From Bacteroidota bacterium (GTDB taxonomy: Bacteria > Bacteroidota > Bacteroidia > Chitinophagales > Chitinophagaceae): a stretch of 38,352 nt of DNA. The stretch's first letter is position 1. Each line of letters begins with the position of its first letter. A program made the translations under genes and the position numbers. The notes beneath the pieces were generated by a model, which had not been told where the DNA came from, did no database searches, and saw only the letters and a program-made list of their open reading frames with translations. The DNA lies in assembly GCA_947476825.1 (NCBI GenBank), contig CANJRV010000023.1, positions 1 to 38,352 of the forward strand, written 5' to 3'. Positions 1 through 38,352 of this stretch are shown here, in pieces.

Positions 1-473
1 AACAATACGAATCAAAAAATGAGTAAAATTGAAAATAATTGGTACAGCTAAACAAGGGTAAATAAATTTGAATGACAGGCTCCACTTGAAATGAAGGGGC
101 ATTATTTATGAGAAATTTGAATCGGGTAGTTTTGCAATGGTCTTATAATATTATCTTATCCTTGGATGGCGTAATACTTCAAAAATATTTGAACCTCAAG
201 CCTACAGAAGAAAATTTTAACATGCTAAGCAAAACCATGGATAGCACAGCGCGTGAGGAATTTAATTTAATACCACCAGTGCATTAGGAATGAATTAATC
301 TTAGATATTTTTGTTATAACGAGATCCATCCTTGAATATTTTTTTCGTAAAAAATTATTCATGAAAAATTGCGAAATTGTAATTCCCAAATTTTAACAAC
401 CTGAATAAAAATTTATCCATTCAATTTCAAAATTAATTTTACCTTTCCTTTTTAAATTTTAAAACTAAAAACA
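1..473. other. Upstream gap, no clear gene
   Basis: This AT-rich stretch before the first gene holds no gene I recognise. One small plus-strand reading frame (108-287, listed separately) has fairly ordinary codon use. A near-match to the Bacteroidota -7 box, TACCTTTC at 440-447 (consensus TAnnTTTG), lies 26 bases before the start of the Bax-inhibitor gene and could be its promoter, but one base differs and no -33 box is clear. Confidence 0.4.
108..287 (+). other. Possible 59-codon ORF or gene remnant
   Basis: An ATG-started frame of 59 codons begins MRNLNRVVLQW and ends at TAG. The same frame is open upstream only to a TGA at 87-89, so it is not the tail of a longer intact gene. I do not recognise the product. 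There is no promoter box or ribosome binding site in front. It may be a decayed gene fragment or chance; I lean to chance or remnant. Confidence 0.15.
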
Positions 474-1169
474 ATGGCAGAGTTATTTTATTCCATGGTA
501 CATGAATCTACCAATGAGGAAAAAGCAATCTTTTATAAAAAGACTTATTTACATGTTGCACTTTCATTACTCACTTTTATTGCGGTAGAAAGTTCACTCA
601 TAAAAATTGTCCCAGAAGAATTAATTATGGGCATGATGGGATCTCGAATGATTTGGTTATTTATCATCGGTGGCTTTTGGTTATTATCTATGGTTGCCAA
701 CAAATTCGCAATCTCCGCAGATCGAAATACACAGTATGCTGGACTTGGTTTATATATTTTAATCGAGTCTATTATTTTCCTTCCAATGATTTATATGGTG
801 ATGTATTTATCTGGCGGTGGTGCAGAAGTCATGATGGAAGCTGGCTTAATTACACTGTTTTTATTTGGTGGCTTAACAGCAGTTGCTTTTCTAGTTAAAA
901 AAGATTTCTCCTTTTTACGCACAGGCATTATGGTTGGTGGATTTATCGCCTTAGGCTTAATCGTTGTCGGCGCCATTTTCGGATTCAATCTAGGACTATG
1001 GTTTTCAGTTGGTATGGTTGTATTAGCTGGTGCTAGTATTCTTTATCAAACCTCTCAAATTATTTATAAATATACCAATGACCAATATGTTGGTGCAGCT
1101 CTAGAATTATTCGCATCTATTATGTTGTTGTTCTGGTATGTGTTGCGAATACTTAGTTCAAGGAGATAA
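474..1169 (+). CDS. Bax inhibitor-1 / YccA family membrane protein
   Basis: A 231-residue integral membrane protein with about seven hydrophobic helices from residue 25 to 227. The C-terminal segment, with its DQYVGAALELFAS core at 203-215 followed by LLFWYVLRIL, places it in the BI-1/YccA family of inner-membrane proteins, some of which act as pH-sensitive calcium leak channels. Its length is normal for the family. In the characterised Bacillus homologue YetJ, one aspartate in helix 6 and one in helix 7 form the pH-sensing pair. Here the matching places by eye read YQTSQ (Q192) and LFASI (A214-S215), so neither aspartate is present. A hairpin terminator follows at 1201-1230, so it is probably a single-gene unit. 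Family assignment is secure; transport activity is inference. Confidence 0.88.
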   Translation: MAELFYSMVHESTNEEKAIFYKKTYLHVALSLLTFIAVESSLIKIVPEELIMGMMGSRMIWLFIIGGFWLLSMVANKFAISADRNTQYAGLGLYILIESIIFLPMIYMVMYLSGGGAEVMMEAGLITLFLFGGLTAVAFLVKKDFSFLRTGIMVGGFIALGLIVVGAIFGFNLGLWFSVGMVVLAGASILYQTSQIIYKYTNDQYVGAALELFASIMLLFWYVLRILSSRR

Positions 1170-1200
1170 AATATCTTGCATATATTGCATATAAATAATC

Positions 1201-1230
1201 AAGTCGGAATATTATGTTCCGACTTTTTAT
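1201..1230 (+). terminator. Rho-independent terminator after BI-1 gene
   Basis: AAGTCGGAA (1201-1209) pairs perfectly with TTCCGACTT (1217-1225) across a 7-base loop and runs into a T-rich tail. It lies 31 bases after the BI-1 stop codon. Confidence 0.85.
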
Positions 1231-1270
1231 TAAATTCAAAATAACAAATGCTAAATGATGAATGCTTCAT

Positions 1271-1317
1271 TCTAACTTCTCAATACTAACTACTAACTTC
1301 TAACTACTAACTACTTT
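1271..1317. repeat. CTAACTACTAA-type low-complexity tract
   Basis: The 47 bases directly before the M28 peptidase start are an imperfect tandem of CTAACTA / CTAACTTCTAA units. It ends in CTACTTT right against the ATG, so it forms the 5' leader if the promoter lies upstream. A related tract is at 31691-31734, between guaB and the DUF4105 gene. Function unknown. Confidence 0.55.
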
Positions 1318-2568
1318 ATGAAACCAATTCTAATTTTATGTGCATGCTTCACATTCATATTTCATCCAGCATACGCGCAAGACATGGCCTATGTAAAAAA
1401 AGTCGTTGATGATTTATGTTCGGTAAAATATGCTGGTCGAGGCTATGTAGACAATGGTGTAAACAAAGCAGCAGAATATCTAGAGCAAGAATTCAAATCC
1501 ATCGGCCTAAAGAAATTCGATAACACGTATGTTCAATCCTATGCATTTCCTGTAAACACTTTCCCCTATCCTATTCATTGTTCGATTGATAAAAAAGAAA
1601 TGAAAGTCGGTGCTGATTTTATAGTCGATGCAGGCTCAACACACCTCAGTGGACATTACAAATTATTGCATTATAATTTTAAAGATTCAGCGGACAAAGA
1701 TTTGTTGCTTATAAAAATAAAACAAGGATTCCAATCTTCAGAAGCACTTGTAATGCGATTCGCAAATAGCAGAACCATGTCGGTTTGGGACACTTGTACT
1801 AAATATAAACACTTCCCCTCTTTCATTATTTATACAGAAGAAAAAAAATTAACGCATACCATCAATACGGAATTGGATGCGTATTCTTCCTTAGTATTCA
1901 TGGACAGTGTGATACAACATAAAGAGTATATCGACATTCAAATGACGAATGAATTCATACCTAAATTTGCATGTAAAAATTTGATCGGATATATCAAAGG
2001 GAAACGAACAGATTCCTTTCAAGTTTTTTCTGCGCACTATGATCATTTAGGAAAGCAAGGTAGTGATGCCATGTTTCCGGGTGCTAGTGACAATGCAAGT
2101 GGGACCAGCATGATACTTTATTTGGCAAAATATTTCAAGAAGCACAAACCCGATTACAACACGGTGTTTATTTTATTTAGTGGCGAAGAGGCAGGTTTAC
2201 TTGGATCGGAATATTTTACCAATTATCCAACATTCGATATCCTAAAAATAAAAATGTTGATCAATATTGATATCATGGGTAATGCTGAAAATGGCGTCAC
2301 GGTTGTGAATGGTGATGTATATAAATCACAATTTAATTTGCTCACTACCATCAACGCAAAGAAAAAATATCTACCAGCAATTCATAGTCGAGGCAAGGCC
2401 CACAACAGTGATCATTATTACTTTTCGGAAAAAGGAATACCAGCCATGTTTTTGTATTCCATGGGTGGACAAGGTTATTACCATGATATTTATGACAAAG
2501 CGGATGCACTACAATGGACGAATTATGAAGGTGTTGCGCATCTTTTAATTGACTTCGTTGAAAAATAA
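1318..2568 (+). CDS. Secreted M28 family zinc aminopeptidase
   Basis: The 416-residue product starts with a signal peptide that probably ends at AYA-Q (about residue 20). The peptidase domain fills the second half. The expected M28 metal ligands are visible in order: H240 in AHYDHLG, D258 in ASDNASG, E290-E291 in SGEEAG (the first is the usual catalytic base), D318 in NIDIMG and H389 in YYHDIYDKAD. These bind two zinc ions in co-catalytic aminopeptidases, so the enzyme probably trims peptides in the periplasm or outside the cell. Residues 21-220 look like the variable N-terminal region of Bacteroidota M28 proteins. No T9SS tail is present. The start lies directly after a low-complexity tract, and a structured repeat follows at 2623-2707. 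Confidence 0.9.
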   Translation: MKPILILCACFTFIFHPAYAQDMAYVKKVVDDLCSVKYAGRGYVDNGVNKAAEYLEQEFKSIGLKKFDNTYVQSYAFPVNTFPYPIHCSIDKKEMKVGADFIVDAGSTHLSGHYKLLHYNFKDSADKDLLLIKIKQGFQSSEALVMRFANSRTMSVWDTCTKYKHFPSFIIYTEEKKLTHTINTELDAYSSLVFMDSVIQHKEYIDIQMTNEFIPKFACKNLIGYIKGKRTDSFQVFSAHYDHLGKQGSDAMFPGASDNASGTSMILYLAKYFKKHKPDYNTVFILFSGEEAGLLGSEYFTNYPTFDILKIKMLINIDIMGNAENGVTVVNGDVYKSQFNLLTTINAKKKYLPAIHSRGKAHNSDHYYFSEKGIPAMFLYSMGGQGYYHDIYDKADALQWTNYEGVAHLLIDFVEK

Positions 2569-2622
2569 GTACGATTATAGGCTAAAAAAAATGTTCTACC
2601 GAATAGCATCTTCATGGTCGTT

Positions 2623-2707
2623 GCATTGCGGCAACGATTGTAGTGGAAATCCTTTTTGCTGGATCTGCAGCAAAAAGATTGTAACGAAAAGCGTGAGTGC
2701 CGCCCAA
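2623..2707. repeat. Structured repeat family A, copy 1
   Basis: Outer arms GCGGCA (2628-2633) and TGCCGC (2698-2703) are complementary. Inside, CTTTTTGCTG (2652-2661) pairs perfectly with CAGCAAAAAG (2668-2677) over a 6-base loop. The stretches GCATTGCGGCAACGATTG, TGGAAATCC and CGAAAAGCGTG are shared with copy 2 at 17424-17510; the outer parts also match the inverted copy at 35764-35850. It sits after the M28 gene and before fabI. An overlapping reading frame (2549-2734) is an artefact of the repeat. Confidence 0.8.
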
Positions 2708-2828
2708 ATAATTCTGACTCAAAAATTAGAATAACCTGTTTTTTAATCCCCGTATTCTTGTGTGAATTAATAGCATATTTATCAAAGTTTTATTTTACTT
2801 TTAACCCATCAAAAAAGTAGAAAAAACT

Positions 2829-3650
2829 ATGGCTTATAATTTATTGAAAGGTAAACGTGGAATTATTTTTGGCGCATTGGATGAAAAATCAATGGCTTGG
2901 CAAATCGCTCTTAAATGTCATGAAGAGGGTGCTGTATTTACATTGAGCAATGCACCGATTGCTTTACGAATGGGAAAAATTAATGAATTGTCTGCTCATT
3001 GTGGCAATGCCCTGGTGATTGGTGCAGATGCAACTTCCATCGAAGATTTAGAAAATGTTTTTACGAAAAGCATAGAACAATTAGGTGGTAAAATTGACTT
3101 CGTATTACACTCTATTGGAATGAGCCCGAATGTCAGAAAAAAAATTCCTTATACAGAAACAAACTACGAAAATTTCCAAAAGACCATCGATATTTCTGCT
3201 CTTTCATTTCATAAAGTGATGCAAACTGCCATGAAGTTAGATGCCTTGAATGAATGGGCTTCTGTTGTGGCGCTTTCTTATATCGCTGCGCAAAGAACTT
3301 TTCCTGGATATAATGACATGGCTGATGCGAAGGCTTTATTAGAAAGTATTGCACGCAGTTTTGGATTTCAATACGGTTTTGCTAAAAAAGTTCGAGTGAA
3401 TACCATTTCACAATCCCCAACGCTAACCACTGCTGGTAGCGGGGTTGAAGGCTTTGATGCATTTTTCCATTATGCCGAAAAATTATCTCCATTGGGTAAT
3501 GCCAATGCAGAAGAATGTGCAAACTATTGCATTTCCTTATTCAGTGACTTAACGAAAAAAGTAACTATGCAGAATTTGTTTCATGATGGAGGATTTTCCT
3601 TCACTGGTGTCAGTGTAGAATTAGTAGAACAAATCATGATGAATAAATAA
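2829..3650 (+). CDS. fabI: Enoyl-[acyl-carrier-protein] reductase (NADH)
   Basis: FabI carries out the last step of each fatty-acid elongation cycle, reducing trans-2-enoyl-ACP with NAD(P)H in the cytoplasm. The 273 residues form one short-chain dehydrogenase-like Rossmann fold. The N-terminus has the FabI-type nucleotide site (IIFGALDEKSMAWQIA, near residues 12-27). The active-site pattern is Y151 (LSYIAA), Y161 and K168 (YNDMADAK), equal to the Tyr-Tyr-Lys set of E. coli FabI. The SQSPTLTTAG segment after residue 190 is the substrate-binding loop region. A near-consensus -7 box, TACTTTTA at 2796-2803, lies 25 bases upstream. The next gene overlaps the stop codon by one base, so the two are probably translated together. 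Confidence 0.95.
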   Translation: MAYNLLKGKRGIIFGALDEKSMAWQIALKCHEEGAVFTLSNAPIALRMGKINELSAHCGNALVIGADATSIEDLENVFTKSIEQLGGKIDFVLHSIGMSPNVRKKIPYTETNYENFQKTIDISALSFHKVMQTAMKLDALNEWASVVALSYIAAQRTFPGYNDMADAKALLESIARSFGFQYGFAKKVRVNTISQSPTLTTAGSGVEGFDAFFHYAEKLSPLGNANAEECANYCISLFSDLTKKVTMQNLFHDGGFSFTGVSVELVEQIMMNK

Positions 3651-4117
3651 TGTATGGCAGATATAGATCTTGGATTCCTTTTTGCTTAGCACTTTGTACT
3701 TTTTTTTTCGCATGCAACAAAAAGACAAATGATCGAGGTCATTTCTATAGCTACCCTATCAATTCTTACTATGTAGGAACACATCCTACTGTTGGCGTGT
3801 CAGCGAGTGTTTATATCGTAGACAAAGAAAATGCGATTCAATTTCAAGTTCAACTTAAAGGTGGAATAGATACTAATGTGTACGAAGTTGCTATTCATTC
3901 CTACGATACCAATTCGACTTATGGATATGCCACTAATCCATATATTGATTTAGGAACCATACAAAATAATATTCCAATTTTCCTAGAAAGCAGTACCACT
4001 AATTACTCTGATTTTAGAGAAAAATTTAAAGGCTATATCGTGATTCATGACCCTCAAAATGTCAGTAAAGACATAACAAGTCAAATAATTTTCGGGAAGA
4101 TTGGGAAAATGTGGTAA
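3650..4117 (+). CDS. Small lipoprotein of unknown function
   Basis: A 155-residue protein with a lipoprotein signal: hydrophobic stretch at 8-21, lipobox FFAC with the lipidated cysteine at C22, followed by NKK. The mature part is tyrosine- and asparagine-rich, apparently all beta, and matches no family I recognise. Its ATG uses the last base of the fabI stop codon (TAATG at 3648-3652), so translation is probably coupled to fabI. It faces the IscA-type gene tail to tail with only 8 bases between the stops. A role in membrane biogenesis would be guesswork; the lipoprotein call itself is well supported. Confidence 0.7.
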   Translation: MYGRYRSWIPFCLALCTFFFACNKKTNDRGHFYSYPINSYYVGTHPTVGVSASVYIVDKENAIQFQVQLKGGIDTNVYEVAIHSYDTNSTYGYATNPYIDLGTIQNNIPIFLESSTTNYSDFREKFKGYIVIHDPQNVSKDITSQIIFGKIGKMW

Positions 4118-4125
4118 GGATTTTA

Positions 4126-4461
4126 TTAAACAGAAAAGCTAGTCCCACAGCCACAGGTACTACTTGCATTTGGATTTTTAAAAGTGAAACCACGTGAATT
4201 TAATCCACCTTCAAACTCAATTTCCATACCAGTTAAATACATTTCGTGCGCATAATTGATAACCACTGGAATACCTTCAATTTCCAATTGCATGTCATTT
4301 TCTTGCTTATCGTCATACTCTAAAACATAGGTCATTCCACTACAACCGCCACCTTTTACACCTACTCGAAGAAATGGTTTCGTGGCTTGTTCTTGCAATA
4401 ATCTTTTTAATTCTTGAATTGCATTCGGTGTGAATGATACTGGTAATGTTGCTGTTTCCAT
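4126..4461 (-). CDS. IscA/ErpA-type iron-sulfur cluster carrier
   Basis: A 111-residue A-type carrier (HesB/IscA/SufA family) that takes a nascent Fe-S cluster and passes it to apo-enzymes in the cytoplasm. The three cluster-binding cysteines are in place: C40 in GGGCSGM, and C103 and C105 in the C-terminal TCGCG. Length is normal. It cannot be assigned to IscA, SufA or ErpA by eye. It is the last gene of a minus-strand run, 17 bases after the M43 protease gene, which is an odd neighbour for a housekeeping factor. No isc or suf genes are in the window. A well-known client type, the [4Fe-4S] enzyme IspH, is encoded 4 kb away, but a link is only inference. Confidence 0.93.
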   Translation of the reverse strand: METATLPVSFTPNAIQELKRLLQEQATKPFLRVGVKGGGCSGMTYVLEYDDKQENDMQLEIEGIPVVINYAHEMYLTGMEIEFEGGLNSRGFTFKNPNASSTCGCGTSFSV

Positions 4462-4478
4462 GTCTATAAAAAATTGTC

Positions 4479-5762
4479 TTAATTAAAAATAATATTCTTT
4501 GTCACTTTGGTTTTGTTATCTAATTGCAGCGTTACAAAATACATACCCTTCGCCAAATCCTGAATGGAAATGGTATATTGTTCTTTTGATTCATGGCTGG
4601 TGATTTTTTTAACTACTTGTCCAACAGAATTTTTAATGGAAATTTCTATTGTCTCAAAGTTCAAATTATTCAATCGAATACTGAATTCTTCATTCGCTGG
4701 ATTTGGATATACAGAAACAGATGATGCTATATCGAATTCATTAATAGCTGTTGGGATGCGGACAGTAGAACGGATATTATCTATCACATTTTCCATGAAA
4801 GTCACTTGTCCTTTAGTAAAACTATTTTGGCAATCTCCAGAAGAATAATCCATATAATCTTCTACCATATCTGGCAAGTCACCAGTGGTTTCAATACAAC
4901 TATTATTGCTCGCAATATTATTACAATTATCTTGTGATTCGCTTCCAGCTTCTGGCGTATCCGCAATACCATCATCCTCAAAATTTGCTTGACCATGACA
5001 TGCACCACCATCATCACCCCAAATATGGCGCAAGCCTAAATAATGTCCAACTTCATGCACCAGTGTTTTTCCTCTGAATCCCCAAGATGCATAGCCATAA
5101 GGGTGTTTATTCGGACCACCTACATCCTGAAAATCTAGAACAACGCCATCATATCCAGGTATAGGTGCATTTCCACCGCCTCCCCAATTTGGAAGACCAG
5201 CAGGAGGATAAGCATAACCAACTAAGCCATCAACGCCATTGATAGTCAAGTCACAAATCCAAAGATTCAATTTAGTAGATGGAGAGATTGCATCGTCTCC
5301 TCCGTTTGCTGTTTCTTTTACATGATCAGGCATGCCAAAATTATTCGCATCAAAATTGGGTATTGTGGTAGTAACTCTTCTAATTTGATCTAACCAAAAA
5401 CGAATCTTAGTAGCGCCAACTCTCGATTGATAAATAGAACGCATATTCGTTGTATCGGTGTTGGTTCTTCCATAACAACGATTTAGTTGATCTATTTGCG
5501 CTTGAATATAAACTTCCGGAATATCTTCTTGCCCATTTTTAGAAACTACATGTACCACCACTGGAATATAAACTATAGCAGCTCTTGTATTATTTTTATT
5601 TTCTGGAAATCTCATCGTCTTGAGTGCCTTCTCCAGACCTGGATATTTTTGATCCAATTCTTTTACATAAATGGCGGATCCGCATTTAGGCACTTTTTGT
5701 TGTGCGTGTAGAGCAATACTTACCAAAAGCAAGCAAACAGAAAGTAATAATTTTGATTTCAT
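4479..5762 (-). CDS. T9SS-secreted M43 zinc metalloprotease
   Basis: A 427-residue secreted protease. Signal peptide residues 1-20, probably cut at LHA-Q. The extended metzincin motif HEVGHYLGLRH spans 236-246 (ligands H236, H240, H246; catalytic E237), and a Met-turn MDYS follows at 304-307, as in the pappalysin-like M43B group. A C-terminal type A sorting domain begins near 341 with VYPNPANE and ends KNIIFN, which directs export by the T9SS to the cell surface or medium. It lies 23 bases after the small secreted protein gene and 17 bases before the IscA-type gene, so it is probably co-transcribed with both. Likely role is digestion of external protein; the substrate is unknown. Confidence 0.93.
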   Translation of the reverse strand: MKSKLLLSVCLLLVSIALHAQQKVPKCGSAIYVKELDQKYPGLEKALKTMRFPENKNNTRAAIVYIPVVVHVVSKNGQEDIPEVYIQAQIDQLNRCYGRTNTDTTNMRSIYQSRVGATKIRFWLDQIRRVTTTIPNFDANNFGMPDHVKETANGGDDAISPSTKLNLWICDLTINGVDGLVGYAYPPAGLPNWGGGGNAPIPGYDGVVLDFQDVGGPNKHPYGYASWGFRGKTLVHEVGHYLGLRHIWGDDGGACHGQANFEDDGIADTPEAGSESQDNCNNIASNNSCIETTGDLPDMVEDYMDYSSGDCQNSFTKGQVTFMENVIDNIRSTVRIPTAINEFDIASSVSVYPNPANEEFSIRLNNLNFETIEISIKNSVGQVVKKITSHESKEQYTISIQDLAKGMYFVTLQLDNKTKVTKNIIFN

Positions 5763-5785
5763 TGTATTATTTTAAGGAATTAATA

Positions 5786-6274
5786 TTATTTTTTACAGTC
5801 TTCATTTTCTTTGATAAGAACTAATCGATTATTCTCGAAAAGTTTTTTCATCTTAGTCACAAAGGAATTTAAATTTTCTTGATTATTAGAAACTATACAA
5901 TAATCTCTTTCCCCTTCTTTCCCCCAATTTTTTACAGAAAATTCTAAGGCGTTATTATTTTTTTGATTGAAATCTTTCATAGCTTTTTCAAAACTTGCAA
6001 CCGCTTTTCCATCGCTGCCACTACCTCTACTCACAAATGAAACCACGACATGAAATGTCTGATGTTTTAATTTAGATTTAGCTGCTTTTATTGAATCTAA
6101 TTTGCTTTGATTAGGCACACCTGGCGCACGAACAACTCGAACTGAATCCGCTTGCACAGGGGTAACTCTCGTTTTACGATGCTTGCGTTTCCTTTTGTGT
6201 GCATCCGCATTGGTAGGCAACATCAAAAAAGTCAATACAAGAATACTACTTAGTAAGAACAGTAATTTTTTCAT
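5786..6274 (-). CDS. Small secreted hypothetical protein
   Basis: A 162-residue protein with a signal peptide (MKKLLFLLSSILVLTF, cut probably near ADA at about 25) and then a very basic stretch rich in Lys, Arg and His (about 26-36). The C-terminal half (about 70-160) looks like a small alpha/beta domain with FHVVVSFVSRG at its start. I do not recognise the family. The start codon lies inside the end of the upstream T9SS cargo gene: they overlap by 29 bases in different frames, and no later methionine keeps the signal peptide. This implies translational coupling to that gene. A partner role for the cargo protein is possible but unproven. Confidence 0.65.
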   Translation of the reverse strand: MKKLLFLLSSILVLTFLMLPTNADAHKRKRKHRKTRVTPVQADSVRVVRAPGVPNQSKLDSIKAAKSKLKHQTFHVVVSFVSRGSGSDGKAVASFEKAMKDFNQKNNNALEFSVKNWGKEGERDYCIVSNNQENLNSFVTKMKKLFENNRLVLIKENEDCKK

Positions 6275-8135
6275 TTTTAATGTTGTGATTATTCAAGGAG
6301 AAATTTAAAATATAATTACCTGAAGCCAATGCGCCTTTATTGAATGAAAAAACATTTTCACCAACTTTCGAACTTGATTTATATAAATTTTTAATTACAC
6401 GACCATTCAAATCCAGTATTTTAATTTCTAACATCCCAGATTCTTTAAGTTGTAATTTTATAGTATAAATATCTTCTTCAATTGGATTTGGATATACTTT
6501 GACATCCTCATTCGGAGCAGCTATTTCAGTAGTTGCAGTTGGCCAGGATGTTGTGGTAATTTTCGCGAAATGATTTGTCCAACCATGTGTGGTATTTCCA
6601 TACATACCAAAAAACCAAGCGGTAGGAATGGTAGCATTTAATACACGAGTCATACCAGAATAGTCGCCCCATCGTGTATCACCACCCGAAGCAGCAATAT
6701 TCACATAACCCGTACCAGTTTTAATTTCTATTGGGTTAGAACTATTGAACCCATTATCTACGAAAATGGCTTTCATGCCAGGGAAAAAATTAGCGGATGA
6801 ATAATTAAATCCAATAATAGTACCTTGATCATTGGCATCCCATCCCATAGATGCAATGGAAGGATAAGCACAATCCACATTGGAAATACCAATTAATTTG
6901 TGGTTAGTCAATTGCCAATTTGCTGATACTTTATTTAAGCGATTATAATTGATACCTGTAAATCCATTACTGACATCACAATGAAAAACAAAATGCAAAG
7001 TGCCATTCAAATAAAATGCATCCATACCTCTTGCATCTCCATTGTTTAAAGTGATAGTTGTCCCTTTTTGTTCTGCATTAGCTGCTGGTGAATAAGAGGC
7101 GATACCTACTATTTGTAAATTTAATTGAGGCGAATTATGAACAGAATTGGTTACTTCATATACCAACAAATTATTACCAGAAAAAGATTGATTATTTGTA
7201 ATTAGGTACATATTATTTCCATACCCTCCTGTTTGACCATTAGATGCAGGCACTATAGTAAATGGATTATTGGAAATTGAAGTCCAAACAATTGCATCTC
7301 CAGTGACCAAAGAATTTCCTGCATAGCATTTCTTTTTATCTATTTGATAAATGATAGATTCTACATAGTTGAAATTATCATCAAAGCAATTGCCCGTTAC
7401 AAATACATCTGCATTGGAAACACCCATTTTAGGATAATCGAACCATACGTTCGTAGCAACGCTACTCGGGTTTCCTGTAAATGCATAAAAATACCATCCT
7501 AAAGTTGGGTCGGAATTTTTAGAAAAAGCAAGTAATAATTGGGAAGAGGATGAATTACCAGCACAAGTCTGAGAAAAAACGATAAAGCGATCAGATTCTG
7601 GATCATAAAACACTTTCGGATCACAAATATCCGTAGTCAATAAAGTGCCATTGGATGGTGTTGCAAAGAAATTAGACAATGAAGTAATGGCACCAACACC
7701 AGCACCAGTCGAAGTATTATAGGTACGCATACTGCTATTAACGATAGCAATTAATTGTCCGTTTTTATTTACCGCAACTGAATTGTCAGGAGGTGTTCCT
7801 TGACTTCCTAATGCATTATATCCAGCCACCAAAGTTGGATCAAATCCACGAGTTTTATTTTTAGATTGCGGCTCTTCCACAGCGTCATTTTGATGTGCTT
7901 TTTTCAACAACATCTTCATTTCCTTAATATTTTCTAATGCCTTTGAATTAGAAGATTCATTTTCAGAAACGATGTGAGACAATTCAGGCTGTAGTTCGAT
8001 GTCATCCGAAATTGGAATACCAAATCCTAAATAATGACCTTCTACATTTGATTTTTTACCTGCATTTTTTACCTCTTGAGCATGCAGTTGAATACATAAA
8101 CAAAAAGAAGCGAATAGGATTAGTGATTTTTTCAA
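6246..8135 (-). CDS. Large T9SS cargo protein, function unknown
   Basis: About 629 residues with a signal peptide (MKKSLILFASFCLCIQLHA, then Q) and a C-terminal sorting domain starting near VYPNPIEE and ending KITVLTK. The middle is rich in Gly, Asn, Ser and aromatic residues in repeated beta segments (for example PPDNSVAVNKNG, DPKVFYDPESDRFIVF, WFDYPKMGVS), like a beta-propeller surface protein. No catalytic motif is seen. There is no ATG start. The frame is open back to a TTG at 8156, but that codon lies inside a TAnnTTTG promoter box (8154-8161). I therefore choose the next TTG at 8135, which also gives a standard signal peptide. It heads a run of four close minus-strand genes. Confidence 0.8.
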   Translation of the reverse strand: MKKSLILFASFCLCIQLHAQEVKNAGKKSNVEGHYLGFGIPISDDIELQPELSHIVSENESSNSKALENIKEMKMLLKKAHQNDAVEEPQSKNKTRGFDPTLVAGYNALGSQGTPPDNSVAVNKNGQLIAIVNSSMRTYNTSTGAGVGAITSLSNFFATPSNGTLLTTDICDPKVFYDPESDRFIVFSQTCAGNSSSSQLLLAFSKNSDPTLGWYFYAFTGNPSSVATNVWFDYPKMGVSNADVFVTGNCFDDNFNYVESIIYQIDKKKCYAGNSLVTGDAIVWTSISNNPFTIVPASNGQTGGYGNNMYLITNNQSFSGNNLLVYEVTNSVHNSPQLNLQIVGIASYSPAANAEQKGTTITLNNGDARGMDAFYLNGTLHFVFHCDVSNGFTGINYNRLNKVSANWQLTNHKLIGISNVDCAYPSIASMGWDANDQGTIIGFNYSSANFFPGMKAIFVDNGFNSSNPIEIKTGTGYVNIAASGGDTRWGDYSGMTRVLNATIPTAWFFGMYGNTTHGWTNHFAKITTTSWPTATTEIAAPNEDVKVYPNPIEEDIYTIKLQLKESGMLEIKILDLNGRVIKNLYKSSSKVGENVFSFNKGALASGNYILNFSLNNHNIKNEKITVLTK

Positions 8136-8153
8136 AATTATTTTTTTAACGTA

Positions 8154-8161
8154 CAAATATA
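8154..8161 (-). promoter_or_regulatory. -7 box TATATTTG for the T9SS cargo run
   Basis: On the minus strand TATATTTG matches the Bacteroidota -7 consensus TAnnTTTG exactly and lies 18 bases before the TTG start chosen at 8135. No good -33 TTTG was found, so this rests on one box and its position. Confidence 0.5.
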
Positions 8162-8344
8162 GGCATTTAGAAATATTTCCACCATAATATTATTCACCGC
8201 TATTCAACGATTTTGGAAGACAAAAAAAGCAAAGATTCTCCCCTAGCCTATCCCATTCTTCTCGGTAAAAATTGAAGACGACAACGATTAATGCAGAACA
8301 ACTTTAAGTTTGATTTTATTTGATTTCTTTCTGCAATTAATTTC

Positions 8345-8352
8345 TACATTTG
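8345..8352 (+). promoter_or_regulatory. -7 box TACATTTG for ispH
   Basis: TACATTTG matches TAnnTTTG exactly. A TTTG at 8319-8322 lies 22 bases upstream, near the expected -33 spacing. The box is 26 bases before the ATG at 8379 and so rules against the earlier in-frame start at 8310. Confidence 0.6.
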
Positions 8353-8378
8353 TATTATTCACAAAGGTTTATATACAA

Positions 8379-9608
8379 ATGAAGAGCTTTGAAATTCCTG
8401 CCTTTTACAGAAGTCCATTAATAAGTGCAATCAAAAACAAACGGAAACAAGCGGACAAATTAAAAAAAGATTTTTCGCCAACGAAACTAGATTTTGGTGC
8501 TTTGGATATATACTTAGCCAGACATTTTGGATTCTGTTATGGTGTCGAGAATGCAATAGAAATTGCTTTTAAAACAGTGCAAGAAAACCCCGATAAACGC
8601 ATTTTTTTATTGAGCGAAATGATACATAATCCACAAGTAAATGCCGACTTGGTTAGAAGTGGCGTTCGTTTTATTATGGACACGGTAGGCAATATGTATA
8701 TACCTTGGAGCGAATTAGACAAAGAAGATATTGTGATCATACCCGCATTTGGCACTACTTTAGAAACAGAAAAAACGCTACTATCCATAGGTATTGATCC
8801 ACTTCGCTACAACACAACTTGTCCTTTTGTAGAAAAAGTTTGGAATCGTTCGGAGCAAATTGGGAATAAGGGCTATACTATTATTATTCATGGAAAACCG
8901 AAACATGAAGAAACACGCGCAACCTTTTCGCACAGTAGCCAGAATGCGCCGTCCTTAGTTGTAGAAGATTTAGAGCAAGCCAAATTATTAGAAAAGTATA
9001 TCACCAAAACGTGTGACCTCAATCTTTTTTATACCGAATTCCAAGGACAATATACAGAAGGATTTGATGTAGAAAAAGATTTGGAAAGAATTGGTGTAGT
9101 GAATCAAACAACCATGTTAGCCAGCGATACACAAGGTATTGCGGACTTTCTGAAAAATTGCATCACCGAACATTACCAACTTAAAGAAGATACCATTTCT
9201 GAAAGATTTGCAGATACTAGAGACACACTTTGTTATGCAACTAATGATAACCAAAGTGCAGTAAGAAGTTTATTACATATCGAAGCGGATTTGGCTTTTG
9301 TGGTGGGTGGTTACAATAGTTCCAACACTTCACACTTGGTTGAATTGTGTGAGGCAAAATTACCAACGTACTATATTGAAGATAATTCTAAAATATTATC
9401 ACAACAAGAAATTTTGCATTTTGATTTACATACTCGCTTAGAAAAATTAAGTTTGAATTATTTACCAAACAATACAAAACCTCAGATTCTGATTACTTCT
9501 GGCGCTTCCTGTCCTGATGCTGTGGTGGAGAATGTCATTCAAAAGCTATTGACCTACTATCCAAATTCTTATTCTATTGAGGAGGTTGTAAGGAAGGATT
9601 CGCTTTAA
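8379..9608 (+). CDS. ispH: 4-Hydroxy-3-methylbut-2-enyl diphosphate reductase
   Basis: IspH (LytB) is the last enzyme of the non-mevalonate (MEP) pathway: it reduces HMBPP to isopentenyl and dimethylallyl diphosphate with a [4Fe-4S] cluster. The three cluster cysteines are visible in ARHFGFCYGVENA (near residue 53), NTTCPFVEKV and TSGASCPDAVVE (near the C-terminus). At 409 residues it is the long form. The start is placed at ATG 8379 (MKSFEIPAF), because the frame's 23 extra upstream codons begin before the promoter box. The last codons (RKDSL, stop at 9606-9608) fall in an AAGGAAGGATTCGCTTT unit that resembles the hairpin repeat directly downstream, so the C-terminal end may have been supplied by a repeat. 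Confidence 0.95.
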   Translation: MKSFEIPAFYRSPLISAIKNKRKQADKLKKDFSPTKLDFGALDIYLARHFGFCYGVENAIEIAFKTVQENPDKRIFLLSEMIHNPQVNADLVRSGVRFIMDTVGNMYIPWSELDKEDIVIIPAFGTTLETEKTLLSIGIDPLRYNTTCPFVEKVWNRSEQIGNKGYTIIIHGKPKHEETRATFSHSSQNAPSLVVEDLEQAKLLEKYITKTCDLNLFYTEFQGQYTEGFDVEKDLERIGVVNQTTMLASDTQGIADFLKNCITEHYQLKEDTISERFADTRDTLCYATNDNQSAVRSLLHIEADLAFVVGGYNSSNTSHLVELCEAKLPTYYIEDNSKILSQQEILHFDLHTRLEKLSLNYLPNNTKPQILITSGASCPDAVVENVIQKLLTYYPNSYSIEEVVRKDSL

Positions 9609-9663
9609 AGGTAGGCTTTGGCTTCAAGGAAGGCTTCGCTTTGAGCGAAGCCTTCCTTGAAGC
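9592..9663. repeat. Family C hairpin, copy 1: perfect 20-base arms
   Basis: GCTTCAAGGAAGGCTTCGCT (9621-9640) is followed by TTG and then by its exact reverse complement at 9644-9663. Just upstream, 9592-9607 (AAGGAAGGATTCGCTTT) is a related half-unit inside the end of ispH. The hairpin could end ispH transcription, but no clean T-run follows it, so it is classed as a repeat. Confidence 0.85.
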
Positions 9664-9740
9664 AGCTCCTTCCTCCTTTTTAAATAGAAAATAAATTCCT
9701 AACTCCTTATTTATATTTGAGAAATAAAGGCAAAGAATAT

Positions 9741-9773
9741 AAGGAAGGCTTCGTTTTGAGTGAAGTCTTCCTT
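9741..9773. repeat. Family C hairpin, copy 2, G-U paired
   Basis: AAGGAAGGCTTCGTT (9741-9755), loop TTG, then AGTGAAGTCTTCCTT (9759-9773). All 15 positions still pair if three G-U wobbles are allowed, and the loop is identical to copy 1. It ends 22 bases before the next gene's ATG, inside that gene's probable leader. Confidence 0.75.
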
Positions 9774-9795
9774 GAAAAAATAAATAAACTTAATC

Positions 9796-10464
9796 ATGGA
9801 AAATAATAATCCAGTTCAACAAACTTTATTGATTTCTTTTTTAACGCTTCGCAAAACCATTGGCGTATTAGGCATTGCAATGCCATTTATTTTATGCATA
9901 GGAACCTTGCTCATAGGCCATTGCCATCAAATTCAAAACTCCATCAGCCATTATTATTATACCAATACGGGCGATGTTTTTGTCGGCATTTTATGTGCCT
10001 ACTCTTTATTTTTAATTGCCTATAAAGGCTACGATTTGCAAGACAATATTGTTACTAGTATCGCAGGAGTATTTGCACTTGGTGTTGCATTTTTCCCGAC
10101 CACACAAAATATAGATTGTGATTGTTCTGTCTTGCAATTGGCACCGATTCCGCTTCGCATTTCGGTTCATTATATTTCGGCCGCACTCTTCTTTTTATCA
10201 CTCGCTTATATTTCTTTTTTCTTATTTACAAAAGGGGATAATAATCCAAGTCCACAAAAAAGGATTCGAAACCGTATTTATAAAATATGTGCAATAAGTA
10301 TGTTGCTTTGTTTAATTCTTATTGCTATCATTCAAAATGTAGATTCCTTATCCAATCTTGTTACAGAATATAAACTCGTTTTTTTCTTAGAATCAATTGC
10401 ATTATTTGCCTTCGGAATTTCTTGGCTAATCAAAGGAGAAATGATATTGCAAGATAAGGTGTAG
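9796..10464 (+). CDS. Six-helix membrane protein, DUF998-like
   Basis: A 222-residue membrane protein with about six hydrophobic segments (near 22-42, 60-76, 82-100, 122-144, 163-180 and 193-211). A conserved-looking loop SISHYYYTNTGDVFVG lies between helices 1 and 2, and AGVFALGVAFFPT ends helix 3. This pattern occurs in unannotated Bacteroidota membrane proteins that I associate loosely with DUF998; the assignment is tentative and no activity can be named. Hairpin repeats flank it on both sides (9741-9773 upstream, 10478-10522 downstream), and no -7 box is obvious. The ATG is preceded by an AT-rich leader without a Shine-Dalgarno sequence. Confidence 0.7.
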   Translation: MENNNPVQQTLLISFLTLRKTIGVLGIAMPFILCIGTLLIGHCHQIQNSISHYYYTNTGDVFVGILCAYSLFLIAYKGYDLQDNIVTSIAGVFALGVAFFPTTQNIDCDCSVLQLAPIPLRISVHYISAALFFLSLAYISFFLFTKGDNNPSPQKRIRNRIYKICAISMLLCLILIAIIQNVDSLSNLVTEYKLVFFLESIALFAFGISWLIKGEMILQDKV

Positions 10465-10477
10465 ATAAAAAACTGTT

Positions 10478-10522
10478 CGACATTTGCAATGTCGGACTGG
10501 TATCAGCGGTTTTGCAAACCGC
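10478..10522. repeat. Pair of TGC-centred palindromes (family D)
   Basis: Two hairpins with 7-base perfect arms and the same TGC centre: CGACATT-TGC-AATGTCG at 10478-10494 and GCGGTTT-TGC-AAACCGC at 10506-10522. Arm sequences differ completely while the pairing and centre stay. They lie in the gap after the membrane protein gene. Confidence 0.75.
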
Positions 10523-10639
10523 ATAGAAAAAGCAAAGTTTATATTATCATTTATTAAATCGAAGTTTAACTTTAACTTTTATACTGAAGGTATATGATAT
10601 GTTAGTGAATAAGGATAATAATTCTTTCGATATTGACTC

Positions 10640-10653
10640 GGGATTGCAAATCC
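10640..10653. repeat. Family D palindrome GGATTGCAAATCC
   Basis: GGATT and AATCC are complementary around a central GCA, the same style as the pair at 10478-10522 but one base shorter. It is upstream of the toxin-antitoxin promoter box. Confidence 0.5.
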
Positions 10654-10713
10654 AGAATAGTGGACAAGCAAATTATTTCGTCAAGGATAAACATCAACCA
10701 ATGGAAAAGTAAG

Positions 10714-10721
10714 TATATTTG
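10714..10721 (+). promoter_or_regulatory. -7 box TATATTTG for toxin-antitoxin pair 1
   Basis: Exact match to TAnnTTTG, 14 bases before the antitoxin ATG at 10736. No clear -33 box. Confidence 0.5.
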
Positions 10722-10735
10722 ATAAAATTTATATC

Positions 10736-10960
10736 ATGCAAGTAGGACAAATAAAAGCGCAATTACACCAGTATATTGACCTAGCGCAAGAGCCCCAATT
10801 ACAAGCTATTTATATTTTACTTGAAGAAAAAATAAAGGCATCTCAAAGTCGTATAAGCATAGAGGATTACAATAAAGAAATAGAATTATCCGAGAATGAA
10901 TATAATGAAGTTAATTTTATTACACATCAAGAATTTATTCAGGAAACGAAGCAATGGTAG
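10736..10960 (+). CDS. Antitoxin of a type II toxin-antitoxin pair
   Basis: A 74-residue acidic, mostly helical protein with SRISIEDYNKEIE in the middle, the usual type of small antitoxin found before ParE/RelE toxins in Bacteroidota. Such antitoxins bind and neutralise the toxin and often repress their own promoter. The call rests mainly on context: the frame overlaps the ParE-like toxin start by seven bases (ATGGTAG at 10954-10960), and a -7 box lies 14 bases upstream. No DNA-binding fold can be named by eye. The gene looks intact although its toxin is frameshifted. Confidence 0.75.
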   Translation: MQVGQIKAQLHQYIDLAQEPQLQAIYILLEEKIKASQSRISIEDYNKEIELSENEYNEVNFITHQEFIQETKQW

Positions 10961-11258
10961 AGAGGCAATATAAAGTAGTTTGGAATACTACAGCTCGAAA
11001 ACAAGTCAGAAAAATATATGACTATATCCTAGAAGACTCAGTCCAAAATGCAAAGAAAATATTAGCAGAAATTATTATTTCATCTGAAAATTACAAACAA
11101 ACCCAGAACGTTTTGGAGAAGATAAGAATAAGAAAAACAATGATGGAACTTACCGTTATTATGAACTTTATCGTTACCGAATAGCCTTTAGAATATATCA
11201 AAATCATATCCGAATATTACGTGTAAGAAGAACGGAACAAGAACCTCTAACTTATTAG
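10954..11258 (+). pseudogene. ParE/RelE-type toxin, broken by a 1-base frameshift
   Basis: The first 49 codons (MVERQYKVVWNTTARKQVRK..., to ENYKQ) read as the N-terminus of a ParE/RelE-fold toxin. In frame the ORF then runs through unrelated sequence to a TAG at 11182-11184. In the neighbouring frame, sequence continues as NPERFGED, then TYRYYELYRYRIAFRI and IRILRVRRT, the typical C-terminal strands of the same family, ending at TAG 11256-11258. One extra A in the AAA run at 11099-11101 would restore a 101-residue protein. ParE-type toxins usually attack DNA gyrase and RelE-type toxins the ribosome; which applies is unknown. This is either an inactivated toxin or a homopolymer sequencing error. 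Confidence 0.85.
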
Positions 11259-11291
11259 TTGATTAAGGCATTAAAAAAAACAATGTTCTGC

Positions 11292-11421
11292 GAAACGTCC
11301 TTCGTTTCTTAGTTTCATTCTGTTGCTTTCAGCAACATTTCTAAAGGTTCATTAATAAATATAAATCACCATGCTAGTCCACGATGAACTAGGACTATAG
11401 CTGGCGCGGGTTTGCAACCCG
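11292..11421. repeat. Cluster of four small hairpins before eno end
   Basis: In 130 bases there are four perfect short hairpins: GAAACG/CGTTTC (11292-11297, 11303-11308), TGTTGCT/AGCAACA around TTC (11321-11337), TAGTCC/GGACTA (11375-11380, 11392-11397) and CGGGTT-TGC-AACCCG (11407-11421). The last has the family D TGC centre. This fills most of the gap between the broken toxin and the 3' end of enolase. Confidence 0.65.
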
Positions 11422-11469
11422 TGTCCACTTCATTCTTTTTATGCAATTGCAAACAAAAAAAACAAATCC

Positions 11470-12774
<1,305 letters not shown>

Positions 12775-12785
12775 TTAGTTGGGCG

Positions 12786-12793
12786 CAAAAGTA
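12786..12793 (-). promoter_or_regulatory. eno: -7 box TACTTTTG for eno
   Basis: On the minus strand TACTTTTG matches TAnnTTTG exactly, 26 bases before the enolase ATG, the spacing also seen for ispH. No strong -33 box was found. Confidence 0.6.
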
Positions 12794-12881
12794 ATAATTT
12801 TTGATTTAATTATTAAACTGAATTGTATCATGAATACATGTATAAAGGGAATGGTTGCACCTCATTATCCACTTGCAAATG

Positions 12882-13057
12882 GCCTTGGATAGTTTGGCGT
12901 TAAAAAAATGGAATGATCGGCGAACAAATCGTCCCTGTCTGAGCAACCGACGCAGGAGGATTGTGAGTTTGGACGATTTGCCTTGAGCATGAACATTTTT
13001 TAGCTAAACTATCCACAGCCTTGACTTTTTGGTTCTTTTGTGTCAAGACAAAAGAAC
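12882..13057. repeat. Family B composite repeat, copy 1 (with hairpin module)
   Basis: Two parts. Left: an imperfect long hairpin with arms GGATAGTTT (12887-12895) / AAACTATCC (13006-13014) and inner arms CAAATCGTCC (12925-12934) / GGACGATTTG (12971-12980). Right: CTTGAC (13020-13025), GTTCTTTTG (13032-13040), GTCAAG (13042-13047) and CAAAAGAAC (13049-13057), where the first pairs with the third and the second with the fourth. The hairpin module is bordered by the 6-mer GCCTTG at 12882-12887 and 13018-13023. It fills most of the 354-base gap between eno and the M14 gene; the rest is plain AT-rich sequence. Confidence 0.8.
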
Positions 13058-13113
13058 AAAATATCATTATGCGCAGGAGTTTGTAGTACACTCTTATACT
13101 CTCGTTTCAAATC

Positions 13114-14940
13114 TTATTCATCCTCTTTATTTTTAGAAACTTGATTTTCGAAATTAATTAATGGCAATTGCCCCTCTTGAATTTTATCTACAATTCTATA
13201 AATCGGATACACATTAAATCTGGTTTCAGGATAAGGCGAATGTTGATATACAAATTCTAATTGTTTACTGGCACTATTCGCAAAGGAAGTGTCTGCATTT
13301 CGTTTTTGCTCCAAAGCAGCTTTTACATTCGGATTTTCTTTTAAAAAATTACTCGCAATTTCTTCAAAGGAATAGTCACTGTATCCTTCTTTTTGCACTA
13401 GGATAGGATCAAAATAATTCCATGCAAAATAACTGTCATTCCCTTGAGGCTCTAGCACTTCAATAATAAATCTTCTAGCGGCTTGATCTAATGGAATATA
13501 AATATCACCTGCTTGTAAATGAATTGCTTGTATGGCTTTTTCCACTTGAACGGATGAATTCATATGATGACCTTCATACGCTTTGGGTGAAGATTTATAA
13601 TCGACAATTTTATACACTTCTGCTGAAATGGTTGCAGTGTCTTCTATCTCTTTCATCTCTACTTGATTTAATGCTAATAACTCAATCACCTTCCACCAAG
13701 ACTTCGGAATGATATATCCATTTGGCGCAATAACACTTGTACTGGGGATGAAATAATTATAAAATTTTATTTGTTCTGTGTAAGGTTCATTGTGATCATA
13801 GTAATGCACTGGCAATCCAGACACTTCACTTTTTATTTCTTTATAAACATAACCATTAAAATTAATTTCAGAATAACGTCTTTCATCTGCTTGCCAATTC
13901 AATGGAAACATACTTTGTTTCAAACAAGCTACTTGGCTTTTTTTACGCATATCCAATATCTCATCATGATGTGTAGATGCATATTGCATGATACTCTTCA
14001 TTAATTGATAAGTTGCGTCCACGCGCTGTGGGTAAGGCTTTAGCATATGCGTTTCAATGGTAAATGCAAAAGTTTGAAACATGGCTGCATAACCGCTGCT
14101 GTATCTTGGACTATCAAAAAATTGTGTCCAACCAGTGCGTGCATCTTTGTCCCAAGCATTCACATATGGTATCATTGGATAATTTTTTTGTTGCATATCA
14201 CGAAACAAAGCAGGTTCAAATTTATCGTTTAAATAGGTCCCCATTTCATTTCCCAATTTTTGAGATTGTGTAGTAGCCAATGTGATGATGTGTTGGTAGT
14301 CTGCACCATCACTCACATGATTATCAATAAAAATTTCAGGACTTAGCCAATGAAATATTTCTGCAAATGATTTGGCTTCTTTGCTATCCGATTTAATAAA
14401 GTCGCGATTCAAATCTAAGTTTTGTGCATTCCCTCTTGCGCCAAAAGACACTGGTCCATTTTGATCTGGTCGATTAAATTCACTTCTTAATAATGCGCCA
14501 CCAATATTATAAATCGGTATAATTGCCAAGGCAATATTATCAGGTAAATCTGTTTCATTATTTTCAATGCTTTTTGCTAAATCTCTGACCAACATCATGC
14601 TTGCATTTATACCATCTGGTTCACCAGGATGTATGCCATTATTGATAAAAATGACTATTTTATTTTTTGCATGCCATGCATCTGCTTGGTGTTTTGCATC
14701 CCGTGATAAAGTAACGAGATGCAATGGAATACCAGAGTCTGTTTCCCCCCAAGTACTCATTTTGACGCAATCATATTTTTTATCTAAGGCTTTATAATAG
14801 GCTATACATTCTGCATACGTTGCGGTATAATTTTTGCCATTTTTTTCATAGGGTGTTTCTTGTGCATCGCTTTTATTAAAAGTGAAAAGCATACTTATCG
14901 AAAAAGCAAGTGCAATAAAAAAATTTGTTTTGATGACCAT
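13114..14940 (-). CDS. Secreted M14 family zinc carboxypeptidase-like protein
   Basis: A 608-residue secreted peptidase of the carboxypeptidase A (M14) fold. Signal peptide residues 1-26 (cut near SDA-Q). The zinc motif HxxE is H104-E107 in NNGIHPGEPDG. The substrate-binding NRD is in NLDLNRDF. The third zinc ligand is the histidine in FIDNHVSDGADYQH, and the catalytic glutamate is in FAFTIETHML. The remaining 280 or so residues form a C-terminal region with no recognised domain and no T9SS tail. It probably works in the periplasm or at the surface. The upstream gap (14941-15088) shows no exact -7 box on this strand. Confidence 0.9.
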   Translation of the reverse strand: MVIKTNFFIALAFSISMLFTFNKSDAQETPYEKNGKNYTATYAECIAYYKALDKKYDCVKMSTWGETDSGIPLHLVTLSRDAKHQADAWHAKNKIVIFINNGIHPGEPDGINASMMLVRDLAKSIENNETDLPDNIALAIIPIYNIGGALLRSEFNRPDQNGPVSFGARGNAQNLDLNRDFIKSDSKEAKSFAEIFHWLSPEIFIDNHVSDGADYQHIITLATTQSQKLGNEMGTYLNDKFEPALFRDMQQKNYPMIPYVNAWDKDARTGWTQFFDSPRYSSGYAAMFQTFAFTIETHMLKPYPQRVDATYQLMKSIMQYASTHHDEILDMRKKSQVACLKQSMFPLNWQADERRYSEINFNGYVYKEIKSEVSGLPVHYYDHNEPYTEQIKFYNYFIPSTSVIAPNGYIIPKSWWKVIELLALNQVEMKEIEDTATISAEVYKIVDYKSSPKAYEGHHMNSSVQVEKAIQAIHLQAGDIYIPLDQAARRFIIEVLEPQGNDSYFAWNYFDPILVQKEGYSDYSFEEIASNFLKENPNVKAALEQKRNADTSFANSASKQLEFVYQHSPYPETRFNVYPIYRIVDKIQEGQLPLINFENQVSKNKEDE

Positions 14941-15076
14941 TTTGATTATTTCATTTAGGACAACAAGGTAATTAATTTGTAGATAAATTTAGAAATCTGT
15001 TTGATGCAATGAGGCTGAGATGTGTGTGTCGATTTATTTTGCTCAAAAAAATTAAATTCTAAAAGTTGAATTTCGT

Positions 15077-15084
15077 TAACTTTG
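15077..15084 (+). promoter_or_regulatory. -7 box TAACTTTG for toxin-antitoxin pair 2
   Basis: Exact TAnnTTTG match only four bases before the ATG at 15089. If it is the -7 box, transcription starts at or within a few bases of the start codon, so the mRNA would be leaderless or nearly so. A second ATG at 15095 is an alternative start. Confidence 0.5.
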
Positions 15085-15088
15085 GCAC

Positions 15089-15307
15089 ATGAAGATGGCG
15101 ATACAATATTTAAATGATTCACATGGGACAACTCAGGCTGTTCAACTTCCAATATCTGAATGGGAAAAAATACTTGGAAAAATTAAAAGGTACGAGCAAA
15201 CATTCAAATTAAAATCAGATTTACAAGAAGCATTTGATCAAGTTTCTTCAATGAAGAAATCAAAAGGTAAAAAGCAAACATTAAATGAGTTTTTAGATGG
15301 GCTTTAA
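15089..15307 (+). CDS. Antitoxin of type II toxin-antitoxin pair 2
   Basis: A 72-residue protein: a short N-terminal strand region (IQYLNDSHGTTQAVQLP), then ISEWEKILGKIKRYEQT and a helical, lysine-rich C-terminus ending LNEFLDGL. This is the layout of small Bacteroidota antitoxins paired with RelE/ParE toxins: an N-terminal part for DNA binding and dimerisation and a C-terminal toxin-binding helix. It overlaps the toxin gene by 11 bases, which ties their translation together. A -7 box is only four bases upstream. MKMAIQ has two possible starts (15089 and 15095). The antitoxin role is inferred from size and context. Confidence 0.8.
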   Translation: MKMAIQYLNDSHGTTQAVQLPISEWEKILGKIKRYEQTFKLKSDLQEAFDQVSSMKKSKGKKQTLNEFLDGL

Positions 15308-15644
15308 AATAATTCCTACAGATAAATTTAAAAAGGAAGCAAAAAGACTTATACGGAAATATCCTTCAGTTAAAACTGAATTAAGAGAATTAGAAAATAT
15401 ATTATTAAATTCTCCAGACCATGGCAAGCCATTAGGAAACAATACATTCAAAGTAAGAATAGGAATAAAAAGTAAGGGTAAAGGAAAAAGTGGAGGTGGA
15501 AGAGTGATAACTTATCTTGTGACAGAAAATCAAGAAGTATATTTAATGTTGATTTATGATAAGTCAGAATTTGAATCCGTTAATAATAAAATTATAGCTC
15601 AATTAATTGAACGAATTATCATGGATAAGAAGGACCTCCCTTAA
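15297..15644 (+). CDS. RelE/ParE family toxin
   Basis: A 115-residue basic protein with the RelE/ParE fold pattern: an N-terminal strand (FKIIPTDKFKKEAKRLI), a helix with KYPSVKTELRELENIL, then NNTFKVRIGIKSKGKGKSGGGRVITYLV and a final strand YLMLIYDKSEF. Toxins of this superfamily either cut mRNA on the ribosome or poison gyrase; the catalytic type cannot be told by eye. Unlike the toxin of pair 1, this gene is intact, and it overlaps its antitoxin. The gap after it carries family D palindromes, as does the gap around pair 1. Confidence 0.85.
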   Translation: MGFKIIPTDKFKKEAKRLIRKYPSVKTELRELENILLNSPDHGKPLGNNTFKVRIGIKSKGKGKSGGGRVITYLVTENQEVYLMLIYDKSEFESVNNKIIAQLIERIIMDKKDLP

Positions 15645-16001
15645 CAGCACACAAGCCTAATGCGGGCTTTGGGAATAATTAAACTTTAGGAATTCTATGC
15701 AACATTTATACTTTTAACAAGCTGAGATTCTCGATTGCCATCCATTCAAAAATAAAAACTAAGCCCCTTGGAGATTTAAAATCTCAAACTGCCATTAATG
15801 GATTTACAATCCACAAAACAACGCCACTAAAGTAGGTATGTTATAAGCAGTTCTACACACTACCCTATCCGCACATTCCACCTTCAATGAAATGTTTCCA
15901 TGTCTAAAAACAAGATTACAGAAGAGATATCCCCTGTTCGCATCTATTTCATACATCAAATAGAACAGCCATTTCCTAAACCACAATTCCTAAACAAATT
16001 A
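15645..16001. other. Gap with palindromes after toxin-antitoxin pair 2
   Basis: No gene is supported in these 357 bases. AAGCC (15653-15657) and GGCTT (15665-15669) form a weak hairpin just after the toxin. Two family D palindromes follow at 15771-15813. A 60-codon minus-strand frame (15804-15986) starts inside a palindrome and is not accepted. The rest shows nothing I can name. Confidence 0.5.
15771..15813. repeat. Pair of family D palindromes with TAA / TAC centres
   Basis: GAGATT-TAA-AATCTC (15771-15785) and TGGATT-TAC-AATCCA (15799-15813) are perfect 6-base-arm hairpins, 13 bases apart. They match the layout of the TGC-centred set at 10478-10522 and 11407-11421: arms end in TT and AA around a 3-base centre that starts with T. 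Confidence 0.65.
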
Positions 16002-17285
16002 CTAAATAGTCCAACCAGGATATAATGGAAAACCATGCATGAATTCATTGATCTCTGCTTTCACACGATGTATAATTTGTTCATCATCAGGATGCATCAA
16101 AATAGTATCTATCCAATGCACTAAAGTTTCCATGTCTGTTTCTTGCAAACCACGTGTAGTCAAGGCTGGTAAACCAATACGCATACCCGACGTAATGAAC
16201 GGCGATTTATCATCATAGGGAACCATATTTTTATTAATGGTGATGTCTGCCTTCACCAAAGTGTTCTCTGCTTTTTTACCAGAAATATTTTTGTTTCTTA
16301 AATCGATGAGTAATAAATGATTATCGCTTCCACCCGATACAATATCGTAATTTCTGTTGTTAAATGCCAATGCCATGGCTTTGGTATTGCGCAATATTTG
16401 TTGAGTATATTCTTTAAATTCGGGTTGCATAATTTCAAAAAATGCCACAGCCTTCGCTGCTATCACATGTTCGAGCGGGCCTCCTTGTGTACCTGGGAAA
16501 ACAGCCAAGTTCAATACATCACTCATCATTCTAATTTCTCCTTTTGGATTGGTTAAACCCATCGGATTTTCCACATCGTTCTTCATTAAAATAATACCAC
16601 CTCTTGGACCTCTTAAAGTTTTATGTGTAGTTGAAGTAACGATATGGCAATGTTCAAAAGGTGAACTTAACAAGCCAGTAGCGATAAGCCCAGCTGGATG
16701 CGCCATATCACACAGTACCAATGCATTTACTGAATCTGCAATAGATCTTATACGAGCATAATCCCAATCTCTACTATAAGCAGATGCGCCACAAATAATC
16801 AATTTTGGTTTTTCTGCTAATGCTACTTTCTCCATCATATCATAATCGACCAAGCCATCTTCTTTTTTTACACCATAAAAAAATGGTTGATACAATTTAC
16901 CCGAAAAATTGACAGATGAACCATGGGTTAAATGTCCACCCATACTTAAATCGAGACCTAATATTTTATCTCCTGGTTTGAGCAAAGCCAACATCACTGC
17001 GGCATTGGCTTGTGCACCTGAGTGCGGTTGCACATTAGCATATTCTACATTAAATATTTTTTTCAATCGATCAATGGCAAGTTGTTCGCTCTTATCCACT
17101 ACTTCGCAGCCACCATAATATCTTTTGCCAGGATAACCTTCTGCATATTTATTCGTCATCACATTTCCCATGGCGCGCATCACTTGCTCACTGGTAAAAT
17201 TTTCGGAAGCGATTAGTTCCAATCCATGTTGTTGTCTTGCAAATTCTTCTTTAATAATCTGGAATATTTCAATATCCTGTTGCAT
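16002..17285 (-). CDS. glyA: Serine hydroxymethyltransferase
   Basis: GlyA interconverts serine plus tetrahydrofolate with glycine plus methylene-tetrahydrofolate, the main one-carbon source. The 427-residue PLP enzyme is full length. The PLP lysine is K222 in [14 protein letters not shown]; the cofactor-ring contacts D193 and H196 lie in LCDMAHPAG; the N-terminal ELIASENF and the YPGKRYYGG segment are present. A sequence close to the -7 box (TATCTTTT) is just upstream on this strand, but not exact. The divergent gap to the nucleotidyltransferase gene carries a family A repeat. Confidence 0.97.
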
Positions 17286-17423
17286 ATTTGTTTTCTATTT
17301 TAGCGGTTAAAGATAAAAGATATAAATTTGATTTTTTTAAAACGAACAGTAAATCTAAAATCAATTGCAAATTGTATAGATTAAACTAAAAATGTGATGA
17401 GAAAAATGATCTTTACCGATCGA

Positions 17424-17510
17424 TGTATTGCGGCAACGATTGTAGTGGAAATCCTTTTTGCTGGCCCTTGCAGCAAAAAGATTGAAACGAAAAGCGTGCG
17501 TGCCGCCCAA
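17424..17510. repeat. Structured repeat family A, copy 2
   Basis: Nearly identical to 2623-2707 over the constant parts. The inner stem CTTTTTGCTG (17454-17463) / CAGCAAAAAG (17471-17480) is unchanged, but the loop is GCCCTTG instead of GATCTG. It lies in the divergent gap (17286-17610) between glyA and the nucleotidyltransferase gene; that gap holds no gene. A weak TAAATTTA box at 17562-17569 follows it. Confidence 0.8.
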
Positions 17511-17610
17511 TCCTGTAGCATTAATTTTTTCAAAAAATACGCTACACCATACATCTCATAATAAATTTAGTATAAACGTTCAATATAAACCAAAAAGAAA
17601 AAAAGCAATT

Positions 17611-18603
17611 ATGAAAGTAATCATTCCAGTAGCTGGGGCAGGTGCCAAATTAAGACCACATACCTATACCCAACCAAAACCCTTAATACCATTGGCTGGA
17701 AAAACAATTTTAAGTTTTATCATAGATCAATTTCTGGATAATGGGCATCGTGAGTTCATTTTTATCATTGGTTATTTGGGAGAAAAAATAAAAAATTATG
17801 TGGAAGAAAAATACCCAGATATAGAAGCCACCTTTATTGTTCAAAGTGAAAGATCTGGAACAGGACATGCTATTTATTTAGCAAAAGATAGTGTTGCAGC
17901 CGATGAGGAAGTACTAATTGTATATGGAGATACCATTTGTGATTATGATATCGCATCTGTATTAAAATCACCTATCTCTCTGGTTGGAGTTAAAAAAGTA
18001 GATAATCCTATTGAGTTTGGGGTTGCAGAATTATTGCCGAATGGCATGATTAAAAATTTAGTAGAGAAGCCAAAAATTCCGAAATCAAATTTAGCATTAG
18101 TAGGTATTTATAAAATTAAAGAGAGTGCTGTTTTATTTGATACCATAGAAAATGATTTTCGTTCTGTAGAAAATTTAGAAGATTATCATCTCACCAATGC
18201 CATCGACACCATGGTGCGCAAAGGCATACAAATAGGCACTTTCCAAGCAATCAATTGGTTTGATTGTGGCAAAAAAGAAACCTTATTGGAAACCAATGCC
18301 ATCTTATTAAATAAAGTAGAATACGCTTCGGAAGAAATTCCTTTTTTTGACAATACGATTATTGTTCATCCAGTAAGTATAGCAGAAGGTTGTTCTATTG
18401 AAAATAGTATTATTGGTCCAAATGTAACCATTGGAGAAAAGGCAGTCATTCGATCTTCCATAATTAAAGATTCTATAATAGGCTCTTATTCGGTTTTGGA
18501 AAAAGTAGTTTTACATTCTTCGCTTATTGGAAGCGATGCTTTTGTTTGTGGCGCAAGCCAGAGTTTAAATATTGGAGATAATACAGAAATAGATTTAAGT
18601 TAA
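17611..18603 (+). CDS. Sugar-phosphate nucleotidyltransferase
   Basis: A 330-residue enzyme that would activate a sugar-1-phosphate to an NDP-sugar for polysaccharide synthesis. The N-terminal nucleotidyltransferase fold shows the nucleotide loop VAGAGAKLRPHT (R15), then PKPLIPLAGK (K23) and the metal-binding YGDTICDYD. After about residue 240, hexapeptide repeats (VSIAEGCSIENSIIGPNVTI onward) form a left-handed beta-helix, as in long RmlA-like or StrD-like enzymes. The exact sugar and nucleotide cannot be told. The start at 17611 (MKVIIPVAG) is chosen because the frame's 51 extra upstream codons come from the family A repeat and lack homology-like features. It leads a four-gene run with polysaccharide export genes. 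Confidence 0.88.
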   Translation: MKVIIPVAGAGAKLRPHTYTQPKPLIPLAGKTILSFIIDQFLDNGHREFIFIIGYLGEKIKNYVEEKYPDIEATFIVQSERSGTGHAIYLAKDSVAADEEVLIVYGDTICDYDIASVLKSPISLVGVKKVDNPIEFGVAELLPNGMIKNLVEKPKIPKSNLALVGIYKIKESAVLFDTIENDFRSVENLEDYHLTNAIDTMVRKGIQIGTFQAINWFDCGKKETLLETNAILLNKVEYASEEIPFFDNTIIVHPVSIAEGCSIENSIIGPNVTIGEKAVIRSSIIKDSIIGSYSVLEKVVLHSSLIGSDAFVCGASQSLNIGDNTEIDLS

Positions 18604-18604
18604 A

Positions 18605-18612
18605 TACATTTG
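18605..18612 (+). promoter_or_regulatory. Possible internal -7 box TACATTTG
   Basis: Exact TAnnTTTG match in the 13-base gap before the nitronate monooxygenase-like gene, four bases from its ATG at 18617. It would give a leaderless internal transcript; a chance match in AT-rich DNA is also possible. Confidence 0.35.
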
Positions 18613-18616
18613 ATTG

Positions 18617-19600
18617 ATGATTCATTTTGGAAAATTTACAGCAGACAAGCATTCGTTCGATAATCGAATAACCAATTTATTTGGTATACAATATCCAATT
18701 ATTCAAGCCGGTATGATATGGGCTTCTGGATGGAAATTAGCATCCGCTGTAAGTAATGCTGGCGGGCTCGGATTAATTGGTGCTGGTAGTATGAATCCTA
18801 CCATTTTAGAAGAACATTTGATCAAATGTAAAGCGGCAACGGATAAACCATTTGGTGTAAATCTCCCACTACTCTATCCGAATGTAGATCAGCAAATTGA
18901 TTTGATTATTAAACATCAAGTGCCAATTGTATTTACCTCGGCAGGTAATCCTAAAACTTGGACCAACATCTTACAAAGCAATGGCATCAAGGTGGCGCAT
19001 GTAGTGTCCTCTGCAAAATTTGCGCTTAAATGCCAAGACGCTGGTGTAGACGCCGTTGTAGCCGAAGGATTTGAGGCTGGCGGCCACAATGGAAGAGAAG
19101 AAACAACCACCATGTGCTTGATTCCTTCCGTGCGAAAAGTATTAGATATTCCTTTAATGGCTGCAGGCGGCATTGCAAACGGAGCGGGTATGTTGGCCGC
19201 AATGGTACTCGGCGCCGAAGGCGTTCAAATTGGATCCCGATTTGTGTGTTCGGAAGAAGCATCTAGTCACCTTGCCTTCAAACAAAGAATTATTGCGGCT
19301 CAAGAAGGCGGAACGGAATTGGTATTAAAAGATTTGACACCGGTTCGACTTCTAAAAAATGAATTCTATGATCAAGTAAAACAAGCAGAGAACGATTGCG
19401 AATCTGTGGAACAATTAAATGCATTATTAGGGAAAGGTAGAGCGAGGAGAGGAATGTTTGAAGGCGACATGATAGAAGGCGAATTAGAAATTGGGCAAGT
19501 TGCTTCCTTATTGCATGATATAAAACCCGCTGCTGAAATTGTAGATACAATTTGGATGGAATTTTACAACCTAATTGAAACATTACGCAGTAAAATTTAA
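18617..19600 (+). CDS. Nitronate monooxygenase / FabK-like flavoprotein
   Basis: A 327-residue TIM-barrel FMN enzyme of the 2-nitropropane dioxygenase family. FMN-binding features are visible: an N-terminal YPIIQAGM, AGGLGLIGAGSM, the family signature AEGFEAGGHNG with its active-site histidine, MAAGGIANGAGM, and LGAEGVQIGSRF. Members oxidise alkyl nitronates or, as FabK, reduce enoyl-ACP. A FabK role would duplicate the FabI at 2829, so nitronate detoxification or an unknown flavin reaction is more likely. The real start is ATG 18617; a TTG at 18614 sits directly before it. It lies 13 bases after the nucleotidyltransferase gene and 27 before the SLBB gene. Confidence 0.88.
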   Translation: MIHFGKFTADKHSFDNRITNLFGIQYPIIQAGMIWASGWKLASAVSNAGGLGLIGAGSMNPTILEEHLIKCKAATDKPFGVNLPLLYPNVDQQIDLIIKHQVPIVFTSAGNPKTWTNILQSNGIKVAHVVSSAKFALKCQDAGVDAVVAEGFEAGGHNGREETTTMCLIPSVRKVLDIPLMAAGGIANGAGMLAAMVLGAEGVQIGSRFVCSEEASSHLAFKQRIIAAQEGGTELVLKDLTPVRLLKNEFYDQVKQAENDCESVEQLNALLGKGRARRGMFEGDMIEGELEIGQVASLLHDIKPAAEIVDTIWMEFYNLIETLRSKI

Positions 19601-19611
19601 CTTAATTGTAT

Positions 19612-19619
19612 TATTTTTG
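19612..19619 (+). promoter_or_regulatory. Possible -7 box TATTTTTG for the export genes
   Basis: Exact TAnnTTTG match eight bases before the SLBB gene ATG (19628). Together with the box at 18605 it suggests that the export genes may have their own starts within the run. Confidence 0.4.
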
Positions 19620-19627
19620 AAACCTAT

Positions 19628-22081
19628 ATGAAAATAAAAAATATTATTTTACTCTGTATACTATGCGCGCCATTCATAGGGCTTGCGCAAACTGGCGGAA
19701 ACTCTGGAGTTAGTTCAGGTACAGATCAGAACGCAGGTAATAGCCAAAATTCTGGCTCCAATCAAAATACAAATTCAGGTTCACCTTATTATCAAAACCC
19801 TTATGTGAACCCATATAGCACTAATCCTTATGTAGATCAAAGTCAACAAAGTAATACACAAAATAACAAATCAAATAATAATACCAATCCGCCGCCAAAG
19901 ACAGACCAGAATGCTATTCCAACGACTAATTTAAATTTTCAAGATTTAAATAATATGTCAAAAGCAGAGCAACAAAAGAAATTACAGGAGCAGTACAAAG
20001 ATGATCCTGAATATATCAAATACCTAAATAGACTTAATCCAACTCAAGACGAAGAATTACTTTCCAAAAGTAAATTATTGCGTGACTCATTGAAAACGAA
20101 AGATGTATACGGAATCAATTTCTTTAGTAACAATGCCTTTGAATTATCAGACCGAACGCCTACTGCTCCGCCATTAGATTATAGACTTGGGCCTGGCGAT
20201 GAAGTCATCGTCTCTCTATGGGGTAATGCAGAATTGCAACAATCCTATTCTGTTGCAAAAGATGGTTCTATTTTTCCAAGGTTGGTTGGCAAAATATTTT
20301 TGCAAGGAATGACCTTTGAAGTGGCGAGCAGAATTATCGCTTCTAAATTTAAAAAGATAGTTCCAGAAAGTACCAATATCGATGTCCAAATGGGCAAGCC
20401 TCGTACCATCAAAGTGACTATTGTTGGTGAAGTAAAAAAACAAGGAACTTATACTATCTCTGCGTTCAATACCGCACTTAACGCGCTATACAGAGCTGGT
20501 GGCATTACAGACATTGGCAATTTGAGAAAGGTAGAAATCAAACGAGATGGACGAACCGTCGACATTTTAGATTTATATAAGTACATGCAAAAAGGCAAGT
20601 TGGCAGAAGAAATTTATTTAGAAGACAATGATTATATTTATGTGGATGTATATGATAAAATAGTTTTTGCGGATGGTAATTTTAAACGTCCCAAGTATTA
20701 TCAATTAACCAAAGAAGAAGGTCTACGCGATTTATTAGAATTAGCTGGTGGTCCATCATCGAATGCTAGAAGTTCATTGATACACATTAAAACGGTAGAG
20801 AATGAAGAAGAAAGATCTCTGGATATCCCATGGAAATTATTTAATACCAACAAGGAAGATGATTATATTTTAAACGACGGTGATGTGGTTAATTTAAAGC
20901 CGATTAATGAAGGATTAATTAATATTGTAAAAGTAGAAGGTGCGGTAAATTATCCAGATGAATATGAAGTAAAACAAGGGGATCGAATTTCAGATGTGAT
21001 TCGAAATGCGGGTGGCATTAATTCAGCCACCTATATGCCGAGAGCCTTTTTGTTTAGAGGCTCCAACCCAATTGAATCTGAAGCACTAAAGGTTGATTTA
21101 ACTAATTTAGAAAATAATCCAAAAGAAAATTACTACGTTAATCCTGGAGATAAAATAAAAATATTATCTAATAAAGATTTTGATCAACAGTATTCCATTG
21201 AAGTAATAGGAAATGTCAGAAAACCTGGCAAAATCCCTTATTACAAAAACATGTCTTTAAAAGATGTTTTGTTATTATCAGGCGGGCTTAAATTGGATGC
21301 TGAAAATGGACGAATTGAAATATCGAATATTGTCGACTCTGTTAATAAGTACAATATTAGAACTTCTGGAAGTAGCGTAAAGTCCATTGCAATCAGCTCT
21401 AATTTAGAATTAGATGAGGCTTCAGAAAAAATAAATATTAAACCTTTAGATAGAATATACGTAAGAAAGAAAACAGAATTCTTGTCTCAAGAACATATTA
21501 CCATTCTCGGTGAAGTTGGCTATCCAGGCGAATATGCGCTTATTGAAAAAAATGAACGCCTTTCTTCTGTTCTCAAACATTGCGGAGGTACACTTACCAC
21601 TGCATTTCCTGAAGGGACAAAATTATTTCGAAAAAAAGTTGGCGCTGTTGTCATCGATTTACCAGAAGCGATACGCAATTCAGGTTCTAAAGCAGATATC
21701 ATTTTATGCGATAGCGACCTCATTATTGTTCCAACTTTTAATGATATTGTTTCGGTACGTGGTGAAGTTCAATCACCCATCAATATGAAATTTGATAAAT
21801 CTATAGATAAATTAACCTACTACATAAGTGCATCAGGTGGTTATGGCGAAAGGCCTTGGAAAAATAGAATTAATGTTCAATATCAAAATGGTCGTATCAA
21901 AAACACCAAAAGAATTTTATTTGTAAGAAAGTTCCCACATATCAAAGAAGGTTGCGTGATTAATGTTCCACAAAAGCCTAAAAAAGAAAATGACACTAAA
22001 TTTTCAGAAGTTTTTTCCTCTACACTTACTGCTATCACTTCTGTTATCACCATCATTTTCTTAGCAAAACAATTAAAATAA
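19628..22081 (+). CDS. SLBB-domain polysaccharide export protein (Wza-like)
   Basis: An 817-residue outer-membrane export component. Signal peptide to about residue 20 (GLA-Q), with no lipobox, unlike Wza. Residues 22-100 are a low-complexity Asn/Gln/Ser/Pro linker. The Poly_export domain starts near 182 (LDYRLGPGDEVIVSLWG). Several SLBB domains follow, recognisable by VEGAVNYPDEYEVKQGDRISD, VIGNVRKPGKIPYYKNMSL, ILGEVGYPGEYALIEK and VRGEVQSPINM (about one per 75-150 residues). The C-terminus has a hydrophobic helix near 797-813, in the place where Wza crosses the outer membrane. The Wzz-like partner is encoded next. It probably forms the outer channel for a capsule or exopolysaccharide. Confidence 0.92.
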   Translation: MKIKNIILLCILCAPFIGLAQTGGNSGVSSGTDQNAGNSQNSGSNQNTNSGSPYYQNPYVNPYSTNPYVDQSQQSNTQNNKSNNNTNPPPKTDQNAIPTTNLNFQDLNNMSKAEQQKKLQEQYKDDPEYIKYLNRLNPTQDEELLSKSKLLRDSLKTKDVYGINFFSNNAFELSDRTPTAPPLDYRLGPGDEVIVSLWGNAELQQSYSVAKDGSIFPRLVGKIFLQGMTFEVASRIIASKFKKIVPESTNIDVQMGKPRTIKVTIVGEVKKQGTYTISAFNTALNALYRAGGITDIGNLRKVEIKRDGRTVDILDLYKYMQKGKLAEEIYLEDNDYIYVDVYDKIVFADGNFKRPKYYQLTKEEGLRDLLELAGGPSSNARSSLIHIKTVENEEERSLDIPWKLFNTNKEDDYILNDGDVVNLKPINEGLINIVKVEGAVNYPDEYEVKQGDRISDVIRNAGGINSATYMPRAFLFRGSNPIESEALKVDLTNLENNPKENYYVNPGDKIKILSNKDFDQQYSIEVIGNVRKPGKIPYYKNMSLKDVLLLSGGLKLDAENGRIEISNIVDSVNKYNIRTSGSSVKSIAISSNLELDEASEKINIKPLDRIYVRKKTEFLSQEHITILGEVGYPGEYALIEKNERLSSVLKHCGGTLTTAFPEGTKLFRKKVGAVVIDLPEAIRNSGSKADIILCDSDLIIVPTFNDIVSVRGEVQSPINMKFDKSIDKLTYYISASGGYGERPWKNRINVQYQNGRIKNTKRILFVRKFPHIKEGCVINVPQKPKKENDTKFSEVFSSTLTAITSVITIIFLAKQLK

Positions 22082-22106
22082 TTTTCCATTAAAAGCACCA
22101 TCTAAT

Positions 22107-23090
22107 TTGCCAAGTACATTACAATACCTTAAAGAAATTGCGACTATAGTAAAAAAGTATTTTCTTATTCTGTTTACAATTTCCACCATTATTGCCGTTG
22201 CCGTATTTTTATGGGTGAAAAATATTCGTGGCTATAATGAAACTTATTCAAAGATTTTTCCATTATCCATTAATAAATCTGCCTCAGGACCTTTGGACGC
22301 CATAAAATCTCAATTTGGCATTTCGGACAAAACAGATTATGATAAGATTTATAATGTGAATGAACTTGTGAATAGTAAAACCATTTCTAATTTGGTTGTG
22401 AAGGCTAGTCCAAGCAATAAGCAATATCCAAACTTTGCGCATTGGATTATTGAAGATTATAATTCTGGAGTTCCATTTTATCAATCTAAAATTGTCTTAA
22501 ATCCCAAAGACTCAGGCGCCTATTACTTTTCTGCCGCCAACATTTTATTAAAGAACACTTCTATAGTTTCTGAAAAAACAGATTTCACTTCCATCAACAC
22601 GAAGGCTTATGATAAAGAACTAGCGAAAGAATTGAATTTGACTATTTTGGAGCAATTATCTAAGTATTATATTTCCTTATCCACAGAAAAACCACGTAAT
22701 GATTTAAGTAAAATTAAAATTATGCGTGATTCTTTAAAGGAAGAATTATACGCCATTGAGCGAGCAGTTGCTGGCTTTCAAGATGCCAATCAAATGTCCG
22801 TAAAGTATTTGAATAATATACCACAAGCGAAATTATTAAGAACACGAATTGAAGTAGAACAACTCTATTCTACCACTTCCGCAGCCTACCAAAATGCACG
22901 TTTCAAACTCTTATCCGAAAGTCCAATTTTTCAAATTTTAGATTACCCAGGTGAGCCTTACGATTTTATTAAACCATCTTCCAAAAATTATGCAATCGGG
23001 GCTTTTGTAATTTCCTTTATTGTATTAATGCTGTTCTCTTGTCGAAAGTTATTTTGGAAAATGATACTGGAAGAATTAGCCAAATCTTAA
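22107..23090 (+). CDS. Wzz/Wzc-like polysaccharide chain-length protein
   Basis: A 327-residue inner-membrane protein with one helix near each end (about 17-37 and 296-312) and a large periplasmic part between. This is the Wzz topology; the proline-containing YPGEPYDFIKPSSKN just before the second helix is typical. Predicted coiled helices lie at about 190-280. The tyrosine kinase domain of Wzc is absent. It would set chain length and join the Wza-like channel to the inner membrane. The start is TTG at 22107 (ttg cca agt), since no ATG precedes the first helix. It begins 25 bases after the SLBB gene. The stop codon shares TTAA with the stop of the convergent ABC permease gene. Confidence 0.82.
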   Translation: MPSTLQYLKEIATIVKKYFLILFTISTIIAVAVFLWVKNIRGYNETYSKIFPLSINKSASGPLDAIKSQFGISDKTDYDKIYNVNELVNSKTISNLVVKASPSNKQYPNFAHWIIEDYNSGVPFYQSKIVLNPKDSGAYYFSAANILLKNTSIVSEKTDFTSINTKAYDKELAKELNLTILEQLSKYYISLSTEKPRNDLSKIKIMRDSLKEELYAIERAVAGFQDANQMSVKYLNNIPQAKLLRTRIEVEQLYSTTSAAYQNARFKLLSESPIFQILDYPGEPYDFIKPSSKNYAIGAFVISFIVLMLFSCRKLFWKMILEELAKS

Positions 23091-24394
23091 TGGTATTTCA
23101 ACCATTTTATCACTTCCTTCCAAGTTACTTTTTTGCCATACATAAGAATTCCTGTTCGATATATTTTTGCGCTTAACCAAGTCATCAATAAAAAGCCCAA
23201 AACCAATAATGCCATGGATACAATGATTTGCCAAGTTGGTACGTCATAAGGAATTCTTGCAAGCATTACAATTGGCGAAGTGAGCGGAAACATACTTCCA
23301 AAAAGCGCTAGTGAACTATTTGGGTCTTTTACTGTGCTTGCCATAATAATGAATCCAAAAATAATAGGCATCGTAATTGGCAGTGTTAATTGTTGTGCTT
23401 CTTGTGGATCTTCATTCACAAGGCTTCCCACCGCCGCAAACATGGCAGCATACAGAAAATATCCTCCTAAAAAATAAAATAGAAAACAGCCTATAATAAG
23501 TCCCCAATTTTGCCCCATAATGGTAGCATACATTTTAGCATTTTCCGATTGAGATATCACTTGCATCGTATCATGTACATTCGCCATACCAGCCATTGCC
23601 ATCGGCATGGCGGGTTGTAAACTAGGGATAAATAATGGTAACGCAACCTTAAATAATAGGAGCAAAATAAACCATAAGCTAAATTGAGTAAGCCCCACAA
23701 ATGCAATTCCGATTATTTTACCCATCATGAGTTCAAAAGGTCTTACGCTGCTAATGATAACTTCAGCTATACGATTTGTTTTTTCCTCCATTACGCCACG
23801 CATCACACCAGCACCGTAAATAAAAATAATGATATAAATAAGAAATCCCATCACATATCCAATGACAGAAGCTATTTCGGAACTAGTCTCTTGGTGATTA
23901 TCCAAATTATAGCTCTTTACTAAAATAGTACTTTTATGGATGCTGTCAATTTGCAATTTATTAATTCCAGCATCTTGCATTTGTTTGACTTGAAATATAT
24001 TCGTCAATTCATCATTGATATACTCCTTGGCTATCAAACTAACGCCACCATTCTTATACAAAATAAAACTATCTGGTTGATTATTTTTGAATGGATAAAT
24101 ATGCAGAAAAATATCTGCATTCGTTCTGGACAAAACGGTGTCAATCTTTTCATCCAAGCCTAGATTCACATATTGAATCTGAAACGAAGAATTCCCTTTT
24201 ATCTTTTGCGTAAAAACACCAGACTCATCGTAAACAGAAATTAATTGTTTTTGCTCCGTAGTGGAAGCAAAATAAATTACGGTTGAAATCAATCCACTCG
24301 TTAATAAAGGAATTAATAAAGTGGTAATCAGAAATGATTTTTTCTTAACCCTTGACAGGTATTCTCTCTTGATGATTAGCAATATTTTGTTCAT
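23087..24394 (-). CDS. ABC-2 type transporter permease (NatB-like)
   Basis: A 435-residue permease of the ABC-2 family, NatB-like subgroup. One helix near the N-terminus (about 22-45) follows the motif IIKREYLSRVKKKSF. A large extracytoplasmic loop (about 50-175) comes next, then about five helices to the C-terminus. The substrate is unknown; relatives export sodium or toxic compounds. It follows its ATPase gene by 15 bases on the same strand, so the two form one transporter. Its stop codon overlaps that of the Wzz-like gene on the other strand. Confidence 0.9.
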   Translation of the reverse strand: MNKILLIIKREYLSRVKKKSFLITTLLIPLLTSGLISTVIYFASTTEQKQLISVYDESGVFTQKIKGNSSFQIQYVNLGLDEKIDTVLSRTNADIFLHIYPFKNNQPDSFILYKNGGVSLIAKEYINDELTNIFQVKQMQDAGINKLQIDSIHKSTILVKSYNLDNHQETSSEIASVIGYVMGFLIYIIIFIYGAGVMRGVMEEKTNRIAEVIISSVRPFELMMGKIIGIAFVGLTQFSLWFILLLLFKVALPLFIPSLQPAMPMAMAGMANVHDTMQVISQSENAKMYATIMGQNWGLIIGCFLFYFLGGYFLYAAMFAAVGSLVNEDPQEAQQLTLPITMPIIFGFIIMASTVKDPNSSLALFGSMFPLTSPIVMLARIPYDVPTWQIIVSMALLVLGFLLMTWLSAKIYRTGILMYGKKVTWKEVIKWLKYH

Positions 24395-24409
24395 ACTTAT
24401 CTATTATGA

Positions 24410-25315
24410 TTAACGATCAAATTTTCTACCTGCAGTTCCTTCCACTTCCTGAATAAATATTTCATGTAAAGAAGGTAGTATTTCATTGAAATTAAGAATA
24501 TCGAATTGATGATCTAAGCAGTATTGTAACACCTGCCTATATTCCTTTTTATCCTCAAAGCGAAGGACAAATTCATTCCCATTATTAGAATGAATAAATT
24601 TTGTAAAAGGCTCTAAATTGCCATCCACAACTAACTTGTATTCTCCCAATTTGAATCTTTGTTTGATTTCAGGCACTTGGCCCTCTAAAATTATTTTACC
24701 TTGGTTTATTAAAACAATATGTTGGCATATTTCTTCGACTTGTTCCATTCGATGGGTTGAAAAAATAATGGTTGTGCCTTGCTTTGCTAATTCAAATATT
24801 TCATTTTTGATTACTTCGCTATTCACTGGATCTAATCCACTAAATGGTTCATCTAAAATTAATAATTTCGGTTGATGTAAAACGGTAGTAACAAATTGCA
24901 ACTTTTGACTCATTCCTTTGCTTAGGTCTTCCACTTTTTTATTCCACCAACTCTCCATTTCTAACTTCTGAAACCAATATTTTATTTTTGCCAACGCATC
25001 CTGTTTACTAAGTCCTTTTAATTGCGCTAAGTACAATACTTGTTCTCCAATTTTCATTTTTTTATACAAGCCTCTTTCTTCTGGCATATAGCCAATAAGA
25101 CCACTATGTTTTACCATATTAAAGGGCACTTGATTAAAAAGTATTTGTCCTTCATCAGGCATGGTAATACCCGTTACCATGCGTAGAATACTACTTTTAC
25201 CAGCACCATTTGGTCCAAGTAAACCGAAAATAGAGCCTTGAGGTACAGTAAAACTAATATCATCTACTGCTTTTTGTGTAGCATAATATTTTTTTAAATG
25301 TAAGAGTTGAAGCAT
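24410..25315 (-). CDS. ABC transporter ATP-binding protein (NatA-like)
   Basis: A 301-residue ATPase subunit. Walker A is GPNGAGKSS (about 34-42), the signature is LSKGMSQKL, Walker B is LLILDEPFSGLDP and the switch histidine lies in IIFSTHRMEQVEE. The C-terminal 80 residues form the extra domain usual in NatA-type ATPases (DUF4162-like). It drives the ABC-2 permease encoded just downstream. A -7 box TAATTTTG lies at 25363-25370, 47 bases before the start, so the two genes are probably one operon. Confidence 0.93.
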   Translation of the reverse strand: MLQLLHLKKYYATQKAVDDISFTVPQGSIFGLLGPNGAGKSSILRMVTGITMPDEGQILFNQVPFNMVKHSGLIGYMPEERGLYKKMKIGEQVLYLAQLKGLSKQDALAKIKYWFQKLEMESWWNKKVEDLSKGMSQKLQFVTTVLHQPKLLILDEPFSGLDPVNSEVIKNEIFELAKQGTTIIFSTHRMEQVEEICQHIVLINQGKIILEGQVPEIKQRFKLGEYKLVVDGNLEPFTKFIHSNNGNEFVLRFEDKKEYRQVLQYCLDHQFDILNFNEILPSLHEIFIQEVEGTAGRKFDR

Positions 25316-25362
25316 TGTAGTTAGAAATTATTCGTGAATCTAAAAATAGCTATTGAACTTAT

Positions 25363-25370
25363 CAAAATTA
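25363..25370 (-). promoter_or_regulatory. -7 box TAATTTTG for the ABC operon
   Basis: Exact TAnnTTTG match on the minus strand, 47 bases before the ATPase start, in a 156-base gap with no other visible feature. Confidence 0.4.
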
Positions 25371-25471
25371 TTTTATGATTGGTATAATTCCTGCTATCGT
25401 CGGAGTATAAAAGACAAAAACTAAACTAATAAAAAAAATAGCAGGCCCACTACCCTGTTTACAATGTAGCA

Positions 25472-26242
25472 TTAAGCATTCATCTCACTTACCTGATCGT
25501 TCCATTCAAGAATAAAGTTATTTCTACCCTCACCGATAAGTATAGATAAATAATTTTGCTGGACTAATTCCAATAAAGACAAAAAATTGAATATGGCATG
25601 AATCCTAGTCTCGCATGATTGAAAAATTCTTTCAAAAGCAATCTTTTTTTCTCGCTTAGTCCAATCTATAATAAATTCACGTTGCCCTTCCATTGTATAA
25701 TTATATTTTACAACAACATGTTGTGGATTGGCAAGCCGACTATTCATTCTCTTTATCACCTTTTCATAACTCTGAAACAATTTAAAAATAGTAACTGTTT
25801 GCATTTCAGTTCCTTCACTCATGGTTTCACCAATTTGTACTAGTTCTGAAACAACATTCCCTCTTTTAAATTGCAACATTCTATCTGCTTCCATTAATTT
25901 AATTTCTTCAGCAGCTTCCTTGAATCTTTTATACTCTAAAATTTTATCAATCAATTCCTTGCGCGGATCTATCTCGTTACCTTGTTCATCCATTTCTTTT
26001 CGTGGCAATAACATTTTTGCTTTGATGCGAATTAATGTGGATGCAAATAATATAAACTCACTGGCTAATTCGATATTCAATTCTTCTAATGCTTTGATAT
26101 AAGCCAAGAATTCCGTAGTGATTTTAAAGATTGGAATATTCTGAATTTCAATTTCATCTCTTTCAATGAAGAAAAGTAGCAAATCAAAAGGGCCTTCAAA
26201 AGTTTCTATTTTAATATTATAGGATGCAGTACTAGTAGCCAT
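25472..26242 (-). CDS. scpA: Segregation and condensation protein A
   Basis: ScpA is the kleisin subunit of the SMC-ScpA-ScpB condensin that organises and separates chromosomes. The 256 residues begin with the family's KIETFEGPFDLLLFFIERDEI-type opening (residues 11-31). AYIKALEELNIELASEFILFASTLIRIKAKMLLP follows in two steps from about residue 47, and the C-terminal winged-helix part (about 200-245) would bind the SMC head. Length is normal. scpB and smc are not in the window. The start ATG has an exact -7 box 16 bases upstream. It is a single gene, with the ABC operon 156 bases downstream on the same strand. Confidence 0.93.
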   Translation of the reverse strand: MATSTASYNIKIETFEGPFDLLLFFIERDEIEIQNIPIFKITTEFLAYIKALEELNIELASEFILFASTLIRIKAKMLLPRKEMDEQGNEIDPRKELIDKILEYKRFKEAAEEIKLMEADRMLQFKRGNVVSELVQIGETMSEGTEMQTVTIFKLFQSYEKVIKRMNSRLANPQHVVVKYNYTMEGQREFIIDWTKREKKIAFERIFQSCETRIHAIFNFLSLLELVQQNYLSILIGEGRNNFILEWNDQVSEMNA

Positions 26243-26258
26243 AAGTTTATATGAACTT

Positions 26259-26266
26259 CAAAGGTA
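26259..26266 (-). promoter_or_regulatory. scpA: -7 box TACCTTTG for scpA
   Basis: Exact TAnnTTTG match on the minus strand, 16 bases before the scpA ATG. Confidence 0.55.
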
Positions 26267-26600
26267 AGAAAGAGAAAGTAAGGAGATAAGAAATAGTGCT
26301 TATTTTTGAAATCCCTTCTCCAAGATTTTATCGAAATATCTAGTTTATTGAAGCAATTTCTTCTAATTGAACCAAATTCAATTACTTTCTTATAGAATTT
26401 TAGAAAATTTTGCAAAGTCAAATATACGTTACAACAAGCCCAATTGGCGCATTTTAAATGGCTTTTTAAGACTTTATGGCGCATTTTTAGTTCCTAGCTA
26501 GATGATTTCAATATTATATTTTTAAAGAATAGCCATATTAATTTTTGAAATTTAATATTCAGGCTGTACTTTAGCATTGAATTTTATGGGTTAGTAAGAT

Positions 26601-26637
26601 AAGGACTGTCGAGAAATTGATAGTCCTTTCTTTTTTT
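26601..26637 (+). terminator. Orphan rho-independent terminator-like hairpin
   Basis: AAGGACTGTC (26601-26610) pairs with GATAGTCCTT (26619-26628) over an 8-base loop, with one G-U pair, and runs straight into TCTTTTTTTA. No plus-strand gene lies upstream within the gap; the nearest upstream gene is scpA on the other strand. A partial -7 box (TACTTTAG, near 26570) is close in front. Confidence 0.6.
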
Positions 26638-26800
26638 ATCAAGTAATAAATAATTAGGTGTTCCATATTTAATATCAATTTTTTGATTCATTAAAGAACA
26701 ATTATCACTTACTCTTAAGCAAGAAAATGAAAATCCATTCCGTAAAATTTTTCTTTATTTATTATTATTCTCACCTTAGCAAAAAAATAAAATCAATCCA

Positions 26801-28162
26801 TTGTCTAAATTAAAAACCATCTTTATTTGCCAATCTTGTGGAATAGAAAGTGCTAAATGGCAAGGCAAATGTCCATCGTGTAATTCATGGAATACTATAG
26901 TAGAAGAAATTATTCAAAAGGAATCGAAGAAGGAAATTTGGGATACCAATAAAAATAATGGTTCCACAAAATCAGTTCAATTACAAGACATTACGGAAAC
27001 AGAAAGTCAACGTATCATCACCAAAGATTTCGAATTAAATAGAGTTTTAGGAGGAGGCATTGTAGAAGGGTCTGTTGTATTAGTTGCAGGTGACCCTGGT
27101 ATAGGCAAGAGTACTCTTTTTCTACAAGCATGTTTGCAAATGAAAAATATTCGAACGCTATATATTAGTGGAGAAGAAAGTTTGCAGCAAATAAAAATGA
27201 GAGCCAATCGATTGAAAATTCAGAACGAGCAATTTTATATTCTTACTGCAACGGATACACAAACTATTTTTACAGAAATCAAAAAACTACAACCGCAGCT
27301 AGTAGTGATTGATTCTATTCAAACGATAGAATCTCAAAATATTGCAAGTGCACCAGGAAGCGTAAGTCAAGTAAGAGAATGTACTGCAGAAATAGTGCGA
27401 TTTGCAAAGGCTACCAATACACCAGTTTTTATCATTGGGCATATCACAAAAGATGGATCTATAGCCGGACCAAAAGTATTGGAACATATGGTGGATACCG
27501 TATTACAATTCGAAGGAGATAGACATTATTCGTATCGTATTTTAAGAACTACAAAAAATAGATTCGGGAATGCAAGTGAATTGGGCATTTATGAAATGAG
27601 TGAAATGGGGCTTCGACAAATATCTAATCCATCTGAAATTTTAATTACACAAAAGGATGAAGCACTGAGTGGCATTGCCATTGCGGCTACGCTCGAAGGC
27701 GCACGGCCATTGCTTATTGAAACACAAGCACTAGTTACACAGGCAATATACGGAACACCACAACGCACAGTAAGTGGCTTCGATTTGCGTCGTTTACAAT
27801 TACTACTTGCTGTATTGGAAAAGCGTGGCGGATTTCAATTTGGCATGAAGGATGTTTTTCTCAATATCGCTGGTGGCATAAAAGTGGAAGACCCTGCTAT
27901 TGATTTAGCCGTATTGTGTGCCTTGCTTTCTTCGTATGAAGATACACCTGTTCCACATCAAATATGCTTTGTTGGGGAAGTTGGATTAAGTGGTGAAATT
28001 CGCGCTGTAAATAGGATTGAACAACGTATTGCTGAAGCTGAAAAATTAGGCTTTGAAAAAATTATTATTTCTAAATTCAATAAAAAAAGTATTCAATTAA
28101 AACCCAAAATAGAAATTTGCATGATCAGCAAAATCGAAGAATTATATAAAATGTTATTTTGA
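26801..28162 (+). CDS. radA: DNA repair protein RadA
   Basis: RadA (Sms) is a RecA-like ATPase that helps process branched recombination intermediates. The 453 residues show all domains. An N-terminal zinc finger uses C10, C13, C24 and C27 (CQSCG...CPSCN). Walker A is GDPGIGKST (97-105). The RadA-specific KNRFG is at 252-256. The C-terminal Lon-like domain is last (about 290-453). The start is TTG at 26801 (ttg tct aaa), which gives the normal MSKLKTIFICQSCG opening; no ATG fits. comF follows after 13 bases, so the two are probably co-transcribed, an apt pairing of recombination and DNA-uptake functions. Confidence 0.96.
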   Translation: MSKLKTIFICQSCGIESAKWQGKCPSCNSWNTIVEEIIQKESKKEIWDTNKNNGSTKSVQLQDITETESQRIITKDFELNRVLGGGIVEGSVVLVAGDPGIGKSTLFLQACLQMKNIRTLYISGEESLQQIKMRANRLKIQNEQFYILTATDTQTIFTEIKKLQPQLVVIDSIQTIESQNIASAPGSVSQVRECTAEIVRFAKATNTPVFIIGHITKDGSIAGPKVLEHMVDTVLQFEGDRHYSYRILRTTKNRFGNASELGIYEMSEMGLRQISNPSEILITQKDEALSGIAIAATLEGARPLLIETQALVTQAIYGTPQRTVSGFDLRRLQLLLAVLEKRGGFQFGMKDVFLNIAGGIKVEDPAIDLAVLCALLSSYEDTPVPHQICFVGEVGLSGEIRAVNRIEQRIAEAEKLGFEKIIISKFNKKSIQLKPKIEICMISKIEELYKMLF

Positions 28163-28175
28163 AAATAAAAAAAAT

Positions 28176-28883
28176 ATGAACCGTTATTTGAACAAAACCA
28201 TTACTTCCATCTTAGCGCTTTTCTACCCTAATCTCTGCCAAGCGTGTGCAACAGAATTAGTCGGTAATGAACATCTATTTTGCATCTCCTGCTGGAAAGA
28301 TTTTTCTAGAACCCAGTTTCATTTATTCCATGGTAATCCTTTGGAACAAAAAATGTGGGGACGAATAAAAATTGAACATGCCACTGCCATGTATTATTTT
28401 AAAAAAGATTCTAAAATCCAAGAAGCCTTGCATGCTTTAAAATATAGAAACCAACAAGAAATAGGTATTGAAATGGGCAAACGCATTGCATTTGAAATTG
28501 AAAAATGTGCTTGGATAAAGGACATAGATATACTGATGCCAGTGCCTTTGACGAAAATGAAATTCAAAAAAAGAGGTTATAACCAAAGCGAATTAATTGC
28601 AAGAGGTTTGCATCAAGTCATTCCAATTCCATTGGATACAACTAGTTTAACGAGAGTAAAAAATAGTGATACCCAAACAAGAAAATCAAGAGAACAGAGA
28701 TTAGAAAATGTAGAAGATGCCTTTATTGTCCAACAGCATGCTACACATTTAGAAGGCAAACATATTTTATTAATGGATGATGTGGTTACTTCTGGTTCAA
28801 CTCTAGAAGCTTGTGCAACTAGTCTCCTACAAATCCCTAACACCAAAGTAAGTATTTGCACATTGACTTATGCAATACAATAA
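28176..28883 (+). CDS. ComF family phosphoribosyltransferase-like protein
   Basis: A 235-residue ComF-type protein, linked to natural transformation in many bacteria. A zinc ribbon lies at the N-terminus (C21, C24, C36, C39: CQACATEL and FCISC). The rest is a type I phosphoribosyltransferase fold whose PRPP loop reads LLMDDVVTSGST (about 198-209). The conserved PVPLTKMKFKKRGYNQSELIA stretch begins near 122. The biochemical role of ComF is not fully settled; it acts with the helicase ComFA or PriA in DNA import. It follows radA by 13 bases. The ATG has an AT-rich leader without a Shine-Dalgarno sequence. Confidence 0.92.
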   Translation: MNRYLNKTITSILALFYPNLCQACATELVGNEHLFCISCWKDFSRTQFHLFHGNPLEQKMWGRIKIEHATAMYYFKKDSKIQEALHALKYRNQQEIGIEMGKRIAFEIEKCAWIKDIDILMPVPLTKMKFKKRGYNQSELIARGLHQVIPIPLDTTSLTRVKNSDTQTRKSREQRLENVEDAFIVQQHATHLEGKHILLMDDVVTSGSTLEACATSLLQIPNTKVSICTLTYAIQ

Positions 28884-28895
28884 TTTATTTTGCGT

Positions 28896-28903
28896 TATGT
28901 TTG
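28896..28903 (+). promoter_or_regulatory. -7 box TATGTTTG for the beta-helix lipoprotein gene
   Basis: Exact TAnnTTTG match in the 45-base gap after comF, 25 bases before the ATG at 28929. It supports a start at or after 28929 rather than the upstream in-frame TTG at 28890. Confidence 0.5.
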
Positions 28904-28928
28904 TACTTCAATTTTTCCATTAAAGACC

Positions 28929-30365
28929 ATGCCTGCATTCATGCTTTCAAAACAGACTCTTTTTTTTACCATTTTTATTTTATTCATATCCTCGTTTTTT
29001 GTTTCTTGTAAAAAAGATAAATTTTTGACTGAAGGTGGTCAAATCAATTACTCAATAGATACTTTAAAATTTGATACTGTATTCACTACTCTTGGAAGTG
29101 CGACTCGTTCGTTTTTATTGTACAATACCAATAACAAACGTATTAAAATAGATCAAATAAAATTACAAGGCGGACAAAATTCTCCATTCAGATTAAATGT
29201 AGATGGTGAGCCAACGAAAGATATTCATGATGTAGAAATTGCACCGAATGATAGTATCTATATTTTCGTAGCTGTAACTGTAAATCCTACCACTGGCAAT
29301 TTGCCATTTATCGTCAACGACAAAGTAGAAGTAACACTCAATGGAAACCAAAGCAGTGTAGCATTACAAGCCTATGGTCAAGACGCGCACTATGTTGTGG
29401 ATAGTTTTTTACAAACTGCCGTTTGGGACAATGATAAGCCTTATGTCATAATACATAGCGCGGCGGTAGATACCGGCGAAACATTGACCATTAATAAGGG
29501 TTGCAGAATATATATGCATGCCGATTCAAAACTATACGTGGCAGGTCGCTTATGGGTTTTTGGCACAAAAGAAGACAGTGTGATTTTTCAAGGCGATCGA
29601 CTAGATAGAGATTACTTCGGATATAAAGATTATCCAGGCGAATGGAGAGGCATCCATTTTTTACGGAGTAGTGAGGGCTCCAATTTAAATTATGCCATTA
29701 TTAAAAATGCTGGACTGACAGATGCTGCTGTGTATGTAGAACCGCCGACAGTGCCGCTTGCAGGCCCTCAGTTGGAAATGAATCAATGCATCATTGCAAA
29801 CTCATCTGGCTTTGGCATTATCGGATTAAACACATGGATTAAAGCAACCAATTGCTTGATTCATACTTGTGGTCTACAAAATCTTGCCATCTTGGAAGGT
29901 GGTACTTATGAGTTCAATTATTGTACGATTGCTACTTTTGGTGGACTAGGTATTAACCATGCCCAACAACCTTCTGCTGTAATTTATAATTATAGAGATA
30001 CCTCTTTAACAGGTTATGTCGGCAATAATTTACTAGCTACTTTTCAAAATTGTATTTTTTACGGTTCATTAGATGATGAAATTATTTTTAACCAAAAGGG
30101 ATCATGGAACTACCAAGTGACTATGACGAATTGCTTACTAAAAAGAGCTACAACCGTTCCTTCCACATTGGTAACTATGAATAATTGCATAACAAATACC
30201 GACGCAGATTACCCACAATTCATTGATTCTTATAAATGGGATTATCACTTAAAATCAACTTCTCCTTTAAATCATAAAGGATTGCCTGTTCCTGCGGTAG
30301 ATCGTGATTTAGATCGTGTACTTTGGAATAATCCACCAAGCATTGGTTGCTATGAGGTAAACTAG
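28929..30365 (+). CDS. Surface lipoprotein with right-handed beta-helix
   Basis: A 478-residue outer-membrane or surface lipoprotein. The lipobox is FFVSC, followed by KKDKF (cysteine near residue 27). An N-terminal beta-sandwich-like part (about 30-150) carries SIDTLKFDTVFTTLGS. Then come short repeating strands with Asn/Cys ladders (AIIKNAGLTDAAVYVE, CIIANSSGFGIIG, CLIHTCGLQNLAILEGG, CIFYGSL), the signature of a right-handed parallel beta-helix. Such folds often bind or cut polysaccharides, but no catalytic site is visible. The start is set at ATG 28929 (MPAFMLSK); ATG 28941 (MLSKQTLFF) is also possible. It follows comF but has its own promoter box. Confidence 0.82.
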   Translation: MPAFMLSKQTLFFTIFILFISSFFVSCKKDKFLTEGGQINYSIDTLKFDTVFTTLGSATRSFLLYNTNNKRIKIDQIKLQGGQNSPFRLNVDGEPTKDIHDVEIAPNDSIYIFVAVTVNPTTGNLPFIVNDKVEVTLNGNQSSVALQAYGQDAHYVVDSFLQTAVWDNDKPYVIIHSAAVDTGETLTINKGCRIYMHADSKLYVAGRLWVFGTKEDSVIFQGDRLDRDYFGYKDYPGEWRGIHFLRSSEGSNLNYAIIKNAGLTDAAVYVEPPTVPLAGPQLEMNQCIIANSSGFGIIGLNTWIKATNCLIHTCGLQNLAILEGGTYEFNYCTIATFGGLGINHAQQPSAVIYNYRDTSLTGYVGNNLLATFQNCIFYGSLDDEIIFNQKGSWNYQVTMTNCLLKRATTVPSTLVTMNNCITNTDADYPQFIDSYKWDYHLKSTSPLNHKGLPVPAVDRDLDRVLWNNPPSIGCYEVN

Positions 30366-30413
30366 GTAAGTTGTAAATTAGTAGTCTAGAATTATTTTTA
30401 AAAATTACCTACA

Positions 30414-30449
30414 TTAAATCCTTTTCATCCTGCAAATCCTGATTCAGAC
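30414..30449. repeat. AAATCC-type short tandem in the intergenic gap
   Basis: Three near-repeats with a 9-base step (AAATCCTTT, TCATCCTGC, AAATCCTGA) and a TTCAGAC end lie between the convergent beta-helix lipoprotein and DUF4105 genes. I recall similar short tracts between Bacteroidota genes, but cannot confirm that here. Confidence 0.35.
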
Positions 30450-30454
30450 TTTTC

Positions 30455-31675
30455 CTACAAACTCATATTCTTCCGCAAAGAAAATGCTCCTGCAACTTTA
30501 GAATAATGATTCAACCTAAACAGTATGAGTAATAAAATCGGTGTAATTTCCGAAATGTATTGTTGATCTGCAAAGAGATTGTACAACATCGAAATCACCA
30601 ATAACCAACTTGTATAACGAGCATAGTCTTTTACTTTTTCTGTATTTCTTGCTATCATAAAAGCAAAGACTACATGCAATGGGAATGCCCAAAGTAGATT
30701 TCTATTCCAAGCGCAAACTTGATGCTCTGTGCCAAACCACATAAACAACATAAAGCAGCCCAACAAACCAAGTAATAAGAAAAATAATACATCAAAAAAT
30801 AACAAAAACTTTTTAATTGTAGGCGACAAGGAAAGAAAAACAATCACCAATAACAAAGCCCAAAATAACATACGAGGTTGATTAGATTGATCAGGGAATG
30901 TATTGGGTTCTGGTAATAATTGCAAAGTTTCCTTTACCAAAGGCTGCCCATCTAAAGTAGCTCTAGCCAAGCCTTTCATCAAATAATCAGGCAGAAACAT
31001 ACTTTGATCATTCGTCATTTTATCATCCACACGATGACTCAACAATAAATTAATTCCCATCCTTTCCCAATGAATATTTCTTTCATCATAATTTAATATT
31101 GTCCGAAATGAAACGCTATCATCTGCTATAACTCTACCATACGTAAATCGCTTTCCGAAATAGTTACTGAACATATTTCTTATTCGAGTAGAACAATTAT
31201 CGAACAGAAAATCATATTTGTAGTATTTATTTTCTTCCTTCAAATTATTCACTAAAAAATTATTCAATGCGGAAGCGTCTCGTTGATTTATTTGAAGAAC
31301 TTGCTCATACACACTTCTCCCCTCTTCTATATAGGTACGCATAAAATCAGTGTACCATTCATCATTCAAATAATAATCTAATTTGCCTCTAGTAAATTTG
31401 CTGTAGAATTCAGGATCACCAAAATTAAAAGTGCCATAGTTGTACACGATATCCGTATTGTGACTACTATCTATCACACGCACAGCACTATGGCCATACA
31501 CCGAATACAAATCTTGTCCACTACCACATGTAATTATACTAATCCGATAATGTGCAGTATCCGCCACCTCGGCATGAACAGTACTAATTAAGCAAAAAAT
31601 ATTTCCAATAAAGAAAAGTATCGATAGGAATCGCTGCATGTATTTCTTCAATTGTACTTTTCTTGTTTTCATCAT
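30455..31675 (-). CDS. DUF4105 membrane protein (Lnb N-terminal-like)
   Basis: A 406-residue envelope protein. The signal or first helix is at about 14-35 (MQRFLSILFFIGN onwards). The DUF4105 domain (about 40-190) has the conserved ITCGSGQDLYSVYGHSAVRV opening (C50, H62), YNYGTFNFGDPEF, and a second cysteine in FDNCSTRIR (C161). C50, H62 and C161 are candidates for a thiol-type active site, by analogy with papain-like families. About five hydrophobic helices make up the C-terminal half (about 270-395). Function unknown; it faces the periplasm. It lies 55 bases after guaB with no promoter box seen. Starts at M1, M2 or M13 are all possible. Confidence 0.85.
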   Translation of the reverse strand: MMKTRKVQLKKYMQRFLSILFFIGNIFCLISTVHAEVADTAHYRISIITCGSGQDLYSVYGHSAVRVIDSSHNTDIVYNYGTFNFGDPEFYSKFTRGKLDYYLNDEWYTDFMRTYIEEGRSVYEQVLQINQRDASALNNFLVNNLKEENKYYKYDFLFDNCSTRIRNMFSNYFGKRFTYGRVIADDSVSFRTILNYDERNIHWERMGINLLLSHRVDDKMTNDQSMFLPDYLMKGLARATLDGQPLVKETLQLLPEPNTFPDQSNQPRMLFWALLLVIVFLSLSPTIKKFLLFFDVLFFLLLGLLGCFMLFMWFGTEHQVCAWNRNLLWAFPLHVVFAFMIARNTEKVKDYARYTSWLLVISMLYNLFADQQYISEITPILLLILFRLNHYSKVAGAFSLRKNMSL

Positions 31676-31690
31676 TTTTATTAAATTCCA

Positions 31691-31734
31691 AAATACTAAC
31701 CTCTCACTACTAATTACTTACGACTTACGACTAA
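31691..31734. repeat. Low-complexity TACTAAC tract at guaB end
   Basis: ATACTAACCTCTCACTAC and ACTTACGACTTACGACTAA make an imperfect short tandem between guaB and the DUF4105 gene. It resembles the tract at 1271-1317. It overlaps the last four bases of guaB (31731-31734). Confidence 0.4.
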
Positions 31735-33197
31735 CGCGAATAATTCGGCGACTCCTTCGTAACCACCACATCATGTGCATGACTTTCACGCATACCTGCA
31801 TTCGTTATGCGTACAAATTTCGCTTCTTGTAATGCCTTAATATCTTTCGCACCACAGTATCCCATACCAGCCCGCAAGCCACCAATGAATTGATGTATGA
31901 CTTCATTCAATGTTCCTTTATAAGGCACTCTTCCGACAATGCCTTCTGGCACTAATTTTTTGATATCATCCTCTACATCTTGAAAATATCTATCCTTACT
32001 ACCTTCTTGCATCGCTTCAATACTACCCATCCCACGATAAGACTTAAATTTCCTTCCTTCAAAAATAATTGTTTCTCCAGGGCTTTCTTCAACGCCTGCA
32101 AATACAGATCCTGCCATCACGCTAGAAGCACCAGCTACTAAGGCTTTCACTAAATCACCTGTGTATCGAATACCACCATCTGCAATGACTGGAATACCGG
32201 ATTTTTTTAATGCTGCTGCAGCATCCATGATAGCAGTTAATTGTGGCGCACCAGCACCAGTTACGATACGAGTAGTACAAATTGACCCTGGACCTACACC
32301 CACTTTTACTGCATCTGCACCAGCAGTTGCCAATGCTTTAGCACCTTCAGCTGTTGCTACATTTCCGGCAATAATTGGCAATTGCTTATACGCTTTTTTT
32401 ATTTTTTTAACGGTATCGATAACTCCTTTGGAATGACCATGCGCACTGTCTAATGTAATTACGTCCACACCAGAATGTATTAATGCTTCTACTCGTGTTA
32501 ATACATCAGCTGTTATTCCAACCGCTGCCCCAACGAGTAAACGCCCCATATTATCTTTACTAGAATACGGATGACTTCTGTATTGAATAATATCACGATA
32601 GGTAATAAGGCCAATCAATTTTTTATTTTTATCTACTATCGGTAATTTTTCAATTTTATATTGTTGTAGTATTTTTTCTGCTTTCAATAAATCTGTTCCA
32701 AGTTGTGCTGTCACTAGGTTGTCCTTCGTCATGACATCACTAATCTTTTGCTTCAAGTTCTTTTCAAAACGCAAATCTCTATTGGTTAGTATACCCACCA
32801 ATTTATGATTCGCATCAATGATAGGGATACCACCAATTTTATTTTCACGCATCAAGCGCAAAGCATCACCCACTGTGGCTTCTGGATGAAGAGTTACTGG
32901 ATCTACTATCAAGCCACTTTCGCTGCGTTTCACTTTACGTACTTGTTCAGCTTGCTTTTCAATACTCATATTTTTATGTAAAATTCCAATGCCACCTTCA
33001 CGGGCTAATGCAATTGCCAAATGTGTTTCCGTAACCGTATCCATTGCAGCGGAAACGAGTGGCACATTAATTTTTATTTGTTTAGTGAGTTGGGTCGAAA
33101 TATTGACTTCACGAGGTAATACTTCAGAATAAGCAGGAACTAATAATACGTCATCAAACGTAAGTCCTTCTTTGGTAATTTTATTGTTTATAGCCAT
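31731..33197 (-). CDS. guaB: Inosine-5'-monophosphate dehydrogenase
   Basis: GuaB oxidises IMP to XMP with NAD+, the committed step to GTP. The 488-residue TIM barrel is complete: the catalytic cysteine is C307 in [11 protein letters not shown], the flap segment [10 protein letters not shown] is present, and two CBS domains are inserted at about 95-203 ([20 protein letters not shown] and [14 protein letters not shown]); these sense adenine or guanine nucleotides in relatives. The ATG at 33197 is chosen, because an in-frame TTG at 33203 is itself part of the TATCTTTG -7 box. The Rel enzyme gene lies just upstream, and ppGpp inhibits GuaB in several bacteria, which makes the pairing of interest. 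Confidence 0.97.
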
Positions 33198-33200
33198 GTG

Positions 33201-33208
33201 CAAAGATA
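33201..33208 (-). promoter_or_regulatory. guaB: -7 box TATCTTTG three bases before guaB ATG
   Basis: On the minus strand the sequence reads TATCTTTG-CAC-ATG. This is a perfect TAnnTTTG box only three bases from the start codon, so the guaB mRNA would be leaderless or nearly so. Confidence 0.6.
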
Positions 33209-33401
33209 AAAGAATAATTGAATTTGAAAACTTGCATGAAAGAAATATTCTACCTCATTTTTTGTATTTATTTCTTAGAAAAAATGAGCTCGCCCTAAAG
33301 GTTGGTTCCACTATTCGAAATCTTTTTTTTACTTCTTCAATTACAAACTGATAACTTATTCTATGATTATCAATTTAGAATTTAGAATTTTAAATTTAAA
33401 A

Positions 33402-35633
33402 TTATTCCATATCCAATCGTATCACCTTATGAATGCCTTGTAATTTTTCCAAGCGAAAACACAATTCATTGAGTTCTTCTTTATGATTTACAAATACCAT
33501 AATCGTCCCTTCAAATAATCCATCATTGGAATCAATGCTCATACTGCGCATATTCATTTTTAATTCCCCCGAAACTACATTCGTAATTTTTTGAATAATC
33601 CCAACATCATCTAAACCATTTATTTTCACGCCAGTTAAAAAAGATATTTCCTTATTCTTCGCCCATTTCGCTTTCACCACACGATGCCCATAATTTGCCA
33701 ATAAGGTTGCGGCATTGGGGCAACTGGTACGATGAATTTTCAATCCTTCTCCACTGGTTACAAAACCAAAGACATCATCTCCTGGAATAGGCTGGCAACA
33801 ATTTGCCAATTTGTATTGAATCTTGTCGCTACTCTCTCCAAAGAGAATGAGCTCGTAACCCTTAGCAGGCATGCTTTTGCTAAGGTCTTCATGTATAACT
33901 TCTTTATGACTTTCCTTCTTTACTTCTTCGATTGGCGCAATTAATTTATCGCCATGCACCACAAGTTTTGATAGGTCCTTCACATCGAAAGCACCTATGG
34001 CAATTGCATAATACAAATCCAAAGGCGAAGGATATTTAAAATAGGCAGCCAATTCTTGCAACTGCGTTGTACTTGTTGTGACTTTCAAATGTTCTAACTT
34101 GCGATACAGAGCCTCCTTACCATCTTGCGCCTTAATTCTTTTTTCTTCTTTTAGATAATATTTAATTCGTGATTTCGCTTTTGCAGTCACTACAAATTTG
34201 AGCCAGTCTTCTGTTGGTTTTTGTTTTTTAGAAGAAATAATTTCAATTTGATCTGCATTTTTTAATTCATAACTAATAGACACCAATTTATAATTCACCT
34301 TCGCCCCAATACAACTTTTGCCTAATTCAGAATGTATATCAAAAGCAAAATCTAATGCAGTTGCCCCAATCGGCAACAAACGCATATCCCCTTCAGGCGT
34401 ATACACATAAATTTCTTCATTAAAAATATCACGTTTTAAATCTTGGATAAAATCCATTGCATTGCTTTCTGGATTTTGCAATAATTCACGAATGTGCTTC
34501 AACCAATCATCCAATTTAGATTCTTGTCCAGCATTCCCATCCTTATATTTCCAATGTGCAGCAAGTCCTTTTTCTGCAATTTCATTCATGCGTTCTGTTC
34601 GTATTTGCACTTCTACCCATTTACCACTTGGCCCCATCACTGTTGTGTGCAAAGCCTCATATCCATTGCTTTTGGGCGCACTTATCCAATCACGCAATCG
34701 TTCAATACTATGTTGGTAATGGTTAGTGATGATAGAAAATACTTTCCAGCAATCTTCCTTTTCTGTTTGTGTTTTTAATATAATTCGAATAGCAAATAAA
34801 TCATACACTTCTTCAAATGTAACATGCTTCGTTTTGATTTTATTCCAAATAGAATGTATGGATTTTGGTCTTCCTACTATTTCAAATGAAAAATTATTTT
34901 GTTCTAATTCTTCTTTGATGGGCTTAATAAATTCATTGATATACCTTGTTCTTTCTCGTTTCGTATCTTGGAGTTTCTGTGTGATTTCTTCAAACACATC
35001 ATTCTCTGTATACTTCATGGTTAAGTCTTCCAACTCCGATTTTATTTCATACAACCCCAATCGACTTGCCAAGGGGGCATACAAAAAAGAAGTCTCTGAT
35101 GCAATCTTTAATTGCTTATCACGCCCCATACTATCCAAGGTCCGCATGTTGTGTAAGCGGTCAGCAATTTTAATCAGAATCACCCGAGGATCATCCGCTA
35201 AAGTCAGTAGTATTTTTTTAAAATTTTCTGCTTGTTGTGTCGTGTCTTTGGATTCAACTACATAAGAAATTTTAGTCAGCCCTTCTACTATTTTGGAGGA
35301 TGTGATACCAAATTCAGATTCGATTTCTTTCAACGTTACTTCCGTATCTTCAACAGTATCATGCAATAAGGCGCAGATAACCGATGTCACACCAAGACCA
35401 ATTTCTTCGACCACAATTTTCGCAACTGCTAAAGGATGAAGTATATATGGTTCACCCGATTTACGACGCATGTGTTTATGCGCATCTGCAGCTATTTCAA
35501 AAGCACGACGAACCAAACGTTTATCACCTTTTTTCAATCGCAGCTTTAATGCTCTTAATAAAGATCGATATTCACGAAGTATCAGTTTCTTTTCTTCTTC
35601 CTCTGTTAAGGTATAGGTTTCGACGATAGACAT
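33402..35633 (-). CDS. Bifunctional (p)ppGpp synthetase/hydrolase (Rel/SpoT)
   Basis: A 743-residue long RSH enzyme that makes and degrades the stringent-response alarmone. The HD hydrolase part (about 40-200) keeps H66, HD 91-92 in LLHDTVEDT, and ADRLHNMRT at 157-165, so hydrolysis looks intact. The synthetase part has RPKSIHSIWNKI (255-266), YDLFAIRI (277-284) and EVQIRT (341-346). The C-terminal half holds TGS (about 405-465), a CCQPIPGDDVFGFVT segment of the conserved-cysteine region, and a final ACT domain. Both activities seem present, so the symbol rel or spoT is a matter of naming. It lies upstream of guaB on the same strand with a 204-base gap. A near -7 box (TACTTTTA, 35654-35661) is 20 bases before the ATG. 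Confidence 0.96.
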   Translation of the reverse strand: MSIVETYTLTEEEEKKLILREYRSLLRALKLRLKKGDKRLVRRAFEIAADAHKHMRRKSGEPYILHPLAVAKIVVEEIGLGVTSVICALLHDTVEDTEVTLKEIESEFGITSSKIVEGLTKISYVVESKDTTQQAENFKKILLTLADDPRVILIKIADRLHNMRTLDSMGRDKQLKIASETSFLYAPLASRLGLYEIKSELEDLTMKYTENDVFEEITQKLQDTKRERTRYINEFIKPIKEELEQNNFSFEIVGRPKSIHSIWNKIKTKHVTFEEVYDLFAIRIILKTQTEKEDCWKVFSIITNHYQHSIERLRDWISAPKSNGYEALHTTVMGPSGKWVEVQIRTERMNEIAEKGLAAHWKYKDGNAGQESKLDDWLKHIRELLQNPESNAMDFIQDLKRDIFNEEIYVYTPEGDMRLLPIGATALDFAFDIHSELGKSCIGAKVNYKLVSISYELKNADQIEIISSKKQKPTEDWLKFVVTAKAKSRIKYYLKEEKRIKAQDGKEALYRKLEHLKVTTSTTQLQELAAYFKYPSPLDLYYAIAIGAFDVKDLSKLVVHGDKLIAPIEEVKKESHKEVIHEDLSKSMPAKGYELILFGESSDKIQYKLANCCQPIPGDDVFGFVTSGEGLKIHRTSCPNAATLLANYGHRVVKAKWAKNKEISFLTGVKINGLDDVGIIQKITNVVSGELKMNMRSMSIDSNDGLFEGTIMVFVNHKEELNELCFRLEKLQGIHKVIRLDME

Positions 35634-35763
35634 ATTTATGTAAGGTACTATCGTAAAAGTAGTAAGCCTATGTTTAATAAAAAAATGTAAGGATTATATT
35701 TCTCAAAATAAATTTCTCTAATGCTATTTTTAGGACTCCTACTAAAATGATGTTCAGATCAAT

Positions 35764-35850
35764 TTGGGCGGCACACACGCTCTCTTTCCAAGTCCGTCCA
35801 CACCGAGGCGGATGTGGTACGGGCTTTCCATTCGATCGTTGCCGCAATGC
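35764..35850. repeat. Family A, copy 3 (inverted), different inner hairpin
   Basis: Read on the minus strand, GCATTGCGGCAACGAT and GCGTGTGTGCCGCCCAA keep the outer clamps of copies 1 and 2. The inner part is unrelated: AGTCCGT (35791-35797) pairs with ACGGGCT (35819-35825, one G-U), and CCACA (35798-35802) with TGTGG (35813-35817). Confidence 0.75.
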
Positions 35851-35861
35851 ACGGCTATAAA

Positions 35862-35890
35862 AAGGCTTCACTTTGAGATAAGCCTTCCTT
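35862..35890. repeat. Family C hairpin, degenerate copy 3
   Basis: AAGGCTTCACTTTGAG, then AAGCCTTCCTT, matches the layout of the 9626-9658 hairpin, but only AAGGCTT / AAGCCTT still pair. It lies 12 bases after family A copy 3. Confidence 0.5.
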
Positions 35891-35952
35891 ATTTCAGGAA
35901 TGGGTTCATCTTATTAAGTATATCCAAAATTGTCGCCTGTAATTATGCATGA

Positions 35953-35999
35953 GCAAATGGCCTTGATTTTTTGGTTCTTTTGTATCAAGACAAAAGAAC
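35953..35999. repeat. Family B, copy 2 (no hairpin module)
   Basis: CTTGAT (35962-35967), GTTCTTTTG (35974-35982), ATCAAG (35984-35989), CAAAAGAAC (35991-35999). These are the same interlocking stems as copy 1, with C-G replaced by T-A in the first stem. The left flank GCAAATGGCCTTG is identical to the left edge of copy 1 (12875-12887), but the 130-base hairpin is absent. Confidence 0.8.
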
Positions 36000-36074
36000 A
36001 AATGATTGTTTATAGTAAAAATTAAGTATGCGCCAAATCACAACTTTTAGTTCGACTTAAAAAATAATAATGAC

Positions 36075-36082
36075 TATCTTTA
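36075..36082 (+). promoter_or_regulatory. rsmI: Near -7 box TATCTTTA for rsmI
   Basis: It differs from TAnnTTTG only in the last base and lies six bases before the ATG at 36089, the short spacing seen at guaB. Confidence 0.4.
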
Positions 36083-36088
36083 GCCCCG

Positions 36089-36757
36089 ATGAAATTATAC
36101 GTAGTTCCAACACCTATTGGCAATTTACAAGATATAACCTTTAGGGCTATCGACACGCTAAAGCTTGTAGACATCATACTTGCAGAGGATACCAGAACCT
36201 CTGCTGTTTTATTGAAGCATTATACTATTCAAAAGCCTTTGTGGAAATACCACATGCACAATGAACATAAAGTTATCCAAAATCTAATCAGTGAAATGCA
36301 GGCTGGCAAACAAATGGCACTCATCACGGATGCTGGTACACCAGGCATTTCAGACCCTGGTTTTTTATTGGTTCGAGAGTGTATAAAAAATGATATTCCA
36401 GTAGAATGTCTACCAGGCGCAACAGCTTTCGTACCCGCATTAGTAGATAGTGGTTTCCCAATTAATCGTTTTGTGTATGAAGGATTTCTGCCTCCGAAAA
36501 AAGGAAGACAAACCTTATTGAACAAATTAAAAGAAGAAGAAAGAGCTATCGTGTTTTACGAAAGCCCACACCGCATTGTAAAAACTTTACACGAATTGAA
36601 AATCTATTTTGGCGAAAACCGTGAAGTATGTGTTTGCAGAGAATTAAGTAAAAAATTCGAAGAGCATAAAATTGGAACGCTTACAGATATTGCGTCATAT
36701 TATGAACAGCATCCCCCAAAAGGTGAGATTGTAGTAGTGCTAAAAGGAATCAATTAA
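36089..36757 (+). CDS. rsmI: 16S rRNA 2'-O-ribose C1402 methyltransferase
   Basis: RsmI methylates the ribose of C1402 in the decoding centre of 16S rRNA, using SAM. The 222-residue protein shows the tetrapyrrole-methylase-type fold signatures of the family: VPTPIGNLQDITFRA (6-20), ILAEDTRTS, LITDAGTPGISDPG, PGATAFVPALVDSGF, YEGFLPPKKGRQ and VFYESPHRI. Length is near the usual 225-290; it lacks the C-terminal extension of the longer forms. The ATG is six bases after a near-consensus -7 box. It lies 13 bases before a T9SS cargo gene on the same strand, so the two may share a transcript. Confidence 0.96.
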   Translation: MKLYVVPTPIGNLQDITFRAIDTLKLVDIILAEDTRTSAVLLKHYTIQKPLWKYHMHNEHKVIQNLISEMQAGKQMALITDAGTPGISDPGFLLVRECIKNDIPVECLPGATAFVPALVDSGFPINRFVYEGFLPPKKGRQTLLNKLKEEERAIVFYESPHRIVKTLHELKIYFGENREVCVCRELSKKFEEHKIGTLTDIASYYEQHPPKGEIVVVLKGIN

Positions 36758-36770
36758 TAATTTACAAACA

Positions 36771-37907
36771 ATGTATAATCCTACCCTCCGAAAATCGATA
36801 TTATGCATATTTTTAAGCATTCTATTTTTCCCTAGTTTTGGTCAAATAAATGGTCCATGGAATAACCCATTAAAAATGTCTTGGTCAACGGATGGGTTCA
36901 ATTTTATTGCCCCTACAATTTTCCAAGATTCGTCTGGGGTACCTTCAATAATCAAATGGAGAGGAGATACTTTAATAGCTGCATTCCAATGGTTTAGACA
37001 ACCCCAACCCTCTCCATCATGGGATAGAGTCGCTACCAAAATTTCTTATGATAATGGGGTAACGTGGTCAACACCCACACCTATACAAGTAATAGGATTA
37101 CCAACTAATTTTCAAAGGCCATTTGATCCAACGCTTACCGTTTTCAATAATGATAGTTTACGAATTTATTTTTCCACTAGCGATGGATTTCCGATGGGCG
37201 GATTAGATTCTACAGTAGATACTTATTCGGCCGTCAGCATAGATGGAATCCATTTTCAATTTGAACCTAATCCAAGAGTGGATGAAATTAACAATAGAGT
37301 GATAGATCCTGCTGTCATCTATTTTAATAATAGTTGGCACTACATTTCTCCAATTGGCGCTCCGCAAGATGGGGCATACCACTACGTTTCACCAGATGCA
37401 ATACATTTTATGTCTGTTCCAAACATCCCATCTAATAATACGCATAACTGGACAGGAAACTATATGGTGGAAAGTAATTCTGAATTGCGTTTTTACGGTT
37501 GCGGATCAAACATTTGGTATAATTCAACTTCGAATGGTGGTATCTGGAATGGATATGTAAACACGAATATTACAGGTGGCGATCCTTCTGTTGTTAAAAT
37601 AGCAAATAACAATTACTTGATGATTTATGTTGGACAACCTTATGCTACAAATACAATAGAAAATACCACAACACTGTATCCAATTCAAATTTTTCCAAAT
37701 CCAACAAAAGGGAAAATGAATATCCAATATGAAAAAGAAAATCCCACTTGTCATTATACAATTTTCGATAATAATGGCAAACCTATTTCAACAAACAAAT
37801 TACAATCTAAAAATACAGAGCTTCCTGTAGACACTTACCAAAGTGGAATTTACTACCTTCAAATTGAAGACTTCCCCAATCATTTATTTCCATTTATTGT
37901 CAACTAA
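36771..37907 (+). CDS. T9SS cargo with beta-propeller-like domain
   Basis: A 378-residue secreted protein. Signal peptide to about residue 24 (PSFG-Q). The body (about 25-300) has repeated short beta motifs with aspartates and tryptophans (SIIKWRGDTLIAAFQW, TKISYDNGVTWSTP, RPFDPTLTVFNNDSLRIYFS, AVSIDGIHFQFEPN, VIDPAVIYFNNSWHY). These resemble the five-bladed propeller of GH43-type or sialidase-like proteins. The paired acidic residues of a GH43 site cannot be assigned with confidence. The type A sorting domain begins near 305 (IQIFPNPTKGK) and ends FPFIVN. It starts 13 bases after rsmI. Possible glycan-binding or glycan-cutting surface protein; activity is inference. Confidence 0.85.
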   Translation: MYNPTLRKSILCIFLSILFFPSFGQINGPWNNPLKMSWSTDGFNFIAPTIFQDSSGVPSIIKWRGDTLIAAFQWFRQPQPSPSWDRVATKISYDNGVTWSTPTPIQVIGLPTNFQRPFDPTLTVFNNDSLRIYFSTSDGFPMGGLDSTVDTYSAVSIDGIHFQFEPNPRVDEINNRVIDPAVIYFNNSWHYISPIGAPQDGAYHYVSPDAIHFMSVPNIPSNNTHNWTGNYMVESNSELRFYGCGSNIWYNSTSNGGIWNGYVNTNITGGDPSVVKIANNNYLMIYVGQPYATNTIENTTTLYPIQIFPNPTKGKMNIQYEKENPTCHYTIFDNNGKPISTNKLQSKNTELPVDTYQSGIYYLQIEDFPNHLFPFIVN

Positions 37908-38352
37908 CTACAATCCGAATTTTATTGTAACAAAAAAAATCAAATACGCCTCTTTGTAGAAAATCAATTCAATAATACCTTACATGAGTATAGGTTTTGC
38001 TCAATCCTTACTTGTCGAGCAGTTATGTTTTTGAAAGAACATAACTATCCCTTTTTAGATTCTATTTGCCTTTCGTATCGCCTTATTTTTATAGCAATAA
38101 TACAAAGGCACTTGTTTTCCGCACTGGGACACCCCAAAATGCAATTTTTTAAAAAAAAATTACAAAATCTAAATTACTCCATGTGAGAATCTCCTATAAC
38201 ATTTTTAACCCACATTGCAAAAACAAGATGTTAATACAAATTTTTTTGCAAAAAAGATACTAATGAATTGGCTTATTTCTGTAGGGGAGTACGAGAGCAA
38301 ATATTCTATGGGCTGCATGAAGGGAGTTTTGATTTGTTGTACACAGTAGGGT
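37908..38352. other. Right-end gap, no gene supported
   Basis: No reading frame here looks real. A 9-base-arm hairpin lies at 38021-38046. The remainder is AT-rich with A/T runs near 38140-38160 and 38238-38250. The window ends before any next gene can be identified. Confidence 0.4.
38021..38056. terminator. Possible terminator hairpin after the last gene
   Basis: AGTTATGTT (38021-38029) pairs perfectly with AACATAACT (38038-38046); ATCCCTTTTT follows. It is 114 bases after the T9SS gene stop, so it may end that transcript, but the T-run is five bases away from the stem. Confidence 0.4.

Follow-up and report, generated by a model that had tools for sequence, protein, structure and literature searches.

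Interlocking and covarying stems at the 3′ end of a dispersed repeat in bacterial chromosomes

Dispersed intergenic repeats are common and are mostly regarded as junk or as REP and MITE debris. One such repeat was found in a stretch of 38,352 nucleotides from a Bacteroidota bacterium of the family Chitinophagaceae (assembly GCA_947476825.1, contig CANJRV010000023.1), hereafter the window. It ends in four short segments, the first complementary to the third and the second to the fourth, and raises the question of whether these interlocking pairings are conserved, how they would fold, and what a repeat might gain from such an end. The original prediction had placed the segments in two copies and had pointed to a single compensatory change between them. 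The positions are exact by sequence in both copies, and the pairing is real and widespread: this observation was correct and understated.

The element and its parts

The module of 38 nt occurs twice in the window, and a repeat search of the window assigns both copies to one repeat family (D4, 43 nt, 95% identity). The proposed pseudoknot core forms the last 40 nt of a repeat of 176 bp (Table 1). With this repeat as the query, blastn returns 22 matches in the genome that contains the window (G000), eight of which, the query itself included, span the full 176 bp with identities of 88-100%. The conserved flanks reach somewhat beyond these limits on both sides. The core is present in 15 copies in G000 and in 17 copies in a sister species (G009), and it is absent from the other 12 of the 14 genomes of the genus.

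The pairing between segments 1 and 3 is well preserved in these two species. All six pairs are intact in 30 of the 32 listed copies. The pattern behind this list fixed TCAA[GC] and allowed any sequence in segment 1 and any first base in segment 3; two G009 copies with GG changed to AG escaped it, so that the list does not sample segment 3 freely. The variable pair is C-G in 10 and T-A in 20 of the intact copies, and both species carry both forms. In the two remaining copies the pairing is partly lost (L004:1846-1914, CTTGTA/ATCAAC; L064, CTTGCC/GTCAAG). An early weak match, L020, which suggested a third type of pair, was dropped as a chance or degenerate hit.

Table 1. Positions of the element and of its parts in the window
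Feature	Position	Strand	Basis
Full dispersed element copy, 176 bp as first delimited	12882..13057	+	8 full-length matches in its own genome
Outer helix P1, 5′ arm GGATAGTTT	12887..12895	+	sequence; same architecture in G039 and G090
P1, 3′ arm AAACTATCC, just 5′ of segment 1	13006..13014	+	sequence; helix statistics
P2, 5′ arm AAAAAAATG, partner 12994-13001	12902..12910	+	sequence; RNAalifold consensus of 12 G039 copies
P2, 3′ arm CATTTTTT	12994..13001	+	sequence; RNAalifold consensus of 12 G039 copies
P3, 5′ arm CAAATCGTCC, partner 12971-12980	12925..12934	+	sequence
P3, 3′ arm GGACGATTTG	12971..12980	+	sequence
Apical variable hairpin, two alternative sequences among copies	12940..12967	+	15-copy alignment
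38-nt module, copy 1	13020..13057	+	sequence
Segment 1, 5′ strand of stem S1, CTTGAC	13020..13025	+	sequence, covariation
Linker L1, TTTTTG, candidate for the third strand of a U.A-U triple helix	13026..13031	+	T-run/A-run correlation
Segment 2, 5′ arm of stem S2, GTTCTTTTG	13032..13040	+	sequence, family patterns
Segment 3 in the S2 loop, GTCAAG: 3′ strand of S1 and proposed AAG bridge	13042..13047	+	
Segment 4, 3′ arm of S2, CAAAAGAAC	13049..13057	+	sequence, family patterns
Short form, core only, S1 in T-A form	35960..35999	+	sequence, repeat search, blastn
38-nt module, copy 2	35962..35999	+	sequence
Copy 2, segment 1, CTTGAT	35962..35967	+	
Copy 2, segment 2	35974..35982	+	
Copy 2, segment 3, ATCAAG	35984..35989	+	
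Copy 2, segment 4	35991..35999	+	

Upstream of the core, the element is structured as well. In the genomes G039 and G090 the core closes a conserved unit of about 200 nt, in which P1 abuts segment 1 and is accompanied by P2 and by variable apical hairpins, and the window copy follows the same plan. Among 140 distinct cores from all groups, 50% have a strong helix abutting segment 1 on its upstream side, against 15% in the downstream control; here, as in the gene-context counts below, identical cores were counted once. The short form of the window lacks the 136 bp between direct GCCTTG repeats at 12882-12887 and 13018-13023.

Several further features of the copies deserve mention. A MITE-like insertion of about 104 bp occupies one identical point of the P1 3′ arm in L009, L010, L051 (twice) and L066; it has TAA on both sides in L010 and L066, and L007 and L040, the respective orthologs of L066 and L009, lack it. 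The core is also found in tandem arrays (L129, L132 and L133 in G090, L166 in G163, L057 in G009), with some core-only units of about 60-70 bp. A strongly conserved motif, ACAGTAGTACAAAAGC..TAATCARGG, precedes the hairpin in several genera (L177-L196, L153, L155, L158). In Pseudomonas and Firmicutes a further hairpin often follows directly 3′ of the core (CCGCCGTAAGGGCGG or TCGCC..GGCGAAAC; L232, L242, L278, L286 and others), and none was seen in the Bacteroidota copies examined. Lastly, the window holds a separate hairpin repeat, AAGGAAGGCTTCGCTTTGAGCGAAGCCTTCCTT, at 9590-9661, 9741-9776 and 35858-35893, and one of its copies lies about 70 bp from the short element copy.

Spread, covariation and the predicted fold

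The module was sought with patterns of decreasing sequence content. Of 147 genomes of the family, 23 contain matches to a hairpin pattern with a TCAAG loop; the number per genome ranges from 0 to 25 (19 in G039, 25 in G090), and the reversed control pattern matches once. In most of the 30 loci displayed from this set, an upstream segment is complementary to the loop, and the pairings include CTTGAA/TTCAAG, CTTGACC/GGTCAAG, TGTCC/GGACA and GCCC/GGGC. When both segment 1 and the loop were left free, 60 places turned up in the order, spread over 30 of 298 genomes, and the reversed control gave 8 places in 8 genomes. New pairings appear in this set (GCGG/CCGC, CTCC/GGAG, GTCC/GGAC, TGCTC/GAGCA, TTAAT/ATTAA). 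Four of its matches, L148, L151, L169 and L171, are probably due to chance; L148 and L169 were kept in the statistics.

In public species genomes, an exact pattern blind to segment 1 and to the loop found at least 120 stretches, in a scan run without a reversed-pattern control and in which some AT-rich matches may be chance. Only the 80 listed matches entered the later analyses. According to their record titles, these comprise 35 from Bacteroidota, 15 from Pseudomonas, 17 from Firmicutes, 2 from Gastranaerophilales and 11 others, among them Luteimonas, Cupriavidus, Cystobacterineae, Acetobacteraceae and Brachyspira. Their pairings are again different: GGGAC/GTCCC in Luteimonas, AGCG/CGCT in Pseudomonas, CGTG/CACG in Oscillospiraceae and TGCC/GGCA in an alphaproteobacterium. 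The original prediction mentioned a similar tract in other Bacteroidota; it is indeed present there, but this range was too narrow, as several phyla are concerned. The identical fold in the repeats of very different bacteria points to an apparently unnamed folded DNA or RNA element scattered through many chromosomes.

The covariation of S1 was measured by comparing each segment 1 with its own loop and with shuffled loops, using a hydrogen-bond score restricted to Watson-Crick pairs. All loci except the Y1 loci described below yielded 169 distinct cores, of which 7 without an A-run of at least 4 were dropped and 162 kept. The samples were mostly free in segment 1 and the loop, with the addition of the TCAAG-loop family sample. 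The 118 distinct combinations of segment 1 and loop score 10.65, against 7.83 ± 0.20 for 1000 shuffles, the best of which reached 8.41. After removal of loops with TCAA, ATCA or CCAA, the remaining 76 combinations score 9.29 against 7.29 ± 0.23 (8.09 for the best of 2000 shuffles). When each genome contributes a single copy, the 103 genomes score 10.94 against 8.08 ± 0.23 (best shuffle 8.74); the genome labels of this set were assigned by hand and each public contig was taken as one genome, eight merges excepted, and kinship is only roughly controlled here and in the run-length test below. At least four contiguous Watson-Crick pairs are formed by 62% of the 118 combinations, against 26% after shuffling; the other 38% do not form them, and L075, L094, the L174-L176 group and L180 have little or no S1. 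The pairing of segments 1 and 3 is thus kept by compensatory changes far beyond chance and across phyla. Loss of the pairing in many copies, or a lack of covariation, would have spoken against it, and the outcome of this test favours the pairing.

For S2 the picture is drawn by inspection only: in the TCAAG-loop set, its arms (two free bases per side) vary together, whereas the order-wide and public-genome patterns select partly for S2 pairing. Of the expectation that both stems covary, the part on S1 therefore stands on shuffle statistics and the part on S2 on inspection, and with this qualification each of the two crossing stems of an H-type pseudoknot is kept by covariation. The third S2 pair also bears on the strand. 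In a hand count of the order-wide set it is T-G at 17 places in six genera and C-A at none, under a pattern in which either costs one mismatch at this pair. As the opposite strand would turn T-G into A-C, the + strand is favoured as the folded strand, either as RNA or as single-stranded DNA. Among 78 arm pairs, 44 are G-U and 4 are C-A, an excess which is partly forced by the pattern and the parser. The suggestion that the stems act in DNA as a protein site fits these data poorly, since a double-stranded site fails to explain pairings which become unrelated in sequence while complementarity is kept.

The linker between segments 1 and 2 consists of a T-run followed by GG, and the 3′ arm of S2 consists of an A-run followed by G. 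The two run lengths are linked. In 132 distinct cores the length of the T-run, less any T used in S1, correlates with that of the S2 A-run (rho 0.60); the correlation is 0.59 on 103 genome medians, and the partial r given the A+T content of the flanks is 0.60. In 131 of 138 cores the A-run is followed by G, which corresponds to the G that the parser demands after the T-run. The linker of an H-type pseudoknot lies in the deep groove of S2, parallel to the A-strand, as U.A-U triples need. Because the T-run lengthens with the A-run, as a U.A-U triple helix requires, a true H-type pseudoknot is likely for the two interlocking stems. On the whole, it is very probable that the fold is a pseudoknot. 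The T-run, which matches the A-run in length, would then probably serve as the third strand of a U.A-U triple helix, a proposal drawn from the run lengths only.

A full pseudoknot had been judged sterically hard, as a single base separates segments 3 and 4 in the window copies. This objection probably fails. Copies that are not of the CTTG type mostly have a segment 3 of 3-5 nt, and in many Bacteroidota copies it is followed by AAG (GGGGTCC...GGACAAGC, GGCTCC...GGAGAAGC, GGGGCCC...GGGCAAGC); Pseudomonas loops differ at this position. Since AAG often stays in Bacteroidota when CTTG is replaced, the working S1 probably comprises 3-4 bp, with AAG as a bridge. With such a bridge, the inner 3-4 pairs of S1 and stem 2 can coexist.

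Genomic setting and possible roles

The element is dispersed: its copies sit in unrelated flanks and mostly in intergenic positions. Among the G009 loci examined, ten G000 copies have an orthologous place and five do not. The G009 place orthologous to 35960 holds an array of two full and two core-only copies. Three ortholog pairs are 96.1-99.4% identical, and the paralogs among eight G000 copies are on average 92.4% identical. Neither a clean empty site nor a target duplication was found at G000 L005 compared with G009, or at G337 L187 compared with G331, G350 and G095. At the first of these places, examined in detail, G009 has about 130 bp of unrelated sequence; at the second, G331 has other sequence, and the other places are filled or replaced. 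For L002, only partial flanks were found in G009. As to the terminal inverted repeats that mark a MITE of a DDE transposase, imperfect outer arms (GTATCCAAATTGTTGC-like, with their complement) were read by eye in G000 and G009. No such arms were seen in G039 or G090.

Genes next to the element show no preferred orientation. Sufficient flanking sequence is available for 113 distinct cores, of which 21 lie inside naive ORFs and 4 have no neighbour; the 88 scored cores divide symmetrically by neighbour strand (30/30/14/14), with 30 same-sense and 30 antisense contexts. No gene recurs beside the element among the ORFs of the 166 copy loci, several of which are overlapping windows of one place, and of the 80 listed public loci. 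Candidates for a linked gene were rejected in both sets. In the 166 loci the largest clusters are translations of the element or genes of one multiply sampled place, and in the 80 listed loci the largest cluster unites two-component sensor and response proteins by single linkage, followed by translations of the element.

We give about an even chance to the reading of the module as the 3′ terminus of a dispersed non-coding element that is non-autonomous and whose + strand, when single-stranded, forms an H-type pseudoknot. The + strand, as RNA or single-stranded DNA, would fold so that the first 3-6 nt of the loop of the T/A-rich S2 pair with segment 1 to form S1. A short AAG would span S1, and the linker with its T-run would occupy the deep groove of S2, probably in a U.A-U triple helix. 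The single strand would be the working form, and its compact end might be the recognition or protection end of an intermediate, copied or moved within chromosomes by machinery provided in trans. Points against this reading are the copies without S1, the 38% of combinations short of four contiguous pairs, and the failure to find a mover or a clean empty site.

A host-selected small RNA with several gene copies, whose 3′ pseudoknot blocks 3′ exonucleases or binds a protein, is a possible but unlikely alternative. At one intergenic site, three species of the genus g83 retain the element with altered arms and an altered S1 (GTCC/GGAC, TGTC/GACA, CTTGAC/GTCAAG), and TACAGTAGTACAA is invariant. This retention of the fold at one site across species, with its compensatory changes, could instead reflect a function at the level of the host. 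The few matches in plasmids and phages, obtained with the window repeat and one Pseudomonas copy as the only queries, and the 24 stretches in viral contigs, all counts being unnormalised for collection size, would be unusual for a mobile element. The third S2 pair, T-G but never C-A in the order-wide set, suits a small RNA as well. However, the distribution is patchy, with 2 of 14 genomes of the genus and a per-genome range from none to 25 matches, and the core-only and tandem forms, together with the internally deleted L011, resemble the debris of selfish repeats.

The two pairings might also be alternatives, forming a switch or an attenuator as the original prediction offered, but we regard this as rather improbable. 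In CTTG-type copies a full S1 of 6 bp leaves a one-base bridge, and the linker T-run could pair with segment 4, which would alone account for the linked run lengths. This competing helix, however, fits at both end bases in only 43 of 138 distinct cores, and the AAG bridge, which lets both stems coexist, is kept in many copies without CTT. Moreover, the absence of orientation bias in the neighbouring genes leaves no regulated gene evident, and the proposal is unsupported.

That the element serves an HUH (Y1) transposase as a REP-like substrate, with the enzyme working in trans on single-stranded DNA, appears improbable too. Y1_Tnp matches number 8 in G000 and 10 in G009, and 0-2 in the 12 other genomes of the genus; more broadly, they are common, being present in 14 of 16 genomes with the element and in 13 of 16 without it. 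No terminal duplication was seen, as would suit such a substrate, and RAYTs of subclass 2.6 in Bacteroidota are described with atypical structured repeats (PMC6006769). Nevertheless, blastn found no copy of the element in 30 Y1 loci of the genus, no Y1 gene is present in the 166 copy loci, and the 80 listed public loci contain one RAYT match (L275), about 5.6 kb from the core. GT[AG]G is missing directly 5′ of the S2 hairpin. Since the element-rich genomes G090, with its 25 pattern matches, and G337 have no Y1_Tnp match, a Y1 transposase seems unneeded, and the RAYT/Y1 link was rejected on these grounds. Several Y1 genes of G000 and G009 are flanked by their own kinds of paired hairpins.

Finally, a transcription terminator or a plain double-stranded DNA site with incidental pairing is highly improbable: the hairpins adjoin T-runs in mostly intergenic positions, but the T-run of the window copies precedes an A/T-rich hairpin and none follows it, no GC-rich hairpin with a subsequent T-run in the sense of the upstream gene was found, same-sense and antisense contexts are equally frequent, and S1 covaries.

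Returning to the reading of a non-autonomous element with a pseudoknotted 3′ end, a broader version is conceivable, though doubtful, in which one family of triple-helix pseudoknots makes up the 3′ end of small non-coding elements. These would lack their own transposase and multiply inside chromosomes by way of a folded, single-stranded intermediate, which might be RNA. If true, these elements would be a bacterial counterpart of the short retroposons of eukaryotes, and the family would range over chromosomes of Bacteroidota, Pseudomonadota, Firmicutes, Gastranaerophilales and others. 

A precise fold with linked run lengths outlives complete sequence change across several phyla, and its shape thus seems to be recognised. 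If confirmed, it would offer a searchable and testable structure for asking how such repeats spread and whether they are active as RNA.

Comparison with known systems

At the gathering score, Rfam 15, which includes STAXI, Pedo-repair, group II introns and HEARO, gave no match over the element in the window or in 20 loci. With cmscan at E values up to 1 (3 loci) or 5 (8 loci), only Flavo-1, outside the element, reached the gathering score. Weak overlaps with Trp_leader (E 0.31, L160) and, on the opposite strand, with UPD-PKib (E 4.5) and AS-pc01 (E 5; both L164) look like chance. Literature searches by sequence and by words yielded no description of the pseudoknot, and the Pseudomonas repeat R178 discussed below was the sole lead.

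In its predicted shape, the module recalls the H-type pseudoknots of the telomerase RNA type, which carry a U.A-U triple helix. Both have a U-rich first loop, an A/U-rich second stem, a short last loop containing A and matching run lengths. They differ in that the triple helix of the present module is proposed from lengths only, and no protein or pathway is common to the two.

Flavo-1 RNA (RF01705) is likewise a multi-copy structured element of Bacteroidota, and it is also present in the window (2626-2702 and 17428-17505). Its sequence is different, and cmscan places no Flavo-1 over the element. In G000:C2 (L124), a RAYT-like gene with a YIHQNP motif has a further Flavo-1 copy about 100 bp downstream of it, and blastn finds Flavo-1 in G009:C54 (L123) at the same coordinates, 1052-1138. 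Given this proximity, Flavo-1 might not be an RNA gene but the structured repeat that belongs to a subclass 2.6 RAYT.

The element shares with the REP/RAYT systems (REPtrons) of subclass 2.6 the dispersed, intergenic and structured nature of the repeats, and in both no terminal duplication is seen. Unlike in REPtrons, no Y1 gene was seen beside the copies or flanked by them, and two element-rich genomes have no match. The GT[AG]G foot is also missing; its place at the 5′ foot of the hairpin is taken by TTTTTG in the window copies and by a T-run in the other cores, the latter by construction of the patterns. A GTAG occurs farther 5′, within ACAGTAGTAC, in several genera. In addition, the hairpin loop of the present element pairs with an upstream segment.

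In Pseudomonas, the R178 repeat of P. fluorescens is described as 101 bp long, with an internal inverted repeat of 11 bp and 18, 28 and 9 copies (PMC2718517). The Pseudomonas form of the present element (GTTACTTTTGG/CCAAAAGTGAC) fits such an inverted repeat and a moderate copy number. The description of R178 mentions neither a pseudoknot nor a link to other phyla (PMC2718517). R178 may be the Pseudomonas form of the element, a candidate likened to it by description.

Nearest in kind is the STAXI motif (RF01728), a pseudoknot in tandem repeats for which the authors weigh RNA against single-stranded DNA (PMC2864571). STAXI is listed for Enterobacteriales and near DNA-handling genes, whereas the element described here has no recurrent gene beside it, no Rfam match at the gathering score, and no match in E. 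coli for the one Pseudomonas copy tried. Like STAXI, its cores can stand in tandem, as in G090 (L132-L133) and G163 (L166).
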